From Pyrenophora tritici-repentis (lineage: Eukaryota > Ascomycota > Dothideomycetes > Pleosporales > Pleosporaceae): a DNA stretch of 64,000 nt. Positions 1-64,000 of this stretch are shown here, piece by piece; within the stretch, counting starts at the first letter, position 1, and each line of letters begins with the position of its first letter. Location: positions 4,712,001 through 4,776,000 of the forward strand of contig NC_089391.1 of the NCBI RefSeq assembly GCF_003171515.1, given 5' to 3'. The position numbers and the translations under genes are program-made. Under the pieces are notes generated by a model. That model made no database searches. It saw only the letters and a program-made list of their open reading frames with translations, and was not told the origin of the DNA.

Positions 1-1698
1 ACACCACACAACTCGACATCGAGATGCAAAGTGTACCCGGACGACCCACAATGGCCATCCGACGAAGCCTGGTCCAAACTTAACGAACTGACTGGCGACC
101 GCGTTCTCAACGCGCCTACTCCTCTGGCTGCGGTTTGCTACCCTGGCGCCGACTATGATGGTGCAAAGTGCTCAGAATACACTCTGGCAGCATGGCAAAG
201 GAGTTATCTTCACATGGTCGACCCCATCGAGATGATGTCTCCAGTCGCACAAGGCATGACCTGCACACCACCGATGCTCTTCGACTCGCACGGGTGCACT
301 CGCGGTGGATACCCAATGTATGTCGTCAATGCCACGGAGCCCAAGCACGTCCAGCTTGCTGTGAACTTTGCAAGGAACACTGGCGTTAGACTCGTCATCA
401 AGAACACTGGCCATGACTTTTTGGGCAAGAGCGGCGGCAAAGACGCCCTTAGCATCTGGACGCACAACATGAAGGATATTGAATACATCGAGAATTATGT
501 CGACGAGAAGCTCAACTACTCCGGTCCTGCCTTCAAGAACGGTGTCGGTGTTCAAGCCTTTGAGATCTACAAGGCTGCCGCTGAGAAGGGCAGAGTCGTC
601 GTTGGTGGCGAAGGCGAGACAGTCGGAGTCATGGGTGGCTACATCCAGGGTGGAGGTCACTCGCCTCTGACTGGACTCTATGGTACTGGCGCTGACAGTG
701 TTCTGTCCATGGAAGTCGTCAGGGCTGATGGCGAGTTCGTCGTCGCCAACTCCACCTCCAACACCGATCTTTTCTGGGCTCTTCGCGGTGGAGGTGGCAG
801 CACATTCGGTGTCGTCACCTCTGTCACTGTCAAGGCGCACCCTGACTTGGAGGTTACCACCTCTCGATTCGGATTCTCATCCGTGGACACTGGCAACGAG
901 ACCTTTTGGGCTGCGATGCGCGCCTATGTCGACTCCTGGATCGACAACGCGGACGCAGGCACATACACATACTGGACCCTGATTCCCAAGAACGGCACTT
1001 TCGCCTTCGCCTTTTCTCCCTTCTTCGCACCAGGCAAGTCTGAAGCGGAGGCCACTGCTCTCCTGCAGCCTTTCCTCACCAAGCTCACCGACCTGGGCAT
1101 TAAGTTCGATCCCAACATCACCCACTTTGACAACTTCTACGATGCATGGAAAGCTTCCTTCCCACTCGAACTAGTCCAGAAGGTCAACTACGCAACTGGA
1201 TCGCGTCTCTTCCCCCGCGCGAACTTCGAGACGGCTGAGAAGCGTCAGGAGGTGTACGAACACATCCGTGCGTCGAGCGAGAACAACCGCGTGCAAGTGC
1301 ACTTCAACATGCAGGCCAAAGACCCCTTCAACACAGACAACGCCGTCAACTCGCACTGGCGTCCCATGATCTCGCTCAGCATGCAGTCCGTGCGCTGGCC
1401 AACCAACAGCACCGCCGAAGAGGCCATGAAGATCCGCAGAGACTTCCAGGCAGGTGACATGCAGGCCTGGAGAGACATTAGCCCCGGTGCTGGATCCTAC
1501 CTCGCCGAGGCCGACCGTCTCGAGCCAAACTTTGGCGACGCCTTCTACGGTACCAAGTACCCTAAGCTCCTTGAATTGAAGGCTAAGCTCGACCCGTATG
1601 ATGTCTTCTTTGCCTCTACCGGTGTGGGTTCCGAGAGGTGGAAGGTGGAGAGTGTGGATGGAATGCCCAATGAGAATGGAAAGCTGTGCCGTGTGTAA
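1..1698 (+). CDS. FAD-linked oxidoreductase, BBE (berberine-bridge) type, 5' truncated by window edge
   Basis: Open from base 1 with no start codon; the first ATG-like positions are out of frame and the frame reads through SRCKVYPDDPQWPS, a normal N-terminal segment of secreted fungal BBE-like oxidases, so the signal peptide and perhaps an intron lie outside the window. The FAD-binding domain (FAD_binding_4) is visible: RLVIKNTGHDF holds the histidine (codon 412-414) that carries FAD in this family, followed by a GGGHSPL glycine loop. A C-terminal BBE segment ends in KLDPYDVFF. The region that carries a second, cysteinyl FAD link in bicovalent members reads GGEGETVG, with no cysteine, so only the histidyl link is possible. 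Such enzymes oxidise sugars, alcohols or secondary-metabolite intermediates and reduce O2; the substrate cannot be told from sequence. Confidence 0.9.
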   Translation, partial: TPHNSTSRCKVYPDDPQWPSDEAWSKLNELTGDRVLNAPTPLAAVCYPGADYDGAKCSEYTLAAWQRSYLHMVDPIEMMSPVAQGMTCTPPMLFDSHGCTRGGYPMYVVNATEPKHVQLAVNFARNTGVRLVIKNTGHDFLGKSGGKDALSIWTHNMKDIEYIENYVDEKLNYSGPAFKNGVGVQAFEIYKAAAEKGRVVVGGEGETVGVMGGYIQGGGHSPLTGLYGTGADSVLSMEVVRADGEFVVANSTSNTDLFWALRGGGGSTFGVVTSVTVKAHPDLEVTTSRFGFSSVDTGNETFWAAMRAYVDSWIDNADAGTYTYWTLIPKNGTFAFAFSPFFAPGKSEAEATALLQPFLTKLTDLGIKFDPNITHFDNFYDAWKASFPLELVQKVNYATGSRLFPRANFETAEKRQEVYEHIRASSENNRVQVHFNMQAKDPFNTDNAVNSHWRPMISLSMQSVRWPTNSTAEEAMKIRRDFQAGDMQAWRDISPGAGSYLAEADRLEPNFGDAFYGTKYPKLLELKAKLDPYDVFFASTGVGSERWKVESVDGMPNENGKLCRV

Positions 1699-3352
1699 GG
1701 GCTGTCATGAATGTATATAGCCTTGATTTTTACTTTCACTATTATTCTCTTCTTCGGGTACATACCTCTTCGACTGAGACTCAGCTCGTACCCACTTGTA
1801 TACGAGAACTCTATTCCAGGGCCAACTCTAGCCCTTACTCCACAATCACAAACCCTTTTGCCGTTCAGCTGAAACTTCTGCCACTGCATCATTAGCTCAA
1901 CGTTCTCCAGTAGTGCTTGAAGATCGACCCGCCGTCAGTTGGGCATCGCTCGCTCCAGACTGCAAAATGGGAAGGTCGTCTCGCGCGTTACTAGCGTAAC
2001 GTGCAAATCCACAAGTGCCGAGGCGGATACTCAGCCGCTCGAAGGATTGCTTGGCAGAGGAAGCCGAAGGTTCGGTCCATGTAGCACATGGCGCGCACCC
2101 AACCAGGTCAAGACAGGCTAGGCCATCCCCATGATGCAAAGATAACAGTGGGTAAGCCTCGTGGTTGTTCTTCTCGAAGCGTAGACTAGAGACTTTGGGG
2201 TATACGTAGCGATTAGGTTTGGCTTATCTTTTTTTTTCTTCCTGTAACAATGTGGGTATACACTGGCTGAAGGATTTGAGGTTGGTGATGTTGCAGTATG
2301 GAGGGGTAGGCGAGAAGCGTGTGAAGATATTTCACAGCCCGCGTGGAAGGAGCTCAGGATAGCATTTTAAATCGGGTAAGAGTGATGCAATGACCTTGGC
2401 AATGCCTCTTGCCCGGGTGACTATGACGAGTTTCTTGTTTCAGATCTCCACCGCAGCTCTTGCCATTATGTTACGGGCGCAACGAGCTTTCAGCTGATTC
2501 ATCTTGTATGTTTGATTTGTCATTGCAAGAAACCACACGACAAGCTAGGCAACATTGACATGATCACATGGTCAACAGAAAACGTTGCCTCCATGACAAA
2601 TCCCTCATGAAAAGCCTGAGGTCTTAGACTCCCTTTCCTTTCAATCTCACTGGAAGGGAGGACTATCATGTTTTCACCAGAGTGGACTGAGAGGCGTAGC
2701 CTGAGTCGAACTCAGCGTAGACTTTGGTCTCATGAGGGCGGGTTTCGGGGTCTGTACGTAGTTCCCCAATCTCAAGGGCCCCCCTATGGGCTTCAGTGAT
2801 TGTTGGAACACACAGAACGGCGCATTCCTCAACTCAATGCCTGTCTCAGCTGGTGGTATGGCTGTACCGCTACATTTCTGAGCTGTAAGCATGACACCAG
2901 TGGACGTGATACTTTGTATGGAGAAGGTGAGGGTGATCTCGCTGCTGCTAATATTTCGACGTGAGAGCCTATGCACTAGGGTATCCACCTCCTCTGTGTC
3001 GCAGATTTGGATTGGTGTTGAATCTGCTGTCGCAATTCTACCCAAGTATTGTACAAGTCAGTAAACCGACAAGAACCTGTCTGTATCATTTTCAGTATCA
3101 TGATGACGATAGGCAAGGACATAATCATACGAGACACTGATATGACGAATTTTGTATTAAAAGATGACTAATGTCTGTTAAGTTGGCAGTAATGTCAGAC
3201 AAACTTCTGCTCATCAAGACTGCGAAAGAGATTATTGGTATCACTTCCCAAATGAGGTTTATTAGCAAAGTAGCTTGTACACCAACAGAGATTACTCACG
3301 AACGCCTTCTCTATAGTCCCAAACGTTTTGCTGCTCTATCCAAACATTCATT
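1699..3352. other. Gene-free stretch
   Basis: About 1.65 kb between the 3' ends of two convergent genes. Open frames here are short and show no domain, and none starts with a convincing ATG plus splice sites. A 123-codon minus-strand frame at 2674-3045 is noted as rejected. There is a short T-run near 2230 but no repeat structure that I could recognise. Confidence 0.5.
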
Positions 3353-5154
3353 TCACTCCGGTTCCGGTGTTTCAATCCACTCAATAACCTCCCTTGCCAT
3401 CTCTGTAAAAGGCAGAGGTGCATAAGGGACCTTGATTCTTCCGTTGAGCACAACTTTGAGAAAGTTCTTGGTGTAGAATTGACTCTTGAGGACTGAACGT
3501 TCGACATGCTTCATCGCTGTGTGAGCAACCAGGATAATACACATAGCCTTATCGGTACGGGAGACATGTTTGGCATTGTCGTCGATCTTTCTGTTGCGAA
3601 ATAACTCGGTCGCTAGCATCTCACATCGTTTTAGAGTAAGTACGTCCACGGCGACTCCGATGTTGATCATGTGCTGCACTATAAGAAAGTACGTCTTTGA
3701 GAGGTCTGCACTCTCGACACGAATCTCATCTCTACCATCGAGAGCCCTGAAAAGATGCTGTGGCTCGATAACCACGCCATAGCCCTGGAAGAGATCGATC
3801 AAGGTTCGGTAGCCGTGTTGAGCTGCCAGCATTGACAACTCCAAATAAAGGCTCTCAAAACCTGGAGTGTCATCGAGAATGTTTTGTACGAGTCTGGTCT
3901 GTCCGGCTGTGCAAGCTGAAACCAACACTGTCTTGACGTTCTCCTCATGTTTGGCACGGGTATCCTTCGAGGCGCTCTCTTCCAGCCATGGCATGACATA
4001 TCTGGCATTTCCAATGGGTACAGCCCTAAGTGCTATCATCCTATCGAGTCCCTCTCTAGAATATTCGGGCGCTTCTTGAGTGCGTTCACGCAAGGTGAGA
4101 AGAAACTCCCGGAGCAAGCACACAGACGCGCCAGCGTTGACATCCACTGCAGATTCAATGGCTTGCTTGATAGGTGTGAGGGTTATCCAAGTACTCTTTC
4201 CTTTCTTATTCAGACGCGTCTTTGCCGCTTCCATGATTTCAAATAGCGCTCCGATTTGATTGTTGACAGCTGCAAGTTTGATAGGGCATCCTAGATGAGT
4301 GAGTGTTTTCCAAAGACCTACTCCATTCTCGAGAAGAGTGTGAACAGCATCGCGGTGGCCGACAGCGGCTGCAGCTGCGAGTATGTCGCCGTTTAGAAAG
4401 TCCCCGGATGCTTCGTGATCATATTTGCGGAAATCCTGATCGGGACTGGGGGGCCACATACAACGTCCCTTGCGTTTATTCATACTTTTATAAAGCAAGT
4501 AGTTGGCGGCAGAGTCCCCGGCGAAGCTGATGCCTCGGCAAAGATCCTTTAGATATTTTTCGCGAAAAGCAACGTTTGAAGCATTGGTTTGTCCATCCGC
4601 AGATAATAACAATCTATCGACAAGGTCGTCTGTCGACCGTAAACTATTAGTGAAGTTTATTCTATATAGTACGGGCCATAGTTGGAGGAGCGGCCCGCAT
4701 TCTAACATATTCAAATGAAGCTCCTTTCACTTACGAATGAGTCTGATGTAGTGTGCGTTCATACCACGATTGGTCTTGCAATGATTGAGGAGGAGTTTGT
4801 AAGAGTACCTGTCGAGGAAGCTCCGTGGCCCGTCCTGCCATGGGATTGATGGCTGTGCATGAGCGTCGGTATAGTGGTAAACTGAGGCAGGGGTCTCTGC
4901 AAGTAGTGCATGGTCGATGTGACGATGAAATACCCCTTCAGCGTATTAGACATGGAAAAAATACATTCTCCCAGCATGACTTGAGAGATGTTGTAGCCAT
5001 TTGCTTTATTTTTCAAGAAAGCTTGGGGAAATAGTGGTTCTGACTTACGACACACAACCCGGGCACGGAATACCTCAGGTAGAGGGGTAATCGCAACGTA
5101 CTCATCCAAAACTCGATCAAAGAGTTCTTGTGGAAAGTCGAACAGGAACGCCAT
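3353..5154 (-). CDS. F-box-like / degenerate ankyrin-repeat protein, three-exon model
   Basis: The N-terminal exon (5154-5049) reads FDFPQELFDRVLDEYV...VFRARVVC, an F-box-like start common in Pleosporales, and stops at a clear GTAAGT donor (5048). My best continuation is exon 2 at 4896-4735 (after a TTGCAG acceptor, ending at GTAAGT) and exon 3 at 4629-3353 (after GACAG). This joins in frame to about 514 residues and gives a smooth segment HYIRLI-H-DLVDRLL. Exon 3 has ankyrin-like units such as LNGDILAAAAAVGHRDAVHTLL and LAAVNNQIGALFEIME. F-box proteins are substrate adaptors of SCF ubiquitin ligases; whether this one binds Skp1 is inference. Intron 2 has several possible acceptors, so the middle of the model is uncertain. 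Confidence 0.55.
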
Positions 5155-5650
5155 TATGAATGTGGGTCGGTTCGCTTAGGTTATTAAAATGATTCTGATA
5201 TGTACAGCTGCATTGGATGAAAGTCGTGGAGATTGAAAAAGAGGCGAGGATTTTAGGAGAGCCGCGGTGGTTGGGTCTTCGGTGTTATCGCGGAGTAATC
5301 GGAATGCACGTCTCCAAGGATGAAACACGCCCTGTGTGAGCCGCAAAAGTACAGAACGACTGAATGTACAGAATCTTTGTCTTTGTCCGTTGCCAGTTGG
5401 AGGTGGGAACGATTGATTGTCATGTGGGGCACTAGCTTGATTGCGGGGGACTTCGGCACTAGTCTAAAACCAGCGGTACTGCCAGTGTTCTTGCCATAGA
5501 CACGTTGGCTGCAACCCATATCGCTTTTCTCCATGCATCTACAAACGTCTTCTTTGGAAATAGGCAAAATGCCCCTACGCAAATACACATCAGTATTCCA
5601 TGCTCTGCAAGATCTTCCTAAACCCCTTGTCTACGCCTAGCAATCGCGCA
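5155..5650. other. Gene-free stretch
   Basis: Upstream region of the F-box/ankyrin gene and 3' flank of the MFS gene. Only short overlapping frames are present and no domain is visible. A 15-base word at 5427-5441 recurs at 7707-7721 on the other side of the MFS gene (see rejected items). Confidence 0.45.
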
Positions 5651-7562
5651 TCATCTCGCAGAATATTGCGCAAGAAGCTTCTTATCCATACTAAACCTCC
5701 TAATAACGAAGCTAAAGGCCAAAGCGCTTGCCGAAACAGCCGTAAGCATAACAAAAACCGACTCAAAGCCTGTCTTGTATGACTCCAGAATCGTGCTCTT
5801 CCGCGAGGAATCCAGCATGGTACGCAAGATCAAAACATAGCTTTCAGATTCATGCGCAATGCTCGTGGGTAACCGCAGCTCTGAAAGCTTGTCAGACATG
5901 GAGTTTGAGAAGATTGTTCCTGCAAGCTCGGAGAGTGTCAGCGACTTTAATAGAAGAAACAGATGTGGGTAGAGCTTACAGCAACACCGAGGGGCATGCC
6001 TAGACTTCGGAGGAAGCCATACATGCTCGCTGTCATTGCCGCGTCTTCAGCCCTCGACATGGCTTGTGTTCCGACGTTGAGGCTTGTGAGCGCCATACCC
6101 ATGCCGAGACCGAAGACAGCACGAAGCACGGAAGTGACGACTGGTGTGGGCTTCTTGTTGAATAGTAGCTGCAGAATGCATGCGAGGGTCGTAATTGTCC
6201 AGCCGCTCCATATCGCCCATCGAAAGCGACCGATGCGCGATGTCACGATGGATACAACGATAGCGCCAGGCACTGTGAATAGTACAGCGGGTAATACGTT
6301 AACGCCTGCTTGAGTAGGAGAACTTCCTCGGACACTCATATCGTGAAACGGCCAGTAATATAAGACGGTAAAGAGCTGGTGTGGTCAGTGGAACTCTGGG
6401 ACATGTCTCAAGGCGCAACTTACAAGCAAGCCGTTGATCATAGCGCCGTAAAAGGCTGCGATGGCACTCCAGTTGCCGAAGATGGACATTGGTAGCAGCG
6501 TGTGTTCTTGCTTATATATCTCCCAGCGGAAGAAAACGACCAAGCCGGAGAGCCCTACAACGATCAGAGAGAGGGTCACTGCTGATCGCCACGCATACAA
6601 GACCCCGCCTGAGGAGATACCAACTAGAAAACTAGTCATACTTCCGATGAAAAGACCTGCACCAATCCAGTCCATCCGTCTAAGCTTCTGCAAGAATGTA
6701 AGCTTCTCCACCGCATCAAGGCGCACGACCAAGGCCGCGACAACGAAGCCAGCCCCACAGAATGGATAGTTGATGTGAAAGCAATACCGCCACGAAACAT
6801 GATCAACCAACAAGCCCCCAACCACAGGGCCGATGATACTTCCCAAACTCCATGCGCCCAGAACCATGGCGAAGTACTTTGGACGCAACCTCAAAAGTAC
6901 GATATCACAAAAAATGACCTGAGTAAGCGTTATAATCCCTCCTCCTCCAATCCCTTGGATACACCGTCCAGTGAGCAGTACGGTGAAGTCCTTTGCAGCC
7001 GAACAAATCACCGTCCCTGCGTTCAAACCTCCAGTTAGTAGACTGTCTCCTTCCAAAACGACATAATCCGCATACATACCAAAGGTGAAAAACGTCAGTC
7101 AAAGAACAAGCATCTGCTGTCTCCCAAAAAGCGCCGATAACGACGCAATAACCGGTTGAAATATCGCCGAAGTGAGCAGATACGGCGTTGCAGCCCAAAA
7201 TGTATCAACAGAAGAGCCGTGCAACTCGTGTGCGATCACCTGTACATTGCATTAGCCCAACCCCCTGTTCTGGAGCGAAAAGTCAGCTTGCAACTTACAG
7301 GCAACACCGTGACTAAAATTGTTGCATCCAGCGCTATCATTAATGATATGAAACTTAATCTGAGCATAATTAACAGCTCCTTCTTCTGCGGCTTCCATTC
7401 TAGTAGGGATTCAACGTCGGGCTTTGACTCCACATTGCATTCGGTGTTGATGTCGAATTTTAGTTTCGCAGAGAGATCTGACGTTGTAGAGAAGTTTGAT
7501 AGGGCGTAAGTGTGCCAGTTGGTGTCATGGATTGACGTAAGGTTGGCAGAAGGGCGGGGCAT
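5651..7562 (-). pseudogene. MFS drug:H+ antiporter (DHA2-like), five exons with one in-frame stop
   Basis: Five exons join cleanly: 7562-7299, 7239-7080, 7016-6424, 6375-5980 and 5919-5651, with canonical introns of 48-63 nt. The product is a membrane exporter: LDATILVTVLP in TM1, then WAATPYLLTSAIFQP and LFGRQQ, RCIQGIGGGGIITLTQVIF and the antiporter motif region SLGSIIGPVVGGLL followed by SWRYCFHINYPF. The fourth exon resumes with LFTVLYYWPFHD and several more TM segments; the C-terminus is IRRFSMDKKLLAQYSAR. In exon 2, after GRQQMLVL, the codon is TGA (7101-7099), where a small residue is normal in TM2/TM3. No GT...AG pair can remove it. All other exons are open, so this is either a recent pseudogene or a base error. 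If intact it would export toxic or secondary metabolites. Confidence 0.8.
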
Positions 7563-8142
7563 AGTGGGTGGTGTTGTAATGAGTGTGGATGGTAGACGGC
7601 AGATGATAGACGTAGTTTTAAGTAAGAGGCATTATGGGCATCACAGTACAACAGTGATCTGTCACGTATTCACAGATTTGGGAACAATGAGGCACATTCG
7701 GCTGATGGGCACTAGCTTGATAAAGAAAACAGATTGGAATTACAAATGGTCTAGCCTGATTTTACACTAATTCCTGATTGTTTAGCTACCGAATCGCTGG
7801 TATAAGCAAAAATGAAGGGGAAAGTAAAGTAGACTTGGTTGTTGCATAGTCTCGCCTACATGCCTCAAGATCCCATGAAAAAATGGACAAAGGATGAACG
7901 CCGACTTCGAGATCAACACCCGAAGCCAACAATGGATTTCCCTCTCTTCTCAAATATCCTAGAGCCATGCAACAATGATGTATCCTTTTTCAATGCTTTG
8001 TATCCGCCAGCCATGCTTGGGCCTACTCCTCGGCTTCTTCTCCAACTGACCGTCCTCTTGCCTCATATCATCATCTTCAGCCTGTTGCGAGCCCAGACTG
8101 GGATAACCATCGTAAGGCGTATGTCTCTCCAAATCACTATGC
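7563..8142. other. Gene-free stretch (MFS promoter side)
   Basis: Region between the 5' end of the MFS gene and the 3' end of the 2EXR-like gene. Open frames are short and overlap on both strands; no domain, repeat or RNA gene was recognised. Confidence 0.45.
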
Positions 8143-9087
8143 TTATGTCCAAACACCCCTGTAGCAAGTCCAGTCTAGGATATCCATCTCAAAAGTGCTA
8201 CTGAACACAGACACCTCCTCACCTGTCTCGTTGACAAGCTTCATCACCATGTAAATGTAAGCCTCCATAGTCAAATGCTCAAAGTATCCCTCCAAGCGCG
8301 TGTACTCCTCCTCGGTAACCAGATGCCCTGGTGTGGCACCCTCAATGACAACAGTGAGAAGCCACTTGAAAGTCCCATTCTTGTTCACCACAAACTTGAT
8401 CTCTGAGATGACTCCGCTCTTGACGTCTTCGAGCAACACATCAGGTACACTCTCTGCATACTCGAGAACTCGGAGCAGGCGGTCCATAGCGTAGGGAATG
8501 GTGGATTGGCGGAGGAGGTGGAATCGGTACTCGTGAATGTGGGCATTCGTATACCAAGCCGGTGTTGGGTTGCGGGCCATGATGAGAAAGAGATGGCGCA
8601 TGTCGACAACAAGGCCCCCCAAGACATCTTGGGCAGAGACCCAGATGAGAATGGTGGGTGGAGCAGAGACTTGCATGACGGCGTTGGTGTTGGGTTCCGA
8701 GTACCATGTGGATAGGAGTGAAGATAGATCGCGGAGCTCCACGGAAATTCGAATATCCCCTACGGCCATGTACAAGGGCTGCAACTCGCGACGGACTTGG
8801 CGGCAGACTTGCAAAAGAGCAAGGGCACCACGGGGTGCTCGATGGATCCCGAAGATGTTACGTTGCCGCGCGAGCGTGACTTGAGTTGTATGATCTTTTG
8901 AGGTTGGCTCATTTCGATTCTCTAAGGCGTATTCGTAGATGCGATTCCGGACTTCAGCCGGAAGTTCCATAAACAGGAATGGCTTCTTCCGGATGTGCTT
9001 GTGTACGAACTTCTTAACATCCTTCATGGTGTTTCGAAAGGGGGCCATTGCCTTTGAGGTCTTCGTCTCTTGGTGACATGATGGCAT
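8143..9087 (-). CDS. 2EXR-like / F-box-like hypothetical protein
   Basis: Single exon. The first ATG in frame is at 9087 (MPSCHQETKTSKAMAPF), giving 314 residues; the frame is open further upstream but without ATG. The characteristic pair of this large fungal family is present: FLFMELPAEVRNRIYEYAL near residue 35, then LLQVCRQVRRELQPLYMA about 45 residues later. The remainder is mixed alpha/beta with no catalytic motif. The family is abundant in Pezizomycotina and mostly uncharacterised; a role in protein interaction or ubiquitination is only supposition. Confidence 0.7.
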   Translation of the reverse strand: MPSCHQETKTSKAMAPFRNTMKDVKKFVHKHIRKKPFLFMELPAEVRNRIYEYALENRNEPTSKDHTTQVTLARQRNIFGIHRAPRGALALLQVCRQVRRELQPLYMAVGDIRISVELRDLSSLLSTWYSEPNTNAVMQVSAPPTILIWVSAQDVLGGLVVDMRHLFLIMARNPTPAWYTNAHIHEYRFHLLRQSTIPYAMDRLLRVLEYAESVPDVLLEDVKSGVISEIKFVVNKNGTFKWLLTVVIEGATPGHLVTEEEYTRLEGYFEHLTMEAYIYMVMKLVNETGEEVSVFSSTFEMDILDWTCYRGVWT

Positions 9088-9570
9088 ATCTCTTGGTTGA
9101 GTTGGTAGATCTCGATGAGTTGGTTGAGTTGGTTGAGTTGAGGGAGATGGTTGCGGTTGCTCCCGTGGCACTGGTGGTGTAGTCAGTTAGGGGGGATTTT
9201 CAAATTTATGGAGGCCAGTCTTCGGTCTATCCGTATCGATCGAAGGCCGCGGCGGGGAGTTTGGCGAGTTTGGCTGCAATGCATTTACAGTGTTGACGTC
9301 AATTCACTGTTCGGTTATATTTCACTCACTGTTCGCATATAAGGAACATCAGTGAAAACTTCTGACAGGTACTCAATACTAAGCTACAGCACTCAATTTA
9401 CAGACCTATACTAGACCGAAAGTCCTTGACACAGGAACAGAACACGATTGGGCAACCAGAAAACAGACTCCGACTTGTACGATGCATTTGTGCGATGTTT
9501 CCACTAGTACGTCCGGGTCCAGAGGTCTAGAACCTCTTGGGCATCGGGCTGATGGCTGCTGAATATCCTA
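9088..9570. other. Gene-free stretch between 2EXR-like gene and P450
   Basis: Contains the tandem repeat above and otherwise non-coding sequence: upstream of the 2EXR-like gene and downstream of the P450. No RNA gene or element seen. Confidence 0.45.
9095..9142. repeat. Imperfect short tandem repeat (GTTGAGTTG units)
   Basis: Copies of TTGAGTTGG-like words follow each other just upstream of the chosen start of the 2EXR-like gene. If translated from the upstream open frame they would encode a threonine-glutamine-proline repeat; more likely it is a 5' leader microsatellite. Confidence 0.6.
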
Positions 9571-11022
9571 TCACCATATCAATTCAATCTTCTCTCCCTT
9601 GACCTTGCTGTTGAACCATTCGTAGATCTCAACTTGGCTCTGAACTGCCTTCGCACCATCCAATGCTTCCCTCCGCGCTACTCTCTCGGTGGCGAACTGC
9701 AACTCCATAGAAGCCAGGTTCCTGGCAATGCACGCACGGCTACCAGCGCCAAACGCAAACCAGTATTTGGACATTACTTCGGTAGTATTTAGCCATCTCT
9801 CAGGAATAAAGCTTTCGGGCTCAGGGAAGACGGTGGGATTGAAATGCAATTCATATGCGGAACAGCCGACAATAGCCCCAGCGGGGAAGTAAACATCCTT
9901 GAAGGTCCATCCTCCTGTAGGGACAACGTGAGGTAGGCGAGTGGGGTTGGCCATGCTGATACGAAGACCCTCCTTGACGACCGCATTGAGGTAGGGTAAA
10001 GCCTGCACGTCCAGTGCATCAGCTTCAAGAGTATCGTTGCCATTGACCTCCTCTTTCAGTCTCTGGTACTTCTCGGGATGTAAAGCTAGGTAGCGCATGA
10101 TGGTTGCCAAATTCATACCCGTTGAGTCCGTTCCTGCAAAGATGAGATCCTTGCATTGCGCCTTGACCTCCGAGTCACTGAGTCCCGCAGCTAGAAGACG
10201 TCCCGGATACGTGGTTGACTTGGGTGTCGTGTTGGCAACCAGGTTCGCTACAAACTTATCAACCAGTGACATGCTATCGTCTGTCGCTCGATCAGATGCC
10301 CACTTTGTGGCTGCCCATTCTAGCCACACAAAAGCGGTGTTGGGTAGGTAGAAGAACCGTCCAACAGCGACGAATGCGTCCACAAATGCACTGACACTAA
10401 GCACTGGACCACGTTCACTGACTCCGTCGTAGTTTTCTCGAAACAGATGTGTAGAGACAGCATCTACGGCCAAGCTTCGCGTCAGGTTCAGTACATTCAC
10501 TGGTCGTCTTGTCAAAGCTTCTTGCTGTAGGCGATCCACCATACGATCAACACAGCCCCAAATTGCAGCCTCATTCTCCCTTAGAGACTTCGTAGAGAAC
10601 AGTGGTACCACAGCCTTCGCTCTTGGACTACGGTAGTCTCCATCTGTAGTCGAGAAGATGGTTTTGTGCCCGTCAATGTCGAAGTTGGCATAGCATACCG
10701 CCTTTGGGAAACCTCCTTTTGATACATAAATTGTGTGTATAGCATCAGCATCGCTTATGTCGACCTCCTGAGGTGATACCCGGACGAATGGACCATATTG
10801 CTGGTGTAGCTCGTGGATGGTACTGGCCTCATTGCCAATGTAGGCATGCCAATGCAGCCAAAGAGATGTAAGCTTTGGAAGGAAGGGACCAGGGATGTGT
10901 GAGAGCGGATGGAAGTAAACGCGGTATACCGAACGAATTAACAGAAGCAACAGAGGTGCAAGGATGAAGTTCAGGACGGGGTGAGCGGCGATGACACCAG
11001 AAACAAGGTCTTGTAACGCCAT
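9571..11022 (-). CDS. Cytochrome P450 monooxygenase (intronless, 483 aa)
   Basis: A complete single-exon P450 starting at ATG 11022. An N-terminal membrane anchor (VLNFILAPLLLLLIRSVYRVYF) precedes the proline hinge HPLSHIPGP. Helix I carries the oxygen-activation motif FAGTDST, helix K the ExxR motif EGLR, followed by PERW, and the haem loop is FAFGAGSRACIARN, in which Cys is the haem ligand. The position two after the Cys is Ala where most P450s have Gly. It would act at the ER with NADPH-P450 reductase. The substrate is unknown. It is divergent from CDC73 with a 302-bp shared upstream region and has no secondary-metabolite backbone gene beside it, so an accessory detoxification role or a stand-alone role is as likely as a cluster role. 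Confidence 0.95.
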   Translation of the reverse strand: MALQDLVSGVIAAHPVLNFILAPLLLLLIRSVYRVYFHPLSHIPGPFLPKLTSLWLHWHAYIGNEASTIHELHQQYGPFVRVSPQEVDISDADAIHTIYVSKGGFPKAVCYANFDIDGHKTIFSTTDGDYRSPRAKAVVPLFSTKSLRENEAAIWGCVDRMVDRLQQEALTRRPVNVLNLTRSLAVDAVSTHLFRENYDGVSERGPVLSVSAFVDAFVAVGRFFYLPNTAFVWLEWAATKWASDRATDDSMSLVDKFVANLVANTTPKSTTYPGRLLAAGLSDSEVKAQCKDLIFAGTDSTGMNLATIMRYLALHPEKYQRLKEEVNGNDTLEADALDVQALPYLNAVVKEGLRISMANPTRLPHVVPTGGWTFKDVYFPAGAIVGCSAYELHFNPTVFPEPESFIPERWLNTTEVMSKYWFAFGAGSRACIARNLASMELQFATERVARREALDGAKAVQSQVEIYEWFNSKVKGEKIELIW

Positions 11023-11058
11023 GGAGGATGTTGACTGCTACATTATGCCAGTGTCACA

Positions 11059-11066
11059 TATTTATA
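11059..11066 (-). promoter_or_regulatory. TATA-like box of the P450
   Basis: Read on the minus strand it is TATAAATA, about 37 bases upstream of the P450 start codon. The distance implies a very short leader if it is used. Confidence 0.35.
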
Positions 11067-11324
11067 TGAGCTGAGATGATTGAGTCACATCAGCATTAGT
11101 GGGGTGCTAATCGAACGCGATAACGATAAGCACGTCAATGAGTGTTGTGTGAAGGAGGACCGCATGCAGACTAACCCAATCGGAGAAACGTCGGCATCCT
11201 TCCCCAAAAGTGCTCGCATTGTCGCGACTTACAGCTGCAACAGCCATCACCAAGCCAGCCGTCCACCAAACTCACCAGCTCCGTTACCTCTCACACGCGC
11301 ACCACGCGCCCACACGCCGCCAAA

Positions 11325-12649
11325 ATGGCCGCAGCAGATGTCGAAGTCGCAGACGCGCTCTACAACCTCCGTCTGAGCATCAAGGCCAGCGCATCACCCA
11401 TCCTCACCACAAGCGCCGACACAGTTTCCGACCTCGCCCAAGCCACACATGTGTCATTTAACACGGATTCAGGCGACCACAGAACGTTTGCGCTTAGTAC
11501 GCCCACAAGATTTGCGCCCGATGGCAAGCCGGTCGACTTGCGCAGCTGCTACTTTGCCTGGCTGAACAAAGACGCGAGTGTCACGGATTACTTTGCCGCT
11601 GTACAGACACTCAATGAGGAGCTACCGAGTGGAGCAGGCGGCAGCGTACAGAACCTCACGTTTGCGCAGAAGATTGAGCTCATTGCCTGGCTGAGTGGGG
11701 AGACGGAGAGCAGTGATAGTATCGCAGCTATAGAGGGCAGCGCACTGAGTGCAGCAGCGGGCGATGCCGCCGCCATTGCAGGCGGAAAAGGTGTCCCTGT
11801 TGATGGAGGACGGGGCATCAAGGTCGGCGCTGCAGGAAAGATGGTAGATGCGCGGTTACTGCAAATCTACGACGGAGAGAGAAAGATGGGCGACCACAAC
11901 AGCGTGCTAAGAGGCACAAAGAACGTCGTACGTATCCTACGCTATACCCTAAACAACGTTGAAATCACACCACTAACAAACACCAGGACTTCTCCCCCTA
12001 CCGTAAGATCGCCAGCACATTCCTCCGCACCCGCCCCGACGCCAAACTTCCCGCGCCCCAACCCGCCCTCGTCGCAAACCTTCAAAAGCGCCCGCAGAAA
12101 CGGCTTCAACCCATTATCCTGCTATCCCCCTCGGCCTCCTCCCTCCTCCGTACCTCAAACGCAAAGACATTCCTTTCAGACGGCGTCTTCGTCCCCCCAA
12201 ACACGACGGATTCCTCGTCAACTTCCGCCTCAGCAAACATGATACAGATCCAGCGTCTCCTCCCATCCATCTCCTCACAGCCCCTGACCTTTATTCTCGT
12301 CGACTCAACCTCGAGCTTTAAGCCGACGTATTGGTCGCGCGTGGTCGCTATCTTCACCACCGGTCAGCTCTGGCAGTTCAAGAGTTACAAGTACACGCAG
12401 CCTGCTGAGCTCTTCGCAAACTACCCTGGTATCTTCGTGGGCTGGAGCTCAGAGGAGCCACCGGAGACAGTCAAGCAATTGGGTAGGGGTGTGTTGCCCG
12501 TTGGCGTGGACAAGTGGACCGGAAGTGAAAAGGGACGATGGAGGGATCGCGAGGTTGTGGAGAGGATCTGGGGAAGGATCGAAGAGGGTATGCGCAAGGG
12601 GGGCTGGACAAGGGATGGACCGGGACTTGCTGGTCAGCAGATCAGATAG
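11325..12649 (+). CDS. CDC73: Cdc73/parafibromin, Paf1 complex subunit
   Basis: Two exons, 11325-11927 and 11987-12649, joined over a 59-nt intron (GTACGT, ACTAAC, CAG) in phase 0 to 421 residues, close to the yeast protein. The N-terminal part matches the Cdc73 N-terminal region (LYNLRLSIKAS, SCYFAWLNKD, YFAAVQTLNEE, QKIELIAWLSG). After the junction comes DFSPYRKIAST, and the C-terminal Ras-like domain is clear: FILVDSTSSFKPTYWSRVVA, FTTGQLWQFKSYK, FVGWSSEEPPETVKQLGRGV. Cdc73 is part of the Paf1 complex, which travels with RNA polymerase II and promotes histone H2B ubiquitination, H3K4/K36 methylation and 3'-end formation. It acts in the nucleus. The ATG sits in an AAAATGG context. Confidence 0.95.
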
Positions 12650-12953
12650 GCGAGGCGGTTCGAGCGTGTGTATTCATATTATCGGATTCTTAGGATTACA
12701 TGGGTCGGCGTTGGGAGGGTATGCACAGGCGACATGCATGCTGTAAGTTAGTATACCTTGAGAAAAGCTAGCAGCATATCAGGGTTCTTATCACGTGTCC
12801 ATATCTACAAGTAGAGAGACATAATATACCATTTAAAGCATTCTCAGAACATTCAAACTTTCTTTCATTATACGTGAATTTTTTGTTCCCAATCCTAATC
12901 CAAGAGTCATCCGCTCTGAAGATCTCCAAATAAATCAACAAGACAAATGGCAT
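12650..12953. other. Convergent 3' flanks of CDC73 and LEU1
   Basis: Short spacer with the 3' ends of both genes. AT-rich in the middle; nothing else seen. Confidence 0.5.
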
Positions 12954-15430
12954 CTACCACTCCAACGGCTCCTTGATCTCCTCTCCCCGGTTCGTCTTGG
13001 GCACGGGCTGCGCCTGTATCTTAACCGGACCCCGTCCATGCCTCTTCAAGTAACCACTGCCATCCAGCCAAGGCCAAACCGCCGTACGCTTCTGCTCATG
13101 CTTCTCAATCTTCTCGACATTCGCCATGGTAAGACCGATATCGTCAAGTCCATTGACAAGGCAGTGTTTCCTGAACTCCTCGACGTCAAACTTGGCCAGC
13201 TCGGTGCCATCAGCGGACCGGATGATCTGGTTGGGGAGGTCGACTTCGATTTCCTTTCCAGCAAGCGCTTCGTCGGCAACGCGTTGCAGAGTAGCTGCGT
13301 CGGTGATGCGGATGGGCAACATACCGTTCTTGAATGTGTTGTTGAAGAAGATGTCGCCAAAGGAGGGGGCGATGATGCACTTGATGCCAAAGTCGAGGAG
13401 GGCCCAAGGCGCGTGTTCACGACTTGAACCGCAGCCAAAGTTTGGTCCTGTGCAGACTAGAATCTTGGAGTTGCGGTAGGGTTCCTTGTTTAGAACGAAC
13501 GAGGGGTCCTCCTTGTCGGTGCCGGCTTCGTACCGCCAGGCGTGGAAAAGGGCCGAGCCGAGACCGGAGCGTTTGATGGTCTTGAGGAACTGCTTGGGAA
13601 TGATGGCGTCAGTGTCGATGTTTGCAATGTCCATCGGTGCGGCGTATCCACGGAGGGTCTCAAACTTGGGCATGCCAGCAGAGGCCCCTCCTGTGCTGCT
13701 AGTGTTTGAGGCAGTGTGCTGTGGTGCGGAGCTTGGAAGGTCCATAATCTTCTCCATCTCCTCATCACTGCTAGGTGCCTCGACCTGCGCATCTACCTCG
13801 ATCTTTGGGGATCCCTTGGTCTGCCCTGGAGTTTGCGGTGCGAGTTTTCGTACGTCGGCCAAGTTTCCAACGATAGCAGCAGCGGCAGCCATGGCAGGCG
13901 ACATCAGATGGGTTCGGCCACCAGCACCTTGTCGACCTTCAAAGTTACGGTTTGAAGTTGACGCGCATCGCTCGCCAGGAGAAAGGATATCGGGGTTCAT
14001 TCCCAGGCACATGGAGCATCCAGCTTCTCTCCATTCAAAACCGGCCTCAGTGAAGATCTTGTCAAGACCTTCAGCTTCCGCCTGCCTCTTCACAAGGCCA
14101 GATCCAGGTACAATCATGGCACGTTTGATGTTGGAGGCGACCTTCTTGCCTTCTACGATTGACGCAGCAGATCGCAGATCCTCAATACGAGCGTTCGTAC
14201 ACGATCCAATAAAGATCTTGTCTAATGGAATCTCCTGCATCGGTGTGCCAGCAGTCAGGCCCATGTACTTGAGTGCGCGCTCACACGCCGATTTCTTGAC
14301 TTCATCTTCGAAGTCGTCAGGTCCGGGTACTACGCCGGTGATTGGGATGACATCTTGAGGTGAAGTGCCCCATGAGACTGTTGGCGCAATGTCCTTTGCG
14401 TCAATCAAGACCTCGATGTCGTACTCGGCACCCTCGTCCGATTTCAGACCCAGCCAGTAGCTGCATGCCTTCTTCCACTCCGGGCTGTCGGGCTTTGGCG
14501 CAAGCGGCTTTCCCTTGAGGTAGTCGATTGTGATTTGGTCGGGCGCGATCATACCGGCTCTTGCGCCACCCTCGATAGACATGTTGCATATCGACATGCG
14601 CGCCTCCATGCTCAAGCCGCGGATAGCCGAACCGCAGAATTCGATGACTGCACCAGTACCTCCAGCAGTGCCGATCTTGCCAATGACGTGTAGGATGATG
14701 TCCTTGCTGCCAACACCAGGTCCTAGTTCGCCATCAACCTGAACCTTCATGTTCTTACTCCGTTGAGTGATGATTGTCTGTGTGGCAAGGACGTGCTCGA
14801 CCTCACTCGTTCCGATACCGAATGCGAGAGCACCAAAGGCTCCGTGTGTCGAAGTGTGACTGTCACCGCATACTACGGTCGTTCCGGGCAGCGTAAAGCC
14901 CTGTTCGGGCCCGATAATGTGCACGATACCTTGCCTCTTGTCGTCAAGACCAAAGTATGTAAGGTCAAAGGCCTTGACGTTCTCTTCGAGGGTCATGCAT
15001 TGTAACCGGGAGTCGGTCTCTTCGATGAAATTCTCGGTTGTGGTGAGATTTTTCCGTGATGCGGTGGGGATGTTCTGTTGTTGTTAGGAAACTGGAATCA
15101 TCCGACCAGCAGGAACATACGTGATCTACGGTGGCGAGAGTGCAGTCTGGTCTTCGTACTCTGCGGCCAGCATTGCGGAGGCCTTCAAATGCTTGCTATG
15201 ATTTATTGTCAGTGTTGAAGTATGGTGGGGACTGCGAGGTTTGCCTACCGGTGATGTCACTTCATGGACAAGATGTCTGTCTGCACATATATTAACATAT
15301 TGAACAAAGATCGCATATTGCAGACCATACCAATGTAGAGAAGAATAGTGCCATCTTCCTTCTCTTCGACAATATGGTCTTCGAAGACCTTGTCGTACAG
15401 GGTCTGGGGAGGTTTCACAGCAGACGGCAT
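12954..15430 (-). CDS. LEU1: 3-isopropylmalate dehydratase (isopropylmalate isomerase)
   Basis: Four exons (15430-15331, 15280-15249, 15195-15121, 15074-12954) separated by introns of 46-53 nt join in frame to 775 residues. The start reads [19 protein letters not shown] and the second exon [10 protein letters not shown]. The large-subunit domain shows [25 protein letters not shown] and [11 protein letters not shown], supplying the three cysteines of the 4Fe-4S cluster. A linker rich in Ser and acidic residues leads to the small swivel domain ([34 protein letters not shown]). As in other fungi the bacterial LeuC and LeuD are fused. It converts 2-isopropylmalate to 3-isopropylmalate, the second step of leucine synthesis. 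Very secure. Confidence 0.97.
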
Positions 15431-16134
15431 GATGCAAGATGTTGTTGTTGTACAAGATTCTCCACACAAAGACAGTGATATGGGAGAGAGTAGAAATACG
15501 GGCCGGTCGGAAGGAGCAGATGGCAGGTTATATGAGGTACATGTGGAATGGCTGTTCGCCTTCGAACGAGGCACAAAAAGAAAGCCGATGTTCGGAGTCA
15601 GCAGCGAGAGGGGCACAGCCGCCAATCACGGCGCGAGTGATGACCGGTTGCTTCGGCTACCACCGCTGTCGGGGCTCAGTCGTCTACAAATCCAAGCCTG
15701 GACTAACTTACAGTCGCTGATACGTAGCTCATGTTACAGCGGTATATCATGCAGGTAAGCTTGTTGCGCGTCTCGTACAGCGCCAATTGTAAGACGGCGT
15801 AGGCAGTTTCCGCTCACCGATGACGACGCGCCCGTGTTAGGGTTGCCAGGTTGCTGCTGCCCCGCATTCTGTAAGCCCCGCCCATGGCCGCCGCGGACCA
15901 CCGTCTGCAGTCAGCGACTTCACCTATGCTCCGATTCGCCGTCTCTACGTGCATCGCGATAGACCAAGGCCGCCATATTGGTAGTCGGTATCATGTCGGA
16001 CTATGTTGCCGCCTTACTCCGGACACCTGTTCGCCAAAGCAACAACAGTACATTGCTGTCGATCAAATCCTACTGTACTATACACTTTCTAGTCTACAGG
16101 GTAAAGCGCCGCGATATTGAGAACTGTCCACGCA
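15431..16134. other. LEU1 promoter and ALG7 3' flank
   Basis: About 700 bases with no supported gene. The frames here are short and out of phase with any neighbour. It must contain the LEU1 promoter; I see no clear Leu3-type site that I would defend. Confidence 0.45.
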
Positions 16135-17664
16135 CTACAGATTATCTGCCGTGAAGATGAGCAACGCCATGCGATGCCGAACAAACAAACCAACAAGTCC
16201 GACCGCGAACTGGAAGGCCGATAAGCCCATAGTCAACCGATCTTCCCGCATCGGTCCAAACCAAACCAGCCACAAGTTGATTAGCGTAAAGTTGCTTGAT
16301 GAGACAACTTTTCCCTTCTTGTCAGTCTCAACGTGCAGCATCCGAAGCCGGTGAAGCACCTTGAGAGTCTCCGCTATCGGTCGTCGTAGCGGTTTGGTGA
16401 ATTCCACGCGCGACGGCTCTAGCAATCCTGTCCGTGCATTGAAATGCGGAAGCCGATGTCGGGGGCAGGGCACGATGTGAAAGATCTGAGGTGCCGAGTA
16501 GACAAAGTTGAACGCTTGCGGTACGAGAAGCAACATCAGCGTTTTACTGAAATGTCCAAGAATAGCGACGACTGCAAAAACCATGCCTGCAAAATAGCAA
16601 TACGTGTCGCCAACAAAGACCTTTGCTGGATACCAGTTGTGCATTAGGAGCGCCGTGGAGACACCAATGAACGGTAGTAAGAAGTAAAGTGAGAACAGAT
16701 GTGAGTCGGTTGCCGGGTGTGGGTAAGGCGTAAAGGGAGAGAGGTAAAGGACGTCGTTGCCAGCAATCAGAACTGCAATGACTATCGACTGAGCTACTTC
16801 AATGCCGTTGACGCCTGCCAGGATGTTGATGCCGTTGGAAGAAAATATGGACAAGAGTGCCATGTAGACGTAATAAAGCCAGCCTGAACTATTGTCAGCA
16901 CGTTTTCAGATATACAGACTGTGGACAGGGCTACATACCGAGATCGAAAAGCTCTCCTAGGTAAGGCCGCAGTGGCAGTGGGACGACCATCTGAGTCACG
17001 CCAAAGTCGACAAAGTATACCGCAAGCATGGGTATCACGGCAAAGGCTGGGATGAGCACCTTGTGTCGCCATCTGATGTCGAAGATGTCATCGCCAATAC
17101 CAAGTAGGACGATGGCTTGAAGAGACAGAATAGCAGACAGGTACGATGCAAGCTTATTGTGGGGAAACCTGTGCAGTAGCCGTCCAGTCTCGATCAATTG
17201 CATCTCTTTGATGGAATCCCGATTGCCTCCCCCTGAGGTTGCGATAACAATATCCTTGTAGAATGGCCATGGAATAAAGGAGACAACAACGAAGAGATAG
17301 ACCATAGCGCACACAGCCCCCATGGTTTCCGGGCTGTCCTTATCAGTGTTGGCTGTAATAACCTGGGACACGTTGGCACTCACATTTCAGTCTGCTTGAG
17401 CTTGCACAGGTCCTTCCCCTTGAAACCCCTTTTCATAAACGCATCTCCAAGCCAACGTATCAGGGCATAGCAGCATGTGAATGCTAGCCCGCTGAAGGCT
17501 ATCGACGCAATGAGCGGTTCACCATCACCGTGCAGCGTGTTGGCCAGCACACCAATACAGGCGAGTGAGAGCGATGAAAGTGTAAGTGACTCGCCCGAAG
17601 ATAGTGCGCTCGTCATGATGATCGGTGATGTTTTCAAAGTCAAGGTGACGGCGGATCTTGGCAC
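16135..17664 (-). CDS. ALG7: UDP-GlcNAc:dolichyl-phosphate GlcNAc-1-phosphate transferase
   Basis: Three exons, 17664-17384, 17333-16939 and 16883-16135, join to 474 residues over introns of 50 and 55 nt. The first junction is decided by frame: only the acceptor GACAG at 17334 gives the conserved reading TEIPETMGAVC. Family motifs are FIPWPFYKDIVIATSGGGNRD, LGIGDDIFDIRWRHK, NGINILAGVNGIEVAQS, HNWYPAKVFVGDTYCYFAGM and APQIFHIVPCPRHRLPHF. Many hydrophobic segments agree with an ER multi-pass enzyme. It starts N-glycan assembly by making dolichyl-PP-GlcNAc and is the tunicamycin target. An internal ATG at 17616 is an alternative start; both lie before the first membrane segment. Confidence 0.95.
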
Positions 17665-18061
17665 GTGGCTGCTCGTAGGTCGTTTGCTGTCGCGACAATA
17701 TCCACAGCAACGATATCACCACAGCCGCTTGTCCTTCTCTTCTCTCTTCTTTACACGACCGAATCGACCACCTTTTCGCCTCGCTGCTTGCCGCCGAACT
17801 TGCCTTTGAATCCGAGCTGAATCTTGCGTGACGCTTCGAAAGAAGACTGAAGCTAACCGCAACAGACAGTCAAGACAGGTTATTCCGGTAACCTGGGAGC
17901 CGGGCCTTTGGGCACTCGGAAAAGAAGGACGTGCAGAACTGCCGTCGCGGTGTTGGTGAGTAGGACTTCTTGCAAGGTGTTGTTTTGGCCTGGTCCGCAC
18001 GGCTTCTTCCTGCTCCTGCTAACCCGAAACGATAGAACCGCTCACGCTGGCCTGCTTCAAC
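17665..18061. other. Divergent upstream region of ALG7 and SEH1
   Basis: Shared 5' region of two divergent housekeeping genes. On the plus strand, GTGAGT near 17956 and an ACGATAG acceptor with a CTAAC branch just before 18036 look like an intron in the SEH1 5' leader. Confidence 0.4.
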
Positions 18062-19729
18062 ATGGCAAACAACTCGCAGCCCGGCCGCTCAGCGAAGCCA
18101 GACCCGTTCCTGGCAGAGCTGAATGCCGTGAACAATCACTTGGCTACGCCGGGCTTTCTCCAGCGTTTGACGCCGTCGCAATTGCCCTCTGCAGCTGTTA
18201 GCGACTCGTCGTCGCTCAGCCCCACCCGAGAGGAAGCACGGTCTCGGCGTCCTCGCCCATCGCATCTCAACCTGGCCGTCGCCTTTGAGAGTGAGAATGA
18301 GATTGAGCACGTCGACTTGATCTCGCCGCTGATTCAGGAGCCCTGTGCCGACGGTAACCCCGGCAGCGTTGAGCAGCACATTGCCGACCACCTCGAAGTA
18401 GCCTTTGTGTGCGCACACCGTGCCTACGCCACCATGGCCGCAGAGCGCAGCTTCTCGACGTTTGCGCATGGCCACCAGGACCTCGTGCTCGCCGTCGACT
18501 TCAACTACTTTGGCAACCGCATGGTCACGGCGAGTTCGGATCATCGCCTCAAGGTCTGGGACAAGAAGGACGACGCATGGACCCTAGTCGAGAGCTGGAA
18601 GGCACACGATGCCGAGATTGTGGATGTAAGTTATCTAATCATCAGCCGCAAAGCCTCCTTTCGGTTGCTGACATGGCTTTTGCCACCTTGTGTCCTGTCG
18701 CTAATCTGGTGCTAGGTCAAGTGGAACGGCCCCTTCATGGGCGAGGTTGTCGGCAGTATTGGCGAAGACGGCCGCTGCAAGCTCTGGCAAGAGGACGTGA
18801 CCGAAGTCGCCATGTCTGGTAACCGCTTCAAGTTGCTTTACAATCTTGCATCACTTACCAATGCCCCCTTTATGTCTCTGGACTTCAAGAATATCATGCA
18901 GGAGACCTGGCTTGCACTCATCACCCGTGACGGCTACCTGACTGTCTATGAGCCTCAAGATCAGACCAACCTTCATGAGTGGACCATCCTGGCTGAGCGT
19001 TGGGTGTCTGAGAACAACCCTCCCGAGCGTCAAGAAGAGGTAGGCTTCAAGGTCGTCTTCCACAAGGAGAAGCTGCCATGCTGGACCGCCATCACGGCTG
19101 GCTTGGACCGCAAGTCACTTTCGCTCGCTGTTGCTGCCATGAAGGACGTCCTAGTCTTCCGCACCGACAAGGCTAAGCGCTTCTTCCAAGTTGCGAAGCT
19201 CGAGGGTGCGCGCGGTATCATTCGGGACTTGGCTTGGGCAAACGGCTCCATGCGCGGCTATGATATCCTGGCCACAGCTAGCAAAGATGGAGCTATTCGC
19301 ATCTACGAACTTCACACCAAGAACGACGAGAAGACCCAAGCATCTGGAGCAGCCTCATCTTCTGTTATCCAGGCCGTTCCTCCGCGCCAAGTTCCCCGAC
19401 AGAACGCGCCATCTGGCATAGGAGCTGGTCTGGCTGGTGTTTCCAAGGCACCCGACGCGCCCCTTGAGTACGGCCAACACCCCGGTCGTATCGAGCAGGT
19501 GCCTACATTGACAGATGAACTTACCAACCACCATGGAGCGGTTTGGCGGGTCACATTCTCACAGATGGGTATGTCATTACACAATACATGATGAGTGAAA
19601 ACAGCTAACACCGCCATAGGAGATCTTCTTGTATCAACCGGAGACGATGCTAGCATTCGTACCTGGAAGAAGGCTGCTGACGGTCACTGGTTGGAGTACG
19701 CCCAGATTGAGACCGCTCAGGAGGACTAA
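18062..19729 (+). CDS. SEH1: Nucleoporin Seh1 (WD40), with N-terminal extension
   Basis: Exons 18062-18625, 18716-19568 and 19620-19729, all in frame, give 508 residues. Seh1 homology begins only at MAAERSFSTFAHGHQDLVLAV (ATG 18434, context CACCATGG) and would give 384 residues. The WD40 propeller is obvious: NRMVTASSDHRLKVWDKKDD, GPFMGEVVGSIGEDGRCKLW, LAWANGSMRGYDILATASKD, GDLLVSTGDDASIRTWKKA. Seh1 is shared by the Nup84/Y complex of the nuclear pore and the SEA/GATOR2 complex at the vacuole that regulates TORC1. The upstream 124 codons are open, Ser/Pro/Arg-rich and have no domain; since 18062 is the first good ATG after the presumed leader intron I report the longer form, but the shorter start is the one typical for the family. 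Confidence 0.88.
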
Positions 19730-20306
19730 CGAGCCACACTGCTACTGCTAACGCAGCCATATTCGGGCTTCGGTGACGTTTGATGGCTACGGGGACTTGA
19801 TATTTATGGCGTTTATGGACAGATGAGCTAGCGAAGGCCTTCCGGGTTGACTATGAACACCCTGCCATCGCTGGCACCCATCGGATATGGCTTCTGTCAC
19901 GGGTATAGATCTTTTTTCTGGGTTCATTGGCGTTCAAGCATACGGGACGACGACATACGATATACGACATACGACGCACAGCTTCGGCTTTTTCACGCCG
20001 CATCCAAGTCTTCTCCTTTTTTTTTTAGATACCCACGGCTTTCCACTGCGGATTCATCAGCCACATCATGGTGGGAATCCAGATACTTCTGCATTCTGCA
20101 TATCACAGATATCCAAATAAAATCAGTATAGAAACCTTGGTGTTGCGCACTCGCGTGTCGCGTCATGCCACATTCCTCAACTTCAGCCTCTGCTAATCCA
20201 GCCACAGCGCATTCCGACCTACCTCCGACGTCTGCTTCTTTGATTAACTTGCTGAGCACTCGCTACAGTCGTCTTATCGTTTTTCAATTTTTTTTTGGTA
20301 TTTGCA
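19730..20306. other. SEH1 3' flank and promoter of the next gene
   Basis: No gene seen. Contains a small imperfect repeat of ACGACATACGA-like words around 19950-19980 and two T-rich tracts (20018-20027 and 20285-20296), the second right before the next start codon. Confidence 0.45.
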
Positions 20307-21935
20307 ATGCTTTTCCGTCGAAATAAGCCATTACAGGTCGCTCTAGTGCCTCCACCTACCAATAGTCCTGCACACCCGCTTCCGTGTATACCAGATACGC
20401 ACAGTCAGCCAGCAAGGATACTTGAGGAAATCTTGGGGCTAGCACCTATTGCTCCTAAACCTCCCACTCATAGGTCTATCGGTCTGACATCGAGCCATCC
20501 TTCCTCCAGCCCAACTCGAGCTGGGCATACGCCGGGAAAGACTGTTAAAAGGGAAGCAAGCAGCAAGAAGACAGGCCGTGCCACTATTCGTACAGATGCG
20601 ACAGAAACACACGCAGAATTCGAAAGTGATGCCTTTGCTGTGCATATGCCGACTACCCGTCTACTGGTCATCGATCAGCCCACATCACCAGCCAAGCGAT
20701 CATACACTGCACAAATCGAAGCTTACCGCACGTATAAGGAGAAGGCGAGACAGATCCGAGAGCGTAACAATATCCAAGGCGTAGTACTACCCCACAAGAT
20801 CGCGTCTTACGACTACAGTGGCAAGGAGAGAATAGGAAAGGTTACAACATCCATGGAAGCGAACGAACCACTTGCTAGCTCTCCCAGGCCTGCAGGTTCG
20901 TTTCCTATAAGCCCGTCACTACCGCAGAATAGCTGGGACTGGCCCTCCAAAAGGCATGGAATCTATGTCGAAATTGCTCGCATGGCAGATGGGTCCAATA
21001 TGCCACAAATACCGCGCAAGCCTATCGTTGCTCATAGCAACATCTCACCTAACACAACGCGCTACCGAAGCCGCGCAGACTCGGAAGCAGGAGCGAGTAG
21101 CTCCACGGCATCACCAACACGGCGACCGATTCCTGTGAAAGTGCGCGTTATGCCCAAACTAGCCGTGCCGCAAGAGGAGCGCATACAGACAGAGAGTGTA
21201 CCAAGCTTGTACAATCGGCCATCCGCTACCATACCTTCACGCCAAACATCGCGATTCTCAAGCCCAGTGAAATCAATGCCGAACTTTACACGCCGAAACT
21301 CCGTGGACGGCGACTCCATCTTTGGGTACACGCGTAAAAAGGATCTCACCAGCACAATCGGCGGCCCTCGTGCTCCAACTATAGCACAACTGGAAATCAA
21401 AGAGAAATCAGTGAAGCATATCACAAAGCCAACTCTCACATCTCGCTTTCCATGGCTCCGCACTACAGGACCACGCATTGCCAAACCGAGCACATCACTC
21501 GTGGTCTTTCACTCGGCGACAGTCCCGAAACCAGCGAGGACGGAATCAACATACATCGACCCTTTTGTAAAACTGGACGTTGTAACACCACCGGCACACA
21601 CCACGTCGCTATTGAAATCACCAGCAGAGCCTGCTCGCCTCATCTCAACGCCCCGGAAACTCCGGGTACAACCTACAAAAGCTCAGGATACACATCTATC
21701 AACGGGTTTTATGCAGCTCAGACAGTTCGGTATAATAGTACTGAGAATCGCGCTCTATCTTTATGCTGTCATAGCCGCGTGGTTTATCCTTGATGCCGTG
21801 AGAGAGGCTGTTCTTACTGTTGGTGTGCCGTCTCGAGTTTTGCTCTGCGTTGGCGGTTGGATTTGCACTGTGATGGCTTGTATAGATAATACTGTGGTGA
21901 ATTTATGGGAGAGATGGGGGTTCAAGGTTGCGTAG
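20307..21935 (+). CDS. Uncharacterised basic Ser/Pro-rich protein with C-terminal membrane hairpin
   Basis: One exon, ATG 20307, 542 residues. I do not recognise a family. The first 460 residues are low-complexity, rich in Ser, Pro, Thr, Lys and Arg and probably disordered, with several RS/SP sites. Then two hydrophobic stretches follow: FGIIVLRIALYLYAVIAAWF and VPSRVLLCVGGWICTVMACI, ending in a short tail WERWGFKVA. This predicts a tail-anchored or hairpin membrane protein with a long, positively charged cytosolic or nucleoplasmic domain. The long intact frame and regular codon use support a real gene. No neighbour suggests a role. Confidence 0.75.
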   Translation: MLFRRNKPLQVALVPPPTNSPAHPLPCIPDTHSQPARILEEILGLAPIAPKPPTHRSIGLTSSHPSSSPTRAGHTPGKTVKREASSKKTGRATIRTDATETHAEFESDAFAVHMPTTRLLVIDQPTSPAKRSYTAQIEAYRTYKEKARQIRERNNIQGVVLPHKIASYDYSGKERIGKVTTSMEANEPLASSPRPAGSFPISPSLPQNSWDWPSKRHGIYVEIARMADGSNMPQIPRKPIVAHSNISPNTTRYRSRADSEAGASSSTASPTRRPIPVKVRVMPKLAVPQEERIQTESVPSLYNRPSATIPSRQTSRFSSPVKSMPNFTRRNSVDGDSIFGYTRKKDLTSTIGGPRAPTIAQLEIKEKSVKHITKPTLTSRFPWLRTTGPRIAKPSTSLVVFHSATVPKPARTESTYIDPFVKLDVVTPPAHTTSLLKSPAEPARLISTPRKLRVQPTKAQDTHLSTGFMQLRQFGIIVLRIALYLYAVIAAWFILDAVREAVLTVGVPSRVLLCVGGWICTVMACIDNTVVNLWERWGFKVA

Positions 21936-22335
21936 GTGATGGCGTGGTGGTAGCGTTGGGAGGTGTCGACAGGGGTGGATTCGTGTAGGGATGGTTCGGG
22001 GATGGTTCGGGTGTGTGAGATTTAATGTAAGACGATTAGCAGGCCTTCGGCGATTATTACTATGAGATATACGCGGAAATATGTAGTATTAATCAAAATT
22101 TATGTCGGCAATTGCGTCGTGAGTCTGGCTGGGTACCGTTCCCCCAAAATCATCCGCGAACCGAGAATTTCACCGCAGACCCCTCCCACATCAAAATCGC
22201 TACCCCACTCCCATCCTCAACGCTCCTACCCCTCTGCCCACAAAGCCCTCGCCCCCCACTGTGTTTTACTCTCCGATATATTTCTATTAACCCTAAATTT
22301 CTCCATCAAATTACAAGCCCAGGTTTCCTGGACCA
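21936..22335. other. Gene-free upstream region of the tRNA-Tyr gene
   Basis: Between a protein gene and the tRNA-Tyr gene. C-rich around 22190-22260. Small open frames at 22062-22411 run into the tRNA and are not coding. Confidence 0.5.
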
Positions 22336-22477
22336 CTCCGCTTGGTGTAGTTGGTGTACGTTCTATTCCCTCTACCACACTCACAACAACATCAGTCTAA
22401 CATTCATCTAGTTATCACGTTCGACTGTAATAGCAATTGTTATCGAAAGGTCCCTAGTTCGATTCTGGGAGCGGAGA
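22336..22477 (+). tRNA. tRNA-Tyr (anticodon GTA) with two insertions
   Basis: A perfect 7-bp acceptor stem pairs 22336-22342 (CTCCGCT) with 22470-22476 (AGCGGAG); discriminator A is 22477. Positions 8-9 and the A-box-like word TGGTGTAGTTGG follow. The D stem is GTG (22345-22347) with CAC (22416-22418). The anticodon stem TTCGA (22420-22424) pairs perfectly with TCGAA (22443-22447); the loop carries GTA at 22427-22429, so tyrosine. The T arm CCTAG-TTCGATT-CTGGG (22453-22469) is intact and holds the B box. A short intron (22431-22441, 11 nt) sits after position 37, as all eukaryotic tRNA-Tyr genes require. A second, 56-nt insertion (22356-22411) interrupts the D-loop. Without it the D-arm cannot be joined to the anticodon arm; without both the tRNA has about 75 nt. 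Confidence 0.85.
22356..22411 (+). other. GT-AG intron-like insertion in the D-loop of tRNA-Tyr
   Basis: Lies directly after the invariant GG of the D-loop. It begins GTACGTTC, ends CTAACATTCATCTAG and is 56 nt long: donor, CTAAC branch site, 10-nt spacing and TAG acceptor match the spliceosomal introns of protein genes in this window (for example the CDC73 intron). It is pyrimidine-rich and lacks the Pol III stop (no T run of four or more), so Pol III could read through it. tRNA-splicing endonuclease normally cuts only at the anticodon, so its removal would need another route. Confidence 0.75.
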
Positions 22478-22489
22478 ACAGCTACAATC

Positions 22490-22496
22490 TTTTTTT
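22490..22496 (+). terminator. Pol III terminator of tRNA-Tyr
   Basis: Run of seven T beginning 13 bases after the discriminator base of the tRNA-Tyr gene. Confidence 0.75.
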
Positions 22497-22885
22497 GTTT
22501 TCTCGCTCGCTGTGCATGAGGCATAATGGGGGGAATATATTTTTTTTGCGAATGGGGGAAGTATGTGGGCACGGCACTGAATTAGTCTAGGCTTTCACGG
22601 TAAGAGTAAGAGGAGTGGCATTTTTTGCTAAAGCTTTCGCTGTAAATAAATAATTTAGTGGGGTCGATAGTGGGGTCGAGAAGGGACATGCAGATTGGTA
22701 TGCTGCTAGGGACTTTGTTGGTCTAGCGTGTGCACATTGATATGTAGACGTGGCCTTTTGACATACAGATCCGACTTGAGTTTTTTAACCAGGAGCATTA
22801 CATGTTCATGGCATGATTCTGTTACTGTTGAGTGTGCCAGCTGAGTATATATAATGCATAGCTGGTAAAATATTTCATCCAATCA
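22497..22885. other. Spacer between tRNA-Tyr and tRNA-Trp
   Basis: AT-rich, about 390 bases, without a supported gene. No third tRNA fold was found by eye. Confidence 0.5.
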
Positions 22886-22974
22886 GGCTTCGTGGCGCAA
22901 TGGTAGCGCGTCAGATTCCAGTACCCACCACTGGAGCTTCCTGAAGGTTAGGCGTTCAAATCGCCTCGAGGTCA
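22886..22974 (+). tRNA. tRNA-Trp (anticodon CCA) with anticodon intron
   Basis: Acceptor GGCTTCG (22886-22892) pairs with CGAGGTC (22967-22973), with two G-T pairs; discriminator A 22974. D arm GCGC-AATGGTA-GCGC matches the Trp consensus, T arm is AGGCG-TTCAAAT-CGCCT. The anticodon loop is TTCCAG, so CCA and tryptophan. After position 37 an intron of about 17 nt follows (TACCCACCACTGGAGCT); its CTGGA can pair with TCCAG of the anticodon loop, the usual pre-tRNA-Trp fold. The anticodon stem TCAGA/CCTGA has an A-C mismatch next to the loop. Confidence 0.88.
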
Positions 22975-22989
22975 TCTTTCAGATATTTC

Positions 22990-22994
22990 TTTTT
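22990..22994 (+). terminator. Pol III terminator of tRNA-Trp
   Basis: Five T in a row 16 bases after the tRNA-Trp 3' end; T-rich sequence continues. Confidence 0.6.
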
Positions 22995-23237
22995 GTTTCA
23001 TCAGCAGAATAAGACATATTTTTGCCATTGTGGGTGGGCTGTGCTCGTTGGATCCCAGTTTTTGGAGAGAAGAGGGGTTAGTTACTCCACCCAGCGGACC
23101 GTAGAATCTAGACCATAATTTTTATGGAGTCAAATTCATTGTTCGGAATACTGTGTATTTACTGGCACTGGCACTATCCAAAAGATCCGAAAACTACTGC
23201 CTTTCCAGATGAATTGTCCTCCTGCAACATGGACTGC

Positions 23238-24236
23238 TCAAGCATTAGTAGGAGATGTGACGTTCGAATGAGAACCTCTACATCCTGGTTAGCGGCAATG
23301 ATTTAACATGGAAAGTAGTTAGCTTACCATCATATTCAATCTCATAGGTAACGGGCATGTCCTCGTCTGTGCTGATGAGGATTGGCGCGTCCCTACGAAG
23401 TTTCCTCTCCCTGACATTGAAACGTATACCGCTATTCTTCCTCGGACTGACCCACAGAATACGTGAATCCTCCAGGTCCGCCTTCTCTTCTGCTACTTCT
23501 CTAACAACTTCCTTGCCCTTGCCTACCTCTTCAACAACTTCATTAGGAACATCTGTGTTGACCGTAGCACCTCTCGCTGCTGTTTCCCTCAACCAATCTC
23601 TCCACACCCTCAGCACGCTCTCCTCAATATTCACAAAGTTTGTAAAAAAGTTGTGAACACCAATCTTGACGAGATTCGTCTGCGCAACCAACTGCGTAAA
23701 CAACTCATGTGCCTCTAGACCTAGGGTCTGCTTGACTGATTCGCCTTCATACCGTTCCTGTACTGCTCCTGGAAAGGTGCGACTGCCAGGTACATCTCCC
23801 GGACGAGGCTTTACTCTCTTCTTGCCTGGTTCTAGTTCTCGTCTGTGTGGGCGGAACCGCGAGTACATGTTGTACATTTCGCCTAGTCTTCCAACATCCG
23901 TCTTGTTGGGGTCGTATTCATCGTATCGTACCAAGCCATCGGTTCCCCGGTAGGTGCAGAAGTAGGGCGGCTCAGTGAGCTTCGCCGAGGGGTGGAAGCA
24001 TTCGAGAAGCACAGAGTGGTCGTGCAGTTCTGCAGCTGCAACGAGGCGGTTGTGTAGAATGCGTAGGATAAGCGTGTATATGCGATGCGATATTGTGGTC
24101 AAGGGCAGTAGTTCGGGTGTTGGTATAGGCGTGAAGAGGTGCAAGAGCAACTGTTGCAGTTAGTGAGATTCATTGAAGATGATAGTGTAGAGTCCCATAC
24201 CTCGTTCGGGAGCCTGTAGAGATAGCATTCACTCAT
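23238..24236 (-). CDS. F-box domain protein
   Basis: Three exons, 24236-24201, 24150-23328 and 23284-23238, join over introns of 50 and 42 nt to 301 residues. The first two exons create MSECYLYRLPNELLLHLFTP, a typical F-box start (LPNELLLHLF...LTTISHRIYTLILRILHNRL). A middle section has ECFHPSAKLTEPPYFCTYRGT and a charged stretch of Glu/Lys around residues 210-235; the C-terminus is a small exon of 15 codons. It is probably an SCF ubiquitin-ligase adaptor; target unknown. The short last exon is the weakest part, since retaining the second intron also gives an open frame ending in SLPLTRM at 23278. Confidence 0.72.
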
Positions 24237-24526
24237 TGCGATTGATGTGATTGTACTAGGATAACAACTGTTCTTTTGCAGTATGACAGGCGTCAAGAAC
24301 GGGACAATGGATCCGTCTCATACGGTGAACCGGAGATAAGATACCGTCATCGCGATGCTAGGCTAGCTTTGGTGGGCCGAGGCGCGTCTCGATTCGGTTA
24401 GAGCATCAACACGACGCGCTTTCCCTTTCGAGCCCAAAGTCTCACCTTCCATCTCTCACTCCATAGGGCCGCATCTCCACACCCAACATCGACGGACCAA
24501 AAGGGCGTTGATCGCCCGCCGTCATC

Positions 24527-26164
24527 ATGTCGAATTTGTCAAAATTCGTGATCGATCGCAACCAAACAGCCAGTCCACACAATGGCCAATCCAAAGTCAA
24601 GGTTGACCGGCGTGCCGCTGCTGCAAACGCGAAGATTCCGATGAAAAATGGGCTTCCATTGATTCAGCCGAAAGCCAGTTCTAACTTATCAGCCCGTGGC
24701 TATGGAAATGCTCAGAATAGCTCGGCAACGTTGCAACAACCCCAGCGTTGGCAAGCCGATCAAAAGCATGCTCAGCATCGTGATGCATACGACACTGATG
24801 CAGCGAGCATTGATACCACGATCGATACCTCTGCCGTCAAGATAGAAGAAGTTCAGAATGTGGAGCAAGAAGATCAGCCACATGGCCAGGTTAATGACTA
24901 TGCTGAGGATGAAGAAGAGGAGGGTGAGGAAACAGGAGACGATGAGCAGGGGACTGACGAGCAAGGAGATGAATACTCTGAAGATTACCATGATTTTTCG
25001 CGAGAAGAAGAAGAATTCATAGCCCGAAACCGACTTGAGGGTATTCCTCGTGAGGAGCAAGTTCACTTCTTGCAACAGGCACATAATGGGGGTTACTTGC
25101 TGACAGTCAAGGGTGATTCATACCCCCCAACATCAGATGGTGCAACTTCAGAATGGGAAGGCGGACAAGGCGCGCCTGTCGACTTTCACAATGACGTTCT
25201 ACGCTCTTCTCCGCCCCGACGCCCCAATATCAACAATCAATCCACACGTATGATTACGCCGCAGCAACAGCAAGAGTCAAATATGGCAGCCCCCTCTCAT
25301 GCTTTGATTACGCCACAACCTATATTTAAGGCGGGAGCACATCTACGCGAGCAGTCGCGCTCTACTCCACCAGTTGTGCAATACGGAGGACCTGGCTACC
25401 AACATCATACCGCTGTCCCACCAACTAGCCAATTGCCTACTTATAGTCAGGCCAATGTCAACGTTCCTTCTGAGCCACCGCTACACTCGAACCCTCGCTC
25501 AAACACTCATGCACAGGCCAGCAGATCTCAGCAAAGTGCCTTGCGACAGTCCTCCGGCCCTTCTCGGGCCCAGGTCCAGGTCCAGTTTTCCAACATCCCG
25601 GTTGCACAGCTTCCACCCCTCGGGTACCAACCTTTTGCGCCCGTCAAGCTGGAGCCAGTGATCCAGCAGCCACGTCTTGATGAAGTGCCAGTTGAGGATG
25701 TTCAGACTCCAGATTGCGACTACGACTTTGAGGTTCTTACTAAAATGAAGTATGACGATCTGAAAAATGAGAACTTCGACACTGATCCACGTGCGCGGCC
25801 CCGTGTGCTTGCTGAGGAGGAAAACCAAAAGGATCTTTCTGCTCGCTTGAAATTTGTACAGAGGACTCTAGATGTCGGTCAACAAGCTGAATTCTTCAAC
25901 TCGTTGCCTTCTAGAGAATGGGAGGAGGCTGGTGATTGGTTTCTTGACCAGTTCCAGAGCATCATCCAACGCACAAGGCAGGCAAGGCAGAAGAAGCGCA
26001 AGCTTGCACAAGAGTTCGAAACGGAAGTGGAAAAGCGGCACGAGCATGTGTCGAAGAAGCAGCACCAAGTGCAGCAAGCGATGGACAGGATGAAAGCGCA
26101 AGGTGAGGGCCTCGTGCCTAGGAGTCCGAGACCTTCCAAGAGTCCGAGAGCCAAGAGAAGCTAA
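24527..26164 (+). CDS. ECM11: Ecm11-domain protein (synaptonemal complex related)
   Basis: Single exon, 545 residues. The C-terminal 140 residues carry the Ecm11 domain: DYDFEVLTKMKYDDLKNENF, then RLKFVQRTLDVGQQAEFFNS and EWEEAGDWFLDQFQSIIQRT, followed by a basic coiled coil (RQARQKKRKLAQEFETEVEK). The N-terminal part is disordered, with a strongly acidic block near residues 124-150 (DEEEEGEETGDDEQGTDEQG) and Gln/Pro/Ser-rich sequence. In budding yeast Ecm11 works with Gmc2 in the central element of the synaptonemal complex and is SUMOylated; in filamentous fungi the domain is conserved but the role is less studied. Ends in a basic SPRPSKSPRAKRS tail. Calling it the Ecm11 orthologue rests on the C-terminal domain only. 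Confidence 0.8.
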   Translation: MSNLSKFVIDRNQTASPHNGQSKVKVDRRAAAANAKIPMKNGLPLIQPKASSNLSARGYGNAQNSSATLQQPQRWQADQKHAQHRDAYDTDAASIDTTIDTSAVKIEEVQNVEQEDQPHGQVNDYAEDEEEEGEETGDDEQGTDEQGDEYSEDYHDFSREEEEFIARNRLEGIPREEQVHFLQQAHNGGYLLTVKGDSYPPTSDGATSEWEGGQGAPVDFHNDVLRSSPPRRPNINNQSTRMITPQQQQESNMAAPSHALITPQPIFKAGAHLREQSRSTPPVVQYGGPGYQHHTAVPPTSQLPTYSQANVNVPSEPPLHSNPRSNTHAQASRSQQSALRQSSGPSRAQVQVQFSNIPVAQLPPLGYQPFAPVKLEPVIQQPRLDEVPVEDVQTPDCDYDFEVLTKMKYDDLKNENFDTDPRARPRVLAEEENQKDLSARLKFVQRTLDVGQQAEFFNSLPSREWEEAGDWFLDQFQSIIQRTRQARQKKRKLAQEFETEVEKRHEHVSKKQHQVQQAMDRMKAQGEGLVPRSPRPSKSPRAKRS

Positions 26165-27499
26165 GAGACGGGATGGACGAGCTCGTGAAGCGTACCTGTT
26201 GCTGATGTGAGATTTCGGTACCCATGCAACTTTACGCGATTATCAGGTCACATTTCCGTACCTGCCGTCCCGAGTGGGCGACGTAGAGATGTTTTAAAAG
26301 TTCTTTCCGTATGCAGTATACCCTATTTGCGAACACATGTACTTTTGTAGCTTTCAATTTCCAAGTCTCTTTTCTGCAGACATAACACCGCTTTCTTCTC
26401 ATCCTTATCAGCACCAGCACCAGCATCAAAAGCTGTCTTTCTCCACATCCCGTTATAACCGTCTCGTATTACATTGTCGATCTTCCCCGGGATGATATCA
26501 CTGAGTCATGTAGGTTCCGGCGCATTCCCGATACAACATACGATCTAGATTGACATGGGTGTAGATCAGACACTGACTTCGCTTCGAAATAAGTCGGGGG
26601 ACATGACCGATGTCACATCGCCAAACATGCGATGGCGGACAAAGTCTATCTAATAACACCTGATACGGAAAGAGTACGTACCTTATCCGCAGGGATTACG
26701 CACGTGGAATACGAATAAAATCGTATTGCGCACACGGTGTTTGTCCTCGTATGCGAGATGGCCATCTTCAAATATTACGAACACCAAACCCTGTTTTCAT
26801 GCATCGCGATACATACATGTCACCCTCAACGCGCACCATGATGTATTCCAAGAAAGCCTATGGCTAGAGCTGCAAACGCAATATCTCTATCTTAACAGAG
26901 CTATGCGACGTCGAATCTCACTCCGCCGTTATGCAGTGACAGTCGCGGAGTCATCTCCGGCCCGGTCCTAAAGAAGCAATGTACTGGGATGAGGACCCAC
27001 ATGCATGGGGAAAGAAGGGATGGATCTATGGTGGGAAATTCCCAACCAACATAGGCGGGATGGATCTACCATTGAGTAGGCCAATCGCTCTACAGACCAA
27101 CAAATGTGTGGTCCTTTTGGTGAAGTCTAAGCTGAGTCAGCCGAGAAAGGTAACCATGAACGGCTGTATATAGTTTCGCGGAATACTGAAACCTGGGGCG
27201 GACTCCAGGGTTCTACGTCTGATGTTGTAGATGAAGTTAGATTGTCAGCACTGGGCGAGACATCTAGAGCGGGTGGGCCAGTATCCTCGTCACAACCTCA
27301 TGAGACACTGTTGGTCAATAAGATCTCGCAGAGCTTTCCCCAAGGGGATTTATCTGAACTAGTGAGGACGGCAGTTGATGCACTGCCATGCTGTAGACCG
27401 TCTTTTTTGTGTATATAAACGTAGTCAAGCCCACACCACCTGACCATCATCACACCACATCAAACACTCTTCCACAAAACACATCTACTTTTCATCACC
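26165..27499. other. Gene-free stretch upstream of the secreted protein gene
   Basis: About 1.3 kb. Only short frames without ATG context or domains. It holds the promoter of the small secreted protein at its right end. Confidence 0.45.
27412..27419 (+). promoter_or_regulatory. TATA box of the small secreted protein gene
   Basis: TATATAAA about 80 bases before the start codon, followed by a C/A-rich leader with CACC just before ATG, the arrangement of strongly regulated fungal genes. Confidence 0.5.
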
Positions 27500-27938
27500 A
27501 TGCAGTTTCCCAGCTTCGCCCTCGCTATCCTGACCCTCGCTGCCTCAGCAGTCGCTCACCCACAAGCGGTAGCGCAACCCGAAGCCGCTGAACTCGAGCA
27601 GCGACAAGCAAGCTGTGCCCCGCAAGGTTCCAAGGGCTATTGCATTGCCCACATGTAAGAATCCCCCGCCCTCCATCTAAAAACAAGTAAAAGACGTCAC
27701 TTACTCACATATTACCTACAGCCGGTATGTGGACAACAGGGGCAGCACCGTTGCGAATGCGGACCAAAACATCAACTTCGATAAAGGCGGTCCGATTACA
27801 CTTTATGGTCCACAAGCACCGAACAAAGCCTGCCAGATCACGTTTCTGCGCAACTGCTCTGGTTGCACCGCTTGGGCTGTTCAGACGAGAACTGCGGAGT
27901 GCGGTGTTTTGAGCATTTCCTTCTCAACTCCTCAGTAA
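27500..27938 (+). CDS. Small secreted cysteine-rich protein, candidate effector
   Basis: Two exons, 27500-27654 and 27722-27938, joined over a 67-nt intron (GTAAGA...CTACAG), 123 residues. A clear signal peptide MQFPSFALAILTLAASAVA is followed by a short pro-segment ending LEQR-Q, a possible Kex2-like site, and a mature chain of about 85 residues with six cysteines (SC, YC, AC, NC, GC, EC). Six Cys allow three disulfides. No domain is recognised. Size, export signal and cysteine content fit the effector class of plant-associated fungi, but the same profile is shared by secreted antimicrobial and structural proteins. It lies alone in gene-poor DNA, 400 bp from a MITE and near a decayed gene, which is a common setting for effectors. 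Confidence 0.75.
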
Positions 27939-29152
27939 ATGAGTCAGTGGGATTTCGGGGCCAACTTGGGTCGCTTGAAAACGAGATAGCTCTAGTTAAT
28001 GGGAAAAATTCAAGGTTTCGTAGCGCTATAATGTCTTTCAACAAGGCATAATTCTACCTATCTCTCCAAGGCGTTATCGTCTCTTGTGATGCTTTTGTGA
28101 GTGAAGTCTATGAGCAGAGGGTTTTGTTCAGCCAATCTAGGAATCTGAATACCCATATGACTGAAGTCCTATTGAATCTCAGTCGACAAAAACTAGATCA
28201 AGTGCTTTTTCAGATGACAGAGACGTCGAAGCCTCGCCAAGATTTGCATTCGCCAACTCTAGACGGGTCGAGGAGAGGAATGGATAGCATCGTGAGTCAT
28301 ACGATACCCGGAATGGAATTTTCCTGGCGAGTATGTCCAGTGCACCCGGGTGTCATAAAATACTTGACATACTAGTTTATAAGGGCCACTGTAGTCGCCA
28401 GACACGCCTATTAGATGCGTACCCACTGTTAAGTATTTTATGACACCAAGGTGAGTGTACTCTCCTCCCTACTACCGGTACTGCCGATCCGTGGCCCTCC
28501 AGGGCTGCATGTGCAGGAATCAGTGTCCTGTCTTTCCACTTAGGTCCTCCAGTTGGAATACGCTATGTCTAATGTAGCTTAGCGCCGTCGCGCACATTTA
28601 TAGAACTCGGAATCAGGCCTTCCACGATTCCGAGGCTCTCTCTTGCGCATACGTCGCCATCTGAAAACCTCATAACAGCGCTCAACCATGCTCCATATAC
28701 ATACACATGCGAAGGGGTGCAAAATTCCACAAAATCAAGCACAGCTTGGAAACTGACATCACCAAGCGCGACTGGCTGCCTGCAGGGCAGATTGGTTGAT
28801 CCGACAAATAGAGAAGCTTACAGCGAGTGGTGTATTGGTAAGCTGTAGGGATGAGGAAGACGGAGCATTCGGAAAAGGCTGTTCAGGCATCCAAAATCGG
28901 ATACTTCAGCTGCCCACTTCCAGCTTCGCCCATCTCGGATCCCGACGGATGATTGATTGAATTGTCAGCGTGACTTCATGGCATTCATAAACCCACGTTT
29001 GCAGTTTCTGCATTCCAAGGCCACAGAACCCCACATATTCGCATCGTGATTACTCTTCCTGACGGCTTAATTCTTTCTTCAAACCAAACGTCCTTGGCCT
29101 TTCCAATACCACATCTCGCGCTCCAGCACCAACTACCACATCACCACCCAAT
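27939..29152. other. Gene-poor stretch containing a MITE
   Basis: About 1.2 kb between the secreted protein gene and the PaxB-like relic. Apart from the MITE at 28343-28453 I see no gene; the frame at 28097-28375 crosses the MITE end and is not coding. Confidence 0.5.
28343..28453. mobile_element. MITE, copy A (complete, with terminal inverted repeats)
   Basis: A 17-nt perfect inverted repeat, GGTGTCATAAAATACTT at 28349-28365 and its complement at 28431-28447, bounds about 100 bases. The repeat can be extended outward to CACC (28343-28346) and GGTG (28450-28453). The 4-bp word AGTG flanks it on both sides (28339-28342, 28454-28457), a possible target-site duplication. There is no coding capacity. 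Interior 20-mer CACTGTAGTCGCCAGACACG (28387-28406) is identical in copy B. Confidence 0.8.
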
Positions 29153-29962
29153 ATGCCTTTTGAAACAGCACGGAACTGGTCATCTTACCACGTAATACCG
29201 CAATCCGCCGACGTCGCCTTGAATCCGCTAGAATCCTACTTTTTCGTCACGGATTTCCTAATCATCGGATGCAGTATCCTCTACACACTCTGCTATATGT
29301 TCTACACCATTCGAACCTACTCAGACCGGTACATAGCCAGGACCGTGCAATTTCTCAGTGCAACCATGGCATACGAGATATAATATGCATACATCTGCAC
29401 CAGTACCACATTCCAACGTATCTGCTTCTTTGTCTGGTTTCTCTTCGATATCACGTTCGTTACGGTGGCGCTCAAGTCTGCGTATGCGCCGAGAGAGAGG
29501 GGGAGGACGGTGGTCAAGTTGCTGTGGCAGGTACCGGCTTGGATGCTGTTCCTCTGTTATGTCGGGATGAATTGGCCAGATGAGAGAGAGCAAAGACGGC
29601 ATTCTTCACAGGGCTATGTCTTGAGTTGCCGATTGGATGGGGGCAGGTTTGGTATCTGCTTCAGCGACAAGATACGAAAGGGCAGTCGCTTGAGATTTGG
29701 TAAGCAATATATGAAGTGATGCTGCTTTCGCACCAGAGAACTGTCAGGGCTGACAAAAGATAGGATCACGAGATACCTTGGCTGTATCACGGCATTCTTG
29801 GTGTTCATCTGGCGGTACTACAATGTGCCAGAGAACTGGTCCTATGTGGGGAACTGTTGGAGCGTTGGTGGTATGATAGTCACACTGTTACCGGAGACTG
29901 TGTATCCTTTTGTGTATGTTTGGGCGCATCGGAAGGAGAGGGAGAAGCAAAAGACTGCCTGA
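29153..29962 (+). pseudogene. Decayed PaxB-like integral membrane terpene cyclase family gene
   Basis: Begins at ATG 29153. Hydrophobic segments follow the PaxB-family plan: YFFVTDFLIIGCSILYTLCY, then FFVWFLFDITFVTVALKSAY, WMLFLCYVGMNW, and after a lesion YLLQRQDTKGQSLEIW, TRYLGCITAFLVFIWRYYN and a charged end. The motif block around QDTKGxSLxIWxxRYLG is the part most typical of the family. Two defects: codon 77 is TAA (29381-29383), and near 29596-29600 the frame shifts by one base, after which the family-like reading continues in another frame. A normal intron (GTAAGC at about 29699 to GATAG near 29763) is still recognisable. In other fungi these small membrane enzymes cyclise prenylated precursors of indole diterpenes and meroterpenoids; no prenyltransferase or GGPP synthase is nearby, so this is a remnant or an orphan. 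Confidence 0.7.
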
Positions 29963-30708
29963 AGGCCAAGATGAGCCTGTGGAAGGATACTGCTTGATGA
30001 CCAGTTAAGAGCTGCAGCCCCCTATTCGTTGTACGTATACTCAATCCTACTAATTGACGGTGGGAGGTCTGCGAACTCGCTGCCAAGCAGACAGTCTCAC
30101 GATGTCGGAAAGCCGGCTCTGTCTGTCATGGCGTGACTTGTACCATGACACCACGCGAAACCCAAGACGGACGATCGGCTCACAAGAAACTCAGCCAAGT
30201 AGGTAGGTGTTGCGAAACGCGTGTGGCGTCAACAGAGAAACAAGGTGAGTGCAGAAGGTTGTCTGACCCCTTTCAGGACCTCACAGCGAGATTTCATTTC
30301 GAAGCCGAGTAGAATGCGTCGTTGTGGGCTGGAGAAGATGAAGCACACAAAACAAACAATGCTGAGTGCGACGCACACGTATTTGAGTTTTAATCCTCAG
30401 CAGGGCATCCTTGCATGACTTTGCACAAGCATTCCTGCCGCCCATCTAGGCCGTTCATGGCGTCTTTCACAAGATTGCAGCCACGACACAGAGCGGCCAG
30501 AGGTCTGTGCACAGCAAATCTGACGCCTACTGACGCATTGCCGATCTTCAGCCACACCAATGGTTCCATCGCATCTCCAAGGAGCAGCAACTAGTGACGC
30601 GATACATCATCTGCTAGCCTGCCCAAAGTTTGTATCGTCTTCACCTACCTCTCTCCTTACCGTCGCATCCATCGTCTATCGGCAGAATCTACTGTCGTCG
30701 TCGTCGCA
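29963..30708. other. Gene-free stretch upstream of PNS1
   Basis: No supported gene. PNS1 promoter must lie at the right end; several short frames overlap on both strands. Confidence 0.45.
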
Positions 30709-32491
30709 ATGGGTGAAGCTCAGGACTATTACAATGGCGGCGCGCCTCCCGCCCCACCGCAGCAGCCTCAGGGCGCATATCAGGGACAGGCATACGGACA
30801 ACAACCTCCCCAATACGGCCAGAACTATGCGCCCCCGCTGCCAATGCAGCAGCAACATGGCTACCAGCAGAATGATTATGGCGAGCACAAACAAAGCTTC
30901 GAACAGACATTCAAGCTCGACAAGCCCAAGTACAATGATTGGTGGGCTGGGCTGTTGTTCATTGCCGTTTTCCTAGGCTACGTAGCCGTGAGCGTGATAT
31001 CGATTCGGGGATATTGTGAGTGTTTCAACTTCAGTGCTGAATGGTGTTGGAGATGACGCTAATTCTTCAATTCAGCGCGAACAAACAGCGGAGGCATATA
31101 CGGCGGCAACACGAATCAGTTTGCCCTCAATTCGAACACCATCATCCTATTCGCTTTCGTGCTTGGAATGGCCATTGTCTTCAGCTACGCCTACATGTGG
31201 GTTGCGCGAAAGTTCACCAAACAATTCATCTGGATTACCGGCATCCTCAACATCGTCTTTGGCTTCGTAACGGCGATTTATATGCTTTCAAGGAAATACT
31301 GGTCTGGAGGCATTGTTTTCCTGATATTCAGCATATTCTACGTTATCTGCTTCATTAGCTGGATTCCCAGGATTCCCTTCAGCGTCCTCATGCTGCAGAC
31401 TGCCATTGACGTATCGAAGAAGTACGGACATACCTATGTTGTGTCGTTGATCGGTGGACTCCTCGCTGCGGCACTCGGCGCGTGGTACTCTGTTACTCTG
31501 GTCTCCATTTACGTGCAGTATACGCCAAACGGGGCCAACTCCAACTGTAGAAATGGAGTCGGCGATTGTGGTAACGGCAAGGTCATTGGACTACTTGTTT
31601 TCGTAACATTTGCCATGTACTGGATCTCAGAGTAAGTACTTGCATCGAATCTTGACTTCCAACTACTAACAATCCAAAAGGTGGCTCAAAAACACCATTC
31701 ACACGACCATTTCCGGGGTGTACGGCTCGTGGTACTTCAACCCGAATGCCATGCCCAAGGGCGCAACTCGCGGTGCCTTCAAGCGCTCTGTGACATACAG
31801 CTTTGGCAGCATCAGTCTCGGAAGCTTGCTTGTCGCCATCATTCAGTTCCTGCGTCAAATTTGCTCCGCTGCTCAGCGTAATGCGGCTGGCGACGGCAAC
31901 TTGATCGGTTCAATCCTGTTCTGCGTATTGGGATGCTTCATCGGCATCTTGGAGTGGGCTGTCGAGTTCATCAACAGATATGCCTTCAGCTACATTGCGC
32001 TCTACGGAAAGAGCTACGTTGCTGCCGCCAAGGATACGTGGAAGTATGTTGAGTTTACCAACATTTTGAGACGGATGCTGACGTTTGCAGGATGATGAAG
32101 GATCGCGGTATCGATGCGCTAGTTAACGAGTGTTTGATCGGCCCAGTTCTTTCTATGGGGGCTACGTTCATCGCCTATGCCTGCGCATTGCTGGCCTACC
32201 TTTACCTCATCTTTACCTCACCGGCATACAATACAAATGGCGGCTACACACCCGTCGTTGTGGCCTTTGCTTTCTTGATTGGCCTGCAAATCTGTAAGTC
32301 ATCTGCAAACAACACGAGAATTGTACTAATCGTCTCTAGGCAACATCTTCACTACTCCTCTGGCGAGTGGTATTGATACCATCTTCGTTGCCATGGCATG
32401 GGATCCTGAGGTTCTCATGCGGGAGCACCCTGATCTTTACCACCGAATGGTTGCCGTGTACCCACAGGTCCAACAATCGATTCACGCATAG
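30709..32491 (+). CDS. PNS1: Pns1-type choline-transporter-like membrane protein (CTL/SLC44 family)
   Basis: Five exons (30709-31015, 31076-31631, 31681-32043, 32091-32293, 32340-32491) join through introns of 46-60 nt to 526 residues. The cytosolic N-terminus is a Pro/Gln/Tyr-rich stretch (QQPPQYGQNYAPPLPMQQQ). Then come about ten membrane segments, with family motifs KYNDWWAGLLF, SWIPRIPFSVLMLQTAID, HTTISGVYGSWYFNP, FCVLGCFIGILEWAVEFINR and YAFSYIALYGKSYVAAAKD. The C-terminus has GIDTIFVAMAWDPEVL. In yeast Pns1 is a plasma-membrane protein of unclear substrate; a choline-transport role is inferred from animal relatives. Splice sites are canonical in every junction. Confidence 0.95.
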
Positions 32492-33413
32492 AAAAGAGGC
32501 ATGCGCGATTTCTAGATGTTGACAATGCTTTTCTTGGTCGGAGCTTTTCTAAAACTTTTTAATCACGAGATACCACGTCAATCGATCGCGATCTGTTACA
32601 ACCCAATTTTTCACGATGCACATTCCCATGGCGGGGCTCTTCCACCGATGGAGCTGGCTTGGCACAAACTAAAGACGGGAGAAGGTACCGATGACTCCAC
32701 TCAAGCCTGGAGCTATGACGTATGACGTATCCAGCCCCGTAGACACCAGAAAGTGCCATCGGAGGCTGAGCACGTTGTTGGGAAGTGCATGATGCTTAGC
32801 CACGTCCACGGCCGAGAAGACACCGCGCTGCGATGTCTACATGACGAGAGGGGGGTTAGTTGAGTACAACGAATGAGCGATTAATGTATTTGCTTTTTCT
32901 AGCCTTGGGTCTCTTGGGTTGCCAGCGATATAGCGATAGCTGTAATACGGGGATTGCCTATGCAACGACAATTGCGATTGCCCTTACACATGTCGTTGTA
33001 TGTGCCTGCCTCTGTTTAACGTTAGCGACTACCAATCGGGTTCCTCAACAACGTCACCGGGTTGCGGGGTCTATCCTAGGCCAGCTGCCAGCTTACCCGT
33101 CGTACCCCCAACATAAACACCTCGTCCCCTCTCTCACTTTGATACTACTGCACCTTCAATCAACCCTACTGCACACCGCCCTCACATAGAAGCTTCTGGC
33201 CAGGTAAGTCATGCCCCAATTACATGGCTGTCTCTCACTGCAGCCCAAATCACCCCGCCCCCGCCATACAAATACCCCACCAGCGCGCTTCCCCTTTCAA
33301 AACAAACACCGTTCTTCTCACCTTCATCCTCCACTTTCAAGTCTAAACAGACTCAATTAACACCACTTCTCCAGCTTAACCTCCCACTTACTACCACATA
33401 CCAACCACACATC
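32492..33413. other. PNS1 3' flank and mannitol dehydrogenase promoter
   Basis: No gene recognised. The last 200 bases are C-rich with CT/CA tracts (33240-33410), as is usual in the 5' leader of a strongly expressed fungal gene. Confidence 0.5.
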
Positions 33414-34583
33414 ATGCCCTACGAGAAGAAGGCAGTCCACTTCGGCGGTGGTAACATCGGCCGTGGCTTCGTCGCCGAGTTCCTCCACAACTCTGGCTAC
33501 GAGGTCGTCTTCGTCGATGTCATGGACAGCATCATCGAGTCTCTCCAAAAGACTTCCACATACAAAGTTACCGAGATCGGTGATGACGGCGAGCGCGAGT
33601 TCACCATCGACCACTACCGTGCCATCAACTCCAAGAACGAGATGGACAAGGTCATCGAGGAGATTGCTACTGCCGATGTTGTCACCTGCGCTGTCGGTCC
33701 CAACATCCTCAAGTTTGTTGCTGAGCCCGTCGCCAAGGCCATTGAGGCCCGCAAGCTCGACTACCCCATCGCTGTCATCGCCTGTGAGAACGCCATCAAT
33801 GCCACAACTACATGGAGGGGTTTCATCGAGAGCAAGCTGAGTGAAGAGACCAAGAAGAACATCGACAGCAAGGCTCGCTTCGCCAACTCGGCTATTGACC
33901 GGATTGTCCCACAGCAGCCTCCCAACGCCGGTCTCAACGTTGTCATCGAGAAGTTCCACGAGTGGTGTGTTGAGCAGAAGCCCTTTGAGAACGGCGGTAA
34001 GAAGCCTGATGTCAAGGGTATCCACTACGTCGACGACCTTGAGCCATACATTGAGCGCAAGCTCTTCACTGTCAACACCTCACACGCTACTGCTGCCTAC
34101 TACGGCCACCAGAACAAGATCGCCTACATCCACGAGGTTCTTCAAGATAAGAAGCTCCACGACATCGTGCGTGATGCTGTCAAGGAGACTGCCAACCTGA
34201 TCGTCAAGAAGCACGGCGTTAGCACTCAAGAGCAGAGCGACTATGTTGAGCAGATCATCAAGCGTATCTCCAACCCTGTCCTCAAGGACAACGTCGAGCG
34301 TGTCGGTCGTGCTCCTCTTCGCAAGCTTTCTCGCAAGGAGCGCTTCATCGGTCCCGCTGCTCAGCTGGCTGAGAGGGGAGAGTCATACCAAACCCTCCTC
34401 GGCGCCGTCGAGCAGGCTTACCGCTTCCAGAACGTCGAGGGCGATGAGGAGTCTGTCGAGCTCGCCAAGATCCTCAAGGAGCACTCGCCCGAAGAGGTGG
34501 TCACCAAGGTCAACGGTATCGAGAAGGGCCATGCTCTCTTCGATCCTCTTGTCGCTATCGTCAAGAAGGTTCAGGGTAGCTGA
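33414..34583 (+). CDS. MPD1: Mannitol-1-phosphate 5-dehydrogenase
   Basis: Single exon of 389 residues, full family length. The N-terminus has the NAD-binding fold motif [20 protein letters not shown], then [13 protein letters not shown]. Family blocks include [56 protein letters not shown], and the active-site region [20 protein letters not shown] with the conserved Lys. C-terminus [20 protein letters not shown]. It reduces fructose-6-phosphate to mannitol-1-phosphate with NADH, the entry step of mannitol synthesis, in the cytosol. Mannitol is a main carbon store, stress protectant and, in plant pathogens, a scavenger of host reactive oxygen. Codon use is strongly biased to C-ending codons, suggesting high expression. 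Confidence 0.98.
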
Positions 34584-35124
34584 ATGTCCGACAGTAGACT
34601 GTAAGTACGAGTCACTGTGGTGGAAGGTGATGCCGGAGTATGGCAATGAGTATGATGAGCATAACATGAGAAGACCAAAGCACCTTGAGTGATGGCTTCA
34701 TTTAGCGGACCTACAAAACTCGGGCATTGATGGGATGGAATTCCAGATAACGAGCACGAGAAACTAGTCATGAATATATACCCCTTCAGTTGATGTCTTG
34801 TCGTCCTGTGAACTTGTTGCTTGTTCTTGATGAAGTTTTGCCTGATTTGTCCTAGTATTTGTTGCTTGTTCGTGATAAATGTTTGCCTGATGTATCCTGG
34901 TGATGGTTGCTCAGATGTCTTGACTGTTCGTTATACATGTGGAAAAAAGAACAACGAAATATTTGTAGCTACACCACAACATATCAAGACAAGGCAGGAA
35001 CGATACTCGAAAGAAAAAAAAGCTGAATAGCCGGTAACCCAACCAACCCTATAGAAAACGCCACGCAATGCTATCTCTAAACCAAGCCAAACCAAATAAA
35101 CACCAGTACTTTCACCCTCAAGGC
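34584..35124. other. Convergent 3' flanks
   Basis: Spacer of 540 bases between the mannitol gene and the GT90 gene. It contains near-repeats around 34815-34880 (TTGTTGCTTGTTC and TGCCTGAT words occur twice each); nothing else is seen. Confidence 0.5.
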
Positions 35125-38100
35125 TCAAAGCTCTTCCGCCTCCCTCTCCACACCCCACCTCGGCCTCTCCCATGCCCCACCCTTCCCCTTCTCCAACCGA
35201 AACCCCACCTCAGTCCTCCTATCATCCGTCAACCGCCCCCACTCGAGCAACAACCGGAACATGTAAACTTCCATGTCCTCCTTCCTCAGCACCTTTTCCG
35301 TCCACACCTTGCCGTCCCTGGCAATCTTCTCCGCGGCTTTAATCTGGCCGTCCATCATGCGCTTGTTCCGCTCCTCGACGCCGTAGCCGCCAAAGTAGGC
35401 GAGGCTGGAGAAGACGTCGTGCAGGCGGAGGTCGACGGGGACAAAGTGTTTCCAGGCTGTGAGACGGCCTTCGTACCATTCGCGGAAGAGGGCGGCTTTG
35501 AAGACGACAGAGTTTGATTGGAGGAAGGGGATGAAGCGGGTGGAGAAGCCGGCGCCGTCCGTGTCCATGAGGTAGCGGTAGTGCCAGTGTTTGCGGAACT
35601 CAATGGGGTCGCCGAAGCCAAACTCGCGTGTTTGATCGGGGCAGTCTTGGCCTGCGCAGCGGGCGATGGGGCCGATGAGACGGATGTCAATCTTGGTCTC
35701 GAGGTACCGCTTGATGTCAGCCGTCCGCTTCATCATGTACTCGAATTGACCGCTGTGGTTCGGTTTTGCGAGGAGAATGGGCTGGCGGGAGGTTTCGTTG
35801 TTTACGAGGTGCACCAGTCGCTGGCGCAGCATACCTCTCCAGGTTCCATGTGTAGTCACGCCCTCTGTAGTTGTGCCACGCCAGAACAGTACATCTGTTT
35901 TTTCTTGGAAGGGGGCATCTGGATACTTCTCATCGAACCCGTATTTGGTCTTATCAGCATAGTTCCAAGGCGATGGGTACCGGATGTCAATGTACCCAGG
36001 GGCACGGCTCTGGCTGAAGACCGGAACGATGTCATGGGTGCCCATGAGACTTGATGGACTGAGATGCATGCCATGGAGGTTTGCAATGTCGGGCTGATGG
36101 CAAGGGTCTGATGACAATGTCCAATTTGCTACAAAAGCGCCAATGGAGTGAGCCTGAGTACAAGTATGGCAGAATGTCTTGGTATTCCAGTGACGCTCCT
36201 TGCGAGCTCTGGAGTTGGGCGAACATGCAACAGAGCCATACGTTTCGTATGACGACTTGATTCGAGCGTCTTCAAAGAAATGTGGGTCTGTCCTGACGCG
36301 GTCGATATCCAGCCACTTCTTTGCACGATCAGCGCTGAATTCCTTGGCAGGGCGGGCCGGCTCTGGCGTAGGGTAGGGCTGCGGATGATCTAGCGCATCC
36401 TGTAAGCGCTCGTAGGGTACCGCTACACGACTCTCGTCGTGCAGGTTGAAGGCTAGATCCATATCCGGAAGATGTTCGGCAAACTGCTGAATCATGGTCG
36501 TTGCGGTATCCATCATCCACTGATGTGTGTCAGGTACGTGACCAAGGGCTTCAGCTTTTCCGTCTCTTATACGGACACCCCCTATCCCCTCATGTGTAGC
36601 TAACACGGTCGCCGTACGCAACCGCAGATCATCGGGATTGAACGAAGAGAAGGGCGCAAGGTCTTGCTCAATGTTATCGTAATCGTCAATCACTATGGAA
36701 TTCCGACCAACAGCAAAATGGTACCATCTGTCAAAATTAGGCGGCGGGTCGCGTTTATAGCGCTGCTGGTAGTGTATTACAGCCTCTGCAAGAGACTTGC
36801 TGCGATGCGCTTGCGACGCCCACTGGTCATGTTCCACTGACGCGACGTTGATTAGACTAGTGATTGGATGTTCCCGCACGGGGCCTTGTCGACGATATAC
36901 AATGACACCAATGGAGAAGGCGATGAGGAGTGCGATGAATGCTGCGGACTGGTTCCTGCCCAGTCGGACTGGCACGGTAGTTCGGATCCGGGATTCTATG
37001 TTGGTATCCGTAACCAGGTGGATGATGAGAGCAATGGTAAGCAAGGTTAAACACAAGACAAGGCCCACGGTGGACTTTGGCGGAAATGAGTAGGACACGC
37101 CGGTCCCTAGCGCTCGAAGCACGCCGATGTATGCAGAAGAAAATGCAACAATGAGCACCGCGCTCATAACTCCGTATAACCGGGCCTGATGGTCAGCAAG
37201 ATGCCAGGACGTATGGGGACTCAGACATACCGATTTTAGGAAACATAACGTCATAAAGGGTATCATCAACGATAAACGCAAAAGACCAAGGAGATACTCG
37301 GAAGAAAACGAGAGCATCCATTCGCGATGCTCGGGCATTGCAGGGTAGATGACAATGCCTGCGACAAGAAGGACTAATGACGATGCCTGTTGATTGTTAG
37401 TATGACGTTTGTGTTCAAGGGGGTGTTGGGACGCACGGTAAGTGTCAGGCCAACCAGCATATGGTTCGAGGTGCCGTCCTGGAGCTGGATAGTCCAGTCG
37501 TCGGGCTCAGAGATGCCATCGTCGACTAGGCGGTAGAGGACATGGACAATGACACAGTCTAGCAGGAAGCTGACCAGCTGTAGGGAAGGAATGGTGGTTG
37601 CCGACGCGTTTGCGATGGGGCAGATGTACGTCGAGCGGAGGGCGCTGGACTTGACGAGGACGAGGAAGCTGCTGATGGACAGCAAAAGGGAAGGGACGAT
37701 GTAGCGGGTGGAGCCGTTGAAGATGAAGCTGTAAACGCGATCGAGTTGGGCGCGCGAGCGGCTGTCATTGCTCCAAGCGGGGTACTGACGCTGACTGGGG
37801 TGTCGGATACTGTGGTAGAGAGCGGTTACGAGAGGGAGGAAAGCCTATAATGGTCAGCCATGTTCACACAGCGAAGACATGGTGCGCACCAATGCAGAGG
37901 GCCCGCTGCACTCGACATGTTTCATGACGCGGTAGAAGATGGCGATGCGACCGCATATTGCGAACAGGAGCACCGTCAACAGGGCGCCGACAGCGCGGAC
38001 ACTCCAGGCTCGTCGTCGCCCTGGCTGGCCGGTCTCGGTCCATATCTCTTCGGCCGGGAGTCTATTTGGGACATTGTTCAGTGCGATGGCGATATACCTC

Positions 38101-38385
38101 GTCGGCGGTGGCGGCGGCGGCGGGTGTGGAGTGCGGGAGGGCCAGGCTTCAATTGCGATGAGGGCAAGGCCGGTGAGAAACAACACAATGCCGACCGTGT
38201 GCAGCGGCTTATCAAAGGCGAAGGAGTAGTCGATGGGAGTCGGGGTGCTCAGGTACCCAGATGCTAAAGCGAGGCCGCTATAGACATGTTAGCTAACGTT
38301 ACTTACTGCACTCGCACTCGCACTCGCACTCATGCGCTTGTCACGGGCGTGCTTACCACGGGAAGAGGAGGGCCTTCCTGTCCAT
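35125..38385 (-). CDS. Glycosyltransferase family 90 (CAP10-like), multi-pass membrane protein
   Basis: Exons 38385-38357, 38277-37890, 37844-37437, 37386-37231 and 37185-35125 join in frame to 1013 residues. The N-terminal 370 residues hold several TM segments (LALIAIEAWPS, VGALLTVLLFAICGRIAIFY, SSLVLLVAGIVIYPA, GLVLCLTLLTIALIIHLV). The C-terminal half is the GT90/CAP10 catalytic domain: FDRWYHFAVGRNS, MDLAFNLHDESRVAVPYE, CSPNSRARKERHWN, DVLFWRGTTTEGV, HWHYRYLMDTDGAGFSTRF, VVFKAALFREWYEGRLTAWKHFVPVDLRLHDVF. Relatives add xylose or other sugars to capsule glycans, cell-wall polymers or proteins. The last intron (37230-37186) is 45 nt, open in frame, and was taken as an intron because of GTATGT, CTGAC and CAG; if kept the product is 1028 residues. 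Confidence 0.9.
38311..38331. repeat. Hexanucleotide repeat (CTCGCA)n
   Basis: Three and a half perfect copies of CTCGCA, inside the first intron of the GT90 gene. Confidence 0.85.
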
Positions 38386-39230
38386 GACCACCGCATTCTT
38401 CGTGATGGTGAGCTACAACTGCGAAGCGTGGCAGCAATCGCGGCGAGAGACTCTCAACATGACGTGGTTTCGTGTGTGAAGCAATGTGACATGTACTCAG
38501 GCCTGCCTGGTCTCGTATGTTAAGTCAGCCAGGCACGCCCGGCTGCTCGGCACCTGTCGCACGCATCACCAGAAGGCTGTGCTAGACACCGCACTCCTAT
38601 AACGGGACCGTGAGATGCCCGTGCTCCGACTCCCGGCCTTGTTTATTTTCTTCACCAGCTCTTGTTTACTACCCGTACCTATATCTACGGACTTTTCAAC
38701 ATGTGACCGTGTTTCCTTCACCTGCATCTTGCAGCAATCGTCGTGCCGGGAGGGTCGCGTCGCAGATCAGGGCCCTCAGCAACCCCGTCTTCAGGGACCG
38801 GCCAGCTTACATGGCACGATACCAACACGACGGTCAGCACGGCAGATACCGAAGGTTCCACGCCCGTTGTCGAGACGTGCCGAACTTGACATGGTGGCTG
38901 CTCGTACCCAAAATAGCCTCACATAGACATGGACATGAAGTTTGATGGAGATGGAGATTGTCAACGGCTAGCGTTGACGCACGCCCAGCTTGCGAATGGC
39001 GGGGTGCAGCTGCCAGTGGTACCGAATCTGCATGCGCCTGGGTGACACAGAATACTCGACGCGCTAGTATACAAAGTCTACTCAGACACACTGTCAAGTA
39101 TTTTACACCATGTACTTCAAATTCACTTCCTCGTCAAGATTTAATGTCTATCATTATCTACACAGCTACATGTTACCATCTACATCTCCGCCGGCATAAT
39201 TGACAACTACCTAGAGCCCCCCGACGCGTC
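38386..39230. other. GT90 promoter side and MITE-bearing spacer
   Basis: Non-coding by eye apart from MITE copy C at 39041-39109. Open frames at 38610-38945 overlap each other in two phases and show no domain. Confidence 0.45.
39041..39109. mobile_element. MITE, copy C (short variant)
   Basis: Begins GGTGACACAGAATACTCGAC and ends with TGTCAAGTATTTTACACC; read inverted, the right end is GGTGTAAAATACTTGACA, matching the left end of copy A except for a small gap. Between them, CTAGTATACAAAGTCTAC matches the corresponding part of copy B (CAGTATACAAAACCAC). About 30 bases shorter than copy A, by internal deletion. Confidence 0.65.
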
Positions 39231-40862
39231 CTACATCTTTCGGCCTACATCTACTGCCTCTGAATGTGCCGGCGAGTCATCCTTGCCAACGATGCCGGCC
39301 TCTTTGCTCTCAACCTGGTTCTCCGGATCAGCTGCATGAGCGTTGGTGATGCCAATCTCAGTCTCCGAGAAAGTGTCTGCCACGTTCCTGTAGGCCGGCA
39401 CGAAGTTGACGCAGATGGTGTATGTCGCAGCAGCAACGAAAAATGCCAGTGGTACCGTCATAGCCGTCGCCGTGGGCGCGTATCCGTCAAGCGGCCTGGG
39501 TTTTCCGAGTGAATCACTTGCAGCAAAGAGAAGAGGTGGCACCACAGCACCGCCAGCAACACCTCCCACGATGAATCCTGATCCACGCTTTGAGTATTTG
39601 CCCAGACCGCGCATGCCGAGCGCCACGATTGTCGGGAAGATGATACTCTCGAAGAAGAGTACAATGTAGAGCATGCTCATACCAGTGTTGCCTCGCTCCG
39701 TAATTGCGGGGATGATGAAGATGATACAACCTGCCATGTACACAAGGAAGACCCATCGCGGCTTGACAAACTTCATGAGCGCACTTCCGATGAAACGGCC
39801 CAAAGTGAAGCAGCCCTGCGCACCCGCGAGGAACCGCGATGCTGTAGAGTTTGACGTTATCCTGCCCCCTACCACACGTGTTTCGGTAACATAGTTGATG
39901 AAAGCGCCAGCAATCGCAACCTGGGCTCCGGTGTAGCAGAACTGAGCAAATGTTGCGTGAAACAGGCGGTATTGCTTGCTGAAAGGCTTCTGATCAGTAG
40001 CTCCATGCGCACTTTCAGCCTGGAAGGCCATGTCGGCATCTGTCTCGATTGTCAGCACTGACCTAAGCCCAGCATTGAGCCGGCTTACCAGTAATCTCGG
40101 GAATTTCGGTGAAATAGTAAACAATGGCAAGAAGGAAGACGAATGACGCGATTCCGAGGTACGTCCATTGTACGTTTTCCAATGCTTTCTGATCAGTTCC
40201 TACATTGTTGAAGAAGACGTAGGAAGCCAAAACGGGCGCTACTACCGTTCCGACACCGTTAAAGGCTTGCGCAATGTTGATTCGGATCTCAGAGTACTTG
40301 GGCGGACCGCAAACTAATTCCATCAGTCTTGGGTTGCTAAATTCAACAGAGCAAATGATAACGCACCTGCAAGGTATGGGTTCGCGGCCGTCTCAAGGGA
40401 ACCGAGACCGTTACCAATAACAAAGGTAGCTGCACAGAACCCTCCAAACGAACGGTATACAAGGCACGGCCACGCAAGCAAAGCGCCAATGCCGTAAAGA
40501 GTGAGGCCCCAGATGAATGTGGCTTTGTATCCCCAGTTGCGCAACAGCCAGTTTGCGTGCCCAAGTGATGCAAGCGGATATGCGCCAAAATATGCGGCTT
40601 GTAAACCAGAGGAACGAGAGCGTGTGACGCCCAAAGTGACCTGGAAGTGCTTGTTCAACGTGTCGATGAGGCCGTACGAGAAGCCCTACGTGCCAATTAG
40701 TCAGTTCCTCTCACAATGCAAAACGATCACGTCGCATACCCAGAGAAAGAACAAGATGGTAACGAGACAAAGCGGATAGATGGACTCGCGTAACGTGAGC
40801 TCCGCAGCCCGTGTCCTCTGATCATCGCGACTGCGTAGTGTAGGCCTCTTGAGGAACCCCAT
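39231..40862 (-). CDS. MFS sugar permease, FucP/GluP-like (L-fucose or glucose/galactose type)
   Basis: Exons 40862-40740, 40685-40367, 40313-40089 and 40039-39231, introns 49-54 nt, 491 residues. The start MGFLKRPTLRSRDDQ leads into TM1 with YPLCLVTILFFLWGFSYGLIDTLNKHFQ, the hallmark of the FHS family (bacterial FucP, GluP). TM2-TM4 have SGLQAAYFGAYPLASL and GLTLYGIGALLAWPC, GNGLGSLETAANPYLAVCGP; the second half has QFCYTGAQVAIAGAFINYVTE and SRFLAGAQGCFTLGRFIGSALM. It is a plasma-membrane proton symporter for a monosaccharide; the exact sugar is unknown. The C-terminal tail is acidic and charged. Confidence 0.92.
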
Positions 40863-41705
40863 GGTGTACCTCTAAACAAGATAACGATACGAAAGCCGAT
40901 AACAACGATAGTCAATGCCCGTCACGTAGCAGACCAGACGGAAAGTCGCAACTCAGCACAACACAAAACACGCGCACAAGTTCGGGCAGGCGGCGCCTCG
41001 ATTATAAAGGGCAACGCTCACAATGGGCGATAGTGAAAAAGGTAACCACCCCTCCCCCTCCAGCCCCAAGAAGTAAGCGGCAGGTTTATCGGGGGGGCCT
41101 ACGCAGCATGCCCCCATGTGCACGGTAACGAACCAGGTTGGACCTCAGCGGACGGTTCCTGCTACTCGAGCATGTCTGCCGTTGCGGGCCAAGCCCAGTC
41201 TTGCCCGGTTGTAGAAGTCGGGGTTTGGAGAAGCTGGGGTAGCGTGCGGAACAGCTAGCCCAAACGGGTGCTAGCGCGTTATCACGTTGGTGGAGTTTTT
41301 TTAGGGCCAGGTGATGAGTGTTCCTCGGCAGAGTGGTTGTTGCATGTTACCAGGACCGGATCGGGTAATGATTGTCACTTTTGTCGCGTCATGTTCGGGC
41401 TGTGTCGATCGTGGAATATTATCGAAGCATTGCGTGCATGCGAGGTGGAAGGTGTGTCGATTGGAGTTTATGACGAGCATCGGCTGATTTGTTTGTGGTA
41501 AGCCGGGACGGAAGATATTAGGCGGTAAGACAACAGGATATGTTTGTTGGTCGGAGAGAACAACGGCCGTGTTACAATATCCTTCTGTAAGCCTTCTATG
41601 GCCATGGGCATACCCTGTAGCAATCCTCGTATCAATTGCCTAAACTTCGGTTTGCGGTTGTTCACATGAAGGTTCAGGTTGTTACTTGTACTATCGTACC
41701 ATTCT
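40863..41705. other. Permease promoter side and 3' flank of dehydrogenase-like gene
   Basis: No gene seen. GC-rich around 41040-41260 with G-runs near 41090; AT-richer from 41500. No repeats of note. Confidence 0.45.
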
Positions 41706-42789
41706 CTAACCCTTGTTCTTAAATTCCAAGCCACTTTCCTTCCTCACAACTCCATACACGCTAGGAATGTCACCCCGGTCTCCAAGCTCACTCTTCACAC
41801 CGTCCAGTCTCTTCTGTGCCAATCCAAGCATCTTCATACTCTCCTTGGCGCCATTGCTCTCTGCAAGCGACATGGCATGTCGAGCATCCTTCCTCGCAAG
41901 ATCAACATGGAACAAGGGCTCCTCGCGCTTATAGTAGTCGCCATCCAGCATACGCTGAGAGTAAGCTGTATAAGGACCTGGGAACATGGTGGAGATGAAG
42001 GTGTGAAGGTTATCGACTCCCAGCCCAGACTTCTCTGCCAAAACATGGCCTTCAGAGAGCTGAGAGACCATGTTTAGGATAAAGGTGTTGCCAATTACTT
42101 TCATGAGGGTGGCATTTCCAGCGGGCTGGCCCGAGTAGTCGATGTTTGCTCGGCCCATGACGCCGGTTGTGTATGGAACGACTCTGTCGCATGAAGCCTT
42201 TTGTCCTGCCGTCACACAGACAAGCTGCCCGTTGTCGGCCATGGCTGGGGCGCCAAATACTGTAATCATGTTAGTGATGGTCGAGATATCCACTACCCTA
42301 TGAGAGCTTGACGTACCAGGCATGCCCACGAATCCAGCACCTTTATCTGTGATTCGCTTATCCAGTGCATTGGTTGTATCCGGATGCACAGTTGAGCAGT
42401 CCACAATCAGCTTGCCATTCACATCTTCCTGGAGCATTGCATCAACGGCCGAGTTGACGGCAGCGTCGTCACCGAGACACATGAAGATGATACCGGCCGC
42501 CTTGACAGCATCATTGACAGTGTCGACAACTTTGGTTTTGGAAGTGCCGAGCTTGGAGGAGAGATCTTCGGCCCGGGACTTTGTGCGGTTGTAGATGATG
42601 AGAGGCTTATCAAGTTGGCCCTTCTCTACCAAATTCTATATTTTAAGTCAACCATCTGATCGATTGGTCCAAGGCTGCTCCATACTTTGCACATGCCCTG
42701 TTACAGTCAGCATTATGGTTGACCTGATGATGGGGCGTACTGGCCCTGCCCATGTTGCCGAGGCCAATCCAAGCGAGTTGTGGAGCCAT
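41706..42789 (-). CDS. 3-hydroxyisobutyrate/6-phosphogluconate dehydrogenase-like NAD(P)-binding protein; 5' joins problematic
   Basis: ATG 42789 opens MAPQLAWIGLGNMGR, the GxGxxG nucleotide-binding motif of this superfamily. Two well-supported exons follow, 42635-42317 and 42259-41706 (57-nt intron), giving NLVEKGQLDKPLIIYNRT, IIFMCLGDD, LIVDCSTVHPDTTNALD, FVGMPVFGAPAMADNGQLV, the substrate-loop area MKVIGNTFILNMVSQLSEGH and GLGVDNLHTF. Between exon 1 and 42635 the only GT-AG path uses donor 42740 and a 12-nt micro-exon (42697-42686, GMCK). It matches the family but lands one base out of frame. Either a base is in error, the splice donor is not GT, or the gene is damaged. The family reduces small hydroxy acids or acts on related carbonyls; the substrate is unknown. 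Confidence 0.72.
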
Positions 42790-43080
42790 CTTGTCGTGTT
42801 CAGAATGCTTCGTATCTGCTTTGGAAGTACACGATGCCAAGTACAACGATTTATACAACCTCGATACTGGTTCCAAACTTACTCAGCACCGTCGTCATAG
42901 TGGTGTAGCCCCGGGGATGAGGCGGGCCGATGTCGGTTGCCAATGACGTTCAGACGAAAGTTTCCCTCTTACCATGTGCGGGCAGAAATTCCCCACCGCA
43001 AATCGCACAGTCAGAGCTGCTCCGAGCTCAACAATGCTTGTTCTTGTGCGGTTTCTGGAGGCTGCACGGTGACATGAAGA

Positions 43081-45282
43081 ATGTTTATCTGGACCAAAGC
43101 CCCCGCGAGGGGCTTGGGGAAGGCTTCCAAGATCGTGCGTGCGACAATTTAGTCCATATTGGCTGGTGCTGATAGCCGATAGCTCCCCAAACGCGATGAC
43201 ACACAGAAGGTCTTCGAGACGACTCACCACAAGCAATTCCACACGGCCACTACCTCCGTCCGCCGATCCTCAAGTTCAGCGAAAGAGCGACAGCGCGCTG
43301 AACGCCAGCAACTGACGCGCCTGCTGAAGGAGTCACCGGGCAAGCGCGACGCGCGCAATTTCCTCAAGCAATTCGATGTCCCCAAGAAGAGCAAGGCGAG
43401 CATCACGGCAAAGGCCAAGGAGCTCGTGAGCGAGAATATACACAATGATTTGGCTTCGCTGCGAACGGGTGTGAACCTGGGTGATCTATACAAACCGACC
43501 GTCTTTACAAGAGAACCTCTACCAGAGGAGTCGTATGATGCTGAAAAGGATGAGCCAGTGCATCTGGCCCTGGTCAAGCTTCGCCAACCGCAGAAGCTGA
43601 CTGATCGTACATTGGGAGATATCGCATTGACTCTGAGTCAAATGGCACGGCTTGGACTCAGTACTGCCGTGGTACTAGACTGTGACGAGGACACGAGCAC
43701 GCACAGTATCGAAGTCAAGCCGGAATATGGAAACATGGTTAGAGAACAGGCTCTGCGTCTAGTGGCAGCTCTGGAGGACTACAACGAACCGGGATCTCTG
43801 CTGGTTGAGGACGTTTTGGGATATTCCCCATTGGACAACGACATGCCCAGTACAAACCAGGTGCGCGGGGGCGTTGAGGTGCAGCACACCTACCTGCTCT
43901 TCCCGCCCATCGACGACGGCGTCATCCCGGTCATCGCACCTTTCGCATACGACGAGAACCTCAAGAAGGTCAGAGTTCAGGCAGACGACGTTCTTCTTGC
44001 ACTTGTTCGCGAGTTCGCAGGCCTTGGGCATTCCAATGGCATGGAGTCACCCCGCGGCTCATTGCACAAGACAAAGCGCGTCGTTGAAAGGCCTCTTTTG
44101 GACCGCATCATCATCCTCGATCCGCTGGGTGGCATACCGTCTGAGAACAGGGCTGATGGCGCACATGTTTTTGTCAATCTAGAAGCCGAGTATCGCGACA
44201 TCAAGAAAGAGCTGCAGCAACTTTCGTCAAAGACCTCAAATGGTGCTGGTAGCCCAACATCGCTTTCCACAGGCAATCCGTTGTCAAAATTTGTTGAGCA
44301 GGAGGTGGTGTCATTGCCAGGTGTACAATCAGAAAACCTGGCTTCTTCTGCTCCTGTGCGTCACCTGAAGAACCTTGATGTTCTAGAGCGAGGCTTGAAA
44401 TTGCTTCCTCCTTCATCGTCGGGTCTGATTTTGACACCAATGGAGGCTGCGACGAAAGCCATACCGGATGATGCGCGAACCACACCTTCCAAGAACCCCC
44501 TGCTACACAATTTACTGACCGACAAGCCCATGACATCTTCCTCGTTGCCAACGTCGCCCACATCTCGCTTCCTGGGCTCTGCAGCACCCAACCCCGCTAC
44601 GTTCCTCAAAAAAGGCATACCCCTAACCATGATACCCGATCCGCGTGTACATGGACCGTGGCAGCCGCCCTCTGCATCGAATCCAAGCATTGAGCTAGCA
44701 GATGATCCACGCATAAATTTTCCCAAGCTTGTCGACCTCATCGACGACTCGTTCCAGCGGAAGCTTCACCCCAAGAACTATCTCGACCGTATCCATGGGC
44801 GCGTCGCTGGTATCATCATAGCAGGCGACTACGAAGGCGGCGCAATCTGCACATGGGAAACTCCGAAATCGCTTCAAGGAGCCACCCCCCCTTCCGTCTT
44901 GACTCCCGACTCACCTTACTGGATCCCTTACCTAGATAAGTTTGCTGTTCTCACCTCCTCACAAGGCTCGGGTGGTGTTTCTGATATCGTCTGGGCTGCG
45001 CTGACTAGAACCTGCTTCCCCGATGGCGTAGTCTGGAGGAGTCGGACGAGTAATCCGGTCAACAAGTGGTATCAAGAGAGGAGTATGGGCATGTGGAAGC
45101 TACCGGGAGATCAGTGGACAATGTTTTGGACTACTGAAGGCATTGTGGGGGGTTGGGAACAGGGCAAGTGGGGGGATGTTGATGATGCGAAGAAGCGAGA
45201 TATGAAGAGGTGGGATGCGTGTATTGATGTTTGTAGTGGCATTGAACCGAGTTGGGCGGATGGGATACAACGAGATGATTAG
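43081..45282 (+). CDS. ARG2: N-acetylglutamate synthase, mitochondrial
   Basis: Two exons: 43081-43134 and 43183-45282, joined over a 48-nt intron (GTGCGT...GATAG), 717 residues. Exon 1 encodes [18 protein letters not shown], a basic, amphipathic presequence suited to mitochondrial import; exon 2 alone has no ATG upstream of the conserved region. Landmarks: [20 protein letters not shown], the amino-acid-kinase-like region, [20 protein letters not shown], and the NAT (DUF619) domain with [59 protein letters not shown]. It acetylates glutamate with acetyl-CoA, the first step of arginine synthesis, and is usually feedback-inhibited by arginine. The mid-section (residues 365-470) is a Ser/Pro-rich insertion typical of filamentous fungi. 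Confidence 0.93.
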
Positions 45283-45390
45283 GATTTTCTGGCATGTGAA
45301 AGTCTCGGTTCGACCATTGATGGAATTCCTACCACATTCATGAGGCACATACATTTCCTGACAATATCACAAAATTATGACTACCTCTTG

Positions 45391-45470
45391 GGTGTTATAA
45401 AATACTGGACATACCAGTATACAAAACCACTGTAGTCGCCAGACACGTCTATTGGGTGCTTATCACACTG
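45391..45470. mobile_element. MITE, copy B (right end lost)
   Basis: Starts GGTGTTATAAAATACTGGAC, matching the left end of copy A with three changes, and shares the 20-mer CACTGTAGTCGCCAGACACG (45428-45447) exactly. After about 45470 similarity to copy A stops and no right inverted repeat is present. It lies between the convergent ends of the synthase and the DUF1772-like gene. Confidence 0.7.
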
Positions 45471-45508
45471 CCTCAATGGCCCGCACAACCGCTCACGACA
45501 CCCCCTGT

Positions 45509-46088
45509 CTACAACGACAGCAAATTCCACAGCGCCAAACTACCAGCAACAACCGGAGTCACCAACCTCAGCCTATTCCAGTTCGCCCACTTCCTCGCCA
45601 CCTCCTCAGCCTCACCCAACTCCTTCTCCGAGCTCCTCTCCGCCAGCGCCTCCAGCTTATCATTCAACGGCTGCATATTCAGCGCCGAATGCAAAATCGT
45701 CGTCAAGTGCAGCGCAGCCGCCACACCAAATAGCTTCCAGTCGCTGCGCGCAAGCATACCCTCGCGGTACACGGCATAGCCCGCGTAGGAGTAGCCTAGG
45801 AATCCCAGCGTGGAAATGGGTCGGAAGAATTGGTTGCCGACGGTCCAGCAGAGGGGCCATTGACGGCCGAGGAGGCGGGCGCGGTCTTTGTGGTCGGGAG
45901 AGCCTGGTGGGGGGAAGGAGACGAGGAGGGCGGGGACCGTCATGTAGGATTGTGTTATGGCATTTCCTGTGGGTTTGGTGTTAATCGTTGGAGAGGTGAG
46001 GGATGGCTTGGGATGGCTTACCAGCGAGGATAAAGGAGAATGTTATGCAGGTTCCTGCTACACTCTTTACGATGATGTTGTCCGACAT
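45509..46088 (-). CDS. Small multi-pass membrane protein, DUF1772-like
   Basis: Two exons, 46088-46022 and 45966-45509, joined over a 55-nt intron, 174 residues. Hydrophobic segments: GTCITFSFILAGNAITQSY, then MTVPALLVSFP, FLGYSYAGYAVYREG, KLFGVAAALHLTTILHSALN and VTPVVAGSLALWNLLSL. The block WTVGNQFFRPISTLGFLGYS resembles DUF1772 (anthrone-oxygenase-related) proteins, which are four-helix membrane proteins; some take part in polyketide oxidation. No polyketide synthase is nearby. Family assignment is moderate; the gene model is well supported. Confidence 0.72.
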
Positions 46089-47096
46089 ATTGGCGTGTAG
46101 ATGTGTTTTCGTATGCTGCCAGCTAAAAGGTGATGTGTTCTTGTGTGTGTGTGTTGTGTGAAGTAGCAACGAAGGAAGTCAAGAGCACAAAACCAGCCCT
46201 CACAACCGAAACCCAGGATTAATCTTCTCCCACACCATAACTACATGGAAAAAATAACAACAACAACAACAACACCCGAAAGGTGTTTCGGCTTCTGGCT
46301 CCACTGCATGATGTGCGCGACATGCAGCAAGTGGGGTCCAAAGCATAACTCCCGCCATAGTGTTTGGTCTGCCTTGCCGCGGCTGTATTTCGGTTCCCCA
46401 CGTCCACGGTCCGTCGTCGCCCCTTTCCTGCCCTTGTCCTTGTCCCTCTGCCCGCAACTCCCGAAAGCGGCTGCGGCATGCAGGATACCGATATTTTGCA
46501 AGGGGGATTACATCATGATGGGGTTAGTGAATGTGTTTCGGGGGCAGGGGGGGTTTGCGGTGGTGAAAGTTTGTTGCGGTTCTGCGAGGCTGGCCCCTGA
46601 GAGTCGGTGTGATGGTGGCTGGAGATGGGAGATGCTGTTGTAGATGCTTGGAGTTTCTACTTGGGGGAGGGGGTGTCAAGTGGCTGAAGGTGAAGGATGA
46701 GCTCATGCTCTATTGCTTCGAAGCTGTCTGTCAAACCACGATCTTACGACAGTGAGGTGGGGTCAGTATGCTACACCTTTGGCCTTCTCTCATCTCTACA
46801 TATCCAGAGGCAATTGAGGCATAGCGGGTCGGTGGTGGATGCTTTTGAGATCTCGCGTCTGTCATCATCTCGTGGGTTCGTGACATCTTCATCCCCCGGG
46901 TCAGGCAGGAGCGAACCAGGCATGCTGGGGATCATCTCACATTTGCAGAAGGACATGCGAGGGCATCCCAACACAGCGCACATTGATATCATCAAGGACA
47001 GGATAGGAATACATTTATTGGAACCCCGCTGGATCCTTCGAACAACAGTCTAATATCCGGCACTAGACGTTAACCCCGCCGTGAGCGTTCATGCTT
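46089..47096. other. Gene-free stretch
   Basis: About 1 kb between two minus-strand genes. Includes a (CAA)n microsatellite at 46256-46274 and G-rich runs near 46540. Frames here overlap in several phases and lack domains. Confidence 0.5.
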
Positions 47097-48059
47097 CTAC
47101 GACTTGATAGATTGATCCTTCCATCCACTCCTCTCTGCCAGCCATGTTTCGAAATCGCACAGCTTTGGCTCTTCCTCCTTCAGCTTGTTGATATCTGCTC
47201 CATAGCCTTCCGCCGCAAACCAGGTGATCATGACGTTCACCTCTGTGACAGCCCACTTGAGCGCTGAACCAAACATGCCGTAGGTTGCTGGTAGCGGGCT
47301 GCCGATAACCCGCTCGAAGCATCCGCTCATCTCATCCATTGTAAGCTCATCCCCGGCGAGACCCTCGGCGCGTGCGTTCCATTCTTCGTGGTCCCTGAAT
47401 GCTCGTGCACCAAAGAGGCCAATGTCTTCTACCGACACCCATTGGAGTGGCTTGCCCTGCAGTGTATCCCGGAGTGCAGCGAGGAAGACCTTGGTCGGGA
47501 ACCCAGGCGCGAGGTTATCCATGAAAGCGACTGGCCGCAGGATAGTCCAGCCCAGGTTCTCTCCGTTCTTGCCAGCCTTCTCGAGTAGGTGCTGCTCGAT
47601 CTCGTGCTTACTCCGGAAATGCGGGATTGGTGTACCGTTCTCAAAGCTGCGTTCGTTGCCGCCGCGGTCGACGCTAGAGTACACAAAGTGCTTGACGCCT
47701 TCCTCAAGCGACTTGTCGATCAGGGCCTTGCCTTGTACGACTTCGCTCTCGTGGGTTACATCCTTGCCGAGAGACACTTGAACAGAGTAGACGCCCCAGA
47801 TCTGCTCTTCTTGACCGGCTTCCTTGAGTATGGACTTGGCAGCTGTAAAGAGTGCAGCACAGTCGTCTAGGTTCCCCTGCACCAGCTTGACGTCGGGGTG
47901 ACGCTCCACGATCTTCTTGGCGGAACCGGAGTTGGCATCACGAGTGAGTGCCAGGAGGGTGTATTGGGAACTCGAAGGATGCGAAGCAAGCTGGTCGAGT
48001 ACCGCACCGCCTTGCTTACCAGTCGCGCCAGTGACCAGAATAGCTTGTGTAGTGGCCAT
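47097..48059 (-). CDS. NmrA-like family protein (atypical SDR)
   Basis: Single exon of 320 residues from ATG 48059. Residues 1-20 are MATTQAILVTGATGKQGGAV, the NAD(P)-binding GxxGxxG of NmrA-type atypical short-chain dehydrogenases. Then LLALTRDANSGSAKKIVERH, VKLVQGNLDD, VKHFVYSSVDRGG, HFRSKHEIEQHL and TILRPVAFMDNLAPGF follow the family order. NmrA proteins bind dinucleotides, often without catalysis, and act as redox sensors or transcription co-regulators (nitrogen repression in Aspergillus). This one is closer to the general NmrA/HSCARG group than to NmrA itself. An upstream ATG-less extension of the frame exists but is unlikely to be translated. Confidence 0.9.
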   Translation of the reverse strand: MATTQAILVTGATGKQGGAVLDQLASHPSSSQYTLLALTRDANSGSAKKIVERHPDVKLVQGNLDDCAALFTAAKSILKEAGQEEQIWGVYSVQVSLGKDVTHESEVVQGKALIDKSLEEGVKHFVYSSVDRGGNERSFENGTPIPHFRSKHEIEQHLLEKAGKNGENLGWTILRPVAFMDNLAPGFPTKVFLAALRDTLQGKPLQWVSVEDIGLFGARAFRDHEEWNARAEGLAGDELTMDEMSGCFERVIGSPLPATYGMFGSALKWAVTEVNVMITWFAAEGYGADINKLKEEEPKLCDFETWLAERSGWKDQSIKS

Positions 48060-50843
48060 GGTAAGGTTGTTTGGTTCCAGTTGAAGAGTCGGCAAAGTCT
48101 GGATGAGCTTGGATGAGCTTGGACAAGCTTGGATGGTAAGAATGTGGTAGAGAGAACCTTGGAAACGTGTAACCGTGGAAATTGGAAGCAACTACAACCG
48201 AAGTGAGGAAGTTTCGATATAATGCACCAACTTTACTCAAACGCGTCGCACAAAGCCTAGGACATCCGGCCCCGCATACACGTCAGTCATCATCGTTGCT
48301 TCTGCAAAACGGAGTTCCACTCTTCTGATCGCATACCTAGCCTAAGTTGTGGACATTGTGGCGTCCGGGCGAATGAGTAATTCCCTTGAGGTTTCACAGT
48401 ACGCTGGGTCGGTGAGCGACTCCCCGACATGGCGGTGATTATGCAGGTGCGTTGTGGCCAGGACTGCTCAACAACGTTGGAAACACGACATGGACCAAAG
48501 TTTCGCCGGCGTAGCGATTGCAAACTGCAATGCCACACGGTTCCATAGATCGTCATTGCTTGTCGGAGAGATCCGCGGCCTCGACGATCGACCGGGTAGA
48601 TACTGTAGTGGGACGCCAGATCGATCTTACCCGCTACCGACAACCAGTAAAACAAGACAGAAACCTCCACGCAGTAGGACGAAGCTGCTTGCAAGCAAAG
48701 TTTGGACTACGCAGAACCCCGAATCCGATATTACACCTGCATAATCAAATCGTTGTCGTTGTCCACAGCATGGCACAAATCCGCTTCACGCTATTCAGGT
48801 TCTGACTCGTAGCCTGCATGCTCGTGGGAATCACAGACCTAACTTCACTTGTCAAGGTGTTGGTCTCACGGCAGGCAAAACACCGTGACATGTGAAGAGC
48901 TTCCACGAGCACGTACTCAGGTATTTCAGCGCGCATTCGCTTTCGGAATGTTTCCAAGGCTTTACCAAGACCACGCACCCAAGAGACCTCAACGCCATCA
49001 CGTAGGCGCTGAGTATCTTCGTACCACCACATAGACACGTTGAACTCGACTAACTCACAGTAGAACAGAGGAGTTGGCGAGGCTAGCAATGCATTCTCCT
49101 ACGAATACAAACATTGTGGTTGTACATGGGGAAGATGAAACGCGGGACCGATATCAGAACTGAAACAGGCTGCCTATATTTGACTGCCGGGACCACGACA
49201 GTGCTGATGTTGACTGTCGTGTTCTTCAAGATAGGTAAAGATAGAAAGAGGACCAGAGGAACACAGGTGTGCCTTGACGGCGCAGAATGACGGCGCTATC
49301 AGGAGAACATGCAGCTGGTGATGGCAGAGGTCCACGTCTTCAGCCTTGAATTGTCACATGGACAATGGTTTTGCTGTTTCGAATTCCTTTTTCCTCGACC
49401 ATGTACATGTCGCACAATTCAGTTTAGTTGGATATGCATGGAAGTCGACGGTAGAAGATATCCCATCACGTGCATCCTGTTTCCTGCTCAAGCGTACAGT
49501 AGACGCGATTAGCTCCAACCCACATGTCTAAGACATGCATTCCAAGACCACTCTATCATGCTGTACTCGCAAGAAAAAGCCCAAGTGCCATAACAACAGC
49601 CACCACCCTGCACCCCACCCCATCACAACATCATCTTTCTACACCAAACCAACAATCAATAAAATTCCAAGCAAAGTACACTGCCCCCAAATACCCGTAA
49701 CAGTACCACCCGCCCCTAGGCCCTGCAGCAGCCACACTAACGCGCGTGCATCACATCCGCGTCATAGACTTTGCCGCTCCTTCCCACACCCGACGGCACA
49801 GCACGCAACGCAACTTTCTCAAAATAAATCCCCCCCCCCCAACCCGTTGCTTCTTGATTCCCCGTTGTTCCGATGGAGAGCCGTGGTTATGTGGATACGC
49901 CGACCGGTGCTAGTCGGGCCCGATATCGTTTTGTTTTGTTTAGCAACGATAGCGGACGGGGCGGATGGGGAGGTGTGCACTGCGTGCGGCACCGGGTGGC
50001 ATGGCCTGGCCGTTTTGCCGTTGACTGACAAGTTTGAGGTGCCAGTGCAGTGCATGATGAGGGGGGGGAGTTTGCCCGTTGATCCGATGGAGGACGGGTG
50101 AGGGAGGGAAAGTTTTTTTCCGTCATGGATAGGGTTTTGTGGTCTACATTGTTGTTGTTGAGATTTGAGAGTTGTGGCAGAGTTTGGCAAAAAGCAATAT
50201 GGGAAACACGGTTAGAGCGATAACGCTGTAAAACAAGCAGGAAGAGACAACAACAACTCTGCTTTGCGCCAGATTCTTGTGCTGGTTCTGGTCGAATGTG
50301 CGGTACTACTGAGGATATCAGGGCGTATCTTCAAACATGTCTGTTGTACCAAATAGGTAGGCACGTCCTGAAGCTGTCTAGCGCCTCGTTTTCCGAGATA
50401 TCTAGCTCTTGTCAGCGCATCTGCTTACCCCTCTTCATCAGCACACCATCTTTTTCTTAACAAAGGCCGCCCTCGATCTGACTGTGTTGTCAATGCATGG
50501 CAGACGAAGATGTAGAAATCGCCGAGTCTGCAATTGCTGGGCGTTGGGCGGCGCAGATTGCCGAGCCAACGGGCACTCCCGCACAAGCGCCTCCTTTTGC
50601 ATGAGGTGTTCTGAGATGTACGCCTAGCGTGAGGTAAACTCTCCACTGCTCAGGAGTGTGGTCTGGTTCTGCTCAGTACCATAGAAGGAAGTACATTCAC
50701 GTATAGCAAACTGCATGCTGCGTATGAACCGGATAAGACCTTGTGCATGAATGCTTGTAAGAATATTGATCTTTCATTCATCCATCCTCTATCTTCTAAT
50801 CCTTCTTCCACCTCGAGCTCCGTGCACAATATTGGCCCAAAGC
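48060..50843. other. Long gene-free stretch (2.8 kb)
   Basis: Contains the tandem 10-mer, a C10 run near 49831 and short frames on both strands. A minus-strand frame at 48745-49089 (WWYEDTQRLRDGVEVSW) looks faintly protein-like but has no ATG in front, no domain and no splice partners. I see nothing else to support. Confidence 0.4.
48101..48135. repeat. Tandem 10-mer (GGATGAGCTT) in the NmrA-like gene leader
   Basis: Two exact copies and a third with two changes, then GGATGG, about 40 bases upstream of the start codon of the NmrA-like gene. Confidence 0.7.
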
Positions 50844-52506
50844 TTAATCCCAATCACCAGCGCCAAGCTCAATTGGCTTGCCCGCCCTCATGTCGTCCAT
50901 AATCTTCTCAATGCTCCATGGCTCGTACTTGTATCCCTTGGGGTAGTTTGGCTCAAACTTGTCCTCATCCTTCATGTCGATGCCCTCCTTGATACTCTGA
51001 GCGCTCTTCTCGTAGTTCTCGTACACATACGCTTCAGGGTCGTGAGACCATACCCACGCTGGAAGCTTAGGCGCAGCGCGGCGCGGGTCGATCTTGACCT
51101 TGTCCCAGTCGGTATCTTGGAGGAGCTCTGCGTTCGAGAAACCGAGCTTCTGCGCGCATGAATTGCGGATGAAACTATTGTGTGCTTGTTAGTAGTGTGC
51201 TGCAAATTTGGAAACAAGCAACTATGCCTACCGGAATCGAATGTGCACGCGAACGGACTGGGGGATGTTCTCCTTGCCGCCGACCTGCAGACAGGAAGCT
51301 ATTGAAATGGCATCCTCAATTGCTTGTGTTGCGCCATTGCCGGATGCAGGGAGGTAGGAGTGTGCGGCGTCGCCGATTTGGATGACACGAGCGCCGGGAG
51401 ACGTCCAGCTAGGCTGAGGGTTGCGCCATAGGAGCTCGAAATTGACAATGGTGTTTGGTGGTGTGGTCTCTACGAGCTTCTTGAAGATCGGAGCCCACTT
51501 GTGCTTTTCCATGCCAGGCATCGTGTCCATACCATCAAGTACTTCCTGTTTGTCGATTGTGTTGCTCCAGCTCTCCTTTTCTGTGCCAGTCACATCGTGG
51601 TTCATAATCCAGACCATGACATCCTCGCGAGACAAGGTAAGCGCGTATGTAGACGGACTGTAGGGGATCAGTATATTGCGCGCATCACAACATTCAAGTT
51701 TCTTACCCCAGCCATGTCCTCACAATTGGCTCGTTTCCTGGCATCATCTTGAAGAACTCCTTGACCTCAGGGTCCTTCTCCATGGCCTCTCTGGGGAACG
51801 CAGCACGCCACATGGCCCTGCCCGAGGGTCGTGCGCGCACCTGTCCGCCAACCAACTTTTGACTCTTTGAACCGACACCATCGGCAGCAATCACAACATC
51901 GGCCTCGTAGCGCTTGCCATCGTCGGTAGTGCAGCCACCCTTGCCCGTCTCTTCGTCCTCAAAGTAGTCAACGACCCTGCGGTTGAATTCCACAGAAACA
52001 CCAAGGTTTTCAACCGCATTGACAAACATCTTGTAGACGAGCGGGCGCATCTGGAACTCGCCAGGCGGGGTGTCAGGGTCCAGTCCCTGCGCTCGCAGAC
52101 GGTCCGCGACCTTCTTGGGCCCGATAACTACCTCTCCCGAGTGCTTGAATGTCTCAATCCAAGCATTGTGGAGGGATATCTTCTTGTATTCCTTTAGCAG
52201 CTCGGGCCAATGCTTCAGGAAGCGGGTTGCGCTAAGGCCCATGAAGTACATGTCACCTAGACACGTGATGAGCTATGCACAACATTTGAAGCACGTATAA
52301 CAATGGACGTGGTGCTTACCCGCGGTGTTGATGTCCGCATTTCTTTCCAAGACGCGGACATTGTGGCCTTTGCGCGTGCATTCGAGCGCGGCAACAAGCC
52401 CAGCCAAGCCAGTACCAACGATAAGGACGTCGATGCCAGTGCTGGGATAAGACCCTACAGGCTTGGACTCCATGGTGGAGTCGCGAGAGGTAAGTGCGTG
52501 AGGCAT
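50844..52506 (-). CDS. FAD-dependent monooxygenase (salicylate-hydroxylase-like)
   Basis: Exons 52506-52320, 52256-51707, 51657-51232 and 51174-50844, introns 49-63 nt, 497 residues. The dinucleotide motif is IDVLIVGTGLAGLVAALECT, then VRVLERN. The mid motif is EADVVIAADGVGSKSQKLVG (DG motif) and the second FAD motif is RVIQIGDAAHSYLPASGNGA. These three identify a class A flavoprotein hydroxylase that uses NAD(P)H and O2 on an aromatic or similar ring. C-terminal end VYENYEKSAQSIKEG leads to a charged tail of about 60 residues. No gene of a catabolic or biosynthetic pathway is adjacent, so the substrate is open. A second ATG at 52473 (MESKPVGS) could also serve as start. Confidence 0.92.
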
Positions 52507-54091
52507 GATTGCAGACTAGTTCGTGCAGTGGAACTGATGGATGTGCGTTGTGAAAACTAACATCGACAGAAAGCTCGTCTGCTCTTTCTACATCTTAAGG
52601 GTCGCGATAGTTGCATTCTCCGTTGGGGGACCAGTGAGGGTTGCCGAAGGCCCTCCGACATCCGACAAGCCGAGCTGTCTCAAAGTTGTACTTTTGCCCT
52701 CGCACACTCTCATGCAAGCTGCAATGATGCGTAAACTTGGCGGCGGATTGTCAGGAACATGGCTTCTTCGGGCGCTGGGCTGATGTCCATGACGATGGAA
52801 GGTTGAGTGCGCTAGCGAATCCTCCCTGGCAGGTGCGCCCGTGCGCCACGCTATGGTTCCCCACAAACTCCGGACGGCCAAGGCCTGCAAGCTAAGCAAG
52901 GCTCATGCGGGATCGAATACAAGGCTGCACTGTACGACTGCTGTACAGGTAGTGCTGAGGTCTTCGTAGCTATAGCCTAGATCATATCCTGCCCCACGTG
53001 GGCAATACATCAGCAATGTACGATGCTGTGTCACGTCGCTAATTCAACCTCATATTTCTTATGACGCTTAGACTCGATCTGAATGGGTTTGATGGAAAAG
53101 TCATGGCGATCAGGCTGGCCAAGCTGACTGCCTTGCTTGTAATAGACTGCAGGGCCATCAGCAGCAAGGCATATCAGCCTCAGGACTGCAGTTTCTTCGT
53201 CTCGCCAAGGTAGTCGGGAGTATTGATGACGATTAGGAGTTTCTGTGACACTCGTGCCGAGAACTACGAAGCCTATACCGGTACAGAACGTCGACGGCGC
53301 ATCGATTTCTCCGGTCACCGACTAGGATGTTTCTTGCTATCATCGATACTTGCCGGTTTGAATCAACGTGTGTGGCATGGACCACAATAGGAACATGTCC
53401 GCAGTGAGGATTGGCCCCTGCATTCAGGGAGTGCTGATCTGTTACGCACATCCTCGTGTGTCAGAAGCTAATCCATGACGATCTCTATGCTGATTTGGCC
53501 CACCATCCCAATTTAGTCCAACTCGAACCCCCAACGGGCCTTCATGTCGGCGGCCGCGAGCACCGACACCTTCTCTCTTCCACGGAGACGGGTATCAGCC
53601 TTCGAGATCTACAAGGGTGTTGATTGAGATGGCGTTTGCAAACTATGGGTTGACAGATTTCGAGTGACGGCCATTGGGCGAGCATGCTACCCGTCACACC
53701 AGATGAACCTTGGACACGTCAACCCCGGGCAAAGGAGGAATCAGCCGCTTACCGCATCTCCCTGCTAATCTGCAAGCGGTACACCATCTGTTTAACCGTG
53801 CGTCGGCGATGCTCACTTAGTTGCCGATGCGTGTAGTATGCGGACGATGGTGCAATGGGGCCAACAGTAGTAAGTGTCTATATGCCCATAAAACGACCAC
53901 TGGGGAGCCGGCTAGGTGTAGTGTTCCTGGAAGCTGTGGTGTGATATCTAGCTGCCTCCCCACGTCCATTACCTGATCGTTACCTTGTGTGCCACTGAAT
54001 ACTCAGTCGAGATCCTTGGCAGCAGTCTTTCGACACCGACCATCTCTGGCCTGGATCTTTCGACACTCCTACCGGTTGTCGTATTGTCAAG
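52507..54091. other. Gene-free divergent spacer between flavin monooxygenase and P450
   Basis: 1.6 kb, no supported gene. The two oxidoreductase genes are divergent from here and might share control, which is inference. The minus-strand frame at 53031-53318 has no domain. Confidence 0.45.
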
Positions 54092-55817
54092 ATGCATTCA
54101 TTCACCGCTTATGCGCTCGGAGTCGCATTCCTAGGCCTTGTCGTATACGCAGCAACCGAGGCCTTCACCAAGTACGACAAGCGATACAATGTCCAGAACA
54201 TGCCTGGGCCAAGGCTGGTGCCGTGGATTGGACGTATCCACGACCTTCCCATCGATTTCATGTGGCTGAAGTTCCAGGAATGGGCCGACACTTATGGACC
54301 CATCTATCGAACGAAGATGCTGGGCGCCAACTTTGTTATCATTTCGGATGAGAAGATCGCCGAAGATATGCTCGTCAAGAAGGCCAAGCTTTACTCCGAC
54401 CGTCCTGAGATCAAGTCTTTATTTGATGCGAAGAGCACATACGGATCTATGGAGTACCTTCCCCTCATGGGAAAGAACCGTAAGTTAATGCTTTTAACTG
54501 CATTGGAATGTCGCTGACCATGGCAGAATACTGGGCTCGTCAGCGCAAATTTACACATTCTTATCTTACCGGCGCCACTAATGTACGCTACAATGGTATC
54601 ATGGAATTCGAGGCCAAGCGATGGATGGCCAGGCTGCTTGAAAACCCCGATGACTTTTGCTTCTCGCTTGAGGACATGTGCTCCAAGGTCATGTGCCAAT
54701 TGACATGGGCCGATCACTCGCTCAGTCTTCCTCTTACTCCCAGCGCATGGGGTCTCCTTACTCAGATGTCTCCCGCTGGACCTATCACCAATGTATTGAC
54801 CCCTCTCTGGGATTGGGTGCCAGAAGCAGTGAACCCATGGAAAATCAGGGAGCGCAAGCGCCACGACGAACAACAAGCTTTCTTCATGAACTGCCTGCAA
54901 AACACCAAGAAGAAAATGGCCAACGGCAAGCAGCAACCCTGTTTCACCAAGAACTACCTGGAGACGGCGGAAAAGACAAGCATTTCGGGCGACTATGAGG
55001 CGTCTTGTGTTATTGGCATGATGGCACTTGTCGGTATTTTCACCGTCACGGGTCCTATTTACTACTTCTTGATCAGCATGGTTCATCACCCGGAATGGCA
55101 GGTCAAGTGTCAAGAGGAGATTGACCGTGTCTGTGGAGACAAGCCTCCTGCCGTTGCCGACCTACCCAACCTTCCGATTCTGCGCGCTTGCATCAAGGAG
55201 ACAATGCGGTGGAAGCCTACTGTTCCAACTGGTAAGTACACGTGCCGAGGTTGAAAGGCACTTTTGCTAACAGCAATACAGGTGTTGCACATGAGGCTGA
55301 AGCCGACGACTGGTTCCAGGGTTTCTTCATTCCCAAGGGCACTCGTATCCTTCCTCTCGACTATGCATTTCTCCGTAACCCCGTAAAGTACCCTCAGCCT
55401 GAGGAGTTTCATCCCGAGCGCTGGTTGGAAGCTGGCTGGCCGACATTTCAGGAGCCTTTAACCAAATACCCGGACATCGTTGGCATGACTTCTTTCGGCT
55501 GGGGCCAGCGTCAATGTCTGGGCATGTCCATCACTCGCGATGAGACTGTGACCGGCTGTGGTGCCCTGATGTGGCTTTTCAACCTCAGGCGAAAGATCGA
55601 CCCCGTGTCAGGCAAGGAAATTGAGGTGCCACTGAACAAGTCCAACTCACTGCTCATCATCAAGCCAGATCCCTGGGAGATGGCTTTCCACCCGCGCAGC
55701 GAGAGCCGCAAGCAGCAAGCGCTTGCGCTCTGGAAGGAGGCCGAGGACAAGGAGAAGGAGGAGCGTTCCGATTTTTTGAGGGATTCAGCGGTGAAGAGGG
55801 GGCTTGTACAGCCATAG
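54092..55817 (+). CDS. Cytochrome P450, three exons, unusual helix I
   Basis: Exons 54092-54479, 54527-55231 and 55282-55817, introns 47 and 50 nt, 542 residues. N-terminal anchor AYALGVAFLGLVVYAAT; NMPGPRLVPWIG is the proline hinge; RQRKFTHSYL is helix C. Helix K has KETMRW (ExxR), then PERW, and the haem loop FGWGQRQCLGMS is normal, with Cys as ligand. Helix I reads ALVGIFTVTGP where the usual sequence is AGxDT: the Thr is kept, the acid is replaced by Phe. This resembles P450s of the fungal O-methylsterigmatocystin-oxidoreductase type in overall length and layout. It acts in the ER; substrate unknown. A charged C-terminal tail (EAEDKEKEERSDFL) is unusual. Confidence 0.93.
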
Positions 55818-56670
55818 GGTGCGAGATGTGGGTTCGGGATATCCTAGAGCATGGCCCCCAGGCTCGGCGTTTTGAGCGTGTCTTTCCCAGTTTTCTCTTC
55901 ATGTATCTCTTTTGCCGTCGGGCCTTTTGTTAGTGATAATCGTATGGATCAGCCTTGGACCGAATGTGTTTTCCGCCTACTGTGATGTGCAGCGGTTAGT
56001 GCGCTCCATACAGGCCCCGAAGAATACCGACTACAGTATGCGAGGGCAGCAACGGATTCTTATGGTCGCCAGTTGGAGGTGACACAAGTGAGGCTGCTTG
56101 TGTTCGCAATGAGGAGCCGGGCAGGTGGCGTCGTCTAGACTGTTCGCAGTCTAGCTACAGCCTCTTCTCAGCCATCAAAGTCACCCCTCACTGGCGACTC
56201 GACGCGACCGCGTTCGCAGATGTTAGCATTAGAGCCTCACCGCAAGATTCCGAGACCATGACCAGACGGTGTTCGCGGCGACGATCCCTTACGTCTGCCC
56301 TGGCATGCGGGTGCGTAATGGCGCAATTTCCCCTCCATTGCCCCTCCAAAAGTGGCCCGGGCGCGACCCTTTGCAGCTTTTGCAGCTTTCCCCTTCACTT
56401 CGGGCCAAGATCTGGACAGTCGGAAGCAGGACGGGCATGGACAGCCTCGATGGCGAAGCGCCCAATGACAAGTCAGGCCCCACACTTGTGTTGGACCTGT
56501 CATTGCTCTACGGGAAGAGCTATGGTGGCTATAAAAGGTGGCTAAGCAAATGCCCCTCTATCGCTCTCCATCTTTTAAACCTGCCCCTCACTCTTCTCTC
56601 AACACAACACTCAATCACCACACACCCATACACACACCCATAAATACACCCCGAACACAACTTCATCAAA
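55818..56670. other. P450 3' flank and cyclophilin promoter
   Basis: No gene. The right end has a TATA box and a CT-rich leader for cyclophilin; the frames at 56258-56643 overlap this promoter and are not coding. Confidence 0.5.
56530..56536 (+). promoter_or_regulatory. TATA box of cyclophilin
   Basis: TATAAAA about 140 bases before the cyclophilin ATG, followed by pyrimidine-rich sequence (56550-56620) and a CA-rich leader, typical of a strongly expressed fungal gene. Confidence 0.6.
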
Positions 56671-57401
<731 letters not shown>

Positions 57402-60400
57402 ATACTCGTCGCAGCTGAGAGTGTCGGTTCCGAGCAACGTGAACTGGTCAACCAAAACAATGATTCATGTCAGAAAAAACAGCTTGGAAGGTTGTGGAAA
57501 CACGACTGGTGATTCCGTAGTGATATGACTGGGAAATGAGAAGCAGTGCGCACCCATATGACCTTGAGTGATAGTCTTGCAACTGTGATGTTGAATCTTC
57601 CAGCCCTGCGTATTCTAATGATCTGAATAAAGAAATACATGTCCTGAATCTGACGTCATTTCATATCTGTCGATTCAATCTACATGCGCAATCCGGAGTA
57701 GAGACCGTCATGGGACAGCATGAGGTATATTTGTAGACTGATGGTCGATATACGAATCTCCAAAACTCTATAGTAGACTGCGACGAGCATTGTGAAAGCC
57801 GTATACAACACTATCAATTGCTGGTGCATGAAAGTATGGCATCTATTGACAGTAGAACCAGTACAGCAACTGCCATGTTACTGTAGGAACTGACCTAGCT
57901 ACCGATCAAATCATGTGAATACGCGTGTGAACCGTGCGTACATACATATGTATGCAAGAAGCACTACCCATTTGCTTTTTGATATTCCCAGCAAGAGCTG
58001 ACATCCTTGTTGTTCCCAGGAAATCGTCTAGAGGTGTAAAGAAGGAAATATGTAGGGTTCCACTATGCTGGACTTAATACTTTTAAACGACTATGTAGGC
58101 GACAGTCTACCCGTTTGGTACGCCAAGGATGAGTAATTTGGTATGGTGGAGGAGAAAGTTAGTCAAAAGGACGTTGAGATGGTGTTGGTTGTGTTGTAGT
58201 GGGTGGGTGTAGTAGACGAGTGCAACGCTCAGGACACGTATCAGACGAAAGTAACAGAACGTAGTGACCTGGTCTTTTTCCGAGGATACAGAATTAGATA
58301 TGTAGAAGCAATGTGAAACTACCATGTAGAAAGAAAAAAAACAAGTGATGAGAGCCTGTTGCCAGGCATCGAGATCCCTGATCTATCATACATACAATGT
58401 AGAAAAGAGACATTCACATGACCCACCCATCGGTAAGACAACCTACCGTACCAAACCCGTTTGGGTCATATCATGGTATGTGGCCACAGACAAGGTGTCT
58501 CAGCTCCACCCCCACCCGAGGATTATCGGTTAATATCGTAGCTTGTAGTTGGGTGAGGGCTAGATCTGAAGATGAACCGAAATCGAAACTGGGAAATAGC
58601 ATTTCCTAGACTTGGATCGTCATGCGGTGGATGGAGATGTACAGATCTCGATGGGACGGCTCATGGATGTGCAGTGTGCAAAACGTCGATCTGGTTCCGC
58701 CATATACGCATACGTGGAGAAAGTAGGTGGGGTATCCCTCAGCCGTGGTAAGCCTAGAGTATGCGGTAGTCTGTGATAAGCGCCAATGGGCGTGGGGTTG
58801 GGGTTGTAAACAGCATGACTCTGGTATTGATCGTAGCATCGAGATGAACTCCTCCGCATTTTGACCAATAACGGTATCGATGTGTACAACTCGCGCCTTC
58901 TATGCAGTCGTCTTGTGCATAATGACCTGCTGTGGGGGAGGGTTTAGGCTGCAGTTCTAGGTCTACAGTCCTCGGAGGCGAAGCTTGAACAGCCTGTTCG
59001 CAGCTTCCCCAAGAGGAGTCCTCCAAGATTCTCGCGTGCAATTCATGGTTGCCTAGGTCGCTAGCTTGTTCAGGCTGCGGATAGCATTGCCACGCTGTCG
59101 TATATCGCCCTCGAGACGAAGTGTGGGGAGGGCTCGTGTAGGTATGTATGAGTCCTGCGAGTGGAGTAACAAGGGACGTCCCTACGTGGCTGAGATGGGT
59201 ACCGTGCGCAGACTCATCGTCGCCAACTGTTTGGTCATTGTGCAGCAATCAGTGCCTTACCAGACACATAGCACTGAGTAGAGAATGGGCGCCGGAAACC
59301 GTTGACATGGATGAAGGGTAGAATGTCGCGATGCGCAACTCTTTGCAACCACACGGTCACACCGATTAATGTGGGATATGGCCAGAGCTGGTGTGACTCT
59401 GCCGGGTCTGACGGCTGGATAAGGCTATGCTGTGTCGTGGCTACCATGCCCGACTTCCACGTACTTGACGCTGATTGGTTCGATAATTTCTGATGAAGCA
59501 ATATCCTCTTTCTGGAACCTGATGCAGACTCTAGTAAAGTGACGCACCAAAGTAATCCACGCATGGATGCTGCAAGCAGAGATTTTACCGCGGTGATGTA
59601 GTAGTCACGTGCGGCAGCGTCTTCAACATGCAATGTTTGGAGCGTTCTGTCTAACGCGCATGACGAATGCATGGATCTAGCAGTGTCTTCGCAATCGCTC
59701 GTGTCTGCGACGGTCAGTGCCTGGCAAACAAACGGCTGGAGGAGCTAGCGGGCGGACTGCCAGAGGCTGGTCCTTGACGACGCACCTGTGCAGCCTTACC
59801 GCAAGCTCCCGAGGACGAGGGCTTGAATATCGATTTAGCATACGACCCGACGATGATGGTACTGGAGACGTGCAGGTCCTACCGTTGCAGCTCGTACTAC
59901 TAGACGTGACATATGACGTGTGGGAGCATTGGAGCATGGCACAAAAGCAACGTCTTTCCCATAGTCTTCCCACTATCTGCTGACAGCCGGGATAGGCCGT
60001 ATAGCAACGGAGTTGATATTGAGCTCCGGACCATGCACGTGGGACGATCACTCTTCACCGAGGAGCGTCCCGTTGGCGCCCGGGTCCGACTTTCTCGTAC
60101 GAAAGCCATGGGATGCTGGGCAGAGTCTGCGCCCGCTTTTGCGCCCGGCTTCATGGCGGGGCTACACTTGTGGCCTCAGTCCCGCAGTCCCGCACAAGTC
60201 GCGAGACGAAGCCAGCTGCCGAACGGCGCTGTGAGGACTGTCAGTGAGGGTTGAGCGAGGCGGCCGTGTGTTGGTCGTTGGCCGTCTAGGGCGGGCGATT
60301 GGCAGTCAAGCGCCAGTCATCTGTACAGACCCTGGCGGAGACAAATCATGTGGCCCGGGGTTTGGAGTGGAGGTGTAGGCCAGGGCGTGTCATTTGCTGG

Positions 60401-60798
60401 ATGAGGTCAGGGCTATTCGTGTGCAGGCATGTTTGGTGAGCGGCGATCGCGCTTGCGAGGCATCATCGGCGTCGAGACCTGCCACAGCCCCGCGAGACAA
60501 GACTTCGTTCTTTGCACTCTCCAGGCAGCCCATTCCCAATATCCCACACGCTATATGCGCTTGCACAGCTGCACTTTGTATTAATCCCCATCGGCCCTTG
60601 CGTCCGCCTTGTGCCTCGTCACCTTTCCGCGACTTGTCTCAGACTGCTGCGCCGCCCACTCTACCCCGGCCTCACCTTCTACTTATACACTTGCTTTTGC
60701 GTTGCATGGCATTCTATAACCTATAGCCGCCCACTTATCGCCTTCTGCATTTCCACAAAGTACTCTTTTTAATATCATTGTCATCGTCACAGCCCATC
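57402..60798. other. Longest gene-free stretch (3.4 kb)
   Basis: Frames on both strands are under 165 codons, overlap and show no domain (largest 58754-59248 minus). AT-richer from 57540 to 58420, GC-richer after 59700. The end (60500-60790) is C/T-rich and forms the leader of the next gene. No tRNA, repeat or element was recognised. Confidence 0.4.
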
Positions 60799-62237
60799 AT
60801 GGCTCCATCTTCAAACTGGCGCCAGTACCAATCCAGCAATAGCACCACTTCGGGTCGCAGCGAGCGCTCGTGCGACACTGCGCCAACAGAGTATAGCGAC
60901 CGCAGACCATCGTTGGCCCAGAGCGAAACATGTCACGCCCGCATGCAGATGCGAAATCGAGAAAGGGATTATTTTGCGCCCCACGATGACTCCGACCGCT
61001 ATCGGCAGCTGCCGCCCCGCATATCGGTCGACACGTATGCCTCGACGTCCGAGGAGGACGTCGCTGATGATGTCGACGATGTGCCCGACTACCATGTCCC
61101 AATATACCACCACGAGCCGCTGCCATGCGATGCCATTCCGACCACACCCCGCGACTTCGCCGAGCTCTTCCCCACGTCAAAACGCATATCAATACGACAC
61201 GACGACTCGACCATTGATGGGAACATGAATCTCAGAGTAGACACGCAGGTGGAAGAAAGAGGGCATCGAAAACAGAGCTACACGCTCTTCCACCTCCGCA
61301 TGCAGGATCTGCGCACCCGCCAGTTCTCTCTGCGTCGGTACTGCAGAGAGTCCGGGCGCGAGGTTTGCCACTCAATGCGCAAGTACCAGAAGCCGGCCAC
61401 GGAAATGCGGCCAGTCCTGCAGCGCGCAAGCACAGCCCTCGCTAGTCTGGTTAAGCCCGACTCCCGCCCTTCTACATCGGCGGGTCTAAAGCGGGCGGAC
61501 TCTGGCTACGACTCCTTCCATGGCAGTGCAATCGACGATAGCGAAGAGCCATTGGAAGCACGTCCCAAGGCCGTGGGCTACTCAAAGGGCCGTGCGCTGA
61601 TACCAACAAATACCATCAAGCTTGAGTTCTCAAACTACGCACATCTCGATGTAAAGCGCCGTGGCGCCAAGTCGTACAAGAAGTATGCCTTTGAATACTG
61701 GGGTAACGACTATTCCTGGAAGCGTATCATTAAGAAGGAGGGCCGCGACCAACAGGAGTCCGTATCCTACTACCTCGTCCGCGACGACGACGATAAGGAG
61801 CCTCTGGCCCACATCTGTCCCGTAAAACTGACGCCGAACGAAGCGCGCGAGGAGGCTGCGCGGGGTGGCTGGGTGCCACCGTGCTATATGCGCATCACTG
61901 ACGAGAAGATCTTGACTTCCGACTCCGACATCTCCGAGTAAGTAGTACACGTCAACGCGGCAGCCTGCATCAATCAGCTGATCATGTGAATAGTGTTGTT
62001 GTGGCGACAGGCCTCATAGCCCTCGCAGATGACTGCATCAAGCGACACTTCCACTCCAAGCAGAGTACGCAGATCCACATCCCTCTTCTGCGAAATTCGT
62101 CTTTCAAGATGGCCAATCTGGAATACATTGGCCCAAGACGACTCATCGATGAAATGTTCAATCGAAAACATCAAGATGGCCTCGTGTCGAAGAGGCGTCC
62201 TTCACCCGCCGTGCGACGTGTCTCGACATCGGTCTAG
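60799..62237 (+). CDS. Uncharacterised fungal protein (460 aa)
   Basis: Two exons, 60799-61937 and 61994-62237, joined over a 56-nt intron (GTAAGT...GAATAG). ATG 60799 starts MAPSSNWRQYQSSNSTTSG. The first 120 residues are disordered, Ser/Arg-rich, with an acidic block (EEDVADDVDDVPDY). A basic stretch (SYTLFHLRMQDLRTRQFSLR) precedes a globular region FSNYAHLDVKRRGAKSYKKY, YWGNDYSWKRIIKK, YYLVRDDDDKEPLAHICPVK, ending DVVVATGLIALADDCIKRHF. I do not know a named domain for it, but the ordered C-terminal half with its conserved-looking Trp/Tyr residues and the clean junction support a real gene, probably one widespread in Pezizomycotina. Function unknown. Confidence 0.8.
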
Positions 62238-64000
62238 TTTTTTCCTTGTTTAGATCTTGTTCGAATATTGAGCATGTTGCTTTGGCACCCACTCCATTCA
62301 CAGTCACAGCACGTTCTCGTACACTGTACGACCGAGCTGTCAGAACTGTTTGTTGGGACGCGGGTCCGTAGGCACCCGCTACCCCTTGTATCGTATCGTT
62401 GGTTGTCATCTTCCTTATTGTTCTTTGACGTTCGTCATGAGCAGGGCCTCATGAACTGCAACGTGCATGGCGTTGCTTGGTTGCTGCATTTGTTGAGCTC
62501 TTACTACGCAGTCTCTCGGAGCTGGGCATCCCAGCAGGACTCTTGGTGCATTTATTGCCATCTTCGATTCTGGTTCACCATGATCACTTGTTCATGATTG
62601 GATTTTAGTACACGCTACGATACCACTATTTTTGGAACGATTAATGACCAGAGCTTCGCATGCTCTTCTACAATTTGGCCTCCACCTTCCATGCGTGAGA
62701 TGATTTTGGTGTTAACGTTGACGCGTGGAACTGCTACACACAAGGTCTTGGTGCCAAAGCTGTGCGAGTCACTCGACCTCCGATCATTTGACCACACATC
62801 CGTCGGCTCGATGTTTGCTTACGCGGCCGGGCCTGGAAGGCAACTGAACTCTACATTTTTGTGTCCGTCATGCCATTCAAATAGATCTGACAGGTGTCAC
62901 AGCCGCCCCCATCGTGAGGCTGGTGAGAAAAGAATGCGCACCCAGCAACGTGGAAGTTACATCTTACGACAGCAAGAGGTGAATTTGCCATGGTCCATGC
63001 ACCAACGCTTGTCAAGATACGTTGAGCTTCTGACAGGTCCTACCATGTCATTGTTTCGAAGTTCGTTGATGCGTCGTATAACACGAGCACAGAAATCCCG
63101 CTTTGCTGGATATCCCATTAGTATCAAGGCTACGCGAAGTAGGATAAAGCATAATAAAGCCGGATATATTTGGGTGGTGCTAATTTGACAGTCGGCATTG
63201 TTGTCAGGGTACTACCGAATGACTAGGAAGACACAGTACAAACTGGTGGAGGCAGGTACCCGCATTTCGTCACTGCCATGTGACTTGCTCTCGCCAAGAC
63301 ACCAAATGCAATTCACTCTAGCTTTTCAATCTGCCGTCGCTAAGCAGCACGGTTAGAGCAAGCGCCCTCCGCTTCCCGATCCAACGGCTGCCTCCCAGCT
63401 TACAACTTGTTTAAAATCTTTTCTGGTATCATGGTATCCCTGTGTCAATGCGAAGGACAAACAGGGGTTTCCAGAACACTACTGCAACATGTGCTGGCGC
63501 CAGTAATGATTTGCACTCATGGATTTACGCAATAAACTCGTCAGGTAGGGGTTTAGAGCATTATCATGAGGCAGCCACGGTTCTCGGTTGCATATACTGC
63601 ATGCGGTCCTTCCCGTTGCAGACCTTGGTGAGCCCCCATGCCAGTTCTTACTGCGAGCTGCTGCCGACCAACCTTTTCCAACTCTCCGTACGGCTGCACT
63701 CCGCTTGAACCATCTCAGTCTTCCCGGCGGCCCGCCATGGATGGCGCTTGGTCGAACCAACAGTTTGGGTCGCACAGAACACCATTATCATTGGCTACGG
63801 AAATGGGCATTGTCAAAGCGGGTTGTGGCAGAAATTTGTCAGTTGGGAAAGATTATGAGCATGACACGGAGTCTTGCATACCTTCGTTACTCACTGCCAC
63901 CATCATCTGCCCTTCTGTCTCAAAGTGAGGCTCTTCTCAAGATCTAGTATCTATAAGTACCTTTTCTTATCAAGACATTTCCAGAATCATCGTCACGCAA
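62238..64000. other. Gene-free right end
   Basis: 1.76 kb to the window edge. The longest frame, 62598-63188 plus (196 codons), lacks a domain, hydrophobic core and codon bias. A gene may begin beyond the edge. Confidence 0.4.

Follow-up and report, generated by a model that had tools for sequence, protein, structure and literature searches.

Introns of nuclear tRNA genes are taught as a world separate from that of spliceosomal introns, with one position and one endonuclease. Introns of the mRNA type also occur in U6 snRNA genes of fungi other than fission yeast, and spliceosomal introns are known in ascomycete rRNA genes. In fission yeast the U6 snRNA gene has a U2-type, mRNA-type intron that is removed by the spliceosome and for which an origin by reverse splicing has been proposed, as described in passages of PMC10484740. 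This is a close likeness to the tRNA-Tyr gene considered here, which also appears to have a U2-type intron inside a Pol III transcript. Reverse splicing into U6 is easy to picture because U6 sits in the heart of the spliceosome; tRNAs do not, and the interruptions here affect at least 13 genes, which represent nine isoacceptors, at eight positions. The best U6 match in the fungus's own genome extends over 99 nt, covering the full model, and has no intron. The rRNA genes likewise offer U2-type introns in a non-coding structural RNA (an mRNA-type intron of 18S is cited in the reference list of PMC11782384), but they give a Pol I transcript and belong to another RNA class.

A second relevant group comprises the ectopic introns and permuted tRNA genes of Cyanidioschyzon, nucleomorphs, and archaea, in which introns lie outside position 37/38, the D loop included. 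Passages of PMC3978253 assign these introns to the bulge-helix-bulge (BHB)/tRNA endonuclease type, many of the nucleomorph ones without a clear BHB, and, unlike the inserts described below, name neither GT-AG ends nor a branch motif for them. Introner-like elements, responsible for recent intron gains, are described from the same fungal class, the Dothideomycetes (PMC4457414, in part); they differ from the present case in that the available text of that article lacks the word tRNA and in that most of the tRNA insert cores reported here are mutually dissimilar. No earlier report of spliceosomal introns in tRNA genes was found in open-licence full text, a scope outside which subscription papers and preprints mostly fall. 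There was none in the passages of PMC13149111, PMC3903604, PMC7177214, PMC4835772, PMC4494063, and PMC2784804 that came up, the word tRNA does not occur in the corresponding text of PMC9860276, and the stem spliceosom- is absent from the accessible text of the tRNAscan-SE 2.0 paper (PMC8450103). Novelty is thus likely rather than proven, and what is new would be the union of mRNA-type introns in Pol III genes, as in U6, with ectopic tRNA introns, each of them a known kind.

The tRNA-Tyr(GTA) gene lies in a 64,000-nt stretch of the genome of Pyrenophora tritici-repentis, a wheat-infecting fungus (Dothideomycetes, Pleosporales); the stretch is referred to here as the window. One protein encoded in the window shares 98% identity, across 95% of its length, with a protein recorded from this species. 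The reading preferred here, with a probability of about 0.9, is that this nuclear tRNA-Tyr gene is functional, that its insert is a U2-type spliceosomal intron, and that the fungus has many tRNA genes of this sort. It is preferred because it best accounts, taken together, for the common signals, the narrow range of lengths, the sites found empty in paralogues, the conservation of the exons, and the want of any other tRNA-Tyr found.

The tRNA-Tyr gene and its copies

The gene occupies positions 22336-22477 on the plus strand of the window and has two interruptions; it was recognized from the sequence, by reading by eye, and by ARAGORN on the joined form. Exon 1 (22336-22355) supplies the 5' strand of the acceptor stem and positions 8-20, with the A box at about 22343-22354. 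Next comes a 56-nt GT-AG insert between tRNA positions 20 and 20a (22356-22411), which is read as a U2-type spliceosomal intron: GTACGT stands at the 5' splice site (22356-22361), the branch-site motif CTAAC at 22397-22401, with 22400 the probable branch A, and TAG at the 3' splice site (22409-22411). The first part of exon 2 (22412-22430) comprises the remainder of the D arm, the 5' strand of the anticodon stem, the anticodon GTA (22427-22429), and A37. It is followed by an ordinary 11-nt tRNA intron at 37/38 (22431-22441, a boundary uncertain by 1-2 bases) and by exon 3 (22442-22477), which contains the 3' strand of the anticodon stem, the T arm, the 3' strand of the acceptor stem, and A73, with the B box at about 22457-22465. 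The A and B boxes are intact, and a T7 run of the Pol III terminator type is present at 22490-22496. Upstream of the gene are a TATA element (22277-22280) and, 27 nt farther 3', a CATCAA motif (22304-22309) that probably marks the region of the transcript start. A tRNA-Trp(CCA) gene with an ordinary 17-nt 37/38 intron lies on the same strand at 22886-22974, 408 bases 3' of tRNA-Tyr.

A first-pass annotation had described the insert as a spliceosomal-type GT-AG intron whose removal restores the cloverleaf. Its coordinates and motifs (GTACGT, CTAAC, CTAG, the 11-nt intron, and T7) are correct, and removal of 22356-22411 does leave a complete tRNA-Tyr. Read by eye, the joined form has an acceptor stem of seven pairs (CTCCGCT/AGCGGAG) with C1-G72 and A73, an anticodon stem TTCGA/TCGAA, and a T stem CCTAG/CTGGG with one G-U pair. 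When introns are allowed, ARAGORN identifies the joined sequence as tRNA-Tyr(gta), its intron being 11 nt long, and takes the unjoined one for Ser(act) with a 54-nt intron; neither the Rfam tRNA model at its gathering score nor a first ARAGORN run reported the window gene.

The number of tRNA-Tyr(GTA) genes in the genome, and whether all carry the insert, was a question the annotation had raised. In the 40.9 Mb of genome searched (41 contigs), three were found, on three contigs, all three interrupted at the identical D-loop site, which puts the insert far from a chance occurrence. The second (C1:481706-481846) and third (C6:1078647-1078799), both on the minus strand, were recovered by similarity to the window gene. 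The three copies agree at every base of exon 1 and of the 66 nt 3' of the insert, 86 nt in all, with the 11-nt 37/38 intron counted among them. The inserts measure 56, 54, and 54 nt, begin with GTACGT, GTACGT, and GTAAGT, and each contain CTAAC and end in TAG; between these splice signals their cores are no more similar than shuffled sequence, with fractions of 0.11, 0.40, and 0.20 of 500 shuffled pairs scoring equally high.

No uninterrupted tRNA-Tyr was found: a query with the joined exons (E<=10) against the fungus's own genome returned these three loci only, in a loose first look that a very divergent copy could escape. Eukaryotes cannot do without tRNA-Tyr, so cells have to excise the insert, barring a very different tRNA-Tyr that the search overlooked. 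Patterns for the T arm and anticodon arm of tRNA-Tyr gave no match in either viral_contigs or genome_contigs (two scans each) and so brought up no relatives. The 13-mer AGYNGGTGTRNGT is not enriched in the fungus's own genome (102 matches, against 210 for the reversed control); tRNA-Tyr was the sole tRNA among the 30 loci read of the 102, and two further tRNA-Tyr genes are among the other 72. One candidate (L076), which ARAGORN reports as a Tyr gene whose intron lies at 33, was rejected; it reads as Arg(TCT) with a 37/38 intron and has neither C1-G72 nor A73.

Other interrupted tRNA genes

Further tRNA genes were sought by patterns for the T arm, a region remote from the inserts. None of the inserts was discovered through a search for splice motifs: one is that of the first-pass annotation, two were reached via similarity to it, and ten via T-arm patterns. 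The pattern GGGTTCRANYCCC has 35 matches, 32 of them nuclear, and all 32 were read, giving 31 tRNA genes and one locus (L144) that was rejected as a tRNA by eye and by scanner. Seven of these 31 nuclear genes, the one sample fully read, are interrupted by a GT-AG insert: Asp(GTC) (L026), Glu(CTC) (L137), Glu(TTC) (L129), two Ala(CGC) (L147 and L148), Leu(CAA) (L149), and Pro(CGG) (L142). Six of the ten nuclear matches to CGGTTCRANYCCG were read: a locus (L154) rejected on the same grounds as L144, and five tRNA genes, of which a single one, Gln(CTG) (L150), is interrupted. The count from SAGTTCRANTCTS rests on eight of its 41 nuclear matches, examined singly; six are tRNA loci already in the set, and two more, picked for a Ser-like T arm, are both Ser(AGA) and both interrupted (L155 and L156). 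L155, on the minus strand, lies directly 3' of a tRNA-Ser(GCT)-like 3' end, forming a tandem pair.

The total is 13 interrupted tRNA genes of nine isoacceptors, scattered across the genome, the three tRNA-Tyr genes and ten others, and the signals seen in tRNA-Tyr recur in the ten, which supports the spliceosomal reading of the annotation. In 40 other nuclear tRNA genes ARAGORN, scanner, or reading by eye showed no insert outside 37/38. For another isolate of P. tritici-repentis, PMC3538342 gives 129 tRNA genes.

Uninterrupted copies exist for Glu(CTC), Gln(CTG), Ser(AGA), and Asp, and could be held to supply the cell's tRNAs if the interrupted genes were dead copies hit by introns, an option that the annotation had entertained. 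For tRNA-Tyr and Leu(CAA), however, no uninterrupted gene was found in the fungus's own genome. Dead copies would decay in exons and splice signals alike, so it also tells against this option that exons are identical between the Tyr copies and between the Ser copies, and that the Ala copies are identical outside the insert in all but the 37/38 intron; in all three sets the cores have drifted, to shuffle-level similarity, and the splice signals are kept. With all three tRNA-Tyr genes and ten further genes interrupted, death of the copies is a highly improbable general explanation. Single members may nevertheless be dead, given that the interrupted Asp(GTC) is a divergent single copy whose insert starts with GTTCGT, beside four ordinary tRNA-Asp genes, and that one Ser(AGA) insert ends in AAG. 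Once joined, the Ala genes show by eye the G3-U70 pair, the identity mark of alanine.

Unjoined, seven of the 13 interrupted genes receive no call from ARAGORN, five another isotype, and one the same isotype; joined, 12 of 13 receive the isotype read by eye. The thirteenth, the joined Gln gene, is called Lys(ctt), and Gln(CTG) is read from stem pairing and from the two uninterrupted copies. A deletion scan with ARAGORN is too permissive to single out the GT-AG frame, since the number of deletion positions that yield a call of some kind ranges from 9 to 76 per gene.

Repeats were also encountered in these searches. Two families of near-identical tRNA-like repeats, of 84 nt (L085-L088) and 97 nt (L107, L113, L120, and L124), are probably SINEs; in the tRNA search, 19 copies of the first family each have a score of 46.1 bits, and ARAGORN calls this family Arg(tct). 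For P. tritici-repentis, PMC3538342 describes a SINE whose head resembles tRNA-Ser(GCT). Another repeat ends in the T-arm-like sequence GGTTCGATTCCCAACA (L104-L106, L108-L111, L114, L116-L119, L122, L125, L127, L128, L130, and L132); its copies are often paired about 5,500 bases apart, as if they were terminal repeats of a 5.5-kb element.

Signals, positions, and origin of the inserts

All 13 inserts are 51-63 nt long. Their starts are GTACGT (five), GTAAGT (four), GTAAGC (two), GTGAGT, and GTTCGT (one each), so that GTRNGY fits 12 of 13; the ends are CAG (seven), TAG (five), and the single AAG, YAG in 12 of 13. The branch motif is CTAAY throughout (CTAAC in ten, CTAAT in three), with the 3' end 10-13 nt after the branch A. 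In 20,000 shuffles of each whole insert, GT, AG, and CTAAY at the observed 10-13 nt never occurred together, the branch window having been set after the inserts were seen. When the ends were held fixed and only the core was shuffled, a placed CTAAY arose at a frequency of 0.009-0.033 per insert. Borders were set by hand in the nine inserts that have no empty paralogue, so that the GT and AG ends there are partly a matter of choice; CTAAY is not.

In the remaining four genes, Glu(CTC), Gln(CTG), and the two Ser(AGA), the insert is defined by uninterrupted paralogues with the empty site (L138 for Glu, L151 and L153 for Gln, and L078 for Ser). Deletion of the insert yields 30-nt identity with the paralogue in two to four frames, and the GT-AG frame is among them in all four. 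By our own numbering, inserts lie at 8/9 in Glu(CTC), 10/11 in Ala, 11/12 in Gln, 13/14 in Ser and Glu(TTC), 15/16 in Leu, 20/20a in Tyr, 20/21 in Pro, and 30/31 in Asp; these eight positions are all in the 5' half of the tRNA, and none of the 13 inserts is at the ordinary 37/38 site.

The annotation's remark that the insert has the length of local protein-gene introns holds: the range of the 13 tRNA inserts compares with one of 45-57 nt for six introns of window protein genes, which were located using nothing but GT, AG, and the best agreement with a homologue. A seventh, the first intron of the gene at 41706-42789, is ambiguous and was left out of the set. The six start with GTGCGT, GTATGT, GTGCGT, GTAAGC, GTATGC, and GTACGT, conforming to GTRNGY, and have CTRAY (by eye) and YAG; the protein introns also use CTGAY as a branch motif, whereas the tRNA inserts use only CTAAY. 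Judged by these features, the tRNA inserts are introns of the same kind.

A rival reading makes the inserts ectopic tRNA introns that tRNA endonuclease excises at a BHB, as in Cyanidioschyzon, nucleomorphs, and archaea; BHB-type introns at the D loop and other sites elsewhere give it a precedent (PMC3978253). GT-AG ends and CTAAY are unneeded for BHB splicing, yet they are present in all 13 inserts, and the lengths match those of protein introns. When the insert ends were tested for a BHB, none of the 13 beat its own shuffles at P<0.05 (lowest values 0.07 and 0.10), in a test made weak by the low scores that two ordinary control introns from this genome also received. Cutting of these inserts by the endonuclease is regarded as very improbable. 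The self-splicing classes do not match either: the ribozyme core of group I and group II introns measures hundreds of nucleotides, and the inserts are 51-63 nt in length.

Most insert cores are dissimilar to each other. Among the 78 pairs that the 13 inserts form, the best is that of Glu(CTC) L137 and Leu(CAA) L149 (z 5.0, with 200 shuffles for each pair), and the next pairs reach z <=3.6; this gives a weak hint that the two introns share an origin and are perhaps copies of one intron.

Transcription, processing, and meaning for the fungus

CATCAA lies 6 to 37 nt 5' of many of the tRNA genes read, with TATA about 27 nt farther upstream, and the pair has the appearance of a strong start module for Pol III. 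Within 60 nt upstream, CATCAA is found in eight of the nine interrupted genes for which 60 nt or more of upstream sequence is available, versus 24 of 40 uninterrupted genes; where both elements are present, TATA stands 25-30 nt before CATCAA in every one of the 10 interrupted genes and in 15 of the 16 uninterrupted ones, though a TATA may be present by chance. The position of this module matters for the Ala, Gln, Ser, Leu, and both Glu genes, because there the intron splits the A box (8-19); a start fixed by TATA/CATCAA would not depend on the A box. Downstream, T5-T7 follows within 13 nt in 11 of the 13 interrupted genes; the flank available for the other two is 10 nt (Gln) and 0 nt (one Ser). 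TTTT is absent from all 13 inserts, which would fit Pol III transcription.

Splicing is normally coupled to Pol II, and the annotation had allowed for a tRNA transcribed by Pol II. The interrupted genes would in that case form parts of longer RNAs that undergo normal splicing, the tRNA then being cut out or not made at all. Against this stand the TATA/CATCAA modules and T-run terminators, which most interrupted genes have just as uninterrupted tRNA genes do, and the precedent of a spliced Pol III transcript in fission-yeast U6 (PMC10484740, in part). Transcription by Pol II is considered very unlikely.

On the spliceosomal reading, Pol III would transcribe the Tyr gene from the TATA/CATCAA start module to the T run. 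The GT-AG intron would probably be removed first, by the spliceosome, because an RNA whose D arm, acceptor junction, or anticodon stem contains an insert cannot adopt the tRNA fold. The spliced RNA could then fold and have its ends trimmed, and the 37/38 intron, where present, would be removed by tRNA endonuclease and ligase, to give a mature tRNA. Two unrelated splicing machines would thus act on one RNA.

If this is true, the division between tRNA introns and spliceosomal introns is broken, and the spliceosome is active on short, probably uncapped Pol III transcripts. The genes would also provide clean cases of intron gain or loss, with tightly constrained exons and empty-site paralogues in the same genome. 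Most interrupted genes are missed or misnamed by ARAGORN and Rfam, the two finders tried, and the tRNA sets of such fungi may therefore be wrong. For P. tritici-repentis it seems fairly probable that possibly as many as a quarter of the nuclear tRNA genes, all those for tRNA-Tyr included, depend on the spliceosome; tRNA genes would then be live targets of intron gain and Pol III transcripts regular substrates of splicing, several tRNAs would be spliced by two machines, and the capacity for translation would be tied to spliceosome activity.
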